From Acinetobacter sp. ANC 5054 (GTDB lineage Bacteria; Pseudomonadota; Gammaproteobacteria; Pseudomonadales; Moraxellaceae), in NCBI RefSeq assembly GCF_002135295.1, contig NZ_NEGG01000012.1, positions 1 through 64,000 of the forward strand: a DNA stretch of 64,000 nt, read 5' to 3'. The position numbers were made by a program, and so were the translations under genes. Below the pieces are notes generated by a model. It was given only the letters and a program-made list of their open reading frames with translations. It searched no databases and was not told the DNA's origin. This document shows positions 1 to 64,000 of the stretch, piece after piece; the stretch's first letter is position 1; every line of letters starts with the position of its first letter.

Positions 1-29
1 TATATTACGCTTTCTTTTCAGAAAGTCAA
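1..29 (-). promoter_or_regulatory. Strong-looking leftward promoter at the window edge
   Basis: Read on the minus strand, TTGACT (24-29) lies 16 bases before TAATAT (2-7), close to the sigma-70 consensus. It would drive a transcript leaving the window to the left, so its target is not visible. A highly expressed RNA or protein gene is possible, but that is inference. Confidence 0.45.
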
Positions 30-337
30 CTAGCAAATCAAATTATTTTAAACTTTCTTAACAAAACCCAATCTAAACACTTCGTGCTAAGTTGCTGTTT
101 TATCAGAAGTTTTAATCTTCATTACCGCCGATGGATGTGCATTCTACAGCATTTCAGTACCGTTGCAACACCTATTTTTAAATATTTCTTTCGAGCGGGT
201 GTTTTTTACTCAAATTACATTTTTTTATTCAATTTTTAATCAAATTTGCTTTAATAGTAATTATTCAAGATTATTTGAACGTTTTTACTTATGATACGGC
301 AAACACTTTTGCTGAGTTAAAAGCGTCAGGACACAAT
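1..337. other. Intergenic region before the mlaA-like gene
   Basis: No open reading frame of note lies here. It holds the leftward promoter described above and AT-rich sequence upstream of the rightward gene. A TTG codon at 275 is in frame with that gene but lacks a ribosome-binding site, so I treat 275-337 as leader. Confidence 0.5.
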
Positions 338-1306
338 ATGCGCCATACTTCTTTTTTATATGCTGGGTTACTGTCTTTTGCTGTAACAGTTCCAGCATTT
401 GCAAATGACGAACCTGCTATAGAAGCTGATAACAGTTCAGAATCTGCCAATAAATCTAAAACACAACAACTTGCGCATACTGCGATGGTCAAATCATCAG
501 AAGTTGCAAAAAAATTATCTATTAATGCGAATGCTGCACAGTCAGACGAAGATAAAGATCCTTTTCAACCCTTAAACCGTCAGGTTTATGCGTTTAATGA
601 TTATTTAGATACACATGTCGCACGCCCACTTGCCATTCAATATGTCAAGAAAACACCTCAAGATATGCGTGAATCTTATCGTTCTTTTCGTAAAAACTTG
701 GGTGAGCCTTGGAATGCATTTAATCAGCTTATTCAAGGTCGCCCATCTCGCGCCGCAAAAACATTAGGCCGTTTTACTGTTAATACCTTAACCACACTTG
801 GTTTTGCCGACCCAGCAAGTCGTTTAGGCTTAACATCTGAAGATGAAAACTTTGGTGCGACTTTAGGATACTATGGTATTCCTTCTGGGCCTTATATTGT
901 TTTGCCCGTACTCGGTCCGAGTACCATTCGTCAAAGCATCGGCTTGGCTGTAGATAGTCAAGGCCGCCCTCAAAAATATATGTTAGATGGACATGATGCA
1001 GCATATTGGTCAGAGCAAGCTTTACGTGGGATAGATGCTCGTTCACAGCTACTTGATATTGAAGGCGCTTTACAAGGTGACCGATATTCGCAAATTCGTG
1101 ACTTTTATCTACAACGTTTAAGTTATTCAATTGCAGAAAAGAAAGGCATTGCTGAAGAAAACCTTTTTATTAGTGATGATGATGAAACCTTTGAGGACGA
1201 TGAAGATAATTCAACCGATACTTCAACTGATGATTCAACCAATGAGTCTACTGAAAATCCAGATGACAATATCGATGACGAGACTGATACCGATATTGTA
1301 AATTAA
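338..1306 (+). CDS. mlaA: MlaA/VacJ family outer-membrane lipid asymmetry protein
   Basis: The MlaA family removes misplaced phospholipids from the outer leaflet of the outer membrane and passes them to periplasmic MlaC. Residues about 74-270 carry family hallmarks: DPFQPLNR near the start, then GEPWNAFNQLIQG, GRFTVNT and GIPSGPYIVLPVLGP. I chose the ATG at 338 because it follows CAGG at good spacing and opens a clean signal peptide ending in PAFA. There is no lipobox cysteine, unlike E. coli MlaA, so this may not be a lipoprotein. The last 40 or so residues are an unusual Asp/Glu/Thr/Ser-rich tail, probably disordered. The rest of the Mla system is not nearby. Confidence 0.88.
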   Translation: MRHTSFLYAGLLSFAVTVPAFANDEPAIEADNSSESANKSKTQQLAHTAMVKSSEVAKKLSINANAAQSDEDKDPFQPLNRQVYAFNDYLDTHVARPLAIQYVKKTPQDMRESYRSFRKNLGEPWNAFNQLIQGRPSRAAKTLGRFTVNTLTTLGFADPASRLGLTSEDENFGATLGYYGIPSGPYIVLPVLGPSTIRQSIGLAVDSQGRPQKYMLDGHDAAYWSEQALRGIDARSQLLDIEGALQGDRYSQIRDFYLQRLSYSIAEKKGIAEENLFISDDDETFEDDEDNSTDTSTDDSTNESTENPDDNIDDETDTDIVN

Positions 1307-1403
1307 ATAATTTTTTCAATTGGCTGGTATGGTTTTTCCCTCCAGCCTTGTTTTGCTTGTTATAGTACGTTTATTCATTATCAAAGGATTCATCTGATTC
1401 TTT

Positions 1404-2372
1404 ATGTATTTCATTCAACCTACTCGTGATATTCCGTATTTAGATCAAGTACTTGATACACTTCCGAGTGTTCAAATGATTCACATTGAAGATCTAGACC
1501 TATACGATCCAACTATTATTGCTATTGCAGATGTTGCTGATTATTTAAACCATCAGTGGACGATTCCAACTATTGTTCTGGCTTTTGAAAATGAAGGCGC
1601 GGCATTGGCGCAAGCATGGCAACAAGGTGCACTAGCTGGCTGGGTATGGAACCATTTACCTGAAAATTTACAAGATGCTTTGATTAAGATTGATGCTCAA
1701 TATAAACGTAATCAGGATAGCCGAGATTTGCCGTCGGCAGCAGAATTACAAAAGCGTTTATTACCCAATCCCATTGAATTGCAAAATTATAAAGTCGAAA
1801 CTTTCTTTCAACCATCTGCATATTTATCTGGCGATTGGTACGATTATTGGAAAATTAGCGACAAAGAAATCATTTTCTATTTAGCCGATGTTTCAGGACA
1901 TGGTGTGACAAGTAGTTTATTGACTTCATGGATGGCAGCGTTCCATGGGCGCTCAAAAACCCCACGTGAGTTAATCAAAAAACTGAATGGCATGTTGGTT
2001 CAGGAAAATATTGAAAAGCATATCACCATGATTGCGGGTACATTAAATCTCGAAACGCATGTTTTAAAGTGGTCAAGTGCTGGACACTATCCTCCTGCAA
2101 TTTTATTTGAACCGGGCTTACCCGCTAAAATTTTAAATACCAGTAGTTTTCCGCTTGGCTTGACTGAAGATCTAGAAGTTGAAGAGTTTGAATTTACCTT
2201 AAATCGCTACTCACGCTTTGTAATTTGCTCAGATGGTGCACTCGAACCTTTTGATGGCGGACTGAATGAACAACTTGGTCAATTGGTTTATCATTTGCAA
2301 AATCAATCATTTCAGGCACCTGACCATGTTGCCGATGATATTGCCATTTTAAGTTTACGTCGAATCAATTAA
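1404..2372 (+). CDS. gigA: SpoIIE/RsbU-type PP2C serine phosphatase, GigA-like
   Basis: A 322-residue protein. The N-terminal 100 residues look like a degenerate receiver-like domain. Residues 110-322 form a PP2C (SpoIIE) phosphatase with metal-binding motifs GDWYD (143-147), ADVSGHG (161-167), SDG (276-278) and DD (311-312). Such enzymes dephosphorylate STAS anti-anti-sigma proteins, and a STAS gene follows at once. Family and neighbourhood match GigA of Acinetobacter baumannii, reported with GigB to control stress and antibiotic responses through the nitrogen phosphotransferase system. The fold and motifs are seen; the gig name rests on memory of that system. The start ATG has only a distant AAAGGA upstream. 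Confidence 0.85.
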   Translation: MYFIQPTRDIPYLDQVLDTLPSVQMIHIEDLDLYDPTIIAIADVADYLNHQWTIPTIVLAFENEGAALAQAWQQGALAGWVWNHLPENLQDALIKIDAQYKRNQDSRDLPSAAELQKRLLPNPIELQNYKVETFFQPSAYLSGDWYDYWKISDKEIIFYLADVSGHGVTSSLLTSWMAAFHGRSKTPRELIKKLNGMLVQENIEKHITMIAGTLNLETHVLKWSSAGHYPPAILFEPGLPAKILNTSSFPLGLTEDLEVEEFEFTLNRYSRFVICSDGALEPFDGGLNEQLGQLVYHLQNQSFQAPDHVADDIAILSLRRIN

Positions 2373-2483
2373 CCCTAAAATCAATAATTTAACCACATAA
2401 GACTTTCTTACGATACTCACCCACTTGAGTAAGCGTTGGCCCTATGGGATAATTTACTATCCTTCTCTGCAAATGGCATTTAT

Positions 2484-3002
2484 ATGTCAACAGGTCATGT
2501 TGAATATGCAAGCTTGAACGGAACGCATATTTTTAAGCTCATTGGCGAAGTGCGTGCCCAATCTTGTATTAGTCTAGACAAATTACTGAACAAAATTGAA
2601 CAGCAACAAAATGTAGTTGGTGCAATCGTTGATTTAACCCAAACGACATTTATTGATAGTACCGTTCTCGGCATTCTTGCCAAGCTTGGTTTGAAACTGA
2701 AACAAGTTCATCATATCCAAGCGGTTATGCTGTCTACAAATTCTGATATTTCAACGCTTGCAAATAGCATGGGCTTGGGTCAGGTGTTTGTCATCTTAAA
2801 TTACTGTGGTGATCCAAGTGTATGCACGCGTGCGCTCATGGAAGAACACATCACACATAGCAACATGCTAAATACAGTTTTAGATGCGCATAAAACGCTG
2901 ATGAAGCTAAATGACAGCAATCAAAATATGTTTGAGCCTTTGGTGAAGCAACTGCAAAAAGAGCAGGAAAATCTTGACCAAACAAGCCAGCAAAAAGCTT
3001 AA
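2484..3002 (+). CDS. gigB: STAS-domain anti-anti-sigma-like protein, GigB-like
   Basis: A 172-residue protein with a STAS domain at about residues 5-105. The loop FIDSTVLG (residues 56-63) is the typical site where STAS proteins are phosphorylated on Ser or Thr; here Ser59 and Thr60 are candidates. The remaining 65 residues are a helical, Gln/Glu-rich tail not typical of minimal STAS proteins. I start at ATG 2484, which gives the compact STAS beginning; an in-frame TTG at 2436 adds 16 residues of no STAS character. The gene lies 111 bases after the phosphatase and very likely shares its transcript. It should be the phosphatase substrate. In A. baumannii GigB is reported to act on NPr, whose gene is also in this window (44771-45040). 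Confidence 0.82.
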   Translation: MSTGHVEYASLNGTHIFKLIGEVRAQSCISLDKLLNKIEQQQNVVGAIVDLTQTTFIDSTVLGILAKLGLKLKQVHHIQAVMLSTNSDISTLANSMGLGQVFVILNYCGDPSVCTRALMEEHITHSNMLNTVLDAHKTLMKLNDSNQNMFEPLVKQLQKEQENLDQTSQQKA

Positions 3003-3034
3003 TTCATAATAAAAAGAATGGATATACTCGCCTC

Positions 3035-3859
3035 ATGCCTTTAGTTTCCGTTGCACAAATGAATTCACAAAATGACATTGAAGAAAACTTCAAAGTGATT
3101 GAATCGTTGATGCAACAAAGTCAGGCGCAAGGCGCGAGTCTCATTGTGTTTCCTGAGAATTTTGTATGTTTTGCTGCTGGAAAACAGCGTGAAACTGCCG
3201 CTCAGTTTGAAAGTATTCAACAACGTTTGGAACAACTGGCACACCAATATCAACTATGGATTGTTGCGGGCACACTACCGTGCCCTTTTCGCCCTGACGG
3301 TTCAGTGATTCAAGATGGTCGTGTTCGTACTGTAAGCTTATGTATTAGCCCAGAAAAAACTGAAGCACGCTATGACAAGATTCACCTCTTTGATGTGCAA
3401 GTCGGTGATGCTGTAGGGGGTTATCAAGAATCTAAATTTTTTGAACCCGGCACAGATCTTGTCGTTGCCAATACCCCTTTTGGCAATATTGGTTTGATCG
3501 TCTGCTATGACCTTCGATTCCCAGAACTTGCACTGAAACTACGTACAAAAGGCGCGAATATTTTGACTGCGCCTGCAGCATTTACTTACACCACAGGGGA
3601 AATGCACTGGCAACTGCTTTTACAAGCACGAGCAATGGATACCCAATGTGCTGTTTTAGGTTCTGCGCAACAAGGTTGGCATGGAGAAAAGCGTCAAACT
3701 TGGGGACATACGGGCGCAGCCAATAGCCATGGTCAAATACAAAATATCATTCAGACCGAAGGTGCTGGCTTAATTACCGTACCATTTGATTTGTTGGAAC
3801 AAACAAAAATCCGTGAATCGATGCCACTGATGCAACATCGTGTTTTAGTGCAATACTAA
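3035..3859 (+). CDS. Carbon-nitrogen hydrolase (nitrilase superfamily, Nit1/NIT2-like)
   Basis: A 274-residue cytosolic hydrolase with the nitrilase-superfamily triad: Glu41 in VFPENF, Lys115 in RYDKIHLFD and Cys157 in VCYDLRFPE. The RYDKIHLFDVQVGD pattern with a short FEPGTDLV segment fits the Nit/omega-amidase branch. Its members hydrolyse deaminated glutathione or alpha-ketoglutaramate, making this probably a metabolite-repair amidase. The exact substrate cannot be read from the sequence. It begins 32 bases after the STAS gene on the same strand and may be co-transcribed with it. No terminator is visible after it. Confidence 0.85.
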   Translation: MPLVSVAQMNSQNDIEENFKVIESLMQQSQAQGASLIVFPENFVCFAAGKQRETAAQFESIQQRLEQLAHQYQLWIVAGTLPCPFRPDGSVIQDGRVRTVSLCISPEKTEARYDKIHLFDVQVGDAVGGYQESKFFEPGTDLVVANTPFGNIGLIVCYDLRFPELALKLRTKGANILTAPAAFTYTTGEMHWQLLLQARAMDTQCAVLGSAQQGWHGEKRQTWGHTGAANSHGQIQNIIQTEGAGLITVPFDLLEQTKIRESMPLMQHRVLVQY

Positions 3860-3870
3860 ATTTCAAAGCG

Positions 3871-3891
3871 TTGTATTGATTAAAATTACAA
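3871..3891. promoter_or_regulatory. Candidate operator (imperfect palindrome) before ohr
   Basis: An AT-rich imperfect palindrome, TTGTA at 3871-3875 mirrored by TACAA at 3887-3891, sits about 73 bases before the ohr start. OhrR-type MarR regulators bind AT-rich palindromes upstream of ohr. No ohrR gene is in the window, so this is a suggestion only. Confidence 0.2.
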
Positions 3892-3963
3892 AAAAACTGA
3901 ATATTAATTAAGCAAAATCCCACACGATAAGGTTCTAAGCAATCATCATAGGGATTACAAAAA

Positions 3964-4392
3964 ATGACTTTAGAAAAAGCTGTTTATACTGCCCATGCCA
4001 AAGCAACAGGTGGCCGCGATGGTCGTGCAACGACTTCTGACGGTCATTTAGATGTACAACTTGCCGTGCCTAAAATTATGGGGGGCACAGGCAATGGAAC
4101 CAATCCAGAACAATTATTTGCTGCGGGTTACTCTGCCTGCTTTTTAGGTGCAATGAAATTTGTGTCAAACCGAGACAAACTCAATATACCCAAAGATGCG
4201 TATGTTGAAGGCGATGTCGGGATTGGTCCGATTCCAACAGGATTCGGGATTGAGGTTACTTTAAATATTCACCTAGAAGGGATGGATGCAGCTGAAGCGA
4301 AAAAGCTAGTCGATGCGGCGCATATTGTCTGTCCATACTCCAATGCCACACGTAATAACATTAATGTAACGCTGAATATTGTGACCGAATAA
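3964..4392 (+). CDS. ohr: Organic hydroperoxide resistance protein (Ohr/OsmC family)
   Basis: A 142-residue thiol peroxidase. Ohr proteins reduce organic and lipid hydroperoxides using two cysteines and lipoyl-dependent recycling. Both are present: Cys59 in GYSACF and Cys123 in IVCPYSNATR. The N-terminal GGRDGRATTSDG pattern and PEQLFAAGYSACF are typical of Ohr rather than OsmC. The length is normal for the family. AGGGA lies upstream of the ATG at workable spacing. The gene stands alone between an amidase and a small exported protein. It is probably induced by peroxides, but no regulator gene is adjacent. Confidence 0.95.
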   Translation: MTLEKAVYTAHAKATGGRDGRATTSDGHLDVQLAVPKIMGGTGNGTNPEQLFAAGYSACFLGAMKFVSNRDKLNIPKDAYVEGDVGIGPIPTGFGIEVTLNIHLEGMDAAEAKKLVDAAHIVCPYSNATRNNINVTLNIVTE

Positions 4393-4415
4393 ATCATCCG
4401 ATCTATTATAAAGCT

Positions 4416-4454
4416 TGAGCACTTCTGGTTTAAACCAATAACAAGGGGTGCTCA
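4416..4454. repeat. Nested inverted repeats downstream of ohr
   Basis: Seven-base arms TGAGCAC (4416-4422) and GTGCTCA (4448-4454) enclose a perfect 12-base palindrome, TGGTTTAAACCA (4426-4437). No U-run follows, so it is not a standard intrinsic terminator. It could be a weak terminator, an mRNA 3' end structure or a protein-binding site. Confidence 0.4.
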
Positions 4455-4588
4455 TTATCAAATATCATTCCAAGTTTGCATTATTCATCATCGTTCATTG
4501 AAAGCAGATACGTTAAATCTCTAATTCTCAAATGCTTTAAATCTTGTTAAAATAAAACTGATTCTCATTTACGTTTTTTGTGCTTCTT

Positions 4589-4987
4589 ATGCTTTTACTC
4601 AAACCTCTCCTTGTCACTTCTTTATTATTGAGTATTTCAAGTTTGTCTTTTGCCGAACTCACTATTTCTGAAAAAGTTCGCCCACTGATCAACTCTCAGG
4701 TTAATCCCAATATTCAACGTTTAGATATTCCACCTACACCTGGAAATATTTCTTTACCGTCTTTTGGTCAAGGTATTATTGGCTGGGGCACAGGTCCTGA
4801 CGGTGCAGAAGCGCGCTTAAACAACATCACCAAAGCTGACGTTGATAAGCTCAAAACGCAAAATGTGACTTTAGAAATGATTGAGACTTGGCAGAAGTTT
4901 TATGAAAATGAAACCCAGCGCAATGGTGGCAACCCCACTGCTCCATTTCGCGCACAATTGATGAAAAAAATAGTTAGTTTGTGGTAA
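4589..4987 (+). CDS. Small exported protein of unknown function
   Basis: A product of about 132 residues with a hydrophobic N-terminal signal sequence ending near SLSFA. The mature part is about 110 residues and rich in Pro/Gly early on, with a GIIGWGTGPDGAEAR segment followed by a helical region. It reminds me of an uncharacterised DUF4951-like family seen in Acinetobacter, but I am not certain. The start could be GTG 4580 or ATG 4589; neither has a clear ribosome-binding site, and I prefer the ATG. A good intrinsic terminator follows directly, so this is probably a single-gene transcript. No function is proposed. Confidence 0.65.
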   Translation: MLLLKPLLVTSLLLSISSLSFAELTISEKVRPLINSQVNPNIQRLDIPPTPGNISLPSFGQGIIGWGTGPDGAEARLNNITKADVDKLKTQNVTLEMIETWQKFYENETQRNGGNPTAPFRAQLMKKIVSLW

Positions 4988-4998
4988 TGCTCGTATTC

Positions 4999-5028
4999 AA
5001 AATAGCTCACGAAAGTGGGCTATTTTTC
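4999..5028 (+). terminator. Intrinsic terminator after the small exported protein gene
   Basis: The stem AATAGCTCAC / GTGGGCTATT with a GAAA loop is followed by a run of T, 12 bases after the stop codon of the upstream gene. Confidence 0.85.
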
Positions 5029-5144
5029 TAATATCAAACAATAAAAATCGACTTATCAAATCATGTTTAAAATTAAAAAAAACGTTATATTGAGCCATCT
5101 AAAAATATTAATCATAAAAAACTTAATTGATTAAAAGACTTAAA

Positions 5145-5495
5145 ATGAAAAAAATCTTTTCAATATTCACGATCAGTCTTGCACTTACAGCATGTAACCA
5201 AACACCTACCGCTGATTTTTCAGGAGAATGGAAACAAATCCCTGAAACTGACAGTCTGCGTAAATTAACGATTTCAAAACAAGACGATGAATATCAAATT
5301 AAAGATGAGTTTTGGCTTAATAAAAATAATACTGAACGTACATCAAGTGCGGCTTCAGGCCTCGCTGAACAAGATCATGAGGTCTTAAAATACAAAGATA
5401 GTCAACAGATTGAACTTAAACTGACCGATGCAACGCATCTCACCCTAACAGACAGAGAATATGATGCTGTCATTCATTTTGAGAAAATAAACTAA
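5145..5495 (+). CDS. Small predicted lipoprotein of unknown function
   Basis: A 116-residue product with a lipoprotein signal peptide: basic MKK start, hydrophobic stretch and lipobox LTAC, with the lipidated Cys at about residue 17. The mature part opens with FSGEWKQ, then alternating polar/hydrophobic segments that suggest a small beta-sandwich of lipocalin or META-like size. I cannot assign a family. I start at ATG 5145 because the signal peptide begins there; an upstream in-frame TTG at 5127 only adds basic residues. A terminator follows at once, so the gene is probably monocistronic. Confidence 0.7.
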   Translation: MKKIFSIFTISLALTACNQTPTADFSGEWKQIPETDSLRKLTISKQDDEYQIKDEFWLNKNNTERTSSAASGLAEQDHEVLKYKDSQQIELKLTDATHLTLTDREYDAVIHFEKIN

Positions 5496-5499
5496 TTAG

Positions 5500-5538
5500 A
5501 AAAAGCCCCGAAATTTTTCAACGATTTCGAGGCTTTCT
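5500..5538. terminator. Bidirectional intrinsic terminator
   Basis: The stem GCCCCGAAAT / ATTTCGAGGC is flanked by A-run and T-run, between the convergent lipoprotein gene (+) and gspE (-). It can serve both. Confidence 0.85.
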
Positions 5539-5566
5539 TATCAGACTGACTTTCTTCTAAAAACTT

Positions 5567-7054
5567 TTATTCAGCAGCTTCGTTCGTTACACGTAAAACC
5601 TCTTCCAGCGTTGTTTTCCCTGCGAGCACTTTACGTAATCCATCATCACGAATTGAACCTGCACTTTCTCGCACATGATTTTCCAATTCAAATTCAGCCG
5701 CATTACTATGGATCAAACGACGCGTGTGCTCATCAATCGGAACAATTTCATAGATTGCCGTACGGCCAGTAAAGCCCGTATGCGAACATTGTTCACAGCC
5801 TTTGGGTTGCGGTAGTTGTAAATCAGCCGAGGTATCAAGATGTTTGAATAACGCTTTTTCAAAATCATCTGCAATGTGCCACGTTGCACAGTGTCGGCAT
5901 AAGGTTCGCACAAGTCGCTGTGCTACCACGCCAATGAGTGAGCTTGAAAGTAAAAAGGGTTCAATCCCCATGTCTTTTAAACGAGTCACTGCACCAATTG
6001 CAGTATTGGTATGTAGCGTTGACAGCACCAAGTGACCTGTTAATGATGCTTGTACCGCAATTTCGGCAGTTTCTAAATCACGAATCTCACCAACCATCAC
6101 GACATCTGGATCTTGACGAAGCATGGCCTTCAAAGCACGTGCAAAAGTCATATCCACTTTGGTATTGACCTGTGTCTGCCCAATCCCTTCCAATTGATAT
6201 TCAATAGGATCTTCAGCGGTCAAAATATTTTTTGAACCGTCATTTAAGTCCGATAGTGCTGCATAGAGTGTGGTGGTTTTACCTGAACCCGTTGGCCCAG
6301 TCACTAAAATAATGCCATGCGGACGATGAACCAATTGCTTAAGTCGGTCATAGTCATGTTGCATCAAACCCAAATGTGTCATGTTTAAACGCCCTGCTTG
6401 TTTATCAAGCAGACGCATTACGACACGTTCACCATACGAAGATGGTAAGGTTGAAACACGCACATCAACTTCACGCCCTGCAAGACGCAGCGAAATACGA
6501 CCATCTTGCGGGATTCGCTTCTCCGCAATATCAAGTTTGGCCATGACTTTAATACGTGACACTAAAAGCGGTGCTAATTCACGACGTGGCTGCACAATTT
6601 CTCGTAATTGCCCATCTACACGTAAGCGTACAGATAATTTTTTCTCGAAAGATTCAATATGAATATCTGATGCACCGACACGAATGGCTTCAGAAAGTAA
6701 TGCATTAATTAAACGGACAATGGGCGCATCATCTTCCTGATCCATCAAATCTTCAGCTTCAGGCACCGAGTCTGCAAGACTCAATAGATCTGGATGATCC
6801 TCCAGACCCGCAGCAACTTGTTGCGACTCTCCTGTATCCCCTGCAAAACTTGAACTGAGTAATTGATTAAATTCTTGTTCTGTACACAATTGATATTGTG
6901 CAGGATGGCCTAGATATCGACGTGCTTCTTGCAATGCCAAGAGTGGCGTGCTGTTACGACGTACAATAAATGCTTGATCACCCTCATATCGAAGCAATAC
7001 GCCATGACGCTTGGCAAAACTATATGGTATTTGTAATTGTTTAAGTACTTGCAT
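5567..7054 (-). CDS. gspE: Type II secretion system ATPase GspE
   Basis: This is the cytoplasmic ATPase that powers the type II secretion pseudopilus. The 495-residue protein has an N-terminal GspE/PilB domain, Walker A GPTGSGKT (about 253-260), an Asp/Walker B region with VMVGEIRD (about 319-326), and two zinc-binding CxxC pairs (CRHC and CEQC) near residues 390-435. The zinc-finger spacing separates it from twitching ATPases. The chosen ATG at 7054 directly follows an in-frame GTG at 7057; either is possible. No other gsp gene is adjacent, in keeping with the scattered T2SS genes of Acinetobacter. PilB is the main alternative, but the overall pattern favours GspE. Confidence 0.92.
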   Translation of the reverse strand: MQVLKQLQIPYSFAKRHGVLLRYEGDQAFIVRRNSTPLLALQEARRYLGHPAQYQLCTEQEFNQLLSSSFAGDTGESQQVAAGLEDHPDLLSLADSVPEAEDLMDQEDDAPIVRLINALLSEAIRVGASDIHIESFEKKLSVRLRVDGQLREIVQPRRELAPLLVSRIKVMAKLDIAEKRIPQDGRISLRLAGREVDVRVSTLPSSYGERVVMRLLDKQAGRLNMTHLGLMQHDYDRLKQLVHRPHGIILVTGPTGSGKTTTLYAALSDLNDGSKNILTAEDPIEYQLEGIGQTQVNTKVDMTFARALKAMLRQDPDVVMVGEIRDLETAEIAVQASLTGHLVLSTLHTNTAIGAVTRLKDMGIEPFLLSSSLIGVVAQRLVRTLCRHCATWHIADDFEKALFKHLDTSADLQLPQPKGCEQCSHTGFTGRTAIYEIVPIDEHTRRLIHSNAAEFELENHVRESAGSIRDDGLRKVLAGKTTLEEVLRVTNEAAE

Positions 7055-7154
7055 CACGCATTATAATGATGAAAAAAGTTGTTTTGAGTGTACTCTAAGC
7101 ATCTGACAGCGTGAAGTCTGTTTTTAGGATTTATCAAGATAAGGGAAATACGCA

Positions 7155-7976
7155 TTGCCATTACAGAATGAATTCTCAGAAAAAGAATCTCCAAAACTCA
7201 AGTGGTGGGGTGAATATCAATTCGAGCTAAACCATCCACAAAGCTGGCAGTTTGGATCGCTTTTGTTTCGCGTGACGCGTGGTATGCAAGAGTGGCGCAT
7301 GGAATATCATCGCCCGACTTTTCAATTTGACTATGAACAGCAATGGCATCAAATATTTGACCCTGAGTTTGGATTTCCACAACCCGTGAAAATGGAACGT
7401 TATATGTTCCGTCAGACGCATGATAAAATTCAAATCATGCCTCGTTTGGCAGATCGTTCTGTGGTGATTAAACCTGTCGACCCGATTTATATTCCTGCAG
7501 GTCAACGCGGTACTTTATATATCAGCACCCCACTTTGGGTTGCAGGCTTTGTTGAAGGCTTAAAAGAACCTTTATTTGATATTCCTGTCATTTTACCTAA
7601 AGATACTTGGTTTGGGCCGAACCATCGTATGGGCGAAGTGTGTTATGCCACCGCTGTAGATGGCCGAACTGAATTAAAACAACTTAAACCCCGAGCTTTT
7701 CGAGCAGTCACGCCCATTGAATTTCATAATGTTAGCAATGAGCAAATCCGTTTTGACCGTATGAATGTCCCTGTGCCAGCACTGCCTTTATTTTATAGTG
7801 AAAGTACTGGACGACTATGGACTTCACAAATTCGGGTTGTACATGAAGGAACCGATAAACCGCCTCGGATTAAAATTGAAAACCGCACACCACCACAGGC
7901 AGGTGATGTGACCTATTTACATCCTCCCCGTGAATCTGCCCATGTGCTGTTCAATATGTTTGATTCATTTTTCTAA
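7155..7976 (+). CDS. Uncharacterised protein (DUF432-like?) upstream of an MscS channel
   Basis: A 273-residue soluble protein rich in Trp, Tyr and Arg, with no signal peptide or membrane segment. I do not recognise it firmly; its size and position next to an MscS channel recall DUF432 proteins. The start is a TTG at 7155, supported by AAGGGA eight bases upstream; no in-frame ATG nearby has a comparable site. The gene ends nine bases before the channel gene and is surely co-transcribed. A role tied to the channel or to envelope stress is inference from position only. Confidence 0.75.
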   Translation: MPLQNEFSEKESPKLKWWGEYQFELNHPQSWQFGSLLFRVTRGMQEWRMEYHRPTFQFDYEQQWHQIFDPEFGFPQPVKMERYMFRQTHDKIQIMPRLADRSVVIKPVDPIYIPAGQRGTLYISTPLWVAGFVEGLKEPLFDIPVILPKDTWFGPNHRMGEVCYATAVDGRTELKQLKPRAFRAVTPIEFHNVSNEQIRFDRMNVPVPALPLFYSESTGRLWTSQIRVVHEGTDKPPRIKIENRTPPQAGDVTYLHPPRESAHVLFNMFDSFF

Positions 7977-7985
7977 GAGCGAATT

Positions 7986-8906
7986 ATGGCAGATTTAAAT
8001 ATTTCCAAAGAGATCACCAATAGCCTTAAAGGAATGGTCAATAACCTCAATACTGACCGTCTGACCGAATTATTGGTTGCAGTACTACTCGGTGTGATTG
8101 GTTTTGTCGCTGCCCGTTTTATCTCGAATACCTTTATTCGCACGGTCGGCATGCGCTTCAACGCCCATCAGCAATTGGTTTGGCGTCGCGGTATTTTCTA
8201 TTTTATTTTCCTGATTTTTGTTATGGCAAGCCTCAAGGAAGCAGGTTTTAAACTCAGTGTCTTCTTAGGTGCAGCGGGGATCTTAACGGTTGCTCTGGGT
8301 TTTGCTTCGCAAACCTCTGCCTCCAACTTAATCAGTGGTATGTTCTTGATTGGTGAAGGTTCATTTGAGGTGGGTGATACCATTCAATTGACTCTAATTC
8401 GTGGTCATACCATTGAAGGTGAAGTAATTTCGATTGATTTACTCTCGGTGAAATTACTCACACAGGACAATGTCTACGTGCGTTTACCCAATGAACAGTT
8501 AATTCGCGCCCCCGTACAGAACCTGTCTAAATTTCCTATTCGGCGTATACCAATTACGCTCGCCCTTAATTTTCATGAAGATATCATTAAAGTTCGTGAA
8601 GTTTTATTAGATGTTGTGAGCAAATATCCATTAGTCCTCGCAGATCCAAAACCTGCCGTGACTGTGACGGCTTTTCGTGAATCATCTATTGAATTGTTAT
8701 TTGCAATTTGGTGTAAACGTGAAAATTTCTTAAAAGTACGCGATGAAATGCATGAACGGATTCGTAATGGCTTCTTAGAAAATAAAATTGAAATTCCTGT
8801 ACCGAAAATGGGCTTTGTAGATCACCCTCTCTCGCCCCAAGCCTTTGAAGCAGAAGTTGATCAATATGCCAATAAAGAAGAGATAACACGCGAACCGAAA
8901 CTTTAA
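7986..8906 (+). CDS. Mechanosensitive ion channel, MscS family
   Basis: A 306-residue inner-membrane protein. Three hydrophobic segments fall at about residues 25-45, 65-85 and 88-125; the last, with GAAGILTVALGFASQTSASNL split by a kink, is the pore-lining TM3 of MscS. The beta domain follows (FEVGDTIQL, IEGEVISIDLLSVKL, LPNEQLI), then a cytoplasmic cage. MscS channels open under membrane tension and release solutes on osmotic downshock. The length matches MscS (286 in E. coli). It pairs with the unknown 273-residue protein just upstream and is followed by a strong terminator. Confidence 0.93.
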   Translation: MADLNISKEITNSLKGMVNNLNTDRLTELLVAVLLGVIGFVAARFISNTFIRTVGMRFNAHQQLVWRRGIFYFIFLIFVMASLKEAGFKLSVFLGAAGILTVALGFASQTSASNLISGMFLIGEGSFEVGDTIQLTLIRGHTIEGEVISIDLLSVKLLTQDNVYVRLPNEQLIRAPVQNLSKFPIRRIPITLALNFHEDIIKVREVLLDVVSKYPLVLADPKPAVTVTAFRESSIELLFAIWCKRENFLKVRDEMHERIRNGFLENKIEIPVPKMGFVDHPLSPQAFEAEVDQYANKEEITREPKL

Positions 8907-8909
8907 TTT

Positions 8910-8952
8910 AAAAAGCCCAATCTTTGAATAAAATAGAAGATTGGGCTTTTTA
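8910..8952. terminator. Intrinsic terminator after the mscS-like gene
   Basis: Arms AAAAAGCCCAATCTT and AAGATTGGGCTTTTT enclose a 12-base loop. The A-run and T-run make it able to act in both directions. Confidence 0.9.
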
Positions 8953-9360
8953 TCATCTACTTGTTATAGACATCGACCTATACGGCTTAGTGATCTAGTA
9001 ACTAATGTTACGCAGTATCATCAAAAGCGCAATTTGATACAAATAAAAGAGCGATACGCGGTAACGTCATCCGCAATTGTTTGAGATAGGACGACTTCTA
9101 ATCAAAAATGTTTTCGCAATACTTTGAATAATTTAACGCTAGTGAACGAGTTTTGCGGATGACAATGGTTTTCTTGCGGAGCATTGCTCCTCATTTTGCC
9201 TAATGAGAAGCGTGGCTTCGTAAGAGTACCTCTAGCCGAAGGCTAATCTCCTTATTCAAACCCTAGATGTAAGACTCCGTAGAATTGATTTAAAAATTAT
9301 TTTAAAAATGCGAAATTACTTTTATAGGCGTAACATCAGTGAATAACTTCAAGAACTTCA
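8953..9360. repeat. Intergenic stretch with inverted repeats and small hairpins (dispersed-repeat-like)
   Basis: No gene is seen. An 11-base perfect inverted repeat, GTCATCCGCAA (9066-9076) and TTGCGGATGAC (9153-9163), brackets 76 bases. It is followed between about 9177 and 9252 by consecutive short hairpins: GGAGCA/TGCTCC, CTCATT/AATGAG, GAAGC/GCTTC and TAGCC/GGCTA. The GAGAAGCG..GCTTCG.AAGAG part recurs near 26210-26235. This looks like a dispersed intergenic repeat rather than a gene. Confidence 0.5.
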
Positions 9361-12102
9361 TCATGGTTCAATCTTGTCATTAGGCATTGGTGCAATATAC
9401 GCAATGAGTAACATTGCAGATCCTGCTGCCATAAATGAAATGACGCGCATTAATGTTCCGACATGAGATAAATCCAATAACACCAACTTCAAGGTCACAA
9501 TCACCAAAATACTGCCACCAAGCAACCATACTGGACGTAATTGGCGTTGACTGGCAAGACGCATACTGACCAAAGCCAAACTTACCCAAAGGATAGTAAA
9601 GCTCAGTTGTACCGTGGCATCACGCCAAATCTCTAAACTGTTATAAGGCGTATCCACATAAATATGTAATGCACGCAGCACCACATAACTACTGAGCCAC
9701 AACAAACCAAGCACACTCAATAATGCCCCCATACTCCGATCTAGACCTGATTTTAATTGTTGGTTGAGCATCCATAAGAAGCCCGCCAGCATCAGTAAAC
9801 TCACCAAGTCAAAAGGGTTTAATACAGGAAGGAGATATCCCATAAAGGCTTGCTGACTAAACAGTTGTGAACAAACCATCCAAATTAAAGTCAGAACTAA
9901 GGTACTTCTTGCCTGCCAAAAAACTTTCCATGTCTCTTGTGTGGTTTGCCAATAACACCAAGCACAAAACAATAGCGGCAAAATTACCACACTGATATAG
10001 GGCATACTTGGCAGCAAAGTCAGACTGGTCCATGCAAGACTCGAGAGAATCCCAAAACTTACCCATTCTTTTTCTTCACGTACACCAAATAAAGGTCTTA
10101 ACCAAAACACCGTTAGCAGCACGCCAGTTATCGCAAAATAAAAGCGCTCAGATGGACTATTCCAGACCAATTGCCCTAGCTCACTCACATCTACAATTTG
10201 GTATACACCCAACACATAGACAGGAATTAGCCCTGTCCATTTGATCATCGACCAACTCCACGCTGCCTTACGCCACAGTAAGATCTCATTCATAAGCACA
10301 TAGAATAAGCTCACAATGAAAAGTGTCTGCACCATTTGTTGTGAGGTCGTTAACCAGTCGAGGATGAGCATCAATAGCATGCAGGTTGCAGACAACATTT
10401 GCACACACTGAAACGCAATGGTTGAGGTTGAAAGCTGCCGATGAAATGATGGAACGGCATGTGTGACTAAGATCGCAGCAAAATAACTCAGACAAACACC
10501 CCAATAAATTTCACTGGGAAAACGATTAAGTTCAACGAAATAATACAGACTTGAACAGCCCGCCATAACCAGAAGCGCCATCGCCAAATAACGACTGATG
10601 GCAGAATGACGATATAACGCAAATATAAAAATAGCTGCGCCCTCAACCGCCCAGCCCACCACACTCCATTTTTCAGGTAATAAAATGGGTGGGATGAGCG
10701 CCAAAAAGATCAGCATTAAGCTGAAATAGCTTTGTGCAATAAGTTGAACTGCGTGACTTCGCTGACTCAGTTGATATAGCCCTGCAAATACTGCTGCAAA
10801 TAAAAAGCTGAATCCAGCTTGCCAAGCTGTATCGTCAAAGAACATCAAATATAAAATGAAATATGCCACCAAAGGTGCAGCAAAGATGAGCCCGATATCT
10901 AAGACCGGCTTTAAGTTAAATTTTGCTAAATCTTGTTGTGCCAGTAATTGACTGAATCGAAAACCCAGCCAAATAAAAATAGCTGCATGCGCCAATACCA
11001 AAGCACTCATGACATAACGTTCGCTACTGTACCCCTGATAAAAAGCATAACTACCACCGACCAAAACCGTCATAAGAAATGCGATTTGATTGAGATATTT
11101 CCATGGTCGCAAGGTACTCAAAATCGCAACCGCAATATTAATCCCTAAGTAATAAGCAACCAGTTCGGTGGCAGTCGCATCACGCACAGGTAAGGTAAAA
11201 GGTGCGATATAGGCGATCAACATTGCCATAATGGCCAATTCAACCGACTGTTGTTTCAAACTCAGCCAAATCGTCAGCAGCATAATGCCCAAATACACGG
11301 CACTTGCCACTGCAAAACTTGCGATTACAGCATTGTAGTAGGCAAAAAATAGCGTCAAAAATAATGCCGCGAAGCCCAAGCCTTCAAGTGCCAGACCAAA
11401 ACTCCGATTCTTCGGCTGCATCCAATAACCCAGAAATACGACAACAGCGCTCACTGCGCTTACAATTAATAATTTAAGTGCAAGACTAAGCTGCCAATGT
11501 TCGGTAGCAAACCGTAGTAATAGCACAATGCCAATCACCAAAACCAATACAGCCACTTTTAACACAGGGTTACCTTGAAACAACCACTGTTGGATTTGAG
11601 CTGAAAGACTTTGATTTGATGTTTGTGCTTCGGACGTTTTTTGATTATTCGCGATTAAATGCAAAGTAGACGCTTCGGAAAAGTGCCCTGCTTGATCAAC
11701 TTTCGCATTCAATTGTGCTTCGTTTATAGTTGCTTGATTGGCGTAGAGCTGTTGGACGTGCAAAACTTGCCTTTCGAGGCGTTTCAACCAACGTAAAAAT
11801 ACAAAGACCCAAGCCGTAATACCAAAACCGATTAAATAATTCAGCTCAGCCAACACACCGACAACAATAATCAATGCGGCAATATAGAGTGGAATTTTTG
11901 ATGTTAAATTAGAAGATACTTGTGGCTGTGTTAACCCATTGGCTACGTGCTGTAAATCATCGACATAACTCATGACACTGATAATAAAAGCAACGCCACT
12001 GATGTAGGTCAGCACACGCACATCTAAATACCATGCCGTAATACCCACCATAATCAACATCATCAGCCAAATTAGCCTGATTTCATTATTCTGTTTCAGC
12101 AT
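9361..12102 (-). CDS. Large DUF2339-type polytopic membrane protein
   Basis: A 913-residue, extremely hydrophobic protein with an estimated 25 or more transmembrane segments along its whole length. A short hydrophilic region at about residues 95-170 (Gln/Glu/Ser-rich) separates the first helices from the rest. Length and layout match DUF2339 proteins, whose function is unknown. Family members are thought to sit in the inner membrane. There are no catalytic motifs I can point to. The gene lies alone, divergent from polA. The start at 12102 opens with MLKQNNEIRL and a first helix at once, a sensible beginning. Confidence 0.8.
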   Translation of the reverse strand: MLKQNNEIRLIWLMMLIMVGITAWYLDVRVLTYISGVAFIISVMSYVDDLQHVANGLTQPQVSSNLTSKIPLYIAALIIVVGVLAELNYLIGFGITAWVFVFLRWLKRLERQVLHVQQLYANQATINEAQLNAKVDQAGHFSEASTLHLIANNQKTSEAQTSNQSLSAQIQQWLFQGNPVLKVAVLVLVIGIVLLLRFATEHWQLSLALKLLIVSAVSAVVVFLGYWMQPKNRSFGLALEGLGFAALFLTLFFAYYNAVIASFAVASAVYLGIMLLTIWLSLKQQSVELAIMAMLIAYIAPFTLPVRDATATELVAYYLGINIAVAILSTLRPWKYLNQIAFLMTVLVGGSYAFYQGYSSERYVMSALVLAHAAIFIWLGFRFSQLLAQQDLAKFNLKPVLDIGLIFAAPLVAYFILYLMFFDDTAWQAGFSFLFAAVFAGLYQLSQRSHAVQLIAQSYFSLMLIFLALIPPILLPEKWSVVGWAVEGAAIFIFALYRHSAISRYLAMALLVMAGCSSLYYFVELNRFPSEIYWGVCLSYFAAILVTHAVPSFHRQLSTSTIAFQCVQMLSATCMLLMLILDWLTTSQQMVQTLFIVSLFYVLMNEILLWRKAAWSWSMIKWTGLIPVYVLGVYQIVDVSELGQLVWNSPSERFYFAITGVLLTVFWLRPLFGVREEKEWVSFGILSSLAWTSLTLLPSMPYISVVILPLLFCAWCYWQTTQETWKVFWQARSTLVLTLIWMVCSQLFSQQAFMGYLLPVLNPFDLVSLLMLAGFLWMLNQQLKSGLDRSMGALLSVLGLLWLSSYVVLRALHIYVDTPYNSLEIWRDATVQLSFTILWVSLALVSMRLASQRQLRPVWLLGGSILVIVTLKLVLLDLSHVGTLMRVISFMAAGSAMLLIAYIAPMPNDKIEP

Positions 12103-12265
12103 ACCTGCTTCGTCATTATTCTGAATGCTTCAATGATACATGAGCCTGACAGATGCTTTGAAAATATTCATCAGTGATTCGGTAAGTTACATATACAATC
12201 TAGAATCAGCGTGCGTGCAAAAAATCACGTACAATAAAACCGTTTTCTGGATTAGGAATTTTTCA

Positions 12266-15031
12266 ATGCCGCCATTTGTCTTGGTCGACGGGTCATACTT
12301 TTTATATCGCGCCTTTCACGCACTCCCCCCTTTAACCACGTCAACTGGATTGCATACCAATGCCGTCCGCGGTGCGATTTCTGCCATTCAAAAACTGATG
12401 CGCCGAACTCAGCCGACGCATATGGCCGTCATTTTCGATACGCCAGAACCGACCTTCCGTCATGAACTTTCACCGATTTATAAAGGTGACCGTCCTGCAA
12501 TGCCTGAAGAATTATCTCAACAGATTCCTTATTTACATGCGCTGATCCGTGCTTTGGGTATTCCACTGCATATGCTACCGGGCGCAGAAGCCGATGACAT
12601 TATTGGTACTTTAGCTAAACGTGCTGAAGCCAAAGGTTATCAAGTCCTGATCTCGACTGGCGATAAAGACATGGCGCAGTTGGTCACTGAAAAAGTGACA
12701 CTTGAAGACAGCTTCAAAGACAAACCGATGGATGTACAAGGTGTTTTTGATAAATTTGGCGTTTGGCCGAATCAAATTATTGACTACCTCACCCTCATGG
12801 GCGATGCCTCTGATGGCATTCGAGGCGTGCCGGGTGTCGGTGCAAAAACTGCGGCAAAACTGCTAACCGAATATGGTTCAATTGGCGGCATTCTAGAAAA
12901 TGTCGACAATATTAAAGGCAAAGTCGGTCAAAATATCAAAGACAATGTTGAAGGTATTGCGCTTGATCACCAATTGGCGAGCATTGTTTGTGATCTCGAC
13001 ATGGGATTGAAATACGAAGATCTAAAACTAGCTGATCCAAATATTTCGGCACTACGTGATTTATATACTGAACTGGAATTCCGTAATCAACTGCAATCAC
13101 TTGATCACCCCAACAATCCGAATGGCGCGACCTATAAACAAGCCGCTAAAGCCATCAGCTCGACAGCGACTGTTGTGAATGCACCTGAAGTTGAAGATCA
13201 AGCGGATAAAACTAGTATCGATGATCAACTCGGTGAAGCACGCTATCACACAGTCCTCAGCCAAGAAGATTGGGATATTTTATTCAAACGCCTGAGCACT
13301 GAAAAACGTTTTGCCTTTGATACGGAAACCACGAGTCTGGATTATCGCGTAGCGAAAATTGTAGGTTTCTCTGTGGCACTCGATGCACATGATGCTTATT
13401 ACGTCCCCCTTGCGCATGACTATGAAGGCGCACCTGCACAGTTAGACCGTGATACGATTTTAAATCAGATCAAGCCTTTACTCGAAGATGACAGCGTTAA
13501 AAAAATTGGTCACCATCTTAAATATGATGCACACGTCTTAGAAAATCATGGCATTCATTTGGCAGGTTGGTATTTCGATACCATGCTGGCATCTTATGTG
13601 CTGAACGCAGTTGCAACACGTCATGGCATGGATGATGTAGCCCGCCTATACTTAAGCCACCTGACCACAACGTTTGAGCAAGTTGCGGGTAAAGGCGCAA
13701 AGCAAAAAACCTTTAATCAGATTGAGCTAGAAACTGCTGCTCACTATGCGGCTGAAGATGCACATGTAACCTATCGTCTGTATGAAGTGCTTGATAAGAA
13801 GCTCCGAGTTCATCCTGAACTGATCAATATTTTGCATAATATTGAAATGCCAGTGGCACGTGTGCTGACCTCTATGGAAGAAAACGGCATCGAGTTGGAC
13901 ATGGCATTTCTAGACCAACTGGGTGTGGAGTTTGCCAATACCATTCAAAATCTTGAATCTGAAATTGTGGATATTGCAGGTCAAAGTTTTAATGTCAGCT
14001 CACCTAAACAAGTCGGCGAAATTCTGTTTGATAAGTTAGGTTTAAAAGGTGGCAAGAAAACCTCAACTGGTCAATACAGTACCAGTGAAAGTGTTTTGGA
14101 AAAGATTGATCACCCGATTACCGATTTAATCTTGGAATATCGTGGCTTATCGAAGCTCAAAAGTACCTATACCGATGGTCTATTGAAGCAAGTGAACGAA
14201 GAAACGCATCGTGTGCATACCAGCTACCATCAAGCGTTGACAGCAACGGGGCGTCTATCTTCAACCGATCCTAACTTGCAAAATATTCCTGTACGTGAAG
14301 ATATTGGCCGTCAAATTCGTAAAGCCTTTATTGCACCCGAAGGTCGTATCTTACTTGCAGCCGATTATTCACAAATTGAACTTCGTTTAATGGCGCATTT
14401 CTCGCAAGATCATGCATTGGTTGACGCTTTTAATCACGGACAAGATGTCCATAAACGTACTGCGGCAGAAGTTTTGGGTATTCGACTGGATGAAGTGACC
14501 AGCAACCAACGTCGCCAAGCCAAAGCCGTAAACTTCGGTCTACTCTATGGTATGTCTGAGTTCGGTTTAACCCGTCAACTTGGGTTCACTCGTGAAGAAT
14601 CACGCAACTATATTGGTAAATATTTCCAACGCTATCCGGGTGTTTTGGAATATATGGAGCGCACTCGCCAAGTCGCACGTGAACAAGGTTTCGTTGAAAC
14701 GATTTTAGGTCGTCGTCTGTATACGCCAGATATTAATGCCAGCAATAAAATGGTGAAACAAGGTGCTGAACGTGCGGCAATTAATGCCCCACTTCAAGGC
14801 TCTGCTGCGGACATCATGAAATTAGCGATGATTGCTGTAGATAAAGTCTTACCGAAAGATCAAGCCAAAATGCTGCTACAAGTACACGATGAATTGGTAT
14901 TTGAAGTCGATGAAGCGATCGCGGACGAGTTATCTACAACACTGGCTGAAGTGATGCAATCTGTGTTGAAAATTTCAGTACCACTTATTGTTGAAGTAGG
15001 CAAAGGCAATAACTGGGACGAAGCACATTAA
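12266..15031 (+). CDS. polA: DNA polymerase I
   Basis: It fills gaps and removes RNA primers in replication and repair. The 921-residue protein has the 5'-3' exonuclease domain (residues 1-290, with FVLVDGSYFLYRAFHALPP and AEADDIIGT), an active-looking 3'-5' proofreading domain (FAFDTETTSLD) and the family-A polymerase domain with motif A ADYSQIELR, the O-helix region RRQAKAVNFGLLYG and motif C VHDELVFEV. The length is close to E. coli Pol I (928). I start at ATG 12266, which follows AGGA at eight bases and gives the conserved N-terminus; the 42-residue upstream extension from 12140 has no family similarity. Confidence 0.98.
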   Translation: MPPFVLVDGSYFLYRAFHALPPLTTSTGLHTNAVRGAISAIQKLMRRTQPTHMAVIFDTPEPTFRHELSPIYKGDRPAMPEELSQQIPYLHALIRALGIPLHMLPGAEADDIIGTLAKRAEAKGYQVLISTGDKDMAQLVTEKVTLEDSFKDKPMDVQGVFDKFGVWPNQIIDYLTLMGDASDGIRGVPGVGAKTAAKLLTEYGSIGGILENVDNIKGKVGQNIKDNVEGIALDHQLASIVCDLDMGLKYEDLKLADPNISALRDLYTELEFRNQLQSLDHPNNPNGATYKQAAKAISSTATVVNAPEVEDQADKTSIDDQLGEARYHTVLSQEDWDILFKRLSTEKRFAFDTETTSLDYRVAKIVGFSVALDAHDAYYVPLAHDYEGAPAQLDRDTILNQIKPLLEDDSVKKIGHHLKYDAHVLENHGIHLAGWYFDTMLASYVLNAVATRHGMDDVARLYLSHLTTTFEQVAGKGAKQKTFNQIELETAAHYAAEDAHVTYRLYEVLDKKLRVHPELINILHNIEMPVARVLTSMEENGIELDMAFLDQLGVEFANTIQNLESEIVDIAGQSFNVSSPKQVGEILFDKLGLKGGKKTSTGQYSTSESVLEKIDHPITDLILEYRGLSKLKSTYTDGLLKQVNEETHRVHTSYHQALTATGRLSSTDPNLQNIPVREDIGRQIRKAFIAPEGRILLAADYSQIELRLMAHFSQDHALVDAFNHGQDVHKRTAAEVLGIRLDEVTSNQRRQAKAVNFGLLYGMSEFGLTRQLGFTREESRNYIGKYFQRYPGVLEYMERTRQVAREQGFVETILGRRLYTPDINASNKMVKQGAERAAINAPLQGSAADIMKLAMIAVDKVLPKDQAKMLLQVHDELVFEVDEAIADELSTTLAEVMQSVLKISVPLIVEVGKGNNWDEAH

Positions 15032-15128
15032 TTCAAACACGCCCTCCTCCTTTTAGGGGGAAGGCTGGAATTTTAATTCGCTTTAGATTCCCTATCTTGC
15101 TTTCAGAAGGAAGTAAAATTCAGGCCAT

Positions 15129-15160
15129 AAAAAAAAGACTCAACAGAGTCTTTTTTTTAT
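15129..15160. terminator. Bidirectional terminator between polA and yggT
   Basis: The stem AAAAGACTC / GAGTCTTTT with loop AACA is flanked by long A and T runs. It separates convergent polA and the yggT end. Confidence 0.92.
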
Positions 15161-15170
15161 TTCGCTTAAC

Positions 15171-15734
15171 TTATAAACCAGTCAGCAGCGCAATCGCCAC
15201 TTGCTTCATAATCGTTTCAGCTACAAGCAAAGCCAAAATAGCAAAGATCGGAGATAAATCAATCATGCCCATATTGGGTAAAATGCGGCGGAATGGAGCA
15301 AGCAAAGGCTCTGCCAATTCTTGTACCACTTCAATATAAGGTGAACGTGACTGACTAAACATCACCACCCAACTCAAAATAATTGATGCAAAAATGAGGT
15401 AACGACAGAAACGAATTAAATCCTGAATCATGGTTACAAAGGTCATAATGATCAGATGGAACGGACTATTGACTGCCACACCAGACAAATACATCAAACC
15501 AAACATTTTCAATAAATACAGCACCACAACCAATACCAGTGCTGCAGTATTTACCCGACCTTTCGCCAAAGTTGGAAAAATTCGGCTAAAAATATCGACA
15601 ATTTTTGTTGCTTTCGCTGTCGCCAAAACCACAGGGTTATAAGGACTTACAGCAGCAAGCTGCATTAAAAAACGGAAAAATACGAGCAAAATTGCAACGT
15701 TAATAATGATTCCAAAAATTTGAGCAGAGCCCAT
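15171..15734 (-). CDS. YggT family membrane protein
   Basis: A 187-residue inner-membrane protein with two YggT repeats, each with a hydrophobic pair followed by a conserved segment (RFLMQLAAVSPYNPVV early, LLAPFRRILPNMGMIDLSP late). YggT proteins are linked to osmotic tolerance and cytochrome or envelope assembly, but their role is unclear. As in many gammaproteobacteria, the gene follows proC directly (27-base gap), so it is the last gene of the ppx-accA-tilS-proC-yggT run. Confidence 0.9.
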   Translation of the reverse strand: MGSAQIFGIIINVAILLVFFRFLMQLAAVSPYNPVVLATAKATKIVDIFSRIFPTLAKGRVNTAALVLVVVLYLLKMFGLMYLSGVAVNSPFHLIIMTFVTMIQDLIRFCRYLIFASIILSWVVMFSQSRSPYIEVVQELAEPLLAPFRRILPNMGMIDLSPIFAILALLVAETIMKQVAIALLTGL

Positions 15735-15761
15735 ACTTGAACTTTCCTAAATCTAATCGAA

Positions 15762-16592
15762 TTATTTAGTGCTTTCGCTTAACTCTTGTGCCAACTCTTG
15801 GCTACGCTTTTGTGCAGCAGCCAACGCTGTTTGAATATTTTGCGAGATTTTCGCATGATCAAACACTTCAATCGCTGCTTGCGTTGTGCCATTTGGAGAT
15901 GTCACATTTTTACGTAGCTCTGCTGGGCTATTGGCACTGGTAATCGCCATTTGTGCAGCGCCTAAAGCAGTCTGTAAAGTCAATGCAGTAGCGACTTTTT
16001 CATCCAAACCCATGTTTTTTCCAGCACGAATCATACTTTCCATCATATAGAAGAAGTATGCTGGGCCAGAACCTGACACCGCAGTAACAGCATCAATTTG
16101 TGCTTCAGAGTTTACCCAAAGTGTTAAACCTGTAGAAGCCAAAACTTGACTTGCAAGATCACGATCTTCTGCTGAAACAGCTTCGCCTGCATACAAACCA
16201 TGTGCGCCCGTTTGAACTAAGGCAGGGGTATTTGGCATTACACGTACAATACAATTGGTTTCAAGCAATTTGGCAATCGTTGCAATTTCTGCACCAGCCA
16301 CAATTGAAATCACCAATTTACCAGCAAGTAAACCTTTTAATGGCGACAAAACATTTGCCAAAACTTGGGGTTTTACCGCAAATAAAACAATATCCGCATC
16401 ACGAATGGCCGCAACATTATCATCGGTAACATGTAAATCTTTTTCAGCCAAAAGTTCACGCACTTTTTCTACCGGATCTGAAACTGTAATACGTGTAGTC
16501 GGGACACCACGTGCAATCAGGCCGCCAATTAAAGCCTGTGCCATGTTACCACCACCAATGAAACTGATATTACAATTTAAAATTGCGCTCAT
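15762..16592 (-). CDS. proC: Pyrroline-5-carboxylate reductase
   Basis: It catalyses the last step of proline synthesis, reducing 1-pyrroline-5-carboxylate with NAD(P)H in the cytosol. The 276-residue protein has an N-terminal Rossmann fold (FIGGGNMAQALIGGL), VMPNTPALV in the middle and the C-terminal signature region AVSGSGPAYFFYMMESM followed by LRKNVTSPNGTT. Length is normal. Its start overlaps the tilS stop by four bases, which implies translational coupling. Confidence 0.97.
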   Translation of the reverse strand: MSAILNCNISFIGGGNMAQALIGGLIARGVPTTRITVSDPVEKVRELLAEKDLHVTDDNVAAIRDADIVLFAVKPQVLANVLSPLKGLLAGKLVISIVAGAEIATIAKLLETNCIVRVMPNTPALVQTGAHGLYAGEAVSAEDRDLASQVLASTGLTLWVNSEAQIDAVTAVSGSGPAYFFYMMESMIRAGKNMGLDEKVATALTLQTALGAAQMAITSANSPAELRKNVTSPNGTTQAAIEVFDHAKISQNIQTALAAAQKRSQELAQELSESTK

Positions 16593-17965
16593 GATTGAAG
16601 ATCCGATATTGCAGATTTAGCGTGAAGAGATAATGTTGGTAACCAGCCCGAAACTGTACAGTATTCCGACTGTGCTAACCAAAAGCCCTGAGGCGTAAAG
16701 ACACCTAGCATAACATTATCTCGACTTAATATTTGAATTGTATGACGCTGCCACGGAAAAATTTGCGCCTGTTGAATGGCTTTTTTTAAGGGCCAATTCC
16801 CCACACGCCCCCATAAATGAATCTTTTCACCGCCCATACGCGGACTCAGCACCAGTTCCTGATTGAATAATTCAGATGAAAGACCTATTTCTGCTGGCTG
16901 AATTTTAAAATGTCCTGCAAGCACCTCTATATCTTGACCATCATTCAATATCAAAGATTGAGGAGCTGTCACCTGGGTTTTCGCTAAATAGTCTGCTTTT
17001 GTAACGCGATGCAATTGCTGTTGGAAACGTACATAATAAAAACCATTCCAATGTAGTGCAGCTTGTGAGTCCTCACGCGAAGCAATCACCTCATCAAAGA
17101 TACGCTGTACCATATCAAAACTTGGACGATACTGCCCTTCGCCTTTCATCCATGCCGATATTAATTGTCGTTGTCGTGCATTGGATAATTGAGATAGTGC
17201 TTGTAATTGCAATACGTCAGCTGTACCACATTGCTCTAGATCTTGTACTAGAACCTCTTGCAATATTTCATCTGCATCTTGCATCAAATAACTACTACGA
17301 GTCATTGCTTGCTGCATTTTTGGAAAACGCGCAGATAAAACTGGCCAGAGTATTTCTCGACTCCAAGCCCGATCATAATCGATATCAAAATTGGTGAGGT
17401 CTTGAATATTTTGCACATCGAGTTGCCCCGCCCATTGGCAAATCTGCTCACGTGTTATATCTAGCAGTGGACGCCAAATCGTCATTTCATCACGAACATC
17501 AAACTTTTTCATGGCTGCTAAACCATGCACACCTGCACCAGAAAGCAGGCGTAACATCAAGGTTTCCGCTTGATCTTGCTGATGATGCGCTAAAACGAGA
17601 ATATCATTGGGATGTAAATGCTGTTGAAAGGCTTGATAGCGTGCAGTACGTGCTTGATTCTCAAGATTACCTGTAGCTACGTGAACAGGCTGAATCACAC
17701 AAGGAATATGACGTTGCTGGCATTGCGCCATTACAAACTCGCCCCAACCACTACTGGCTGCTTGCAACTGATGGTCAATATAAACTGCCCGAATTTTTTC
17801 AGGGCATAGAAACGACATAAGATGCAGCAGCAACATGGAATCCATGCCACCACTACATCCTATTAGAAATCGACTGTGTTCAGGCAGTGCCTGAATTTGA
17901 CTTAAGCAGTCAGACCTAAATTGTCGCTGCCAAATTTCATTAAACGCTGGTAACGCGCTTCGCAT
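16589..17965 (-). CDS. tilS: tRNA(Ile)-lysidine synthase
   Basis: It modifies the wobble C34 of tRNA-Ile(CAU) to lysidine, switching it to read AUA. The 458-residue protein carries the ATP-pyrophosphatase P-loop CSGGMDSM (about residues 36-43), [30 protein letters not shown] and a C-terminal TilS domain. The reading frame starts inside the accA end, overlapping by 64 bases; no alternative ATG, GTG or TTG lies between the accA stop and the P-loop, so the overlap is probably real. It is followed by proC with a four-base overlap. Confidence 0.94.
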
Positions 17966-18726
17966 CGTTCATTTGCGTCCATTGGTTGCAATTCTTCTAG
18001 AGCCTGCTTCAAGACAGCTTTCAAATCCTGCATCACTTTTTCAGGGTTTAAATGTGCACCTTCAGCTTCGTCCACCACATATTCTACGATACCAATTTTC
18101 TGCAATTTATCCGCAGTAAGTGCCAATGCTTCACTTGCTTGTTCCGCTTTTTCAGCAGTTTTCCACAAAATAGAGGCACAGCCTTCTGGTGAAATCACCG
18201 AATAAATACTATGAGACAGCATGATCACACGGTCAGCTACACCAATACCGAGTGCCCCACCTGAACCACCTTCACCTAATACTGTTGCTACCACTGGCAC
18301 TTTCAATGAAGAAAGTTGCGCCAAGCTTGTCGCAATGGCTTCAGCTTGACCACGTTCTTCTGCACCTACACCCGGGTATGCACCCATGGTATCAATAAAA
18401 GTAAATACGGGTAGATTAAAACGTTCAGCCATATCCATCAGGCGCTGCGCCTTACGGTAGCCTTCTGGGTTACTCATACCGAAGTTATGTTGTAATTTTT
18501 CACGTGTGCTACGACCACGGTGCTGACCCACGATCATCACCGGCTGTCCGTCTAGACGAGCCAAACCACCAATCATGGCACCATCGTCACCAAAAAGGCG
18601 GTCACCATGCAAGGCATCGAACTCTGTAAAAATTTCGCCAACATAATCCAAAAACTGCGGACGTTCAGGATGACGTGCGATCTGAACCGTAGTCCAGGCT
18701 TTAGATTGAGCTGCTTTATTTTTCAT
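17902..18726 (-). CDS. accA: Acetyl-CoA carboxylase carboxyltransferase subunit alpha
   Basis: It forms, with AccD, the carboxyltransferase that makes malonyl-CoA for fatty-acid synthesis. The 274-residue protein has the crotonase-like core: [31 protein letters not shown] and [12 protein letters not shown]. It is shorter than E. coli AccA (319), lacking the N-terminal helical stretch; the core is complete. It follows the ppx-like gene by 33 bases and overlaps tilS. accD and accBC are not in the window. Confidence 0.97.
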
Positions 18727-18759
18727 AGGTCGATCATTATCCCTAACTTAACTGGTCTG

Positions 18760-20280
18760 TTAATTGATAAATTGTTCCGACTGGATATTCAATTCAATAT
18801 CCCAATGTTTGAATTGCACCTGCTCATCATGCAAGTCTGCAACCAACAAAGGCCACTGTTTGGCATCACCAGAAACTCTAAGCTGCCATTGTTGCGCATT
18901 GTCCACGCTTAATTCAATGGCAGGAAGCATCTCATCGCTACGACTATGATTAAGTAAAACTGCTAAACGAAGCAATAGACATAAGTAGACAAGTTTGTTA
19001 CCACCGACTTTCATCACATCAATGCGCGCATCACTACGTAACTTACGACGATGATGTGCAACCAAGTGTGAAAGATGGTTTTGATCGATTTGAGAGAAGC
19101 CTGGAATATCGGAATGTTGTAATAAATAGGCACCATGACGATGATAACCACTATGACTAATCGCTAAACCAATCTCATGCAAATATGCAGCACGGCGTAG
19201 TAAATCACTGTCCTCACTGGTTAAGTTCAGTGCCGTTGCGATGCCATTAAACAATTGTTGTGCAGTGTTCACCACACGTTCAGCCTGCTTGGCATCGGCA
19301 TTATAACGCCCCATTAAGGCATGCACAGAACGATCACGAACATCTTCATGCTGGAAACGACCAAGTAGGTCGTACATCACGCCTTCACGAAGTGCGCCAT
19401 CCGAATACACCAACTTATCAATATTTAATACATCAAATACAGCATACAAAATGGCAATACCGGCTGGCAAAACTGCTCGACGGTCTTCCTTAAGCCCATC
19501 AAATTCCATTTCATTGACATGCTTATATTTCAGCAATTTATCTTTGAGTTTAAATAAGCCATCGCGTGTCAGTTCTTCCTGATCATTGCTCCAGCCCATA
19601 TTGACGCAAATTTGACGGCAGGCTTTGATCGTACCACTTGAACCGACTACAGTGTCCCAACCAGCAGCTTTATAGGTATTGGCAATACCTGCTATTTCTT
19701 TACGTGCAGCATTCACCGCACGGTCAAAACTTTTCAGGTTAATTTCACCATCAACAAAAAAGGCTTTTGTGAATGCCACACAGCCCATTTGCACTGACTC
19801 AGTATGGATTGGCTCAAACTCTTCACCAATAATTAACTCAGTTGAACCACCACCAATATCAATGACCAAACGACGACCACTGTTGGCCATGGTATGTGAC
19901 ACACCTAAATAGATCAGACGCGCTTCTTCACGTCCCGCAATAATTTCAATCGGCTTCGGTAAAATTTCAGCCGCTTTTTGAATAAATTCGTGACCATTTT
20001 TCGCTTGGCGTAGTGCGTTGGTTGCAACAATACGCAAACGATTGGCCTGAACAGGGTTTAAGCGACCAACAAATCTGGCCAAACATGCCAAACCACGTTG
20101 CTGTGCAGCTTCGGTCAAATTCTTATTTTCATCTAGACCGGCAGCAAGCTGTACTTTTTCTGACATTGATGCAACTTTTTTAACTTCCCCATGATCAACA
20201 CGTGCAATAGCAAGGTGGAAGCTGTTCGATCCCATATCGATGGCAGCAAGTAATTCTTCATCAATTAAAAAATCAGACAT
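18760..20280 (-). CDS. ppx: Exopolyphosphatase / pppGpp phosphatase (Ppx/GppA family)
   Basis: The 506-residue protein opens with AAIDMGSNSFHLAI, the actin-like phosphate loop, followed by DIGGGSTELIIG and VVGSSGTIKA, all of the Ppx/GppA fold. The C-terminal part has an HD-like region (AAYLHEIGLAISHSGYHRH). The family splits inorganic polyphosphate or converts pppGpp to ppGpp. Sequence by eye does not separate Ppx from GppA. The position divergent from trxA-rho matches that of gppA in E. coli, whereas Acinetobacter annotations usually say ppx. It heads the run with accA, tilS, proC and yggT. Confidence 0.9.
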   Translation of the reverse strand: MSDFLIDEELLAAIDMGSNSFHLAIARVDHGEVKKVASMSEKVQLAAGLDENKNLTEAAQQRGLACLARFVGRLNPVQANRLRIVATNALRQAKNGHEFIQKAAEILPKPIEIIAGREEARLIYLGVSHTMANSGRRLVIDIGGGSTELIIGEEFEPIHTESVQMGCVAFTKAFFVDGEINLKSFDRAVNAARKEIAGIANTYKAAGWDTVVGSSGTIKACRQICVNMGWSNDQEELTRDGLFKLKDKLLKYKHVNEMEFDGLKEDRRAVLPAGIAILYAVFDVLNIDKLVYSDGALREGVMYDLLGRFQHEDVRDRSVHALMGRYNADAKQAERVVNTAQQLFNGIATALNLTSEDSDLLRRAAYLHEIGLAISHSGYHRHGAYLLQHSDIPGFSQIDQNHLSHLVAHHRRKLRSDARIDVMKVGGNKLVYLCLLLRLAVLLNHSRSDEMLPAIELSVDNAQQWQLRVSGDAKQWPLLVADLHDEQVQFKHWDIELNIQSEQFIN

Positions 20281-20545
20281 TATTCAAAAAAACCTGTTCA
20301 GAATTGTGCTTAGATTAATTCACAACCATGCAATTTAAAAGCCATTTATGCAGCAGTATTTAGAATCCAGATAATATTGAGCAGATCGGTCGATAGTCAC
20401 ACACGATCATCGGCATCGTGATCATCCATTAGACAAACCAGTCATTCAGGTTGAAAATTTACATAACCCCCTACATTGTTATAGTTGGCTATGTAATACT
20501 TATATACATAGATTCAACCAAAATATTAATTCTGGAGCAAATTCC

Positions 20546-20872
20546 ATGTCTGCCAATATCGTAAACACGACTGATGCAAACTTCCAAGCTGACGTATTAG
20601 ATTCAGATACCCCTGTACTTGTAGATTTCTGGGCAGGTTGGTGTGCTCCGTGTAAAGCGATTGCACCTGTACTTGAAGTTCTTTCTACTGAATTTGAAGG
20701 GAAAGTGAAAATCGTTAAAGTTGATGTTACTTCATGCGAACAAACAGCTGTGAACTACAACATCCGTAACATTCCAGCATTATTGATGTTTAAAAACGGT
20801 GAAGTAGTTGCAACTCAAGTGGGTGCAGCACCTAAATCTAAATTGACAGCATTCATTGAAGAAAACATCTAA
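20546..20872 (+). CDS. trxA: Thioredoxin 1
   Basis: A general cytosolic disulfide reductase. The 108-residue protein has the active site WAGWCAPCK (Cys33 and Cys36), the cis-proline region NIPALLMFKNGE and the normal length. A TCTGGAG site precedes the ATG. A weak promoter-like pair, TTGTTA at 20476 and TTATAT at 20500, lies upstream. The gene stands divergent from the ppx-like gene and ahead of rho, an order conserved in gammaproteobacteria. A strong terminator after it separates it from rho. Confidence 0.98.
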   Translation: MSANIVNTTDANFQADVLDSDTPVLVDFWAGWCAPCKAIAPVLEVLSTEFEGKVKIVKVDVTSCEQTAVNYNIRNIPALLMFKNGEVVATQVGAAPKSKLTAFIEENI

Positions 20873-20896
20873 GTTTTTCTTAAAATAAATGTTACG

Positions 20897-20928
20897 AAAT
20901 ACGCTGTTATAACAGCGTATTTTTTTTG
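20897..20928 (+). terminator. Intrinsic terminator after trxA
   Basis: Eleven-base arms AATACGCTGTT and AACAGCGTATT with a 2-base centre are followed by a run of T, 25 bases after the trxA stop. Confidence 0.93.
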
Positions 20929-21193
20929 CCGATAAATTGACAAAAGCCTAGATCTCTCTTATATTGCTTACTCAAGAAATAAAGGATCTCAAATCCTATC
21001 ATTTTCTTACAACACAACACATAAAATGCCGCTCGGCAACAGAATTGTTTTCACACATCTCTACAAATAACGAATCAGATCTCTGAATTGTTTTGTGCAA
21101 ATCAATTGCTATCGTTTATTGCATGATTGCGGCCAATTTGTTGCTCCCTTTTCCAACCTGTACCTCAGAATTTTAGATTCTATCTGATCACCT
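20929..21193 (+). other. rho leader region
   Basis: 265 bases between the trxA terminator and the rho start. No coding region is seen. The rho mRNA in other bacteria has a long leader through which Rho regulates its own synthesis, and this spacing would allow that. I could not identify a leader peptide or a definite promoter. Confidence 0.4.
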
Positions 21194-22462
21194 ATGAACT
21201 TAACCGAACTCAAGAAAAAACCGATTGGCGAACTCATCAAAATTGCCGAGTTTATGGGCCTCGAAGGAATGGCTCGTAACCGTAAGCAAGATATTATCTT
21301 CGCCATCTTAAAGCGTCATGCAATGAATGGCGAAGAGATTTTTGGTGATGGCGTTCTAGAAATTCTATCGGACGGCTTTGGTTTCTTACGCTCTGCAGCG
21401 GGTTCTTACCTAGCCGGCCCTGACGATATCTATGTGAGCCCATCACAAATCCGTCGCTTTAACCTTCGTACTGGTGACACCATTACAGGTACGATTCGTC
21501 CACCGAAAGAAGGCGAACGTTATTTTGCATTATTAAAAGTTAATCAAATTAACTACGACACTCCAGAAAACTCACGTAATAAGATTTTATTTGAAAACTT
21601 AACGCCATTATTCCCAACTGAACAGTTGATCATGGAATTAGGTAACGGTACCACTGAAGATTTAACAGCACGTGTCGTTGACTTGGTTGCGCCAATTGGT
21701 AAAGGCCAACGTTCAATTATTGTTGCGCCGCCTAAAGCGGGTAAAACAATGTTGCTGCAAAATATTGCGCAATCTATTGTTCGTAACAATCCAGAATGTT
21801 TCCTTATCGTTCTTCTTATTGACGAACGTCCAGAGGAAGTAACTGAAATGGAACGTACTGTTCGTGGTGAAGTTGTTGCATCAACTTTCGATGAATCCCC
21901 TGCACGTCACGTTCAAGTGGCTGAAATGGTGATTGAAAAAGCAAAACGTCTCGTTGAACATAAAAAAGACGTGGTAATTTTGCTCGATTCGATCACACGT
22001 CTTGCGCGTGCATACAACACCGTGATTCCATCGTCTGGTAAGGTTCTTACTGGTGGTGTTGATGCACATGCCCTAGAACGTCCAAAACGTTTCTTTGGTG
22101 CTGCACGTAATATTGAAGAAGGTGGTTCATTGACCATCATTTCTACTGCCTTAATTGAGACAGGCAGTAAAATGGATGAAGTGATCTACGAAGAATTCAA
22201 AGGTACTGGTAACCAAGAGATTACCCTTGATCGCCGTATTGCTGAAAAACGTGTATTCCCTGCAATGAACATCAAGAAATCAGGTACACGTCGCGAAGAG
22301 CGCTTAATGTCTGAAGACAACTTACGTAAAGTTTGGATTTTGCGTAAGCTACTTCATACTCAAGACGAGCTTGCGGCAATGGAATTCTTGCTTGATCGCA
22401 TGAAAGAAACCAAAACCAATGATGATTTCTTCGATCAAATGAAACGCAAAGCGTCAAACTAA
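21194..22462 (+). CDS. rho: Transcription termination factor Rho
   Basis: A hexameric RNA-dependent ATPase that ends transcription at Rho-dependent sites. The 422-residue protein has the N-terminal Rho domain ([19 protein letters not shown]), the cold-shock-like RNA-binding domain with GFGFLRS, and the RecA-like core with Walker A PPKAGKTM (about 176-183), [12 protein letters not shown] and the Q/R-loop region [20 protein letters not shown]. The length equals that of E. coli Rho (419). It is monocistronic, with a clear terminator 16 bases after the stop. Confidence 0.99.
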
Positions 22463-22477
22463 GTTAAAACAATTCTT

Positions 22478-22508
22478 AAAAGGCCATCTATAACGATGGC
22501 CTTTTTAT
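22478..22508 (+). terminator. Intrinsic terminator after rho
   Basis: AAAAGGCCATC and GATGGCCTTTTT arms around TATAAC form a typical hairpin with T-run. Confidence 0.92.
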
Positions 22509-22871
22509 TTGGTTGACTTTGGTTACACAAAGAAACATTTGATCAATCTTCATGTAAACTTATTTTCAAGTGAATGATTATAAAAATATTTTTATTAAAA
22601 ACCCTATGCTTTTTAGTGGTTTATTTAGCATTTCTCCAATATAAATCTTTTCTTTGATTGTTATTTTCTGTTAAAAAACGGTCAATTTTATGCCTTTTTT
22701 CAGTGTTTTTTCAAAGTCGCTAGTAGCATTTCAAAATACTCAGTGATAGCATACACGCAGACCAGTTAGACTGCTCTCTGCATTTTAAATACCTATTCAT
22801 ATAGGCATAATAAAAGCACACAACAGACTAACGCAGGTTATTTTTTAATCTCATATTTAGAGAGTGATGCC
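22509..22871. other. Intergenic region before the alanine-rich lipoprotein gene
   Basis: About 360 bases of AT-rich sequence without a gene. It must hold the promoter of the downstream lipoprotein gene, whose ATG is preceded by AGAGAGTG, but I cannot single out one pair of promoter boxes. Nothing else is recognised. Confidence 0.35.
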
Positions 22872-23123
22872 ATGTTATTCAAAAAAATCGCTATTGCTGC
22901 TGCAGTTGCTACTACTTTAGCTTTCGTTGGTTGTGCTAAAAAAACTGAAGAAGCTGCTCCTGCTGCTGCATCTGAAGCTGCTGCTTCTGAAGTTGTAGCT
23001 GCATCTGACGCTGCTGCTGTAGAAGCTGAAGCTGCTGCTTCTGAAGCTACTGTTGCTGCTTCTGAAGCTACTGTTGCTGCATCTGAAGCTACTGCTGCTG
23101 CTTCTGAAGCTAAAGCTCAATAA
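22872..23123 (+). CDS. Alanine-rich low-complexity lipoprotein
   Basis: An 83-residue product with a signal peptide and a lipobox-like VGC at residues 19-21, which predicts a lipid-anchored mature protein. The mature 60 or so residues are nearly all Ala, Ser, Glu, Val and Thr, with repeats of the type ASEATVA. That pattern would form a long helix or stay extended. It recalls Lpp-like small lipoproteins only in size and helix tendency; there is no sequence basis for calling it Lpp. The GCT-rich repeats could vary in number between strains. A strong terminator follows. The function is unknown. Confidence 0.8.
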   Translation: MLFKKIAIAAAVATTLAFVGCAKKTEEAAPAAASEAAASEVVAASDAAAVEAEAAASEATVAASEATVAASEATAAASEAKAQ

Positions 23124-23143
23124 TCTATACGATTATTCAGTAT

Positions 23144-23173
23144 AAAAAGAGAGCCCTTTGGCTCTCTTTTTTA
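23144..23173 (+). terminator. Intrinsic terminator after the alanine-rich lipoprotein gene
   Basis: AAAAGAGAGCC and GGCTCTCTTTT arms around CTTT, followed by T's, 20 bases after the stop. Confidence 0.93.
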
Positions 23174-23273
23174 TTGCCTAAAATTTCTAAGCACTTATCA
23201 CATACTGCTTTGCTATGTGAATAATTCAGCAGATCGTACAAACCGTATATCCTCCCCCAAATATCTGACATCT

Positions 23274-23294
23274 ATATGCAGCTAAACTGCATAT
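23274..23294. repeat. Perfect inverted repeat in the gap before ihfA end
   Basis: Arms ATATGCAG (23274-23281) and CTGCATAT (23287-23294) with a CTAAA centre lie in an otherwise empty gap of about 230 bases (23174-23406). There is no U-run, so it is not a standard terminator. Its function is unknown. Confidence 0.35.
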
Positions 23295-23406
23295 CTCTAA
23301 AACACACAAAAATAAGCACCAGCTATAAGTTAAACAATTTCAAAGCGAACTATTCCATTAAAAGCACATCACCCAAAGTCCTTCTAAAAAACAAAGAAAT
23401 TTAGGG

Positions 23407-23434
23407 CAAAAAAAAGCAGATCAATCGATCTGCT
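23407..23434 (-). terminator. Terminator overlapping the ihfA stop codon
   Basis: On the minus strand the arms AGCAGATC and GATCTGCT with loop GATT are followed by eight T. The stem includes the last codons and the stop codon of ihfA, so the hairpin begins inside the gene. Confidence 0.9.
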
Positions 23435-23717
23435 CTGTTCCTACACGTTGACGGAATTTTTGTCCCGCACGGAAGGTCACTACACGACGGGCAGAAATCG
23501 GAATTTCTTCACCCGTTTTCGGGTTACGGCCTGGGCGTTGACGTTTATCACGCAACTCGAAGTTACCGAAACCAGAGAGTTTAACTTGTTCCCCAGAGAT
23601 TAGCGCTTGGCTAATCTCATCGAAGAATAACTCGACCATTTGTTTTGCTTCACGACGGTTTAAACTCGTGAGCTCACTTAAATGATCAGCCATTTCTGCT
23701 TTTGTTAATGCTGTCAT
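23421..23717 (-). CDS. ihfA: Integration host factor subunit alpha
   Basis: A DNA-bending nucleoid protein that works as a heterodimer with IhfB in recombination, replication and sigma-54 transcription. The 98-residue protein shows the HU/IHF fold: [13 protein letters not shown] start, [14 protein letters not shown] and the DNA-binding arm [13 protein letters not shown]. The PGRNPKTGE arm and overall length fit IhfA. Its start overlaps the pheT stop by four bases, the same arrangement as in E. coli pheST-ihfA. The C-terminal codons form part of the terminator. Confidence 0.97.
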
Positions 23718-26095
23718 GAAGCCCTCAATGTCGCCTGGTAAGTGTTTTCCAACACCTGAAGTATGTTATCCATACCGGATTTGATTTCAGCATCTTCAAG
23801 TGTACGTGTTGGATGTTGCCATTGAATTGCAAATGCCAATGAGCGTTTGCCTTCTTCGACACCTTGACCAGTGTACACATCGAACAACCAAACTGAATCT
23901 AAAAGTTCGCCGCCTGATTTTTCGATAAGTTGCTGAATTTCACTAACATTAATCTTATCACTAATTAAAAGCGCAATATCACGTCTAACCGATGGAAAAC
24001 GTGATAATTCTGTAAAATTAGATACATAAGTTTGCAAAACAGCCGATTGATCCAATTCAGCGACCCAAGTTGTGCTTAAATCAAGTTCAGCTTCTAAAGA
24101 TGGGTGTAAACGACCAAAGTAACCAATAGACTGACCATTGACTAAAATTTCAGCCGATTGACCAGGATGTAACCAAGCACGCTCTGAACGTACATACTCA
24201 ACATCTAATCGCGCAGCATTTAAAATTTCTTCTACATCACCTTTAAAGTCAAAGAAATCCATTGGCTGAGCTTTGCCATGCCAAGATTCGGCAGTACGTG
24301 AACCTGTTGCAATCATTGCAAACGTTGGGATTTGTTTAAGATCATGGATGCTGTTTGCACCTTGATAATCAAAACGTAAACCTAGCTCATAGAAACGAAC
24401 ACGGTTTTGCTGACGATTCACATTGTATTGAACACATGGAATCAAGCTCGATAATAAAGTCGAACGCATCACCGCAAGATCGCTCGAAATCGGGTTTGCC
24501 AATGCTAATGGTTGACCTTGCGGATTCAATTGCTTTTCAAGTTTCGCATCAGCAAAGCTAAAGCTAATCGCTTCTTGGTAACCCAAAGCCACTGCCGTTT
24601 GACGTAACTGAACCAGTTCAAATTGGTCTTGGTATTTCGCTAGTTTAACATCAATCACCGGCAAGCTGATTTGAATATTGTCATAGCCGTGAATACGTGC
24701 AACTTCTTCAATCAAGTCTTGGTAAATGGCCATATCGAAACGGTGTGATGGCGGAACAACGGTCCATTCACCTGTAGCTTTCACTGTTACATCACAACCT
24801 AAACGAGTTAACGCGTCAGTAATAAAGTCGCTTTCAACTTTATAACCTAGCAATTGATCGACTTGAGCTTGGTTCAGTTCAATCGCTTCGCGTTTAGGTA
24901 GCAATTCAACTTTTTCCGCAACCGTAATTGGACCAAATTCACCACCCGCCAAATCAGCAATCAACTGAGAAGCACGGTGCATAGCCGTCATTGGCAATTC
25001 AAAATCGACACCACGTTCATAACGCTGTGAAGCATCAGTATGTAAACCGAAGCTACGTGCACGACCAGCAATGTGTAATTGATCAAAGAATGCAGATTCT
25101 AGGAAAATTTCAGTGGTCTCATCAGAAACCGCTGAAGACAAACCACCCATAATGCCTGCAATTGCTAAAGCTTTTTCGTTATCTGCAATCACCATGACAT
25201 TTTCAGAAAGCTCAACTTCTTGCTCATTCAGCAATGTTAATTTTTCTGCAGCTGTTGCTTGACGCACATGCACTGAACCATTCACTTTACCGCCATCAAA
25301 AGCATGTAAAGGTTGACCCAATTCCATCAATACATAGTTGGTGATATCGACTAAGATACTGTGCTGACGAATGCCTGCACGCGCTAAAGCACGCTCCATC
25401 CATTCAGGTGTTGGCGCTTTGGTATTAACGTTTTTGATCACACGACCTAGGTAACGTGGGCAGCCATCTGTTTCCAGTACCACTTGTTTTGCATCGCTAA
25501 TCGTCGCTGCAACTTCAGTAATGGTCGGAGCAGTCATGGGAAGCTGGTTAATCACACCAATTTCACGCGCAATACCACGAATACTGAAACAGTCACCACG
25601 GTTTGGTGTGATGCTGATGTCAATCACATTGTCATCAAGGTTTAAGTATTCACGTATATTGACACCCACTGGCGCATCTGCAGGAAGCTCTAACAGACCA
25701 TCAATTTTGTCTTCTAAATCAATTTCTGATGCACCGCACAGCATACCTTGTGATTCTACGCCACGAAGTTTGCCTTTTTTGATTTTGAAATCACCCGGAA
25801 GCACTGCACCAATCGTTGCTACAGGTGCTTTCATACCGGCACGTACATTAGGTGCGCCACATACGATTTGTAATGGTTCACCTGAACCAATATTGACTGT
25901 CGTTACACGTAAACGGTCCGCATCTGGATGTTGAACGACTGTTAATACTTCACCAACCACTACACCTGTAAATGGTTTTGCTGCTGGTGATAAATCGTCA
26001 ACTTCTAAACCAAGCATAGTCAGTTGGTCAGAAAGCGTATCGCTATCAATGGCTGGGTTTACCCACGTACGTAGCCAATTTTCGCTAATTTTCAT
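23714..26095 (-). CDS. pheT: Phenylalanine-tRNA ligase subunit beta
   Basis: The large subunit of the alpha2-beta2 enzyme that charges tRNA-Phe; it carries the editing site and tRNA anticodon-binding parts. The 793-residue protein has the N-terminal tRNA-binding (EMAP-like) domain, the B3/B4 editing domain ([18 protein letters not shown] onward), the B5 domain and the C-terminal ferredoxin-fold anticodon domain ([12 protein letters not shown]). The length matches E. coli (795). It is encoded 158 bases after pheS, a gap wider than usual and filled by a repeat-like sequence. Confidence 0.98.
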
Positions 26096-26253
26096 TTCGT
26101 TAAAAACCTATTAATTCTAAATTTCTAATCCCCTCCAACGCCCCTTTTGAGAAAGAGGAAGAACCACTCGAGTATTTATCTCGATAAGTCCCTCTCCTTT
26201 TTATAGGAGATGAGAAGCGCTGCTTCGCAAGAGAGGATTAATAAAAAATCTGT
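26096..26253. repeat. Repeat-like spacer between pheS and pheT
   Basis: The spacer carries TCTCC..GGAGA (about 26195-26210) and GAAGCGCTGCTTC (about 26213-26225) hairpins and the phrase GAGAAGCG..GCTTCG.AAGAG that is also found near 9203-9227. It therefore looks like a dispersed intergenic repeat inserted inside the pheST transcript. Confidence 0.5.
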
Positions 26254-27542
<1,289 letters not shown>

Positions 27543-27543
<1 letters not shown>

Positions 27544-28091
27544 TAGAGTTGCGTTCTAACCACCATCAAAGCAAAACCTAAAAGATTTAGACCTTTCCAT
27601 TGCAAAGGTTTTTCAGCCTTTTCATCATCAGTAGCCAAACCAATACCCCAAATTTTATCTACTGGAGAAGCTTCTACCAAAATGCGCTCTTGAGTATTCA
27701 ACAAAAATGCTTTCAATTCAGGATGCTGTGTAAATTTTGCAATATTTCCTTTTACTACAACATCAAAACGATGCTCTAACCAAACATTTTCCTGATAATT
27801 TTGGATTTTACGTCCTAATGCTTTAGCTTCATTCGGATGATTCGCCTCAAGAATTTTTTGAAAAATTTCTTCGTCAGCAAATAATTTTGCTTTCTGTGCC
27901 ATCATAAAATGTTCAGCCGTTTTATATTCCACGTCGTCTATGACGAAAGGCGAAGGAAACCACTGACTAAAGCAACTTTTATCTACGCTGTCTTTTTGTT
28001 TTTGTGTATGCCCCCAAAAGCATAAATATTTAAATTTTTGCCCTTGCTGAACTTGCTCTTGTAAATCAGTTAAATATTGAGAGTCACTCAT
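27543..28091 (-). CDS. NADAR-family (YbiA-like) protein
   Basis: A 182-residue protein with the NADAR fold (formerly DUF1768): FWGH, FSQWFPSPF, TAEHFMMAQKAKLF, AKALGRKI, SPVDKIWGIGL and NLLGFALM. E. coli YbiA acts as an N-glycosidase in riboflavin metabolism; other NADAR proteins remove ADP-ribose from guanine in DNA and counter DarT toxins. No DarT-like gene is next door, so a stand-alone metabolic or protective role is likely. The gene sits between two direct repeats of about 310 bases made of the pheS/28296 junction, so it was probably inserted there by recombination. Confidence 0.9.
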
Positions 28092-28144
28092 ATTTTGCTC
28101 TTTGTTATTTGTTTCCAGAAATCATCAACTTCCATATAGTAGCG

Positions 28145-28448
28145 CTCAAAGTAACAACTTAAAAAATAATATAAACCTCTTATTTTAAAAATTTTTAGCC
28201 GTTATGATGAAGCACATTCGCAAGTTAAAATTGCAATAGCATCAAGATTTAAAAAAAGTATAAGATAAACATAATATCAATGGGATCCAATCTCTATGGC
28301 ACTCGATCCAATCTGGAAACAACAACTCGTACTTGTAACTTATGGTAATGAATTTCTGAACCAAGACTTGAGCTTACAACGTTGGTTACATCATCATATT
28401 TTTGACCAGCACAGTTTCCATTTTCGTGATTTGATTTCACAGCATCTA
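28145..28448 (+). repeat. Right copy of the direct repeat around the NADAR gene
   Basis: It is the intact counterpart of 27245-27543: leader sequence plus the first 150 bases of the 28296 gene. Its left edge (about 28123-28150: CTTCCA.ATAGTA..CTCAAAG) also resembles the beginning of pheS, as expected if the pheS/28296 junction was duplicated on each side of the inserted gene. Confidence 0.8.
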
Positions 28449-29330
28449 TTAGCACAGCATTTTCAAATTTGGCTTGAGGGCTTAAAAAAGCAAGGGGTTC
28501 AACGCTTAAGCTTACACAGTTCTAGTCTTTTAAATGACGAACAAAACCCCAATGCCAATGTCGAGTTATTACCCTTTGCACATTTCATTGTCAGCCATGA
28601 CCATCAAAAAAAACAGGCATGGATTTTTGGTAAAGAGTTAGCAGAATGGTATAACGCGGAAAATGACTATGAAGCACCAGCCAGTCAGCAGATTCAAATT
28701 CGACGTGAAACCCTATGGCGTTATGAATTAAATTCTAAATTAATCAAACGCATTGAAGCCGACCTTCTGCAACCGAAATGGGATGACATCGACAGCTACA
28801 CCGAAAGTGAGCTATTTTTACAAAAGCCTGCTGAAGGATTTAGCAATCCTGAATTATTGGATACACCTTATTATGGCACTCAGATGCGTGCAGAGTCTGA
28901 ACCTACGGATACTGTGCATTTGTCATTACTGCCAACCGATGCTCAGGCCGACTATGCACACAGCAGCTTACATCGCCTTGATGCATTGGATCGTTTTATA
29001 CAAAACAAAATTCAAAATCCATACCATGCTGATGGCACCGTATTTAGCCCTGAAGAACAATTGAATTTGCGTCATTTTTCTCAAAAGACCGATGATTTAA
29101 CAGCCAAATTCATTGTCAAAGTAGCCAATCATTATAAGACCGCTCGCTTAACCCCAGTTGCTGTAGCAACAGCGTCTCCCTTGGACACTACGAAAACTGA
29201 AAATCATCAGGCATTCCATCATAAAAAGCCTACATCGACTCATCCACACAAGGCAGGTGCGGGTGGTGTGATCACTTTAATTATTATTACGGTCGCCATT
29301 TGTCTTTTAGCCTATTACTTCGGGCTTTAA
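28296..29330 (+). CDS. Uncharacterised tail-anchored protein
   Basis: A 344-residue protein with no signal peptide and one hydrophobic segment at the very C-terminus (about residues 325-342, VITLIIITVAICLLAYY), preceded by a His/Lys/Thr-rich linker (residues 300-320). That predicts a cytoplasmic domain tail-anchored in the inner membrane. I do not recognise the soluble part; it is rich in His, Gln and aromatic residues with a mixed alpha/beta look. It reads rightward, against the surrounding minus-strand translation genes. Its 5' part is duplicated as a pseudogene at 27391. A strong terminator follows. Confidence 0.8.
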   Translation: MALDPIWKQQLVLVTYGNEFLNQDLSLQRWLHHHIFDQHSFHFRDLISQHLLAQHFQIWLEGLKKQGVQRLSLHSSSLLNDEQNPNANVELLPFAHFIVSHDHQKKQAWIFGKELAEWYNAENDYEAPASQQIQIRRETLWRYELNSKLIKRIEADLLQPKWDDIDSYTESELFLQKPAEGFSNPELLDTPYYGTQMRAESEPTDTVHLSLLPTDAQADYAHSSLHRLDALDRFIQNKIQNPYHADGTVFSPEEQLNLRHFSQKTDDLTAKFIVKVANHYKTARLTPVAVATASPLDTTKTENHQAFHHKKPTSTHPHKAGAGGVITLIIITVAICLLAYYFGL

Positions 29331-29352
29331 GTCAAATTTTCTCTATTTAATT

Positions 29353-29383
29353 GAAAAGCCCTTCTCATGAAGGGCTTTTTTTA
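29353..29383. terminator. Bidirectional terminator
   Basis: AAAAGCCCTTC and GAAGGGCTTTTT arms around TCAT, between convergent genes; it overlaps the stop codon of the next minus-strand gene by a few bases. Confidence 0.92.
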
Positions 29384-29593
29384 TGATGTGGTTAAATAAT
29401 TAAATGGTCTAATTTCTAATGTGACTCGATGTTGATCAGCATGTTGGTTGATATAGTGACTGACTGAAACCACCTCACCTTCAATTTGCGCATCCGCACC
29501 ATACATTATTTTAACCGCTTCACCTTTGCGCGGAATCATTTCAAGTTCAACAGTAATATTTCCCTGCTTCATCCCAACAACGTCTACAAGCAT
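29381..29593 (-). CDS. Small protein of unknown function
   Basis: A 70-residue product rich in Val and charged residues, MLVDVVGMKQGNITVELEM at the start, with a strand-rich look (possibly a small beta-barrel). I know no family for it. An AAGGA site eight bases before the ATG and a terminator right at its stop support it as a real gene. It belongs to the accessory block between rplT and pheS. Confidence 0.6.
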   Translation of the reverse strand: MLVDVVGMKQGNITVELEMIPRKGEAVKIMYGADAQIEGEVVSVSHYINQHADQHRVTLEIRPFNYLTTS

Positions 29594-29688
29594 GGCTATT
29601 TTCCTTTTTTATTTTCATTTAATAAATATTAGGTTGCTGTGGAAAAGCCTTTAAAGATCATTTATGTAACAGTGTGCATATTTCTAAA

Positions 29689-30240
29689 TTAGACCAGATA
29701 TTCATAAGAATCTAACTGCGCTAAAAAGTGCTCCACTTGCTTGGGCGTTTTAAGCCTAATCCATTGAATATGTTGAAACTCTGGAGCAGACATCATTTTG
29801 ATATATTTATTACGATTCTTTTGATGGGTTTTAATCATCCACCAAACTATAGAATCTGACCCAAACATTCGCCATAAACTTTCTTGATTATTCGAGTCTG
29901 GCCACAAATCTTGTTTAGACTTAGCCCGTGAAAGTGCGCGCTTAATAGAGCGATATAAATTGATGGGAAAAGGTAGGTCCAGCCAAATCACGGTATCAAT
30001 TTCTGCCCATTTTACTGGGATTGCGCGGGTATAGTTCCCATCAATGACATAACCATTTTTTGCTTTGACCATTTCAGCTTCAATACGTGCAAAAAAGATC
30101 TCATCGGGACACTCTTGCCAATCATCTAGCCAAAACAAGTTATCCAATTCAATGTAATGCAAACCAAGCTTTGTTGCCAATGCCCTAGAAAATGTTGATT
30201 TTCCTGTAGCAGAGGTACCAACTACATTAATTTTTTTCAT
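29689..30240 (-). CDS. P-loop kinase-like protein (adenylate kinase-like, FlaR type)
   Basis: A 183-residue protein with Walker A GTSATGKST (residues 8-16), IELDNLFW and YVIDGNYT, plus VIWLDLPFPINLYRSIKRAL. This arrangement is that of the small AAA/shikimate- or adenylate-kinase-like NTPases often annotated as DNA topology modulation protein FlaR. The substrate is unknown. It is probably cytosolic. It is flanked by unknown small genes on the same strand, 95 bases from the first and 74 from the second. Confidence 0.85.
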   Translation of the reverse strand: MKKINVVGTSATGKSTFSRALATKLGLHYIELDNLFWLDDWQECPDEIFFARIEAEMVKAKNGYVIDGNYTRAIPVKWAEIDTVIWLDLPFPINLYRSIKRALSRAKSKQDLWPDSNNQESLWRMFGSDSIVWWMIKTHQKNRNKYIKMMSAPEFQHIQWIRLKTPKQVEHFLAQLDSYEYLV

Positions 30241-30314
30241 TTTGGTCTTTCAAGTTTGCGGTTTTGTCTCCCTCAGTAATACACGATATCGCATCGTTCC
30301 GCTATGGTTAATTT

Positions 30315-30695
30315 TTAATCACCATCGTAATCTAATTCGTCCTCATCTAAATTGATAAAATCAGCGGTTGGGGTTTGATCAAAACGCACGGCTTGAATAT
30401 TTGGCAGATCCAATAATTTTGCTTTGGCTACCCGATGCATACCATCCATCACCCGACCTGATGCACATAAAATAATGGGATAGCTTAAATCGGCAGCTTG
30501 AACCAAGTGCATATGTTCAATGATTTGCTGTGTGGTCGGTGCAGATTTTGGAAACCAATAAGGTTCATTTAACTCTTGAATATCAGTCAATGCGACCTGT
30601 TGAACTTTTAAATTTTGACTTAATGCTACTAAGCGATGCACATCCCAAATATAGATATCCTCACCCACTTGGCGAAAATGGTATTGTTTGCGCAT
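30315..30695 (-). CDS. ParB/Srx-like fold protein of unknown function
   Basis: A 126-residue protein. Residues 20-115 resemble the ParB N-terminal/sulfiredoxin-like fold: a ...YPIILCASGRVMDGMHRVAKAKL core, where DGMHR stands at the place of the ParB GHRR-type nucleotide motif. The tail is acidic (DEDELDYDGD). Without an HTH domain it is not a partition protein. Single-domain relatives include CTP-binding and phosphotransferase-like proteins; the role here is unknown. It lies just downstream of the rplT terminator on the same strand. Confidence 0.7.
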   Translation of the reverse strand: MRKQYHFRQVGEDIYIWDVHRLVALSQNLKVQQVALTDIQELNEPYWFPKSAPTTQQIIEHMHLVQAADLSYPIILCASGRVMDGMHRVAKAKLLDLPNIQAVRFDQTPTADFINLDEDELDYDGD

Positions 30696-30743
30696 TTCCC
30701 CTCCTCTCGATTAAAGCCTTCAATCCATACGATTATTGAGCCA

Positions 30744-30775
30744 TAAAAAAAGACCGCTAAAAGCGGTCTTTTTTA
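30744..30775 (-). terminator. Intrinsic terminator after rplT
   Basis: On the minus strand AAAAAAGACCGCT and AGCGGTCTTTTTT arms with a 3-base loop, 13 bases after the rplT stop. It separates rplT from the accessory block and so from pheST. Confidence 0.93.
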
Positions 30776-30787
30776 AGTCATAAAGAC

Positions 30788-31147
30788 TTATGCAGCTAAT
30801 GCATCTTTAGCTTTAGAAGCTAAAGCAGCAAATGCAACTGCGTCATGCATAGCGATGTCAGCAAGTACGCGACGGTCGATAATCACTTGAGCTTTTTTCA
30901 AGCCAGCGATCATACGGCTGTACGACAAACCATTTTGACGAGCACCGGCATTGATACGCGCAATCCATAGAGCACGGAATTGACGTTTCTTTTGACGACG
31001 GTCACGGTAAGCATATTGACCTGCTTTAATTACTGCTTGGAACGCTACGCGATATACGCGTGAACGAGCGCCGTAGTAACCTTTAGCACGAGCAAGAATT
31101 TTTTTATGACGGCGATGAGCCTGTACACCACGTTTAACACGAGCCAT
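30788..31147 (-). CDS. rplT: 50S ribosomal protein L20
   Basis: A 119-residue, very basic protein that is essential for early 50S assembly. It opens with [19 protein letters not shown] and ends with the globular domain ([17 protein letters not shown]). In E. coli L20 also represses its own operon by binding a leader structure. It follows rpmI by 12 bases, with AAGGAGA as ribosome-binding site. Confidence 0.99.
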
Positions 31148-31159
31148 TTATAAATCTCC

Positions 31160-31354
31160 TTAGATGTATGGGCACATACGGCGAACTGAAGCAACGTCAC
31201 TTACGTGAACCATTACACAGCCGCGTAATTGACGGATACGCTTAGCAGATTTTTTGGTCAAAATGTGTCGTTTGAACGCTTGGTGACGTTTAAAACCGTT
31301 TGCAGTTGGCTTGAAGCGTTTAGCTGCACCACGGCGAGTTTTCATCTTAGGCAT
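31160..31354 (-). CDS. rpmI: 50S ribosomal protein L35
   Basis: A 64-residue basic ribosomal protein beginning [15 protein letters not shown] and ending RRMCPYI. The start at 31354 is set by homology and by GAGGT upstream; the open frame extends further to 31429 but that part is leader. It is normally preceded by infC; here infC lies 5 kb away, so rpmI-rplT needs its own promoter. Confidence 0.97.
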
Positions 31355-31456
31355 AATAACCTCTTTTGAACACCTGTTCGGCACGTCTGCACCATTGCAA
31401 AGACGCCCTGCAGGTAAGGGAGCGAACATTCTAAAGCATCTCTGCTCAAAACAAAA
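31355..31456 (-). promoter_or_regulatory. rpmI-rplT leader with candidate promoter and hairpin
   Basis: A TAGAAT box (31428-31433, minus strand) with a weak -35 region at 31450-31456 could start transcription about 67 bases before rpmI. In the leader the arms CGTCT (31384-31388) and AGACG (31401-31405), extended by GCA/TGC, form a hairpin. L20-controlled leaders exist in this operon in other bacteria; whether this is one is not shown. Confidence 0.35.
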
Positions 31457-31578
31457 GCGAATCTTTCTACTGAATATCGATCTTAATCAATTTTCTGATA
31501 TAGGTTTTTCGATGATTTTATAAGCTATGCCGAATAAGGCTTATATAATGACCGCACTTCAAACTAAAACTGTTCATT

Positions 31579-32832
31579 ATGAAACCTGCACAGGATGCTT
31601 TTGCAGCCCTTCGTTATCGGGATTTCTCGATTGTGACTGTCAACCAATTTTGCCTCACCCTCGCAATTTTGATTCAGGAAATTATCGTCGCTTATTCACT
31701 ATATCAAATCACCAAAGACCCTCTAACCCTAGGTCTGATTGGTTTAGCAGAAGCGATTCCATTTATTTCATTGTCTTTATGGGGCGGCTATTTTGCTGAT
31801 CGCTTTAATAAACAGACCATTATGAAAATTTGTTTATTTTTCTCTATCCCAATGCCACTCATTTTATGGGGGCTTTTCCATAATTATGGACTGGAAAATA
31901 TCTCCATCAGCCAACTATCTTGGGGCATTTATGCCGTGATTTTTGGTTTAGGAACGATTCGTGGTTTCTACAATCCTTCAGCTACTTCACTCAAACCTTT
32001 TTTGATTCCCCGCGACTTATATGCTAATGGCGCAACGTGGACCACGATTGGTTGGCAAAGTGGTGTGATTATTGGGCCAATGCTTGGTGGTTTTATGCTG
32101 GCATTTTTAGGTCGTGAAACCAGTTTATTAACTGTTGCTGGCCTACTTAGCATTTGTTTCGTGTTGATTAATCTATTAAGCAAACGAACGTTTCCAAAAA
32201 TAGAATCCGATAATTTAAAAGACAGTTTGAGCGAAGGTTTCCGTTTTATTTGGAAAACGAAAATTGTCTTGTGGGCAATTTCACTCGACTTAGTCTCTGT
32301 ACTATTTGGTGGCGTGATTGCCCTACTGCCTATTTTCGCTGAAGATATTTTGAAAGTCGGTCCCGAAGGTTTAGGTTATTTACGTGCAGCACCATCCATT
32401 GGTGCATTGCTGACGATGATTGCACTCACCAAGTTTCCACCGACACATCATGCATGGCGTAATATGTTGCTTGCCGTTGCAGGCTTTGGTCTTTTTACCA
32501 TTTTGTTCGCTTTTTCCAACCATATGTGGCTTTCACTTTTCGCACTTGCCATGACTGGGGCATGTGACAGCGTGTCTGTGGTGGTTCGTCAAACCATTTT
32601 GCAACTTTATCCACCTGAAAATATGCGTGGTCGTGTTGCTGCGGTGAACGGCATGTTCGTTTCTAGCAGTAATGAACTTGGGGCTTTTGAATCTGGACTT
32701 GCAGCGAAATACATGGGCACAATTATGGCCACTTTATTTGGTGGCTGTATGACAATGGCTGTAGTAGCAATCAGTTGGGCGAAAACGCGTGATTTATTTG
32801 GTGTGGACATTACTCACCAGTCGAAAAAATAA
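31579..32832 (+). CDS. MFS transporter (DHA3/EntS-like)
   Basis: A 417-residue inner-membrane transporter with about 12 hydrophobic helices, the MFS loop signature GGYFADRFNKQ (about residues 72-82) and a related second-half segment. The overall pattern (AFAALRYRDFSIVTVNQF at the start, PIFAEDILKVGPEGLGYLRAAPSIGA in the middle) matches the enterobactin-exporter-like DHA3 branch. Substrate is unknown; a siderophore or drug is possible. It lies in the 5 kb block between rpmI and infC and reads opposite to them. Confidence 0.9.
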   Translation: MKPAQDAFAALRYRDFSIVTVNQFCLTLAILIQEIIVAYSLYQITKDPLTLGLIGLAEAIPFISLSLWGGYFADRFNKQTIMKICLFFSIPMPLILWGLFHNYGLENISISQLSWGIYAVIFGLGTIRGFYNPSATSLKPFLIPRDLYANGATWTTIGWQSGVIIGPMLGGFMLAFLGRETSLLTVAGLLSICFVLINLLSKRTFPKIESDNLKDSLSEGFRFIWKTKIVLWAISLDLVSVLFGGVIALLPIFAEDILKVGPEGLGYLRAAPSIGALLTMIALTKFPPTHHAWRNMLLAVAGFGLFTILFAFSNHMWLSLFALAMTGACDSVSVVVRQTILQLYPPENMRGRVAAVNGMFVSSSNELGAFESGLAAKYMGTIMATLFGGCMTMAVVAISWAKTRDLFGVDITHQSKK

Positions 32833-32936
32833 GAGAATATTTTTCATTTACACCTTGCCAGTATTTTCAATACAGGAAATACTGCGCAGCAATATCGACT
32901 CAATATCACTCTACGACGTGATGCAAGAATAGACTT

Positions 32937-33671
32937 ATGAAACAAATCCTGTGCTTAACCCTTTTGGCCTGCGTTCCCTTCACTACTACATTTAGCGCAT
33001 CAACAAAAATCCACCAACTCCCTGCACAGAACATTGAAGTCGCTCCTGCCCACTTAACGACACGTTTGAATTGGTCTGTATTTCCAAAACCAATCTATGC
33101 CAATGAAGATTTAAAACAACGGGACCGCGCTGCAATTATTCGTGTGAGCGCAAATGCCAAAGGTAAAGTTACTGATGCCAGTGTGGAAGAAAGTACAGGC
33201 ATCGAACAACTTGACCGAATTTTAATTTCTGCCGTTAAAAAAGCAGAAGTAAAACCACATATAGAAAATGGCGAAACTCAAGCGATTATTGGCTATCAAG
33301 CTTTTAATTTGCGGGTCAAAGGCAACTCACCTGAATGTGATTATGCGTTCGATTCAAAAGTCTGGAATGCACAAAGCCATCAGAAAAAGACACCTTTTAA
33401 ATATGTCGCACAGCCTGAACTCGACCTCAGTAGTCCTGAATTAAAACAACATGATCGTAAAGTTAAATTTAGCTTTAAGGCAGACAAGCATGGTCAAATT
33501 AAAAAAGTAAAAATTAAACAGGGCTCAGGTATCTATGCGCTCGATCAGAAAGTCGTTCAAGCTCTTTCTGCCAGCAAAATTTCTGTGAAGCGCACAGCAA
33601 GTACTTTGTGGCTATATAAGAAAGCAAGCTTCAATGATGAAATTCAATTTAAGCAGAATGCTTGCAAATAA
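32937..33671 (+). CDS. Exported protein with two TonB C-terminal-like domains
   Basis: A 244-residue protein with a signal peptide (residues 1-21) and no membrane anchor. Two TonB-CTD-like repeats are visible: residues about 60-125 (DRAAIIRVSANAKGKVTDAS then STGIEQLDRILISAVKKA) and about 175-235 (DRKVKFSFKADKHGQIKKVK then SGIYALDQKVVQAL). The usual TonB transmembrane helix and Pro-rich linker are missing, and no exbBD is nearby. It is probably periplasmic. A related single-domain protein is at 34632. It may be an energy-transducer relative that has lost that role. Confidence 0.75.
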   Translation: MKQILCLTLLACVPFTTTFSASTKIHQLPAQNIEVAPAHLTTRLNWSVFPKPIYANEDLKQRDRAAIIRVSANAKGKVTDASVEESTGIEQLDRILISAVKKAEVKPHIENGETQAIIGYQAFNLRVKGNSPECDYAFDSKVWNAQSHQKKTPFKYVAQPELDLSSPELKQHDRKVKFSFKADKHGQIKKVKIKQGSGIYALDQKVVQALSASKISVKRTASTLWLYKKASFNDEIQFKQNACK

Positions 33672-33689
33672 GCATTTAAAATCAAAAAT

Positions 33690-33723
33690 GATAGGGACTG
33701 AGTTACTCAGCTCCCTATTTTTA
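33690..33723. terminator. Bidirectional terminator
   Basis: The stem TAGGGACTGAG / CTCAGCTCCCTA with a T-run, between the convergent TonB-like gene and the DedA-like gene. Confidence 0.85.
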
Positions 33724-33725
33724 GC

Positions 33726-34154
33726 TTAAAACAAACCTAAAAAAATCAAATAAACACAAAGATAACGCCCTACTTTAGCAAGGCCCACAATCAATAAAAA
33801 TCGCCAAAATTTTTCTTTCATTAAGCCTGCGATCAACGTAATGGGGTCACCAATAATTGGCGTCCAGCTTAGCAACAAAGACCAATAACCATATTTTTGA
33901 TAAATACCTTGTGCCTGCTGCATTTTCTGTTCAGAAACAGGAAACCAAGACTTATTTTTATAATGTTCTATTTTTAAACCTAGCCACCAATTCACGCATG
34001 AACCAAGCACATTGCCCACACTCGCGAATAGAATCAATGTAAATGCCGTATGCTGACCGTAGTTGAGTAGACCCATTAAAACTGCTTCGGACTGTAGCGG
34101 CAATAAAGTTGCCCCGCCAAAAGCAGCAACCAATAGCCCAAACAATGACCACAT
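33726..34154 (-). CDS. YqaA/DedA-like membrane protein (VTT domain)
   Basis: A 142-residue inner-membrane protein with about four hydrophobic segments and the VTT-type pattern: LPLQSEAVLMGLL, GNVLGSCVNWWLG and the re-entrant WTPIIGDPITLIAGL. DedA-family proteins are lipid scramblases or transporters that recycle carrier lipids; the short YqaA branch is poorly studied. It is preceded 12 bases upstream by a small membrane-protein gene, so the two probably form a transcript. Confidence 0.88.
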   Translation of the reverse strand: MWSLFGLLVAAFGGATLLPLQSEAVLMGLLNYGQHTAFTLILFASVGNVLGSCVNWWLGLKIEHYKNKSWFPVSEQKMQQAQGIYQKYGYWSLLLSWTPIIGDPITLIAGLMKEKFWRFLLIVGLAKVGRYLCVYLIFLGLF

Positions 34155-34166
34155 AGATAAAGTGGC

Positions 34167-34451
34167 TTATAACCCAAGTTGTTTCTTAGATTTTAAATAT
34201 TCGAAAGACGACCATGCCAATGCAACGATAATAGCAAACACACGTGACCATTTATATTTTGAACTCAGAGGCTCAATCATTGTGCGCATCAAGTTTTGAT
34301 CTTTGGTATGCAATTCAGCAAGGAGATTTTGTACATGAACAATTTCCGCCACAAATAGCATTAAACACGCCGCCAGACCAAAAATAATACTCCAATAAAT
34401 ACGTGGATTATTTTCAACTATACGAGTGAAATTAAGAAAAAATGCTTTCAT
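34167..34451 (-). CDS. Small two-helix membrane protein
   Basis: A 94-residue product with two hydrophobic segments (about residues 17-37 and 70-85), separated by a polar region. I do not recognise a family. I chose ATG 34451 because the first helix then lies near the N-terminus; an upstream start at 34520 is possible but adds sequence without clear character. The short gap to the YqaA-like gene suggests a shared transcript. Confidence 0.6.
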   Translation of the reverse strand: MKAFFLNFTRIVENNPRIYWSIIFGLAACLMLFVAEIVHVQNLLAELHTKDQNLMRTMIEPLSSKYKWSRVFAIIVALAWSSFEYLKSKKQLGL

Positions 34452-34631
34452 GATGTTTAGATCCAACGCGGTAATTGAAGATCCGTTTATACGGATGAGC
34501 AGCATTCTATCACAGTGCATAGACAGTTCCTGAATGATGGATAATGTATAAAATCAGATGTTAAACCTGACTTTACTTCCCAACACATCTGCACTAATCT
34601 GCCAGCAACGAATAAAAATTTCTTATTAAAT

Positions 34632-35051
34632 ATGATGAAAAAAATTATCTGTGCGAGCTTGCTCTGTGCACTGATGAGTTCTCCTACTGCATTTGCTGAA
34701 AACCCAATAACAGCAAATGAGCCTGTAGCAGTACCCTATGGACAAATTCAGTGGTTAAGTCGCCCACATTTAAACTTTTCCAACGATGACTTAGGTCATC
34801 AAAATCGTAAAGCTGTGTATCGACTATATGTCTCTGAAGCTGGTGAAATTAAACAGGTCGACTTGGTTGAAAGCTCAGGCTCGAACACATTTGATGAAAA
34901 AGTTAAGAGTTCAATTTTACGATCTAAATTCAAACCTTACCTAGAAAATGGTGTAGCACAGCCATTTGTTGTCTTACAACCATTTGAATTTATTACACAG
35001 CCTGAAACCAAAGAAAAACCGTTATGGAAAAAACTGCTGTTGATTCCTTAA
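34632..35051 (+). CDS. Exported single TonB C-terminal-like domain protein
   Basis: A 139-residue protein with a signal peptide (to TAFA, residue 23) followed by one TonB-CTD-like domain: QNRKAVYRLYVSEAGEIKQV then SGSNTFDEKVKSSILRSKFKPYLENG. The last phrase (KPYLENG) is shared with the first repeat of the larger relative at 32937 (KPHIENG). No transmembrane anchor or proline-rich linker is present, so a classical TonB role is unlikely. A strong terminator follows. The function is unknown. Confidence 0.72.
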   Translation: MMKKIICASLLCALMSSPTAFAENPITANEPVAVPYGQIQWLSRPHLNFSNDDLGHQNRKAVYRLYVSEAGEIKQVDLVESSGSNTFDEKVKSSILRSKFKPYLENGVAQPFVVLQPFEFITQPETKEKPLWKKLLLIP

Positions 35052-35053
35052 CG

Positions 35054-35087
35054 TAAAAAAAGAGCATGTTTCCATGCTCTTTTTTTA
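35054..35087. terminator. Bidirectional terminator
   Basis: AAAAAGAGCATG and CATGCTCTTTTT arms around TTTC, with A- and T-runs, between convergent genes. It overlaps the stop of the GST gene. Confidence 0.92.
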
Positions 35088-35702
35088 AACCTGAATCGCT
35101 AATGCTTTTTGCACTGCGGGCCGAGCCGTGAGTCGTTCTACATATTCTTTCACATAAGGATAATCTTCTAACTGAATTTGCTGCCATTCATGACGCAAAA
35201 CCCACGGTAAAATTGCCATATCCGCAATGGAATATTCACCTGCCACATATTTTTGTCCAATCAACTGGTGATTGAGTACTTTATATAGACGCTTGGTTTC
35301 ATTCACATAACGCTCCGTCGCGTATGGAATACGCTCTGGTGCAAAGCGACTAAAATGATGATTTTGTCCAAGCATTGGACCAAAGCCACCCATTTGCCAC
35401 ATCAACCATTGTTCAACTTCCACACGTTCAAATTCATCTTCAGGGTAGTACAGCCCTGTTTTTCGACCGAGATACTGCAAAATCGCGCCTGACTCGAACA
35501 CCGAAATCGATTCTCCACGTGGTCCATTTTGATCAACAATGGCAGGAATCTTATTATTTGGCGATATTCTTAAAAAATCTGGCTGAAATTGATCATTTTC
35601 CAAAATATTGATTGGGAAAATTTGATATTCCAAGCCCATTTCTTCAAGGGCAATGGTAATTTTATGGCCATTGGGCGTGCCCCAATAGTACAAATCAATC
35701 AT
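35085..35702 (-). CDS. Glutathione S-transferase (YfcG/Nu-class-like)
   Basis: A 205-residue cytosolic protein with the thioredoxin-like N-domain (MIDLYYWGTPNGHKITIALEE, NNKIPAIVDQNGP, FESGAILQYLG) and a helical C-domain (WLMWQMGGFGPMLGQNHHF, YSIADMAILPWV). The TPNGHK and GPMLGQNHHF phrases match the YfcG/YghU disulfide-bond oxidoreductases, which act on glutathione disulfide bonds. It lies alone in the block between rpmI and infC. Confidence 0.92.
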   Translation of the reverse strand: MIDLYYWGTPNGHKITIALEEMGLEYQIFPINILENDQFQPDFLRISPNNKIPAIVDQNGPRGESISVFESGAILQYLGRKTGLYYPEDEFERVEVEQWLMWQMGGFGPMLGQNHHFSRFAPERIPYATERYVNETKRLYKVLNHQLIGQKYVAGEYSIADMAILPWVLRHEWQQIQLEDYPYVKEYVERLTARPAVQKALAIQV

Positions 35703-36060
35703 ATATATTTCCTATGAAATTTCTCGTTTTTGTTCACATTATCAAATTTTATATGCATTTTATAACACGGTTTCGAGCTAAAAAACTTAAGCCAATATGA
35801 AATTTAGTACAGACTTTTAAAATTTTTTTCTAAATGATGCTCGCTTATTCTCATATATCAAGATTTAGAAAGCAAAGCTAAATAGCAAAATTAAAGCTGT
35901 GCTGTTTGTCACTAAAATTCAAGATATTCAAATAAACAATTTGAATCAAACACTATATTTTAAAAGACATTTATCGCTGATTATTTATACAGATTAAATA
36001 CTTTGCCCTATACTCCTATTCATTCCACTCATTTCAAAAAAAAATTTAAAAGGATTAAAT
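35703..36060. other. AT-rich intergenic region without recognised features
   Basis: About 360 bases between divergent genes. I see no open frame, repeat or RNA gene, only AT-rich sequence that must include both promoters. AAAGGA precedes the next start codon. Confidence 0.4.
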
Positions 36061-36456
36061 ATGAATTATATACGGCAACCCGCGCTCAACCCGTTGAGTC
36101 TATTTGTTCTACTGTTCTTTGCTTTAATTTTCATTTTATTGTTTATGTTTGCTTGGCCCCACTACAAAGTGTGGAAACAAGGTATGGATGGGCAAGCAGC
36201 GTTAGCAGAGGCAGAACAATCGAAAATGATTCAAGTGCAAGTCGCAAAAGCTGAGCTTGAAAGTGCCAAGCTCCGTGCACAAGCAATTAAACTGGTTGGA
36301 CAAGCTGCCAAAGAATATCCCGAATATCGCAAGCAAGAGTTTATCGGCGCTTTTGGTGAAGCACTCCGTGATGGGCGCATTCAACAAATTATTTATGTCC
36401 CAACCGAAGCCAATATTCCAATTGTCGAAGCCAGCCAACAACGCTTAGCAGACTAA
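36061..36456 (+). CDS. Membrane-anchored orphan stomatin/prohibitin-tail protein
   Basis: A 131-residue product with one N-terminal membrane helix (about residues 14-36) and then a charged, Ala/Glu/Lys-rich helix of coiled-coil type (residues 45-85). The end, QQIIYVPTEANIPIVEA, resembles the C-terminal ends of SPFH (stomatin/prohibitin) proteins, but the SPFH domain itself is missing. It may be a short relative or an inhibitor or partner of SPFH assemblies. That is inference. The ribosome-binding site AAAGGA and the following terminator support it as an expressed gene. Confidence 0.7.
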   Translation: MNYIRQPALNPLSLFVLLFFALIFILLFMFAWPHYKVWKQGMDGQAALAEAEQSKMIQVQVAKAELESAKLRAQAIKLVGQAAKEYPEYRKQEFIGAFGEALRDGRIQQIIYVPTEANIPIVEASQQRLAD

Positions 36457-36471
36457 TTCAAATTTCAGGCA

Positions 36472-36503
36472 TAAAAAAGCCCTGCATGTGCAGAGCTTTT
36501 TTC
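36472..36503. terminator. Bidirectional terminator after infC and the stomatin-tail gene
   Basis: AAAAAAGC.CTGCA / TGCAG.GCTTTTTT around TG, with flanking A- and T-runs; it lies 13 bases beyond the infC stop on the minus strand. Confidence 0.9.
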
Positions 36504-36515
36504 ATCACGAGATGC

Positions 36516-37067
36516 TTACTTTTTCTTTTTAGGACCAAGTAGCATACCCATTTGACGGCCTTCCATTTTCGGGGTTTGTTCAACAACACCGTACTCAACA
36601 ACATCAGCTTCAATTTTTTGTAATTGAGCTAAACCAAGTTGTTGGTGTGCCATTTCACGACCACGGAAACGAAGCGTGATTTTTACCTTGTTGCCTTCTT
36701 CAAGGAACTTGATAATTGCACGTAGTTTTACGTTGTAATCACCTACATCAGTACCAGGGCGTAGCTTGATTTCTTTCACCTGTACTTGATGTTGTTTTTT
36801 CTTCGCTTCTTTCTGCTTTTGCTTAAGATCAAACAAATGCTTGTTGAAGTCCATGATTTTGCAGACTGGTGGCTCAGCATTCGCTACGATCTCTACAAGA
36901 TCAAGCTCAACCGCTTCAGCAGCACGAACTGCTTCAGCTAAGCTGACAATACCTTTTTGCTCGCCATTTTCGTCTACAAGACGGACTTCTTTTGCACGAA
37001 TTTCATCATTCAAGGCAGGACGGTTAGATTTGTTACCGCCCTGTTGATTACGGTCAGGCTGTTTAAT
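36516..37067 (-). CDS. infC: Translation initiation factor IF-3 (AUU start codon)
   Basis: IF-3 binds the 30S subunit, keeps subunits apart and checks the start codon. The protein has 183 residues with the N-domain ([20 protein letters not shown]), linker and C-domain ([33 protein letters not shown]). The start is an ATT at 37067-37065, preceded by GGAG at eight bases; it gives the family N-terminus MKQPDRNQQ and normal length. An internal TTG at 37013 would cut the N-terminus. The AUU start permits IF-3 to repress its own translation, as in E. coli. It begins five bases after the thrS stop. Confidence 0.96.
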
Positions 37068-37080
37068 CGCTGTTACTCCA
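37065..37080 (-). promoter_or_regulatory. infC ribosome-binding site and AUU start
   Basis: On the minus strand GGAG (37079-37076) is followed by TAA (thrS stop, 37075-37073) and then ATT (37067-37065). This is the arrangement behind infC autoregulation in E. coli. Confidence 0.85.
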
Positions 37081-38995
37081 CAATGTACCGGCCGCGTTCG
37101 GCTACGGCTGCTTTTACTAGGTCAACGAAAGCATCGATTGACATAGTACCCAAATTTTTTCCTGAGCGGGTACGGACGTTCACAGTACCTTCCTCTACTT
37201 CACGGTCACCAAGAACCAATAAGTATGGAATACGCTCTAAAGTACGTTCACGAATCTTAAAGCCGATTTTCTCATTTCTCAAGTCTGAAATCGCGCGGAT
37301 ACCGCTTTCTTTAAGTTTAGCGACGACTGACTCACATGCTTCCGCTTGAGAATCAGTAATATTCATTACACATGCTTGGATCGGTGACAACCAAGGTGGC
37401 ATGAAACCAGCATAGTGTTCAATTAGTATACCAATAAAACGCTCGAAACTGCCAAGTATTGCACGGTGCAACATCACAGGCTGATCACGGTCGTTATCTT
37501 CAGTCACATAAGACGCATCTAAACGCTCAGGTAGGTTGAAGTCACATTGGATTGTACCGCATTGCCATACACGACCAAGACAGTCTTTTAATGAGAATTC
37601 AATTTTCGGACCGTAGAACGCACCTTCACCCGGTTGAAGTTCCCACTCTAAGCCAGCAGCATCTAAAGCATCTGCTAGAGATTTTTCTGCCATATCCCAA
37701 AGTTTGTCATCACCCACACGTTTTTCAGGGCGAGTCGACAATTTCATTTGAACTTCTTCAAAGCCAAAGTCTTTATAAACATCTAAAGTCAGTTTAATAA
37801 AGTCTGCAACTTCAGTACCGATTTGTTCTTTGGTACAGAAAATATGCGCATCATCTTGAGTAAAGCCACGTACACGCATAATGCCGTGTAAAGAACCTGA
37901 TGGCTCGTTACGGTGACATGAACCAAACTCAGCCAAACGAACAGGAAGATCACGGTAAGATTTTAAACCTTGGTTAAATACTTGCACGTGACATGGGCAG
38001 TTCATTGGTTTTACAGCATAGTTACGGTTCTCGGAATGAGTCGTAAACATGTTGTCTGCATAGTTTGCAGCGTGACCTGATTTTTCCCAAAGCGTGAAAT
38101 CAACCACTTGTGGTGTACGAATTTCTTCGTAGCCATTCGCTTGTTGCACTTTACGCATATACTGTTCTAGTACTTGGTAAATGGTCCAGCCATTTGGATG
38201 CCAGAACACCATACCCGGTGCTTCTTCTTGCATATGAAACAAATCAAGCGCTTTACCGATTTTACGGTGATCGCGTTTTTCTGCTTCTTCAATACGTTTG
38301 ATATAAGCTGCAAGCTGTTTTTTGTCAGCCCAAGCTGTACCGTAGATACGTTGTAACTGTTCGTTTTTCGCATCACCGCGCCAGTAAGCACCAGAGATTT
38401 TTGTTAGCTTGAACGATTTTAAAAATTTAGTGTTTGGTACGTGCGGACCACGGCACATATCCAAGTAGTCTTGATGGTAGTACAAGCCCATTTCAGTTTC
38501 TTCAGGCATGTCTTCGATCAGACGCAATTTGTATTCTTCGCCGCGCGCAGTGAACTCTTTGATCACTTCGTCACGTGGAGTCATTTTTTTGATGACATCA
38601 TAATCTTGGTCGATGAGCTTTTTCATACGCTCTTCGATCGCAGCCATATCGTCTAAAGTAAATGGACGCGGCATCCAGATGTCATAGTAGAAACCTTCTT
38701 CAATGACTGGACCAATCACCATCTTCGCTTCTGGGAACAATTGCTTAACGGCATGACCCACTAAGTGCGCACAAGAGTGACGAATGATGTGAATACCATC
38801 TTCATCTTTAGGCGTGATGATTTGCACTGTTGCATCTGCTGTAATTAAATCAGACGCATCAACTAAACGATCGTTAACACGACCAGCAACTGTATTTTTT
38901 GCAAGACCAGGACCGATGCTTTGAGCAACTTCCATCACAGACACGGCATGATCAAATTCTTTTTGATCGCCATTTGGCAAAGTGATAATTGGCAT
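37073..38995 (-). CDS. thrS: Threonine-tRNA ligase
   Basis: It charges tRNA-Thr and edits mis-charged serine. The 640-residue protein has the TGS domain (1-60), the editing domain with [11 protein letters not shown] and later zinc ligands, the class II core with NCPCHVQVF and the motif 3 region [22 protein letters not shown], and the anticodon domain at the C-terminus. E. coli ThrS has 642. I start at 38995, after AAGGA; a longer in-frame start at 39028 adds 11 unlikely residues. It is coupled to infC. Confidence 0.98.
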
Positions 38996-39375
38996 AAAAA
39001 AATCCTTAAGGAGTGATGCCCCGTACAATGGAGCATGTCACCGCGAGATTATGATCGAGGGAAACCCTCAAAAGATAAAAACGGTGGATAAATAAAATTC
39101 GACCTAAATTTTACACGTCTTGACCCGTTTAATAAACCGTTAATGCCGCTTAATCCGCACATATACCCAATACTAGGGAGATTCAACCAAAAAATGGGGT
39201 AAATAATGGTGTTGTAAAGCTGCTCTATTATGCATCGACCATGCAAAGATAAAATGATAAAAACTCACATTTTAAATAAATCTTTCACATCTCAAAGACT
39301 TTGATTGAACTGAATAATGGGAAGCGTACATTTTATACAGTGAAATACGTTGATCTCACTATTCTCTGATTTTCT
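38996..39375 (-). other. thrS leader / intergenic region
   Basis: 380 bases with no convincing gene. A 65-codon frame at 39049-39246 has no family resemblance. E. coli ThrS represses its own mRNA through tRNA-like leader stems; I see short possible stems here (for example GAGGGAAACCCTC at 39057-39069), but no definite operator. The AT-rich left part would contain the thrS promoter. Confidence 0.4.
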
Positions 39376-40530
39376 CTATTCTCTAAAACTCTCCCAACCC
39401 ATTAGCTCCTGATGATCATAGGCATAGAGTTGAGCGAATTGCGGAATAATGCTTTCACTTTGCGTGGGTCTTAAAAACACATAATCATCAATTTGGATTT
39501 CTGCGGATCTGGGAATCTGTACCATTTCCTGATTACTACTGCGACCATAGAGCACATGCGGTTTACTGCCTTTGGGATACACATACGCTGCACGCCAATA
39601 ACCACCATAAATAAAAGCAGCCTGATAGCCTTTTGACCATCGATCCAACCATTCCAATTGCGGCAAACTCGGCTGCGGCAATAGTTTTAAAATAGGTGTG
39701 GCAATCCACAGCGCAGATTGAAATTGCGCCAAACTGTTCAAATCAAAATCTTGCGGTTTAAGTAACATGGAGCCAAAAGACACGTCATTGCAGACACTTT
39801 GCTGACAATGAAAAGTAAAACTCGGGCTGCCTCCACCATTCCAACATAAATCGTCTTGGTACAAGGCAGGATAATCATTACGGATAAAATCTTTGAATTG
39901 TTGATAACTTTGCTGCGATTGTTGATAAGTTTTATCTGCGGCTTGGATCATGGATGGAATTTTTGACACATGGGCATCGTAACCCATCAGCCCTGATAAT
40001 TTTAACTGCGCTAGATGCTGCTGAATGACGCTGAGTAATTCAGCCAGTTCAGTGTTAGTTTTCACTCCGCCACGATGCAACCCAACATCAATTTCAATAT
40101 TGATGTTTAGGCAAAGTTCATGCTGCACCGCATAGTCTAAATATTGTTGCAAACGAATGTGACTGTCGATAAGCCATTGCACTTGAGATGAGCAATTTTT
40201 TAACTGCAAGATAGGTATTCTTTGCAATGCTTGAATAGGCATTGGTTTGCCAAACAAAATATCCGCCTGAGGAAATTCATCTAGCACAATGTTCAGATGT
40301 GGCAAATGAAAAAGCATTAATCGTTGAGTATTTAAGGCAGTGCTACACAGCTTGAGTAACTCCATGCAAGCAAGAGATTTCACCACCAAGCGTGGCTTTA
40401 ACTCGGCTGGCAGCATATGTCGTGCACGAACTAGATTTTGCTGAAGCGCAGGCAGATCCACAATTAATTGCGGCAATCCAGTTCCGACCTGCCGTAGAAC
40501 CTGATTCATGTGCTGAAAATATGCATCCAT
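39376..40530 (-). CDS. Fold-type III PLP enzyme, D-threonine aldolase / D-serine dehydratase-like (DSD1)
   Basis: A 384-residue alanine-racemase-like TIM barrel with a C-terminal beta domain. Lys51 in RLVVKSLACMELL would bind PLP; NIEIDVGLHRGGV is a characteristic internal strand-loop. The closest families by pattern are DSD1/D-threonine aldolases that break down D-hydroxy-amino acids. The substrate cannot be read. The neighbouring flavoprotein on the same strand lies 75 bases upstream, so the pair probably shares a transcript and a pathway. Confidence 0.82.
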   Translation of the reverse strand: MDAYFQHMNQVLRQVGTGLPQLIVDLPALQQNLVRARHMLPAELKPRLVVKSLACMELLKLCSTALNTQRLMLFHLPHLNIVLDEFPQADILFGKPMPIQALQRIPILQLKNCSSQVQWLIDSHIRLQQYLDYAVQHELCLNINIEIDVGLHRGGVKTNTELAELLSVIQQHLAQLKLSGLMGYDAHVSKIPSMIQAADKTYQQSQQSYQQFKDFIRNDYPALYQDDLCWNGGGSPSFTFHCQQSVCNDVSFGSMLLKPQDFDLNSLAQFQSALWIATPILKLLPQPSLPQLEWLDRWSKGYQAAFIYGGYWRAAYVYPKGSKPHVLYGRSSNQEMVQIPRSAEIQIDDYVFLRPTQSESIIPQFAQLYAYDHQELMGWESFRE

Positions 40531-40605
40531 ACCGACTTCTCCAACGCCAATTTTTAGTATTTGTGGCGATTCGTTATTTATAAATAGAGCTAGACATTTC
40601 TAATC

Positions 40606-41961
40606 TTATTGCTCTAAGAATAGCTGCTGCAAATACGGATTGAGCCATTTCTGCTTTGGATCTAACTCTTGACGAATCCGCATAAAATCCTCCCATTTCG
40701 GATACAACTCGCGCAGCTGTGCCTCCTTCAAACTATGTAATTTCCCCCAATGTGGACGACCGCCATATTTCAGTAAGACCGGTTCGACCAGATCAAATAC
40801 CGCGTGATAATCCTGCTTATAAAATTGGTGGATGGATAAAGACACGGAGTCTTGCTGATAAAACGGACTAAGCCAAATATCATCGCCACGAACCAGTCGA
40901 TATTCCACGGGAAAAAACATCGGCACTTTATGTCGCCTAAGCGTATGTAGCACTTCTTCAAAACATGCCATACCGTGTTGCAACGGAATCTGATATTCCA
41001 TTTCATTGAATTTTGTATTGCGTGCCGATGGAAAAATCTGACTTGACCAATCCACTACCGTTACAGGCTTAACGAACACACCCAATAACTTTTGTAACCA
41101 TGGATTCAACGCAGGACATAAGCGCACCAACTCCACACAAAAATTTAAGATCAGATCTTCATCTGGCCATTCTTTCGGACGGCTGATAAATGGGTCATCG
41201 GTTTCATCCAAGGTTTTTAAAATCACTTGCTGGGCATGACTAAAAGCCCAAAACTCAATATGTCGATGCTGATATTGCCATTGCTGCATATTTTGCATGA
41301 CCTCACTCAAGGCACATAAACGCGTATGTTCTTTGAGTTTGTACCTTGGTCGATTTTGCAATTTGATTTGCGTCAAGATGCCCAAACTACCGAGTGCGAC
41401 CCGCCCTGCCTGAAAAATCTCAGCATTTTGCTCAGCATCACAAGAGATGATTTCTCCTTGCGCGCTAAGCAATTCAAAGCCTTGCACTAAAGCAGATAAA
41501 CATGACAGCTCTAAGCCTGTGCCATGTGTACCTGTTGCAATCGCGCCTGCCAGACTTTGTTGGTCAATGTCTCCCTGATTAATCAGAGCTTGATCAAACG
41601 CTGCGAGTTTATCTCCCAATTCAAATAAACGCGTTCCCGCGTGTATGGTGCTTTGACACTGCTCAGCGTCGATGTCGGTGATCCCTTTTAAATGATCCAA
41701 ACTCAGTAAAAGATCGTTAGTTTTCACCAAAGGACTAAAAGAATGACTAGCACCTGCAATGCGAATTTTGTCATGGGACTTCACCAAGCCAATCAACCGA
41801 TCCAAACTGTTCGGCTGTTCAAATTGCGGTGTCGACTGCTGCGAACCTGACCAGTTTTTCCATTCGGATTTTTGCGGATACATCGACTGTGGATGCACCG
41901 AATTGAGCTGTGTAGATTTTGGATGCGTCGCATTAGAACGCTCTATCAGTTGATCTGTCAT
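40606..41961 (-). CDS. FAD-dependent D-arabinono-1,4-lactone oxidase-like protein
   Basis: A 451-residue flavoprotein of the VAO fold. The N-terminal FAD-binding domain has IRIAGASHSFSPLVKT and GAIATGTHGTG (the His is a typical FAD-linked or FAD-contacting residue); the C-terminal ALO domain has GGRPHWGKLHSL and FMRIRQELDPKQKWLNPYL. Such enzymes oxidise sugar lactones or alditols with O2 or another acceptor. I start at ATG 41961, which follows AGGGA; a GTG at 42024 adds 21 residues. It is paired with the DSD1-like gene. Confidence 0.85.
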   Translation of the reverse strand: MTDQLIERSNATHPKSTQLNSVHPQSMYPQKSEWKNWSGSQQSTPQFEQPNSLDRLIGLVKSHDKIRIAGASHSFSPLVKTNDLLLSLDHLKGITDIDAEQCQSTIHAGTRLFELGDKLAAFDQALINQGDIDQQSLAGAIATGTHGTGLELSCLSALVQGFELLSAQGEIISCDAEQNAEIFQAGRVALGSLGILTQIKLQNRPRYKLKEHTRLCALSEVMQNMQQWQYQHRHIEFWAFSHAQQVILKTLDETDDPFISRPKEWPDEDLILNFCVELVRLCPALNPWLQKLLGVFVKPVTVVDWSSQIFPSARNTKFNEMEYQIPLQHGMACFEEVLHTLRRHKVPMFFPVEYRLVRGDDIWLSPFYQQDSVSLSIHQFYKQDYHAVFDLVEPVLLKYGGRPHWGKLHSLKEAQLRELYPKWEDFMRIRQELDPKQKWLNPYLQQLFLEQ

Positions 41962-42489
41962 GTTCGTCCCTGCAAACATCATTTTTATTGTATTGACTGC
42001 TTTTATCAGCTTATTTTTCAGCACATGCTTTTATTTATCCTAAAACATGCTACTAGTATTTCCTTTAGATTATCTCAATCCGTTCAGGGACTCAAATCCA
42101 TATTGAGTTAAAAAAGTATTCTATAAAACAGCGATTTAAAATAAAAATTCAGTGTAGATTGGATGTTTTGAACAATAACCGACCGAAGCAATACATTTAT
42201 AGATAATGGATTAGAGTCTCGTTAAAAACTACAAATACTCTTCACAAATATGGATAAAAAACACTCGATCATTGGCTAATTTTCAGCTAATTTATTTAAG
42301 TTAAAAAATCAATTTATAGAACCCTTGGGTTCAATTTATCGAAAAATGTTGTTTTTATTTATTTAATTTTCAATATCTTACATTTTTAGTATAAATACTC
42401 GACTAAAGCATAAATGCAGAATATAGCCTGACTGAATTATTGTTGAACAAGGTTTTAAAAACAAATATACATGGAATTGGAGTACCACT
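41962..42489. other. Intergenic region between the flavoprotein and acyl-CoA synthetase genes
   Basis: About 530 bases of AT-rich sequence without a recognised gene. It holds divergent control regions. One promoter candidate, TTTTCA (42367-42372) and TATAAA (42390-42395) with 17-base spacing, points to the acyl-CoA synthetase. No repeats stand out. Confidence 0.35.
42367..42395 (+). promoter_or_regulatory. Candidate promoter of the acyl-CoA synthetase gene
   Basis: TTTTCA and TATAAA boxes with 17-base spacing, about 95 bases before the ATG at 42490, which itself has a GGAG ribosome-binding site. Confidence 0.35.
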
Positions 42490-44130
42490 ATGGTTAGCGC
42501 ATACGATGAATTGCCACGGACACCGGCGAATTTTGTTGCACTTTCACCTCTGCGTTATTTAGAGCGTGCAGCATATATTTATCCAGATCAGGATGCCATT
42601 ATCCATGGTAATCGTCATATTTCATGGCGCCAAACCTATAATCGCTGCCGCCAATTTGCCCACCAATTACAACAATTGGGCATTGGTAAAAATGACACGG
42701 TTTCGGTACTTTTACCAAACGTACCTGCCATGGTGGAAGCCCATTTTGCTGTTCCAATGGCAGGTGCAGTACTCAATACCTTAAATACACGCCTTGATGC
42801 AAAAACGATTGCCTTCATGCTAGAGCATGCTGAAACCAAAGTCCTGTTGGTCGATCCTGAATTTACTCAAGTCGCAACCGAAGCTTTGGCTTTAATTGAT
42901 CAAGAGATTTATGTTATTGATGTTGCAGATGCCGAGTTTGAAGGTACAGCAACGTCGATTGGACAGATTGAATTTGAAGATTGGTTGGCTCAAGGTGATG
43001 CCAATTTTGAATGGCATCTACCACAAGATGAATGGGATGCGATTAGTTTAAGCTATACCTCGGGCACAACAGGTAACCCGAAAGGCGTGGTGTATCATCA
43101 CCGCGGTGCGTATATCAATGCAGCCAGTAACATCATTGCTTGTGGTATGAAACCACGTGCAAACTACTTGTGGACACTGCCACTATTCCATTGTAATGGT
43201 TGGTGCTTTGCATGGACTATCGCAGCGAATGGCGGCACCAATATTTGTTTGCGTAAAATAGACCCTGAACTGATTTTTAAACTGATTGCAGAACATAAAG
43301 TTGATTACTTCTGTGGTGCACCAATTGTACTGTCGATGCTGATCAACACCCCTGAAGAGAAAAAAGTTCAGATTGATCACCGTGTCGAAGTGATGGTGGC
43401 TGGTGCTGCGCCGCCTGCTGCAATCATTGAAGGCATGCGTAATATCGGCATTAATGTTACCCATGTGTATGGCTTAACTGAAACTTATGGTCCTTCTGCA
43501 CTTTGCGCATCGCAAGCAGGTTGGTCAGATCTTTCAATTCAAGAACAAGCGCAGTTGCACTCACGTCAAGGTGTGCCATATCCACTACAAGATGGTATGA
43601 AGGTGATTGACCCTGAAACCATGCAACCTGTGCCGCATGATGGCCAGACCATGGGTGAAATCATGTTCCGCGGCAACATCGTGATGAAGGGTTATTTGAA
43701 AAACCCTGAAGCGACGGCTGAAGCCTTTGCTGGTGGTTGGTTCCATACTGGTGATTTGGCTGTGTGTCAGCCAGATGGTTATGCCAAAATCACGGATCGC
43801 TCTAAAGACGTGATTATTTCTGGTGGCGAGAACATTTCCTCACTGGAAGTTGAAGAAATTTTATATCAACACCCTGCGGTACTCACTGCGGCAGTGGTCG
43901 CGAAACCTGATCCGCGTTGGCAAGAAGTGCCGTGTGCATTTATCGAGCTCAAAACTGGTAAAACAGCAACCCCTGAAGAGTTAATTGAATTCTGTAAACA
44001 GCATCTCGCACGCTTTAAAGTACCGAAAGATGTGGTGATTACTGAAATTCCAAAAACCTCAACAGGCAAACTACAGAAGTTTGTCCTACGTGAATGGGCG
44101 AAAGAACGTGCTGTCGGTGAATTTAGTTAA
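42490..44130 (+). CDS. Acyl-CoA synthetase (AMP-forming, fatty-acid CoA ligase)
   Basis: It activates a carboxylic acid, probably a medium- or long-chain fatty acid, to its CoA thioester in two steps through an acyl-adenylate. The 546-residue protein has A3 SYTSGTTGNPKG, A5 YGLTETYG, A7 region WFHTGDLAV, DRSKDVIISGGENISS and the C-terminal catalytic Lys in KTSTGKLQKF. The wide family also contains AlkK-type ligases, which the sequence resembles most in feel; the chain length is not decidable by eye. A terminator follows. Confidence 0.92.
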   Translation: MVSAYDELPRTPANFVALSPLRYLERAAYIYPDQDAIIHGNRHISWRQTYNRCRQFAHQLQQLGIGKNDTVSVLLPNVPAMVEAHFAVPMAGAVLNTLNTRLDAKTIAFMLEHAETKVLLVDPEFTQVATEALALIDQEIYVIDVADAEFEGTATSIGQIEFEDWLAQGDANFEWHLPQDEWDAISLSYTSGTTGNPKGVVYHHRGAYINAASNIIACGMKPRANYLWTLPLFHCNGWCFAWTIAANGGTNICLRKIDPELIFKLIAEHKVDYFCGAPIVLSMLINTPEEKKVQIDHRVEVMVAGAAPPAAIIEGMRNIGINVTHVYGLTETYGPSALCASQAGWSDLSIQEQAQLHSRQGVPYPLQDGMKVIDPETMQPVPHDGQTMGEIMFRGNIVMKGYLKNPEATAEAFAGGWFHTGDLAVCQPDGYAKITDRSKDVIISGGENISSLEVEEILYQHPAVLTAAVVAKPDPRWQEVPCAFIELKTGKTATPEELIEFCKQHLARFKVPKDVVITEIPKTSTGKLQKFVLREWAKERAVGEFS

Positions 44131-44148
44131 TTTACCCCATACTCATCA

Positions 44149-44182
44149 TAAAAAAAGCGACTTGTTAAAGTCGCTTTTTTTA
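44149..44182. terminator. Bidirectional terminator
   Basis: AAAAAGCGACTT and AAGTCGCTTTTT around GTTA with long A- and T-runs, between the acyl-CoA synthetase gene and darP. Confidence 0.92.
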
Positions 44183-44234
44183 TTGCTTGGGATCAATTCA
44201 TTTATGCATGATTCAATCACATGATACAAAATGC

Positions 44235-44768
44235 TTAATTATCTGAAAGCAATGCGACTTGCTGAATATAGTTAAACAATTTCAACTTTGACGCAGCAAG
44301 CTCTTCAGGTGTCGCATTTTTTGCGATATCACGCTGAATACGTAAGACATGCTGACGAATTGGATGATGTTCAGCAGCATTATGCGCTTTCATGAACTCT
44401 TTAATGACGGGCTCACCTTGAGCCACCATACGCTCCGTCCAACGTTGTAACTGCGCAGTTTTCTTCGCACCTTGTTGCGGTGTGAGATAAGACAAAATCA
44501 TGGTTTCATCTTCATTGCGTAGTAATTTACCCACACGCTGAAACTGACGACGACGTGCTTCATGTGAAGTAATGGTTTGTGCATCAAGTAGTGCTTCGAT
44601 CAGGCGCTCTTCCACAGGAAGATTTTTAATCTGTTTAGGATTCAGCTTTGCAAGTTCTTCACCTAAAGCAGCCATACGTTGTACGGCTTTTTTTTGCTCG
44701 GTTTTACTTGCACGTCCTTCTAAGGATTCAAAGTCTTCTTCGGTATAGCGGTTCGGTCGACGTGCCAC
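44235..44768 (-). CDS. darP: Ribosome-associated protein DarP (YjgA)
   Basis: A 177-residue, charged, helical protein of the YjgA/DUF615 family (RRPNRYTEEDFESLEGRASK at the start; QRVGKLLRNEDETMIL in the middle). DarP binds late 50S precursors and helps peptidyl-transferase-centre maturation. It is the last gene of the pcnB-folK-panBC-rapZ-ptsO run, two bases after ptsO. Confidence 0.93.
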   Translation of the reverse strand: MARRPNRYTEEDFESLEGRASKTEQKKAVQRMAALGEELAKLNPKQIKNLPVEERLIEALLDAQTITSHEARRRQFQRVGKLLRNEDETMILSYLTPQQGAKKTAQLQRWTERMVAQGEPVIKEFMKAHNAAEHHPIRQHVLRIQRDIAKNATPEELAASKLKLFNYIQQVALLSDN

Positions 44769-44770
44769 GT

Positions 44771-45040
44771 TTAATCTGCCTCGTAAAATTTTGCTGCAAA
44801 GAGTGCTTGAATTTCAGACAAAGCTTTTTCTTCATCTGCACCTTCAATCACTAAGCGTAAAGTTGTGCCCTTGCCTGCACCAAGCATCAGCAAAGACATA
44901 ATATTTTTGGCATCGACTAATTTTCCACCCTTACCAATCTGTATCGACGAGCGAAATTTGGTAGTGACTTCAATTAGCTTGCCAGATGCACGCGCATGTA
45001 AACCCAGTTTATTTATTACATCAACAGTTGTGTCGATCAT
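44771..45040 (-). CDS. ptsO: Phosphocarrier protein NPr (HPr family) of the nitrogen PTS
   Basis: An 89-residue HPr-like protein. His15 in [12 protein letters not shown] is the phosphorylation site, passing phosphate from PtsP (EI-Ntr) to PtsN. The [13 protein letters not shown] segment is the regulatory helix region of the family. The start at 45040 overlaps the rapZ stop as ATGA. rapZ-ptsO is a known pairing and identifies it as NPr, not sugar HPr. In A. baumannii this protein links to GigA/GigB, also present here at 1404-3002. Confidence 0.95.
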
Positions 45041-45888
45041 GACCAGTGCTTCATTTCTCTGTGTAGAACCTGAATAGACCATTTTGCCTCAAGGGCTTTT
45101 TTTAGTCTATCAACGATATATACCGAACGGTGTTGTCCACCTGTACAACCGATCGACACCGTCATGTAATGACGATGCCCTTCGGCAAATGCCGGCAGCC
45201 ATTTATCCAAGAAATGATAAATATCTTGGAACATTTCATTGGTTTGCTCACTTTGTTGTAAAAACTCACGAACAGGCTCATCCAACCCAGAATATTTACG
45301 TAGTTCCATATCCCAATGTGGATTGGGTAAATGACGAACGTCAAAAACATAATCTGCATCGAGAGGAATCCCATGTTTATAACCAAAGGATTGTAAAATC
45401 AGAATTAAATTATCTGCCTGTCCCAATCGAGACAACAAAGTATGCTTTAAATCATGCACGCTCTTGTCGGTAGTATCAATATGCACCGTAGAGCGCATTT
45501 GAATGGGCAACAGTAAAGATTTTTCTTCCTGTATACACTCATTCAAACTTTTGAAACGGCTAGCCAGCGGATGGGGACGACGTGAAGAACTAAAACGCGC
45601 AATCAATTCCTGATCACGCGTTGTTAAATAAATAATATCGACTGAGCCATAGCGCTGCAGTTGCTGAAAGACCAGATCAAATTCTTGTAAATCAGCGCGA
45701 GTGCTACGAACATCAACACCCAATGCTAACTGTTCAAGATTATTCTCTGAATCCAGTTTTTCAACAATTTCGGGTAATAATGCTAGTGGCAAATTATCAA
45801 TACAGTAATATCCCAAATCTTCAAGTATCTGCAAAGCAGATGACTTTCCTGATCCAGATTGTCCTGTAACAATTAAAATGCGTTTCAT
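45037..45888 (-). CDS. rapZ: RNase adapter protein RapZ
   Basis: A 283-residue protein with an N-terminal P-loop domain (Walker A GQSGSGKS, residues 8-15; [29 protein letters not shown]) and a C-terminal RNA-binding domain with the family signature [11 protein letters not shown]. In E. coli RapZ binds GlmZ/GlmY small RNAs and sets GlmS levels for cell-wall precursor supply. The very end, REMKHWS, is slightly different from E. coli. It is coupled with ptsO. Confidence 0.96.
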
Positions 45889-45911
45889 CGCAATGCTACC
45901 CCATTACCGTT

Positions 45912-46760
45912 TTAAACCGCAGTATATTTAACCTGCAAATTATCAATTAGACGTGTTGCACCCAATTTTGCTGCAACAAACAATACGACATCTTGATCAA
46001 ATTCTTCAACCTTTTGCAACTCAGTTGTGCGAACTTCTACATAGTCCACAACAAAACCTGCTGCTGTCAATGTTGCGTTAATATTCGCTAACACATCTGC
46101 CAGTTTTGTGCCTGCATGCAGTTCTGCTTCAGCAGCTTGCAATGTCTTATAAATGGTCGGTGCAATGGCACGATTTTCTGCACTTAAATAGCCATTACGC
46201 GAACTCAATGCCAGACCATCTTCCGCACGGGTAATTGGCACACCAATCACTTCTAGTGGAATATTCAAATCACGCACAAACTGACGAATCACTGCTAACT
46301 GTTGATAATCTTTTTGACCAAAGAAAGCGTAGTTCGGTTGCACAATATTAAATAATTTGGTCACCACCACAGCCACACCATCAAAATGTCCTGGGCGTTG
46401 TAGACCGCATAAATCGTTGGTGATCTCACCCACTGAAATATTCGTCAAACGTGGCTTATTGCCATACATTTGCTCTACAGTTGGCGCAAATACGATGTCA
46501 CAACCGACTTCAGCCAATAAATGTTGATCATTTTCCAACGTACGTGGGTAATTATCAAAGTCTTCGTTTGGGCCAAATTGAATTGGATTGACAAAAATAC
46601 TGACGACCACCACATCGCAGATTTTACGTGCTTCACGGACTAAATTAAGATGGCCTTCATGCAAATTCCCCATGGTCGGCACAAAACCAATAATTTTGCG
46701 TGCTGTACGTGCTGGATTAAGCGATGCGCTTAAGCCTTGGATCGTAGTTTCAGTTTTCAT
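45912..46760 (-). CDS. panC: Pantothenate synthetase
   Basis: It joins pantoate and beta-alanine, with ATP, in the last step of pantothenate (CoA precursor) synthesis. The 282-residue protein has the cytidylyltransferase motif [14 protein letters not shown] (HxGH-like) and [14 protein letters not shown] (KMSKS-like), plus FGQKDYQQL and [13 protein letters not shown]. The length is normal. The gene follows panB by three bases. Confidence 0.97.
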
Positions 46761-46763
46761 GTA

Positions 46764-47573
46764 TTACAACTCAATCTGGAAAGTATGTTCTATAGCAGGA
46801 AATGAACCGTTAAGTACTGCGGCATGATACGCTTTAAACGCATCAACGATCGCCGTCTCCCCTGCTTGTTCTTTCATAAAATTACGGACAAATTTAGCAA
46901 CGTGGCTGAAATTTAGACCCAACATGTCTTGAACCACCAGCACTTGTCCATCCGTTTCTGCACCTGCACCAATACCTATGACTGGGGTATTTGGGAACAG
47001 CTCACTGATTTCCTTGCCCACTTGAGCAGGCACACATTCAAGCAGAAGTACTGCTGCCCCAGCATCTACCACCGCTTGACAGTCCGCAATCAACTGATCT
47101 GCTGCAGCACGGGTGCGGGCTTGTACTTTATAGCCACCAAACACATGCACTGATTGCGGTGTAAGACCTAAATGGACACAGACCGGAATACCGTTACGTG
47201 TCAAGACTTCTACCGTTTCCGCTAACCATGCCCCACCTTCAAGTTTGACCATTTGCGCACCGGCTTGCATCACCGTTTTTGAATGAATCAAGGCATCATT
47301 CAAAGTGGCATAGCTCATAAATGGCAAATCAGTCAAAATAAACGCATGCTTATTACCACGACGCACCGCCGCAGTATGGTAAGCCATATCTTCAACCGTT
47401 ACAGGTAAAGTAGAGTCATGACCTTGAATGGTCATCCCCAATGAATCACCAATCAGAATCGTATCAACTTCAGCAACTTCCATTGCTTTCGCCATACTTG
47501 CATCGTAGCTCGTTAGGCAAGAAAATTTGCGGCCTTCCGCTTTAAATTTCTTTAAGTCACTTAGACTAATCAT
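46764..47573 (-). CDS. panB: 3-methyl-2-oxobutanoate hydroxymethyltransferase
   Basis: It makes ketopantoate from alpha-ketoisovalerate and methylene-tetrahydrofolate, the first step of pantothenate synthesis. The 269-residue TIM barrel has [29 protein letters not shown] (metal-binding), KLEGG and LLECVP. It is in the panB-panC order, with folK 45 bases upstream. Confidence 0.97.
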
Positions 47574-47618
47574 TTCAATATTCCTCTGATGACGGCTTTC
47601 TCAAGTGGTCATGCAAAA

Positions 47619-48104
47619 CTAAAGATTTGCCCAATTAGCTGCGTCCAAAACCGTTAAATCTGGATTTTGCAGAATTGGTAAATCTTTTAATTGTTGTCCT
47701 TTGATATAAAGGTTTTCATCTAAATCTAATAAGGGTCTAAGCACAAAATCACGTTCTAACACCCCCACATGCGGCACAGTTAAACGCTCATTTTGAATTT
47801 GTTCATCACCATAAATCAATAAATCTAAATCGAGTGTCCGTTCGCCCCAATGACGTAAACGTACTCGACCCGACTCTTGTTCAAAGCGCTGTAATTCATC
47901 CAACAATGCCAAAGGTGCAAGATCCGTGATCAATTGCACAGCGGCATTTAAATAATTCGGCTGATCTTGCGGCCCCATCGGTGGGCTTTGGTACAGCTTA
48001 GATACTTGAATTGCACCTAAACTCGCCAACTTATGCACAGCCTCAGTCAGAATCTGCTGAGAATCACCTAAATTACTACCCAAACCGATATATGTGACTG
48101 TCAT
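47619..48104 (-). CDS. folK: 2-amino-4-hydroxy-6-hydroxymethyldihydropteridine pyrophosphokinase
   Basis: It transfers pyrophosphate to the pterin in folate synthesis. The 161-residue protein has YIGLGSNLGDSQQ, YLNAAVQL, ERTLDLDLLIYGDEQI and LTVPHVGVLERDFVL, the last two holding catalytic Asp and His residues. It overlaps the pcnB end by four bases (ATGA-type). Folate supply fits the neighbour panB, which uses a folate. Confidence 0.96.
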   Translation of the reverse strand: MTVTYIGLGSNLGDSQQILTEAVHKLASLGAIQVSKLYQSPPMGPQDQPNYLNAAVQLITDLAPLALLDELQRFEQESGRVRLRHWGERTLDLDLLIYGDEQIQNERLTVPHVGVLERDFVLRPLLDLDENLYIKGQQLKDLPILQNPDLTVLDAANWANL

Positions 48105-49567
48105 TGTGTCGGCCCAAAAACAACCTGAGTCAAATCACGTTTCACACGTTTACGTTTTAAAATTGGATGATCTGATCCAATCTCACCGCGTGCCGATGCT
48201 GCAACAATCGAAACTGTTGGAGCTGCGGAATGGTTCTTCGGCTTACGTTGACGACGACCACGAGATTCAGGCTCATTCACCAATGGCTCAATATCCACTT
48301 GTTGAGCTGCTGAAACTTTAACTTCAGCATCATCGTGAGCTGCCTTACGACGACCTTTAGCACGTTGGCGATTATATTGGCTGATGGCACGTTCTTTTTC
48401 ATCCGTGCTCATATGCTGATATTCTTCCCACCACAAGCCCATGCCTTGAGTCGTGGTATCGCCCGATTTTTCACGTAGCAACAAGAAGTCAAAACCTGCA
48501 CGGAAGCGTGCATGCCCAGACAAAGCTTCAATTTGTTGCGGTTTTGGATTTAACAAACGGGTTTGCATTTCCCAAACTTCACGAATAAACGTTTCAGCAA
48601 AACGCGGAATAATGGTTCGCGTAGCTTGACGTTTCAGTACATCCAGACCCGCTTGAGCACGTGCTTCGGCAGCAACCATGCCTTTATTTAAATAGAAACT
48701 ACACCGCTCTTGGAATGGAATCCACAGTAATACCGCATAGAAAAATGCTGGGTTAATCGTTTTACCAATTGAAATGCGCTGATCGGTATTCTTCGCAGCC
48801 AGTTCTATGAATGGCGTTACCTCAGGTTTGATATCTGCAAATAATTGATGCCAAATACCAAAATCAATCAGCATAGGAAGAACGCGATTGAGATGCCCCA
48901 TGGTAAATAACTTTTGAGATTCATCGTATAGACGGTGCGGTGAAACATCACGAAGCAACAGGGTTAATTCGGGTGTAAATACATCCAGAATTTTTTCATC
49001 AATATTAAAGTTCAATTTGGCTGCAAAACGTAATGTACGTAGCATCCGCACTGGATCTTCTTCAAAACGAAGTTGCGGGTCACCCAACAAACGTAAAGTT
49101 TTATGTTTAATATCATCCACAGCATGGCAAAAATCAAGCACTTCGCCTTTGCGTGGTTGGTAATACATGGCATTAATTGAAAAGTCACGACGAGCAAAGT
49201 CTTGCTCAATCGTTCCCCAATTGTTATCACGTAAAATCATGCCTGCGGCTGAAGTCACTGCTTTTTTCGGCGGAGCACGGAATGTTGCAACTTCGATCAG
49301 CTCACGTCCAGAATAGACATGAGCAAGCTCAAAACGACGACCGATGATACGGCAACGTCGTCCGAAAACTTCTTTCACCTGAGCTGGTGTCGCATTAGTT
49401 ACGGCATCAAAATCTTTAGGTGCATGACCTAACATGAGGTCACGGACACCGCCACCCACGATATAAGCTTCATAGCCTGCCTTGGTTAAGGCATCAATCA
49501 CATCTAAAATGGAAGAAGGTAATTGTGCGGTTGATAAACCGCATTTGGACGCGCGCAAAGTTTGCAA
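48101..49567 (-). CDS. pcnB: Poly(A) polymerase I
   Basis: It adds poly(A) tails to RNA ends and speeds decay. The 488-residue protein has the class II nucleotidyltransferase head: YIVGGGVRDLMLGHAPKDFDAVTNATP in pieces GGGVRD and DFDAVT, DFARRDFSINAMYY and FEEDPVRMLRTLRFAAKL. The C-terminal 90 residues are basic and low-complexity (RRQRKPKN), probably RNA-binding. It differs from CCA-adding enzymes by this tail. It heads the pcnB-folK-panBC-rapZ-ptsO-darP run. Confidence 0.94.
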   Translation of the reverse strand: MQTLRASKCGLSTAQLPSSILDVIDALTKAGYEAYIVGGGVRDLMLGHAPKDFDAVTNATPAQVKEVFGRRCRIIGRRFELAHVYSGRELIEVATFRAPPKKAVTSAAGMILRDNNWGTIEQDFARRDFSINAMYYQPRKGEVLDFCHAVDDIKHKTLRLLGDPQLRFEEDPVRMLRTLRFAAKLNFNIDEKILDVFTPELTLLLRDVSPHRLYDESQKLFTMGHLNRVLPMLIDFGIWHQLFADIKPEVTPFIELAAKNTDQRISIGKTINPAFFYAVLLWIPFQERCSFYLNKGMVAAEARAQAGLDVLKRQATRTIIPRFAETFIREVWEMQTRLLNPKPQQIEALSGHARFRAGFDFLLLREKSGDTTTQGMGLWWEEYQHMSTDEKERAISQYNRQRAKGRRKAAHDDAEVKVSAAQQVDIEPLVNEPESRGRRQRKPKNHSAAPTVSIVAASARGEIGSDHPILKRKRVKRDLTQVVFGPTQ

Positions 49568-49701
49568 AAGACGCAGTCTCCTACGTGTGTACGTAAAATT
49601 CTTAAGATGTCGCTAATGATATCTCTAACACAATCAAAGGGCAATTTGATTCTCCCGATGCTAAGTTCGAGCTTAAGCTATTTCGAGCGACTTGCGTTGA
49701 C

Positions 49702-50130
49702 CTAGAGTGACAATTTGGCTTTATTTTTTGCAAACAATGCAGGGCCAACGCCTTTCACCAATTGAATATCATCTATACTTTTAAAACGGCCATTTTTTTG
49801 CCGATACGCCACGATTGCTTCAGCTTTTTTCTGTCCTATACCACTCAATGTTTGTAATTGCTCTGCTGTTGCCGTATTTAAATTCACCCGATCTTGAACG
49901 CTGGCTGCACCTGTACTCGGACGCGATAAATAATAATTTGGATGATTTGTCCCTTGTGTACTTGGCTTAGCTGCTTCTTTAGGCTTTTTCAATTGCTGAT
50001 CTTGCGCTTGCTGCATCGCTTTCCATTCAGCATAACCTGAGGGGCTTTCTGCATAACTAGGTTGCAGAATGACCAAGCAAAGAAAAATACTAAAGGCTGA
50101 AACACAGCTATTTTTGAGGAGGTTGTTCAT
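49702..50130 (-). CDS. ComEA-like exported helix-hairpin-helix protein
   Basis: A 142-residue protein with a signal peptide (to PSYA, about residue 28), a polar linker (to about 80) and two HhH motifs (VNLNTATAEQLQTLSGIG and IQLVKGVGPALFA). This is the layout of ComEA, the periplasmic DNA-binding protein that pulls DNA across the outer membrane in natural transformation. Acinetobacter are often competent. The start region overlaps the mazG end by 23 bases. The name comEA is plausible but not proven. Confidence 0.85.
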   Translation of the reverse strand: MNNLLKNSCVSAFSIFLCLVILQPSYAESPSGYAEWKAMQQAQDQQLKKPKEAAKPSTQGTNHPNYYLSRPSTGAASVQDRVNLNTATAEQLQTLSGIGQKKAEAIVAYRQKNGRFKSIDDIQLVKGVGPALFAKNKAKLSL

Positions 50131-50902
50131 GAGTTGCCTGTTGTTTTAATTGTAGTTTGGCTTGATCCCAAAGCTGATCCATCTCAGCCAAAGACAAGTC
50201 TTCTAATTGTTTTTGTTGTAAATCTGCCTGTTGCTCAATATAAGCAAAACGGCTTCTAAATTTGTGAATGGTACTTAGCAATGCCATCTCACTCGATATG
50301 CCTATCTTACGACCAACATTCACCAGAGAAAACAAACAATCACCAAATTCATCGAGCATTTCGTCGGAATTTTCCCCTGCCACTGCTTCACGAAATTCGG
50401 CTAATTCTTCTTCTAATTTGCCATAAGCCCCTTCTACATCTGGGAAATCAAAACCTATTTTCGCCACATTTTTCTGAATTTCATCTGCTTGAGCTAAAGC
50501 GGGCGCATGTTTAATCTCTGCAAGTCTAGACTGTGGTTTGCCTTGTTTTTCTTGTTGTTTTATCTGCTGCCATAAAGCCGCGACATCCTCTGCATTCATT
50601 GCTGAAAATTGTTCTGATTGAAAAACATGCGGATGACGACGTATCAATTTATTGGTAATGGCTTGTACAACATCATCAAAATCAAATGCACCTATCTCAC
50701 TATACATTTGCGACTGAAACACCACTTGTAACAGCAAATCACCTAATTCATCTCGTACATCATCGGTATTGCCTGAACGCACTGCGGCTTCTACCTCGTA
50801 AGCCTCTTCAATGGCATAGCGAGTTAAGCTTTGTGGTGTTTGCTTTTGATCCCATGGACATTTGCTGCGAAGTTCTTGCATAACCGCCAATAATTGTTCC
50901 AT
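50108..50902 (-). CDS. mazG: Nucleoside triphosphate pyrophosphohydrolase MazG
   Basis: It hydrolyses all (d)NTPs to NMP and pyrophosphate, clearing bad nucleotides and lowering ppGpp indirectly. The 264-residue protein has two MazG domains; motifs CPWDQKQTPQSL, EEAYEVEAAV, DELGDLLLQVVFQ and LDEFGDCLFSLVNVGRK are visible. I start at ATG 50902 after AAGGTG; an in-frame start at 50920 adds six residues. It shares a short overlap with the comEA-like gene. Confidence 0.94.
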   Translation of the reverse strand: MEQLLAVMQELRSKCPWDQKQTPQSLTRYAIEEAYEVEAAVRSGNTDDVRDELGDLLLQVVFQSQMYSEIGAFDFDDVVQAITNKLIRRHPHVFQSEQFSAMNAEDVAALWQQIKQQEKQGKPQSRLAEIKHAPALAQADEIQKNVAKIGFDFPDVEGAYGKLEEELAEFREAVAGENSDEMLDEFGDCLFSLVNVGRKIGISSEMALLSTIHKFRSRFAYIEQQADLQQKQLEDLSLAEMDQLWDQAKLQLKQQATHEQPPQK

Positions 50903-51000
50903 GTAGACACCTTTACTCATCAGTACATTGATTCAATGAAATAGTTTGCTATGCTCAAAAGACTCATGGATTGAGCATAAAAAAGAAGGAGAAGCATAAC

Positions 51001-51777
51001 ATGCAAAGTATTTTTATCAGCGGTGCAGCTCAGGGGATTGGTGCAGCGATTGCACGATTATTCATTCAGCATGGCTACAAGGTCGGGCTATACGACATTA
51101 ATCTGGCACAAGTCGAGCAATTGGCCACCGAGCTTGGGAAAAATGCCAAAGCTGGGCTTTTGGATGTCACCGATCCAGCACAATGGCAACAGGCTTTGCA
51201 GGAATTTTCTACATGGGCGGGGCAATTAAATATCTTGGTAAATAATGCAGGAATTTTATATTCAGGCCCTTTTGAAAATACCGACTTAAGCTCGCACCAT
51301 CGTACTATTGATATCAATATTAAAGGCGTCATCAATGGCTGCTATGCAGCGCTTCCCTTATTAAAGCAAGCTAATTTTGCCCGTGTCATCAATTTATCTT
51401 CTGCATCTGCAATTTATGGGCAAGCCGATCTGGCAACTTATTCCACGTCCAAATTTGCCGTTCGTGGTTTTACAGAAAGCCTAGATATTGAATGGCAAAA
51501 ATATGGCATTCGAGTGCTCGATGTCATGCCTTTATTTGTGCAAACCGCCATGGTCAAGGATATGGATGCACAGAGTATTAAAAAAATGGGGGTAAACCTG
51601 AAACCTGAAGATGTTGCACAGCAAATTTATGAATTAGCCAAACTCAAAGATCAACCATGGCTGCCAACCCATACCCCTGTCGGTTTCAAAGCCAAATTTT
51701 TATTTAACTTATCCAAACTCAGTCCACAGTTTATCAATCGCTTAAGTAACATTCTGATTGCACAAAAACCGAAGTAG
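51001..51777 (+). CDS. Short-chain dehydrogenase/reductase
   Basis: A 258-residue Rossmann-fold oxidoreductase. The cofactor motif SGAAQGIGAAIA (residues 7-18), NNAG and the catalytic YSTSK are present, with Ser in NLSSASAIYG. Substrate is unknown; the family has many roles. I chose ATG 51001, preceded by GGAG, over a start at 50971. No tight neighbour, no terminator seen. Confidence 0.9.
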   Translation: MQSIFISGAAQGIGAAIARLFIQHGYKVGLYDINLAQVEQLATELGKNAKAGLLDVTDPAQWQQALQEFSTWAGQLNILVNNAGILYSGPFENTDLSSHHRTIDINIKGVINGCYAALPLLKQANFARVINLSSASAIYGQADLATYSTSKFAVRGFTESLDIEWQKYGIRVLDVMPLFVQTAMVKDMDAQSIKKMGVNLKPEDVAQQIYELAKLKDQPWLPTHTPVGFKAKFLFNLSKLSPQFINRLSNILIAQKPK

Positions 51778-51942
51778 AGAAATTTACATTTCACATAATA
51801 ATGCAATAATAATTGTACTTAATTTACACAACTTTACACAATTGTCACATTTTAGCAGGACAAGATACGTTTTTTTGCATAATATTCACCCGCTCACTAC
51901 ATTTGAGCTTTTTATTTTCTAACAATAAAAGTGAAGTTATTC

Positions 51943-52362
51943 ATGAAAAAATTACTTGTTCTTGCAACTGCTACAACAATCTCTATTTCTGCTTTTGCTA
52001 CAACTCAATTCGCAACTTCAGAATTAAAAGCTATGGACTGCGCAACACTTGCAGTAGAAAAAGCGAATGCTAAGCGTTCACTTGAAACTGCTGATAAAAA
52101 CCTTGCAAACATCCAAGCTTCTGCTCAAGCACCAGGAAAATCTTTAAGCAAATTCGCTGGTTTAGCGGGTGGCGCTCTAGCTGCTTTTGGTGGTAACTCT
52201 GAAAAAGCGGCTCGTGCAAGCAACATCGCAAACAGCCTAGCTGGTGAGCAAGATACTTCTGACGCAAGCAACCTAGAAGTTCAACAAGCAAACAAATCTG
52301 CTGCTCAAGCAAACATTGACAACATTGGTATCTACCAAGGTTCTAAAAAATGCAAAATCTAA
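51943..52362 (+). CDS. Secreted protein of a paralogous pair (first member)
   Basis: A 139-residue product with a signal peptide (about 19 residues, to SAFA). The mature region has an Ala-rich helical middle with KFAGLAGGALAAFGG and a conserved end, AQANIDNIGIYQGSKKCKI. Two cysteines, in KAMDCATLAVEK and in KKCKI at the very end, may pair. The protein at 53368 shares this layout and both cysteine contexts. I know of no function. A strong terminator follows. An in-frame GTG at 51931 is a less likely start. Confidence 0.75.
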   Translation: MKKLLVLATATTISISAFATTQFATSELKAMDCATLAVEKANAKRSLETADKNLANIQASAQAPGKSLSKFAGLAGGALAAFGGNSEKAARASNIANSLAGEQDTSDASNLEVQQANKSAAQANIDNIGIYQGSKKCKI

Positions 52363-52387
52363 TCTAAATTTGATTTAGATCTGATTC

Positions 52388-52424
52388 AAAAAAAACCTTG
52401 TTCAGCCAGAGCAAGGTTTTTTTG
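52388..52424. terminator. Terminator after the first paralog
   Basis: AAAAACCTTG and CAAGGTTTTT arms around an 11-base loop, flanked by A's and T's, 26 bases after the stop. Confidence 0.88.
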
Positions 52425-52478
52425 TTAAAAACAAAATAATTCGTTCCGCTTTGTCCCGTCCACACACATTGAGCCTCA

Positions 52479-53126
52479 TCACGCATATTGCTTTAACTCA
52501 ATTTGAGGAAAGTTAAATCCTTTACAAGACTGTTCACTCTGCCAAGCCACAGTCAACATCACATGCGGCAACTGAATATTTTGGTAGGCGAATACACCCA
52601 ATTTCGGATGCGTACACATCCCGCCATTTTGATCTGCCATGCACTGTGTATTTAATTCTTTTAAATCTAAACGAATGCCCAAACCCGATGCTTTTAATAC
52701 CGCTTCTTTGGTGGTCCACACCTTGAACCAATACGCTGGATCCTGACTTTCCTGCTCCCACTTTGTTAATTCTTCAGGATGAAAGGCATGTAATGCCAAT
52801 GATTCAAAACGCACTTTACGTGTTAAGTCTTCAATATCCACACCTAAATGGGCAATTTTCTGGCTGCTAGCGAGTACATAATGTTGCTGGCTATGACTAT
52901 GATTAAAATGAAAATTTGGATAAGCACTTAAGTAGGGCTTACCATATTCAGTTTTGGCAAAATCTGAATTGTGTATATCCGTATTTAACTGCTGTCCAAT
53001 AAGCTGATTACGGAATTGATAGATCAGCGCTTTTTTTTCTGCAACCTGTTGAGTACGGCTTAAATTCTCGGATAATTCAGGAATAATTTGAGCTAATGCC
53101 GTCCATTCAAGTTGTATTTTTGCCAT
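52479..53126 (-). CDS. 4'-phosphopantetheinyl transferase (Sfp/EntD superfamily)
   Basis: It attaches the CoA-derived phosphopantetheine arm to a carrier-protein serine. The 215-residue protein has the family motifs HLGVDIEDL (Mg-binding Asp and Glu) and FKVWTTKEAVLKASGLG, plus KPYLSAYPNFHFNHSHS. It is the Sfp-like, wide-specificity size, not the short AcpS. No NRPS or PKS gene lies in the window, so its carrier partner is elsewhere. It separates the two paralogous secreted proteins. A GTG start at 53144 would add six residues; the ATG has GGGGAG upstream. Confidence 0.88.
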   Translation of the reverse strand: MAKIQLEWTALAQIIPELSENLSRTQQVAEKKALIYQFRNQLIGQQLNTDIHNSDFAKTEYGKPYLSAYPNFHFNHSHSQQHYVLASSQKIAHLGVDIEDLTRKVRFESLALHAFHPEELTKWEQESQDPAYWFKVWTTKEAVLKASGLGIRLDLKELNTQCMADQNGGMCTHPKLGVFAYQNIQLPHVMLTVAWQSEQSCKGFNFPQIELKQYA

Positions 53127-53367
53127 GATTGGACAACTCCCCACATTTTAAGATATCGACTGATTGCAACTTTAGTTTACTACACTGTGATTTGAGATTT
53201 GTCTGCACGTAGCAAGAAGCCTCTATTAAATTTAAATTAAAAATCATCTCTCTGTGTTTAAATTTTTTAATATTTAATTAATTATCAAATATTTATTTTA
53301 AATATTAATATTTTAGATAAAATACTCTAAATATTATTATTAGCTAAAACTTTATAGGGGATTATTA

Positions 53368-53937
53368 ATGCTTAAAAAGACACTACTTGTTTGTACAATG
53401 ACTCTACTTCCACTGAGTTCACAAGCTGGCTTACTGGATGCTGCCGTTGCTGTCATGGGTGCAAAAAACGGTGCGATCATGGACCAAGCTGAAGCACGCA
53501 TGAATCAAAGTCGTGAAGAAGCTGCGTATGCCGTTGCTCAAGCAGACCGCGCTTATGCAACAAATGCCAATCCTGTAAGTACAACCAACAATAGTGTATA
53601 TAGCACAAGTTATTTAAAAACCTTAGACTGCACAGACCTCGCCGTTGAACGTAAAACCTTTGAGCGCACGCTTGAAGCATCAAACGCTGCTGCTGCGCAA
53701 GCGACAACTCAACAAAATAACCAAATGTCAAAATGGGCTGGTTTGGCAGGGAATGCCCTTTCAGCATTTGCTGGACAATCCGAAACGGCTGGACGCATGG
53801 GACAAGTGGCTAACGCTTTTGCAGGCACCAAAAATAACCAAACCAATGCAGCAAGTGCGCAACAAGCCGCTGAAGTTGCTCAAGCCAATATTGATAATAT
53901 TAAAATTTATCAAAGCTCTAAAAAATGTAAAATCTAA
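53368..53937 (+). CDS. Secreted protein of a paralogous pair (second member)
   Basis: A 189-residue product with a signal peptide (to SSQA, residue 20). Residues 20-75 are an Ala/Gln-rich helical extension missing from the first paralog. The rest follows the same plan: KTLDCTDLAVER, then SKWAGLAGNALSAFAG, and an end nearly identical to the first, AQANIDNIKIYQSSKKCKI. The two conserved cysteines are kept. Start ATG 53368 has AGGGGA upstream. The function is unknown. Confidence 0.75.
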   Translation: MLKKTLLVCTMTLLPLSSQAGLLDAAVAVMGAKNGAIMDQAEARMNQSREEAAYAVAQADRAYATNANPVSTTNNSVYSTSYLKTLDCTDLAVERKTFERTLEASNAAAAQATTQQNNQMSKWAGLAGNALSAFAGQSETAGRMGQVANAFAGTKNNQTNAASAQQAAEVAQANIDNIKIYQSSKKCKI

Positions 53938-53957
53938 ACTTTGACACATTTCGGCAA

Positions 53958-53987
53958 TAAAAAAGCCCATCATAAGATGGGCTTTTT
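53958..53987. terminator. Bidirectional terminator
   Basis: AAAAAGCCCATC and GATGGGCTTTTT arms around ATAA, between the second paralog and the end of der. Confidence 0.92.
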
Positions 53988-54004
53988 AAATAGAGAATTA
54001 AAAC

Positions 54005-55414
54005 TTAGCGTTTAAATTTCTTCTCTGCTTTCTTAAATTTCTGAACATAACGACGTTTACGTGCCGCAGTACGTTCATCAATTTGTGACTTACGTCCTTC
54101 AAATGGATTTTCTGACGTTTTAAATTCAATTCTTACTGGTGTACCTTCAAGTTTGTACACTTTACGGAATACATTTTCGAGGTAACGACGATAATCCGCT
54201 GGGGTTTTATCGACTTTGTTACCGTGAATCACAATTGTCGGTGGATTTTGTCCGCCCATGTGCGCATAACGCATTTTGATACGACGACCTTGTACCATTG
54301 GCGGTTGGTGCGCATCTGTTGCATCACTCAAAATTTGAGTAATTTTGGCTGGAGACACTTTCAAATGTGAAGAGTCATAGGCACGGTGAATAGATGGGTA
54401 AAGATCACCTACACCTGTACCATGCAATGCTGAAATTAAGTGAATTTTTGCCCAAGGAATAAAGTCAAAACGACGGTCGACATCAAGCTTACATTGCTTA
54501 CGATCGTAATCAGACATGTTGTCCCATTTATTGATCGCAATCACCATGGCACGACCTGCTTCCAGTGCGTAACCAATTAAGTGTAAATCTTGCTCAACAA
54601 TACCATCACGGGCATCAACCACAATCACCACGACATGTGCGTCTTTCATGGCTTGTAGCGTTTTCACAATTGAGAATTTCTCAATCATTTCATCTACTTT
54701 ACCCTTACGACGTACACCTGCTGTATCGATCAAGGTGTATTTACGACCATCACGCTCGAATGGAATATAAACCGAATCACGGGTTGTACCCGGTTGGTCA
54801 AATGCCACCACACGTTCTTCACCTAAAAGGCGGTTTACCAGTGTCGATTTACCCACGTTTGGACGACCAATAATCGCTAAACGTAAGCCTGTATCGCGGT
54901 CGTGTAATTCTGGGTTTTCGTCTTCAGGCACATCTTGAAGTACATCTTCAAGCATTTGCTGTACGCCACGACCATGACTTGCTGCAACTTGAAGTGGCTC
55001 ACCCATACCCAGTTTAAAGAACTCAACCAGTGCCGCTTCTGCATGTACACCATCAACTTTGTTCGCAACAAGGTAAACCTTTTTGCCCAAAGTACGTAAG
55101 TCACGTGCAATTTGTTCATCAGATGCCAACAGACCTGCACGAGCATCAACTACAAATACAATAATATCAGCTTCATGAATGGCGGTTTTAGATTGCTCTG
55201 CCATGTATGAATCAATACCACCTTCAGTTTCGCCGATACCACCAGTATCAACAACAATGAAGGATTTATTTTGATAGGTCGCATCACCATATTTACGGTC
55301 ACGAGTCAGACCGGCAAAATCAGCAACGAGAGCATCACGGCTCTTGGTAATCTGGTTAAATAACGTTGATTTTCCGACGTTCGGACGACCAATGAGCGCA
55401 ATTACGGGTTTCAT
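54005..55414 (-). CDS. der: GTPase Der (EngA)
   Basis: An essential GTPase for 50S assembly with two tandem G domains. Both P-loops read GRPNVGKST (residues about 8-16 and 183-191); DxxG motifs DTGG and DTAG, and NKVD and NKWD are visible. A KH-like C-terminal domain (about 355-450) and a basic tail ([17 protein letters not shown]) end the 469-residue protein. It follows bamB by 175 bases and a terminator, so it probably has its own promoter. Confidence 0.98.
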
Positions 55415-55507
55415 AGATTAACCTTTATTCCAGATCAGCCAGTTAGGTCTGGTCTGAACATCAGAAAGCTTAGGAAGAATGGAATTAGGATAAATGCCTA
55501 AAATAAA

Positions 55508-55545
55508 TAAAAAACACGGGGCATTGATTGTTCAATCCCCCGCGT
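55508..55545 (-). terminator. Terminator after bamB
   Basis: On the minus strand CGGGGGATTG and CAATCAATGCCCCG form a stem with a short loop, followed by a run of T, about 45 bases after the bamB stop. It ends the hisS-yfgM-bamB transcript before der. Confidence 0.75.
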
Positions 55546-55589
55546 TCAAGAATACGGTTTGGCTTATTTTAACATAAGCCGCAGAAAAA

Positions 55590-56735
55590 TTAACGATTCT
55601 GCCAAATGCTTAATGCACCCTTGCGAGTTGACACATAAAGTTGATTGTCAATAACGCGCAATGAGCGAACTTCACCACTGGTTTTAGAACGACCCACGAT
55701 TTCACCTGTCGCTGGATTAATCAGGTGTAATACACCATCCAAATCACCTACCACAAGGTCTTGACCAAGCATTACAGGATTACTCAAATTACGATTGAGT
55801 AATTGATCATTTTCCCAAAGCGTTTGACCAGTGGTAATTTCATAAGCCACGATTTTACCATCTGTTTGTGCAACAAATACACCATTACCCACAACTTCAG
55901 GGCGTTGGATGCTGCTCGCATCGTTGCTCCAAATCACTTGTTGGCTGGCTAAATCAAGTGCAGTTACTTGACCTTGGTAACTTGTGGTAATTAAGAATTG
56001 ACCTGCAACAGTCGGTTCGCCATCAATATCAATCAGACGCTGTACATCTGAACGACCGTCTGACACCGCAACACGACGTTGCATTTTCGGAATACCACTC
56101 AATGCATCAATCACATAGATATACGCATTTGAAGATGCAATGAGAACATTACGTGCATCTAATGCTACAGGCGCAGCCATACCACGTAGGCTAAATTGTA
56201 CATTCGGTAAATTATAGGTCCACGTTTGTTGACCTGTCGCCACATCGTTCGCATATACCGTGCCATCATTACTGACAGAGATTACACGACCTGCTTGAAT
56301 CAGCGATGGAGAAAGTAGCGCACCTGATAATTGTGCAACCCACTTCTGTTCACCTGTTGCTTGGTCTAAAGCAAATAACTGACCTTTAGCGTTACCGACA
56401 ACAACGATGCCGTCTGCAGCTTCAACACCAGCACTTAGACCTTGTTTAGATACTTTCTTTTGCCATAAACGGTTTTTACCATTGAAGGCTTGAACTTCAC
56501 CATTTGGATTTACGGTGAAAATCACACCGTTATCTACATCCATACGTAAACGCAATGGATCTGCATCATCAGTAGAAGCAACACTGCTTGAAAAAACAGG
56601 CGCTAATGATTTTGCCTGTGACAATTTAGGAAGTGGGTTTGGTTTTACTTTTTCTACTTTCCCTTTGCTGGCACAACCAGTCAAAGCAAGTGTTAAAACT
56701 GTCAGCGCACAGGTAATTTTGTATTTTCTATTCAT
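55590..56735 (-). CDS. bamB: Outer-membrane protein assembly factor BamB
   Basis: A lipoprotein of the BAM complex that helps insert beta-barrel proteins in the outer membrane. The 381-residue protein has a lipobox LTGC (Cys at residue 21) and an eight-bladed PQQ-type beta-propeller (repeats such as LFALDQATGEQKW, VYANDVATGQQTWTY). It overlaps the yfgM-like gene by four bases and lies in the conserved hisS-yfgM-bamB-der order. Confidence 0.97.
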   Translation of the reverse strand: MNRKYKITCALTVLTLALTGCASKGKVEKVKPNPLPKLSQAKSLAPVFSSSVASTDDADPLRLRMDVDNGVIFTVNPNGEVQAFNGKNRLWQKKVSKQGLSAGVEAADGIVVVGNAKGQLFALDQATGEQKWVAQLSGALLSPSLIQAGRVISVSNDGTVYANDVATGQQTWTYNLPNVQFSLRGMAAPVALDARNVLIASSNAYIYVIDALSGIPKMQRRVAVSDGRSDVQRLIDIDGEPTVAGQFLITTSYQGQVTALDLASQQVIWSNDASSIQRPEVVGNGVFVAQTDGKIVAYEITTGQTLWENDQLLNRNLSNPVMLGQDLVVGDLDGVLHLINPATGEIVGRSKTSGEVRSLRVIDNQLYVSTRKGALSIWQNR

Positions 56736-57430
56736 TCAGTTGCTTCCACTTGTGTATCTATAATTGGACGTTCAATTTCAGGATCATCAACTAAAACGCC
56801 TACACTTTCGAGTTTAATTTGTAAAATTTGACGTTCTTCTTGTCGCTCAACCAAGGCATCCCATGCACTTTGATAGGCTTTTTTCGCATTTTCAGTATCA
56901 TTTTTTGCAACATAGACGTCACCACGTGCTTCATCTGCTGTTGCTTTAAATGCAGGCTCTTTCACAGCATCTAATGATTTTAACGCATCATCAAATTTCT
57001 TCTGCGCCAATTGTGCATAAGCTAAACGTAGTTTAACCAATTGTACTAAGCCCGCATCATCAACTTTTGAATTTTCAACACGCTTTAACGCTTTTTCTGC
57101 ACTTGCATAATCCGCTTTATCATAAGCCAATTTTGCCATAAGCAATTGAGTTTGAATGGCTTGCGCAGAATCTGGTGCTTCTTTCATGATTTTATCTGCG
57201 GTTGCAGAAAGTTGCGTGAAAGCATCACCTGTTGCCATCTGCGCATCGTCCATTAATTGCTGAACTTTGGCTGTTTCCATTTGAGATTCAGCCAAAGTTT
57301 TCTTCTGCCAGTATTCCCATCCGAAAAAGGCAATTAACGCAATTAAAATGCCGCTAACAATGGCAGAGCCATATTTTCTAGCAAACGATTTTAAATTATC
57401 AAGTTGTTCTTCATCACTCAATGCGCTCAT
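56732..57430 (-). CDS. YfgM-family TPR membrane protein
   Basis: A 232-residue protein with an N-terminal cytoplasmic part, one membrane helix (about residues 20-38) and periplasmic TPR-like repeats. YfgM of E. coli links the Sec translocon with periplasmic chaperones. Its order hisS-yfgM-bamB supports this assignment. The C-terminus is short, acidic. It overlaps bamB by four bases. Confidence 0.9.
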   Translation of the reverse strand: MSALSDEEQLDNLKSFARKYGSAIVSGILIALIAFFGWEYWQKKTLAESQMETAKVQQLMDDAQMATGDAFTQLSATADKIMKEAPDSAQAIQTQLLMAKLAYDKADYASAEKALKRVENSKVDDAGLVQLVKLRLAYAQLAQKKFDDALKSLDAVKEPAFKATADEARGDVYVAKNDTENAKKAYQSAWDALVERQEERQILQIKLESVGVLVDDPEIERPIIDTQVEATE

Positions 57431-57460
57431 GAAACTACCCTTTTCCTTATGTTATATGGC

Positions 57461-58756
57461 TTATTTTGAAGAAATTTTGTCAATAATGAAGGCAACAAAT
57501 TCTGCCACATTCACTTCATGCTGTTCAGCATTAGCAAGTTCTTTGACAGATACTTGACCCGCAGCTTGCTCACGTTCACCAAAGATTACAGCAAACAAAG
57601 CACCCGCTTGATCGGCCTTTTTCATTTGTGACTTCATTGAACCTTGTGAACCGACTTTCAAGCGAATACGACTACCCGCAGCTTCAAGTTGGTCACGGAT
57701 TTGTTCTGCAAGTACTAACGCTTTACCTTGAGTTGCTGGATCAGATACCAAGAACAACTCACAATCACGTACAGGGGTATTGTCTTCCACTTGTTCAAGA
57801 AGAAGCAGTAAACGTTCCATACCCATTGCAAAACCAACCGCCGGTACAGATTGATCCGCCTTACCTTTAAGCTGGCCCACTAGACCGTCATAACGACCGC
57901 CTGCACACACTGTACCTTGTGAACCTAAATGCGTGGTCGTCCATTCAAATACAGTTTTGTTGTAATAGTCCAAACCACGAACCAATTTTTGGTTAATCAC
58001 AAAACCAATACCCGCTTCTGTCAGGTATTGCTGTAATTGAGCAAAATGCGCCAAGGTTTCCTCACCCATGAAGTCGTGAAGTTTTGGAGCATTTTCCAAA
58101 ATCGCTTGGGTCTTCGCATCTTTAGAATCCAAAATACGAAGTGGATTGGTCGTTAAACGACGCTGTGAATCTTCATCCAAATCGGCTTTATGTGATTCCA
58201 GAAAATCAACCAATGCCGCACGGTAAGCAGCACGCTCATCAGACTCACCTAATGTGTTCAATTCAAGTTGAACTTTATCTGCAACGCCCATACGTTTCCA
58301 TAAACGCGCAGTCATGAGAATCAGTTCAGCATCTTGATCGGGGGTTGCCACGCCAAAGGTTTCCACACCAAATTGGTGGAATTGACGGTAACGGCCTTTT
58401 TGCGGCTTTTCATAACGGAACATCGGTCCCACATACCAAACACGCGGAGTTGCACCACGTAGCAAGTTATGCTCAAGCATGGCACGTACACAGCCTGCTG
58501 TACCTTCAGGACGTAAAGTCAAAGACTCAGGTGGATTACCTTTGTCAAGGAAGGTATACATTTCCTTTTCAACGATGTCGGTTGCATCACCAATAGAACG
58601 TTTGAACAGATGAGTCTGTTCCACAATCGGCAGGCGAATTTGCTGATAACCATACGCATCCATCAAACTCGATAGATGCTGTTCTAGACGTCTCCATGCA
58701 GGGGTCTGCGTAGGAAGAATGTCATTAAAACCTTTGATTGCGACGATTGAACTCAT
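57461..58756 (-). CDS. hisS: Histidine-tRNA ligase
   Basis: It charges tRNA-His. The 431-residue class II enzyme has motif 1 region ([18 protein letters not shown]), motif 2 ([27 protein letters not shown]) shown by [15 protein letters not shown], the histidine signatures LVRGLDYY and [14 protein letters not shown], and a C-terminal anticodon domain. Ends 30 bases before yfgM. Confidence 0.98.
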
Positions 58757-58766
58757 GACTTATAAC

Positions 58767-59885
58767 TTACTCAAAACTTGTACGAATAATCTCTTTAGCT
58801 TTAGCTTCTTCAATGGCTTTAACACGATCACGAACCATTGATTCGATCTCATCAACCAACTGATTTGTGTCAATTAAATGACTTTTCTCGCCATTACGAT
58901 ACACCAGTGAGCGTGGACTTGCACCTACTACACCAATATCCGCTTCCTTAGCTTCACCTGGACCATTCACTTTACAGCCGATCACTGAAACATCCATTGG
59001 AACACGCACATCTTCCAAGCGTTCTTCCAAAGTTTGCATGACTTTAATCACGTTAAATTCTTGACGTGAACAGCTTGGGCAAGCAATAAAATTAATACCG
59101 TTTGAACGAAGACCGAGTGATTTTAAAATATCAAAACCAATTTTCACTTCTTCTTCAGGTTCAGCAGCCAATGAAATACGCATAGTGTCACCAATGCCTT
59201 CCATTAACAAACCACCTAAAGCAATTGCTGATTTCACCGATCCAGTGCGATAAACGCCTGCTTCAGTTACACCCAAATGTAGTGGATTATCAATTTGAGC
59301 AGACAGTAAACGATAAGCATCCATGGTTAAAAATACATTCGATGCTTTAACCGATACTTTAAATTCATGAAAATTTAAACGATCTAAAATATCAATATGA
59401 CGCATTGCCGATTCAAGCAAGGCTTGACCTGTCGGCTCACCATATTTCTTTTGAATGTCTTTTTCGAGTGAACCCGCATTGACACCGATACGCATTGAAA
59501 TGTCATTGTGTTTCGCTGCGGCAACCACTTCACGAATTTTGGCTTCAGAACCAATATTCCCTGGGTTAATACGTAAACAATCTGCACCCAAGTCGGCTAC
59601 ACGTAATGCAATTTTATAATCGAAGTGAATATCCGCCACTAATGGCACTTGTACACGCTTACGAATTTCACCAAAAGCTTCAGCGGCTTCCATACTTGGT
59701 ACAGAAACACGCATGATATCTGCACCAACATCCACACAGCGTTGAATCTGTGCAACGGTTGCGTCTACATCGCATGTTTCAGTATTGGTCATACTTTGGA
59801 TGCTGATCGGCGCATCACCACCGACATAGACCGAACCTACTTTAATTTTACGAGTTGGACGGCGCTTAATTGGATTTTCAATCAT
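58767..59885 (-). CDS. ispG: 4-hydroxy-3-methylbut-2-en-1-yl diphosphate synthase
   Basis: An iron-sulfur enzyme of the MEP route, turning MEcPP to HMBPP for isoprenoid synthesis. The 372-residue protein has the TIM barrel and Fe-S domain with CPSCSRQ (two Cys) and [18 protein letters not shown] (third). It lies between rodZ and hisS, as in E. coli, with short gaps (23 and 10 bases). Confidence 0.98.
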
Positions 59886-59908
59886 TGTTCAGTCTGCTCT
59901 GTTGTCCC

Positions 59909-60706
59909 TTAACGTGATAAACGGAAATCTGCTTTGCCGTTTACGGTATATGGAGACAATGAAATATTTTCATTATTTAAGCTTAATGACACAGCTTCAG
60001 CATCATCTAAACGAATTTGGAAAGGTGTCTCGCCATTTAAGTTTAAGGTCGATGCTTGACGACCTGTAGCCAACACTTTACCAGTTGAATCTACAATATG
60101 TACTGAAGTTGGACGATTAAAGCTTAAAGTCAGCTGATCGCCACTGATTGCAGCGTTACCGCCATTCATATCCAGAACTTGAACTTCAGATGTAGCATCA
60201 TTGCTTACTGGTTCTTCATTGCTACTGCTTGACGACATCATGCCTTGTACTGCCGCAACAATGAGTCCGACAACAATAATAACTGCCAAAGCGATAAGAC
60301 CACGCTTTAACCACTTACGATTGCGGTCACGATTTGAACCCGGCAATTTACCCATAATTTTGATGGGCGAATTATTCAGTGCATGATTTGGTAATAGCCC
60401 CGTATCATTGGCATAAATATCATCAAAACGCTGGATTATATTGGTGGCGTCGACCTTTAAGTATTTCGCATAGGTCCGATAATAACCTTTAATAAAGGTC
60501 GCTTCAGGCAAAGACTTATAGTCATCTTGCTCAAGTGCGGTGAGTGTTTTGACCGGAATATTCAGTTCAGCTGCGACAGCTTCAAGTTCCAGTTTTTGAG
60601 TAATACGCACTTGACGTAAATACTCACCTGGGCGTTGTACATTTCCTAATGCATTTGGAGCTACGCTCGAACCATTCGATTGCGGTGAATTAGGATTTAC
60701 TTCCAT
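59909..60706 (-). CDS. rodZ: RodZ-like cytoskeletal membrane protein (HTH + DUF4115)
   Basis: A 265-residue protein: an N-terminal XRE-like HTH domain (LRQVRITQKLELEAVAAELN to about residue 100), a membrane helix (about 133-150) and a periplasmic DUF4115 beta domain. RodZ anchors MreB filaments in the elongation machinery. Position between pilW and ispG matches other gammaproteobacteria. It overlaps pilW by 10 bases. Confidence 0.9.
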   Translation of the reverse strand: MEVNPNSPQSNGSSVAPNALGNVQRPGEYLRQVRITQKLELEAVAAELNIPVKTLTALEQDDYKSLPEATFIKGYYRTYAKYLKVDATNIIQRFDDIYANDTGLLPNHALNNSPIKIMGKLPGSNRDRNRKWLKRGLIALAVIIVVGLIVAAVQGMMSSSSSNEEPVSNDATSEVQVLDMNGGNAAISGDQLTLSFNRPTSVHIVDSTGKVLATGRQASTLNLNGETPFQIRLDDAEAVSLSLNNENISLSPYTVNGKADFRLSR

Positions 60707-61500
60707 ACGGCCTCAGTACTGTACTGTAATTGCAAATAGCGTTGGTATTCAGGACTTTCTGGGAACAACGCACGCATCTGGTTCACCAGTACCTGCATAC
60801 CCAAATTGTCGCCATTGGCACGAGCTGTTCGAATGCCAATCCAGAGTGCGCGCGCACCCTGATTTTTTTGACCTACTGCACGAACAAATTGTTCATACAT
60901 TTGCGTTGCAGCAGGGAATTGCTGATTCAAATAAAATATTTCAGACAACTCTAACATTGAAACATAGGAATCACGATTGGCCTGAAGGGCTTGTTTGAAT
61001 GATTTTTCAGCATTCGCAACATCACCCAGTTTCAAGTAAATTCGACCTAAATTTTCCAATGCTCTTGAACGTTGATCATAACCTAAGGTTGACCCTGCAA
61101 TGCTCAACTGTTCAATCGCGTCATTATAACGCTCAACTTGATATAAATACGTACCGTAGTTGTTACGAGCTTGAGAATTTTTAGAATCTGCTGAAATAGC
61201 TCGTCTAAAATAACTATCAGCTTTTTCCAGATTTTCCTTACTGCCTTCTTGTTGTAGTAAAACGCCCATCATCATATTGGCTTGTGAATCACGCGAATTC
61301 ACCTCTAAGGCCTGATCTAATGCGCGCTTGGCAGCGTCTAAATCCCCTGCTTTTAAATGTTCAACAGCCAATTGTGTCCGAATCTTTACGGCTTTTTCTG
61401 GGTCTTTCTTCCCCACATCTGGTGTTTGACATGCAGTTAATGCCAAAACCGATGCACATAAAGCTGAAACGAAAGTGAACTTTAACGTTAACTTTTTCAA
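60697..61500 (-). CDS. pilW: Type IV pilus biogenesis/stability lipoprotein PilW (PilF)
   Basis: A 267-residue TPR lipoprotein that supports PilQ secretin assembly in the outer membrane. The lipobox LTAC gives the lipidated Cys at residue 24; about six TPR motifs follow (for example AIEQLSIAGSTLGYDQRSRA, LGRIYLKLGDVANAEKSF). Position beside rlmN and rodZ is conserved where type IV pili exist. It ends in the start of rodZ. Confidence 0.92.
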   Translation of the reverse strand: MKKLTLKFTFVSALCASVLALTACQTPDVGKKDPEKAVKIRTQLAVEHLKAGDLDAAKRALDQALEVNSRDSQANMMMGVLLQQEGSKENLEKADSYFRRAISADSKNSQARNNYGTYLYQVERYNDAIEQLSIAGSTLGYDQRSRALENLGRIYLKLGDVANAEKSFKQALQANRDSYVSMLELSEIFYLNQQFPAATQMYEQFVRAVGQKNQGARALWIGIRTARANGDNLGMQVLVNQMRALFPESPEYQRYLQLQYSTEAVWK

Positions 61501-61515
61501 TTGGCTGCCTCTTTA

Positions 61516-62751
61516 TTATCCTTGTGAGCGCAGAATCTCATTTTGCTGCGCAACTTTCTTTTTCCATTGCTCCGCACGACGAGTACGGTCAGCAACTTGC
61601 CCCACGAGTTGTCCGCACGCAGCATCAATATCATCGCCACGTGTCTGACGAATCGTACACACAAATCCAGCATCAGACAAAGTTTTTTGGAAAGAAATAA
61701 TACGGTTACGACTAGAACGTCCGTATGGCGCATGCGGGAACGGGTTAAATGGAATTAAATTAATTTTGCTCGGAAGATTTTTCAGCAATTTAATCATTTG
61801 TTGTGCATGTTCAGGATGATCATTCACACCATCGAGCATGACATATTCAATGGTCACGTGTTTACGTGAACTCTCATTACCATCTTTGGCGATATAACGC
61901 TGACAAGCTGCGATCAATTGTTCCAACGGATACTTTTTATTGATTGGTACAAGTTCGTTACGCAGTTCATCATTTGGCGCATGCAATGAAATTGCTAAAG
62001 CCACATCAATATCTTGTGCCAATTGATCAATTTTTGGCACCACGCCTGAAGTCGACAAGGTCACACGGCGTTTGGACATACCATATGCAAAGTCATCGAG
62101 CATGATACGCATTGAATTCAATACTGCATCATAGTTTAGCAGCGGTTCGCCCATGCCCATCATTACGACGTTGGTCACAGAACGCTCACGCTCAAGCACA
62201 GGAACTTCTTCCATATAGGAGAAGTTTGCCATCCACAACTGACCGATAATTTCAGCTTGACTCAAGTCACGTTGGAAGCCTTGTTTACCTGTAGAACAGA
62301 ACGAACAATCCAGTGCACAGCCCACTTGTGAAGAAATACACAAGGTCTTACGCGCACCAGTTTTGTCTTCGGCAGGAATAAGTACAGTTTCAACCAATGA
62401 ACCTACACCATCACCGACACGGAACACCCATTTACGAGTACCGTCTTTCGAATAATTTTTATGCACCACTTCTGGCGCTTTAATTTCACAAATTTTTTCC
62501 AATTTTTCACGGAGTTTGCCTGAGATATTGGTCATCTCAGCAAAATCTGTCACAAAAAATTGGTGAATCCATTTCATCACCTGTCCTGCACGGAATTTCT
62601 TCTCCCCCATATCTTCGAAGAATTTTTCCATTTGTGGACGTGACATGCCCAGTAAATTCACTTTCTCCACAGTATTATGCTGCGTCGGAGCGGATGGAGA
62701 TTGTTGCTGTGCATCAGAAACAGCTGATGTAGCGACTACTTCAGTACTCAT
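61516..62751 (-). CDS. rlmN: Dual-specificity RNA methyltransferase RlmN
   Basis: A radical-SAM enzyme that makes m2A at 23S rRNA A2503 and tRNA A37. The 411-residue protein has the CxxxCxxC cluster CALDCSFC (about residues 150-157), GMGEPL and the resolving Cys in DIDAACGQL near the C-terminus. The N-terminal 30 residues (Ser/Ala/Gln-rich) are longer than in E. coli (384). Lies 15 bases before pilW. Confidence 0.97.
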
Positions 62752-62824
62752 GTGTAATTACCTAAACCATGTCTAAAGATAAAAGGAGATGCTCAGTATT
62801 TGAGCGAAGAATTATTCAGAGAAT

Positions 62825-62863
62825 AAAAAAACCAGACAAGCAGTATACCACTTATCTGGTTTG
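62825..62863 (-). terminator. Terminator after ndk
   Basis: On the minus strand AAACCAGATAAG and CTTGTCTGGTTT form a stem around a 10-base loop, followed by T's, 12 bases after the ndk stop. Confidence 0.85.
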
Positions 62864-62874
62864 AATACTTCGAA

Positions 62875-63306
62875 TTAACGAGTACGTGGAGCGATCTCAG
62901 TTTGAGCGAAGAAGTAGTTAACTTCACGATCAGCAGATGCTACAGAGTCAGAACCGTGAGCAGCATTTTCGTCGATGCTTACAGCGAAGTCTGCACGGAT
63001 AGTACCAGGAGCAGCTTCTTTCGGGTTAGTTGCGCCAAGGATGTCACGGTGAGCAAGAACTGCGTTTTCGCCTTCAAGAACTGAAACAACAACTGGACCA
63101 GAAGTCATGAATGCAACTAGGTCACCAAAGAAACCACGTTCTTTATGCTCAGCGTAGAAGCCTTCAGCTTCAGCTTGAGTCAAATGTTTCATTTTAGTTG
63201 CAACAATTTTAAGACCCGCTTTTTCGAAACGAGCAAAGATGTCGCCGATGTGGTTTTTAGCAACTGCATCTGGTTTAACGATAGATAAAGTACGTTCAAT
63301 AGCCAT
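62875..63306 (-). CDS. ndk: Nucleoside diphosphate kinase
   Basis: It equalises nucleoside triphosphates by a phosphohistidine ping-pong reaction. The 143-residue protein has [16 protein letters not shown] at the start and the catalytic His in NAAHGSDS (about residue 117). The length is exactly that of the family. Ribosome-binding site AAGGAG precedes it; a TATAAT box lies 42 bases upstream, and a terminator follows, so it appears monocistronic. Confidence 0.99.
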
Positions 63307-63347
63307 GATTGGCTCCTTAAGTCAATTTGACGTGAAAATTTTGCCGC

Positions 63348-63353
63348 ATTATA
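63348..63353 (-). promoter_or_regulatory. -10 box of the ndk promoter
   Basis: On the minus strand GGTATAATGC gives a perfect TATAAT, about 42 bases before the ndk ATG. The -35 region at 17 bases is weak (CAGAAA), so an extended -10 or activator may help. Confidence 0.6.
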
Positions 63354-63415
63354 CCGAATAATGCGCTATTTTCTGCTTTTGCAATGTAAAAAAATGGTTT
63401 TTTTCGATGTAGGGA

Positions 63416-63616
63416 TTAACTTGCTTCATCAATCCAAGCCATCTGGATTCCTTCAAGCAAGCCTTCAGTCGACTTTTCAGGATCATCTGTAAAATTTGGC
63501 AATGCACAAACCCATGTATGTAGATCGGTAAATCGAATCCATTGCGGATCAACATCAGGATGAGCTTCATACAACTCAATTGCGATATCAATCGTATCTG
63601 TCCAGCGTAAACCCAT
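63416..63616 (-). CDS. iscX: Iron-sulfur assembly protein IscX
   Basis: A 66-residue acidic protein matching IscX/YfhJ: GLRWTDTIDIAIELYEAHPD, VRFTDLH-like RFTDLHTWVCALPNF, and MAWIDEA at the end. IscX binds IscS and tunes Fe-S cluster assembly. I start at ATG 63616 after AGGAAG, the family N-terminus; the frame extends upstream by five residues. The isc operon itself is not in the window, though iscX often follows fdx at the end of it. Confidence 0.93.
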   Translation of the reverse strand: MGLRWTDTIDIAIELYEAHPDVDPQWIRFTDLHTWVCALPNFTDDPEKSTEGLLEGIQMAWIDEAS

Positions 63617-63750
63617 GGGTCTTCCTAACATCGTTTAAAGAATGATGTCTTACTTTAACAAATTTATGCATTTCGTCGTTAAAACTGTTTTTATATTTTT
63701 ATTACCAGATTTATCTCAGTGATATTTTCGGGTTTGTTCTATTTAAATAT

Positions 63751-64000
63751 TTATAACACCACATTCAAGAACGGCGCGCAGGCAATAATGCCACAGCCTA
63801 CACTCGCACCAATGGCCGCACCCACAGCAACATCACTCGGATAATGCAATCCTAAAATCATCCGTGATAGCGCAACGAGCAAAGTAAAGGGCAACATTAA
63901 TATCAATAATAAAGGCTGGATAAAACCCAATACCGTGGTCGCCATGACTGCATGTAAGGTATGCCCTGATGGGAAACTAAAATGATCCAGCGGACGTTCA
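63751..64000 (-). CDS. PAP2-superfamily phosphatase, C-terminal part (cut by window edge)
   Basis: The right edge cuts the gene; only the last 83 or so codons are seen. They include FSFPSGHTLHAVM (the PSGH catalytic motif) and SRMILGLHYPSDVAVG (SRxxxxxHxxxD motif), with hydrophobic helices between. PAP2 membrane phosphatases act on phosphatidate, undecaprenyl diphosphate or related lipids. The substrate cannot be told from this fragment. Confidence 0.85.
   Translation of the reverse strand, partial: ERPLDHFSFPSGHTLHAVMATTVLGFIQPLLLILMLPFTLLVALSRMILGLHYPSDVAVGAAIGASVGCGIIACAPFLNVVL

Follow-up and report, generated by a model that had tools for sequence, protein, structure and literature searches.

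RESULTS

The gigA-gigB locus

Close to its start, the window (i.e., the whole 64,000-nucleotide stretch of DNA that was analyzed) carries on the plus strand mlaA (vacJ; positions 275 to 1306), gigA (1404 to 2372), encoding a SpoIIE/RsbU-type PP2C phosphatase of 322 aa, gigB (2484 to 3002), encoding a STAS protein of 172 aa, and a gene for a carbon-nitrogen hydrolase (3035 to 3859). Across our genome collection, gigA lies directly 5' of gigB in 80/80 named loci and mlaA is the upstream neighbor in 78 of the 80, whereas the hydrolase gene follows gigB in 48/48 Acinetobacter/Alkanindiges loci and in 0/32 of the other named loci. The A. baumannii locus L097 has the same gene order and neighbors, with full-length identities of 82% (GigA) and 83% (GigB). 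Because of these identities and the locus order, we assign the pair as the GigA/GigB of Acinetobacter, in its ordinary form for the genus, as an earlier note on this DNA, wary of low identity, had proposed. Published work likewise places gigA/gigB directly 3' of vacJ in A. baumannii (PMC10878099). The A. baumannii pair (ABUW_3260/ABUW_3261 in AB5075) thus comes from the same genus, stands in the same mlaA-gigA-gigB-hydrolase order, and shares with the window the collapsed receiver of GigA and the promoter-like site in the intergenic gap (both described below), leaving only ordinary species-level divergence, the compared locus L097 being that of strain ACIN00150 rather than AB5075. The closest named GigB is that of A. 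amyesii (97%), and no relative turned up among viral contigs scanned for GigB. Many Acinetobacter draft contigs, the window contig included, start about 2.2 to 2.9 kb before gigB, which suggests a long repeat just 5' of mlaA; no Rfam family at gathering score and no tRNA was found within the window.

The gap between gigA and gigB (2373 to 2483) belongs to a pattern seen in Acinetobacter and Alkanindiges. In a sample of 22 of the 48 named loci of these genera (among L063 to L110), the gap measures 102 to 113 nt in 19 and 180, 179, and 270 nt in the other three, whereas spacing is ≤3 nt in 56/61 loci outside them. Within the gap lies a putative gigB promoter (2425 to 2453, plus strand), composed of TTGAGT, a spacer of 17 nt, and an extended -10 element, TATGGGATAAT (2443 to 2453). 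The motif TATG[GT]GATAA is present in the gap in 23/23 Acinetobacter/Alkanindiges sequences, including the window, versus 28 of 46,000 shuffled gaps. Because promoter-like counts in positions 1 to 4500, like those of terminator-like elements, are at the level of shuffled sequence, it is conservation across these 23 related sequences that argues for the site.

GigA retains a PP2C active site behind a collapsed receiver

The phosphatase domain of GigA was recognized by Pfam (PF07228, E 6.1e-23), and GigA is the one SpoIIE-type phosphatase found genome-wide. Its catalytic aspartates (D144, D147, D162, D277, D311, and D312) are all present and are invariant in 32/32 aligned GigA proteins, so that the PP2C active site is whole, as the earlier note had stated, while most of a receiver has been lost from the N terminus (residues about 1 to 104). 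The predicted structure of GigA is of middling to good confidence (mean pLDDT 85.5, pTM 0.66), and its N-terminal part forms a small alternating strand/helix domain of ~100 residues.

Outside Acinetobacter/Alkanindiges, the receiver signature of GigA (DD, D, S, and K) is preserved in 31/32 named loci. The tabulated close relatives of the window GigA, by contrast, lack the acidic pair and carry Ala in place of Ser and Trp in place of Lys, and the window N terminus aligns like those of these receiver-degenerate relatives. No receiver match was obtained for the window GigA with Pfam, and profile comparison of the Acinetobacter N terminus with Pseudomonas-type receivers was weak (29 columns, probability 4%). 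Judged by collinearity, predicted fold, and gene order, the N terminus of GigA in Acinetobacter/Alkanindiges is a collapsed receiver. Asp43, at the end of the third N-terminal strand, is invariant in 15/15 sequences, and an Asp of the receiver may persist in the collapsed domain. Two other Moraxellaceae genera (L043 to L048) have an intact GigA receiver, yet in G032, a genome from these genera, the ptsN family TIGR01419 found no match, which suggests that loss of ptsN preceded loss of the receiver. Key receiver residues of GigA/RssB are also lost elsewhere (L027, L035, L042, L036/L049, L050, L051, and L052), with Glu in place of the phospho-acceptor Asp in L036, L050, L051, and L052.

GigB carries an invariant acceptor motif and a conserved C-terminal extension

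GigB consists of a STAS domain (residues 1 to 108; PF01740, 26.4 bits versus a cutoff of 22.6 when scanned with the longer TTG start) and a conserved C-terminal helical extension (residues 125 to 158). The likely start codon is the ATG at 2484; it is preferred over the TTG at 2436 because single-base indels of relatives, in a conserved upstream stretch, shift the longer frame. With this start, the presumed phospho-acceptor site is Ser59-Thr60 (codons at 2658 to 2663, plus strand), within a D58-S59-T60 motif that is intact in the window and invariant in 32/32 aligned relatives; both the residue numbering and the intactness of the motif given in the earlier note were correct. Arg24, Cys28, and His136 are likewise invariant among GigB/RssC proteins (22/22 and 32/32 in two alignments), His136 lying in the C-terminal extension. 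This extension and the STAS part are conserved to a similar degree (mean majority share of 0.69 and 0.72, respectively).

The predicted GigB structure is also of middling to good confidence (mean pLDDT 84.8, pTM 0.62). Its STAS part matches SpoIIAA (Z 14.0) and RsbV (Z 12.8), and none of the listed PDB matches covers the C-terminal extension, which does not imply that the extension is novel. STAS matches genome-wide comprise two SulP transporters, one MlaB-like protein, and GigB. The transporters and the MlaB-like protein, whose neighbors resemble MlaC and MlaD as we read the frames, were rejected as rival partners of GigA, and no free-standing protein of the anti-anti-sigma type was found as the different STAS partner that the earlier note had considered.

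The genome encodes NPr and PtsP, and EIIANtr was not found

The gene ptsO (44771 to 45040, minus strand) encodes an NPr phosphocarrier of 89 aa (PF00381, E 1.3e-25), with His15 in the sequence KLGLHARAS. It overlaps rapZ (45037 to 45888, minus strand) by 4 bases and belongs to the run pcnB-folK-panB-panC-rapZ-ptsO-darP, all on the minus strand, where the earlier note had placed it; the identities of rapZ and darP were checked, and the other names in the run are readings of the frames. NPr is the one PF00381 protein found genome-wide. The earlier note had also called for ptsP and ptsN to be located: one PtsP-type protein, with GAF and PEP-utilizing domains, is encoded on another contig, and for ptsN, which encodes EIIANtr, there was neither a TIGR01419 match nor a PF00359 match over the cutoff, the single weak PF00359 match holding an internal stop. 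This absence was judged with these two families in an assembly of 24 contigs whose completeness is rated at 100%. NPr and PtsP without a detected EIIANtr is the set that accompanies GigA/GigB in Acinetobacter. A. baumannii is reported to lack EIIANtr (PMC6282199), and a 2026 review citing STRING lists Acinetobacter with PtsP and PtsO and without PtsN, and does not mention GigA (PMC13104625).

The distance between ptsO and gigAB in the window, 42 kb, was discarded as functional evidence. It reflects genus-level synteny, the two loci being 28 to 97 kb apart in 36/41 tabulated genomes, and such proximity is not required, because in 5/41 they are 1.6 to 2.5 Mb apart (contig coordinates). The suggestion of the earlier note that the circuit joins stress signaling with CoA, folate, and cell-wall control genes drew on this neighborhood of ptsO only, and we do not retain it.

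GigB and NPr are inherited together in Moraxellaceae

A GigB profile matched 130/249 Moraxellaceae genomes, each at E 1.1e-53 or better. A stand-alone (short-frame) NPr is present in exactly these 130, and neither protein was found in the remaining 119, leaving 0 discordant genomes; the link between GigA/GigB and NPr drawn in the earlier note is supported by this count. More specifically, PF00381 matched 146/249 genomes, and in the 16 of these without GigB the sole HPr match lies inside a frame of 942 to 1021 aa. The HPr matches of these 16 genomes were therefore rejected as NPr; two of the frames were checked and confirmed as EIIA-HPr-enzyme I fusions. The enzyme I family PF05524 matched the same 146 of 249 genomes as PF00381, and the frames among the matches listed fall into a class of 599 to 822 aa (PtsP) and one of 960 to 999 aa (FruB). 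Enzyme I was placed in the fused protein for G229, G233, G270, and G176 among the 16 GigB-less genomes, and PtsP follows the GigB/NPr genome set as far as the PF05524 matches listed show.

One of these genomes, G270 (L149), belongs to the same genus as the window. It is a single contig, 99% complete, with no GigB match and no stand-alone NPr, and its sole HPr and enzyme I matches fall in one fused FruB-type protein. The family-wide figures count genomes rather than independent losses, of which there are few, probably at least two, one accounting for the GigB-less genera and one for G270 inside the genus. Such co-inheritance speaks to membership in one pathway and not to the direction of phosphate flow; on the evidence of gene content, it fits a role of GigB as the point at which phosphoryl groups leave a nitrogen phosphotransferase system (PTSNtr) without EIIANtr.

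Across the order, the association is looser. GigB matches were obtained in 146/195 genomes, a count that retains G094 and G140, whose weak matches in frames over 840 aa are probably not GigB. HPr was matched in 186/195 genomes and TIGR01419 in 177/195, with nothing but weak matches in G094, G140, and G176, so that true absence of ptsN may be higher. An HPr match accompanies GigB in 145/146 genomes versus 41/49 genomes without GigB (Fisher P = 7e-5, uncorrected for relatedness), and eight of the nine genomes without HPr also lack GigB, the exception being G019. The reverse dependence fails, and NPr outside the family does not require GigB: an HPr match remains in those 41 of the 49 genomes lacking GigB. 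By these counts GigB follows NPr across the order, and the strict association is particular to Moraxellaceae. TIGR01419 was unmatched in 18/195 genomes of the order; 14 of these have an HPr match, and GigB is present in 7 of the 14. Two smaller sets were also observed: G003, G011, G019, G073, and G103 have a TIGR01419 match and no HPr-family protein was found in them, and G007, G076, G101, and G125 (family f8, genus g12) have NPr, with neither ptsN nor GigB found. In the latter set, NPr would have another client, or ptsN would be divergent.

A stand-alone anti-sigma kinase was not found

No stand-alone RsbW-like anti-sigma kinase was found among five PF13581 matches genome-wide (E up to 1), and none of the five adjoins gigAB, in agreement with the earlier note, which had seen no such kinase next to the pair. 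All five are long frames, namely, three HisKA histidine kinases, a protein of GyrB/ParE type, and a HATPase protein of 686 aa. The 686-aa protein (L008; G000:C18:255680) has a C-terminal HATPase_c domain and no HisKA match, and is encoded ~2 kb 3' of a SulP transporter gene.

These results bear on a classical partner switch, in which a separate anti-sigma kinase would phosphorylate GigB, GigA would reverse the modification, and GigB would sequester an anti-sigma factor, thereby freeing the sigma factor. The resemblance of the GigB STAS part to the SpoIIAA and RsbV structures, and of GigA to RsbU-type phosphatases, speaks for such a switch, and a STAS acceptor Ser is paired with a PP2C phosphatase in the SpoIIAA/RsbV systems and in HsbR/HsbA of P. 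aeruginosa as it is in GigA/GigB, in which the C-terminal extension of GigB falls outside the SpoIIAA-like matches. However, SpoIIAA/RsbV switches have the kinases SpoIIAB/RsbW, and the kinase of HsbR/HsbA is HsbR domain 3, whereas no stand-alone counterpart was found here, and GigB tracks NPr in the 249 genomes. We thus consider a classical partner switch improbable.

GigA/GigB correspond to the RssB/RssC pair of Pseudomonas

The best NCBIfam match of GigB is RssC_Pseudo (E 1.4e-34, model positions 1 to 158 of 159) and that of GigA is RssB_Pseudo (E 6.1e-27, in the phosphatase part), the scores falling below the equivalog cutoffs in both cases (119.2 versus 250 for RssC_Pseudo and 94.7 versus 700 for RssB_Pseudo). 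As in the RssB/RssC loci of P. aeruginosa (PA2798/PA2797; structures 3EQ2, 3F7A, and 3F79) and Azotobacter vinelandii, the pair lies 3' of mlaA, with homology over the length of RssC. Among known structures, the GigA model most resembles P. aeruginosa RssB, with Z 25.5 for the phosphatase domain (3f79) and, over the full length, Z 23.9 (3f7a) and 23.4 (3eq2). The full-length comparisons give an rmsd of more than 20, a value that a different arrangement of the domains in GigA and RssB would account for. In addition, P. aeruginosa PA7 encodes at the gigA locus a protein with near identity to the 3EQ2 chain. From sequence, gene order, and modeled structure, we conclude that GigA/GigB are the RssB/RssC gene pair of Pseudomonas, under two names in two literatures. 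PA2798/PA2797 are named as gigA/gigB homologs in one source (PMC13218686), and the P. aeruginosa pair or structure is named RssB/RssC in others (PMC12143880; PMC12923157). In the open-licence literature, we found no paper that brings RssB together with GigB and a single one that brings RssC together with ptsP and RpoS, in passages that present RssB/RssC and PTSNtr as separate routes (PMC12923157).

The two versions of the pair differ in several respects. The phosphorylatable receiver of RssB (acidic pair, Asp, Ser/Thr, and Lys), intact in those 31/32 non-Acinetobacter/Alkanindiges loci, is lost in the window GigA; the RssB/RssC genes overlap or nearly touch, whereas the window genes are separated by ~110 nt; and the client of RssB/RssC is RpoS, which A. 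baumannii and its relatives are reported to lack (PMC10325922). E. coli RssB also combines a receiver with a PP2C-derived fold and matches GigA over its full length (6od1; Z 17.0, rmsd 16.5, 274 residues), but it is described as a pseudo-phosphatase adaptor (PMC12143880), whereas GigA retains the PP2C aspartates.

A reading modeled on RssB would have GigA and GigB deliver a client protein to ClpXP, gated by phosphorylation of GigB, as RssB/RssC do for RpoS in Pseudomonadaceae. Although the identity of the gene pairs invites this reading, the reported absence of RpoS, and the retention by GigA of its entire PP2C active site after loss of most of the receiver, make it very doubtful in Acinetobacter.

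DISCUSSION

We consider it quite probable that in this species the GigA/GigB module works with the nitrogen PTS as a drain that unloads NPr. PtsP would take phosphate from PEP and pass it to His15 of NPr; NPr, in a genome where EIIANtr was not found, would hand it to GigB, at the serine of Asp-Ser-Thr (Ser59); and GigA, as a PP2C phosphatase, would strip it off again. Together, GigB and GigA would form a drain that holds NPr unphosphorylated under stress, and the output would probably lie in whether NPr (or GigB) is phosphorylated rather than in an RsbW-type partner switch. In A. baumannii, phosphate transfer from NPr to a GigB serine is reported to be possible and GigA to dephosphorylate GigB (PMC7948535), and loss of ptsP suppresses or restores gigA/gigB mutants (PMC8371402). 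We infer that the same NPr-GigB-GigA chemistry operates in this species. Phenotypes of the gig genes are strain dependent, antibiotic resistance being unchanged by loss of gigA/gigB in ATCC 17978 (PMC8371402), and this counts against the proposed drain. NPr has also been suggested to act as an anti-sigma factor for RpoE in A. baumannii (PMC9426528), a possible function that would merge with the drain.

We take Ser59 to be the first acceptor residue in GigB, and a relay could precede it, given that Cys28 and His136 are invariant. PTS carriers normally hand phosphate to His or Cys, and a transfer from His to Ser is unusual chemistry in a PTS. NPr might thus first phosphorylate His136 or Cys28, with Ser59 modified second or by another route; the invariance of these residues together with Arg24, and the position of His136 in an extension conserved about like the STAS part and outside the listed PDB matches, would fit such an order. 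However, this invariance may be structural, and it is a serine that the published summary names (PMC7948535). We regard a first transfer to His136 or Cys28 as unlikely and Ser59 as the preferred acceptor.

A broader proposal, to which we give a little less than an even chance, is that GigA/GigB and RssB/RssC represent a single ancestral module with the nitrogen PTS as phosphodonor. In Pseudomonas and Azotobacter, NPr would phosphorylate RssC, thereby making RpoS stability responsive to PEP/nitrogen state. In Moraxellaceae, without EIIANtr and with RpoS reported absent in print, the module would have become the only acceptor at the end of PTSNtr, with PtsP, NPr, and GigB kept or lost together; in Acinetobacter/Alkanindiges, GigA would have lost its receiver input and gigB gained its own promoter.

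The GigA/GigB switch itself is known and is ordinary for the genus; the new evidence is the strict co-inheritance of GigB and NPr in Moraxellaceae. It argues strongly, though on genomic grounds only, that Acinetobacter keeps NPr for the sake of GigB, and PTSNtr in lineages lacking EIIANtr thereby gains a candidate output in GigB. Joining GigA/GigB with RssB/RssC gives RssC a candidate phosphodonor in NPr, and phosphorylation of RssC by NPr in Pseudomonas would be a prediction of this identity. Together, strict co-inheritance with NPr and the identity with RssB/RssC make it possible to test what phosphorylates RssC and through what output a PTSNtr lacking EIIANtr acts. They also offer a possible reason why mutations in ptsP and in gigAB or PA2797/PA2798 alter aminoglycoside susceptibility, as reported for some strains (PMC13218686; PMC8371402).
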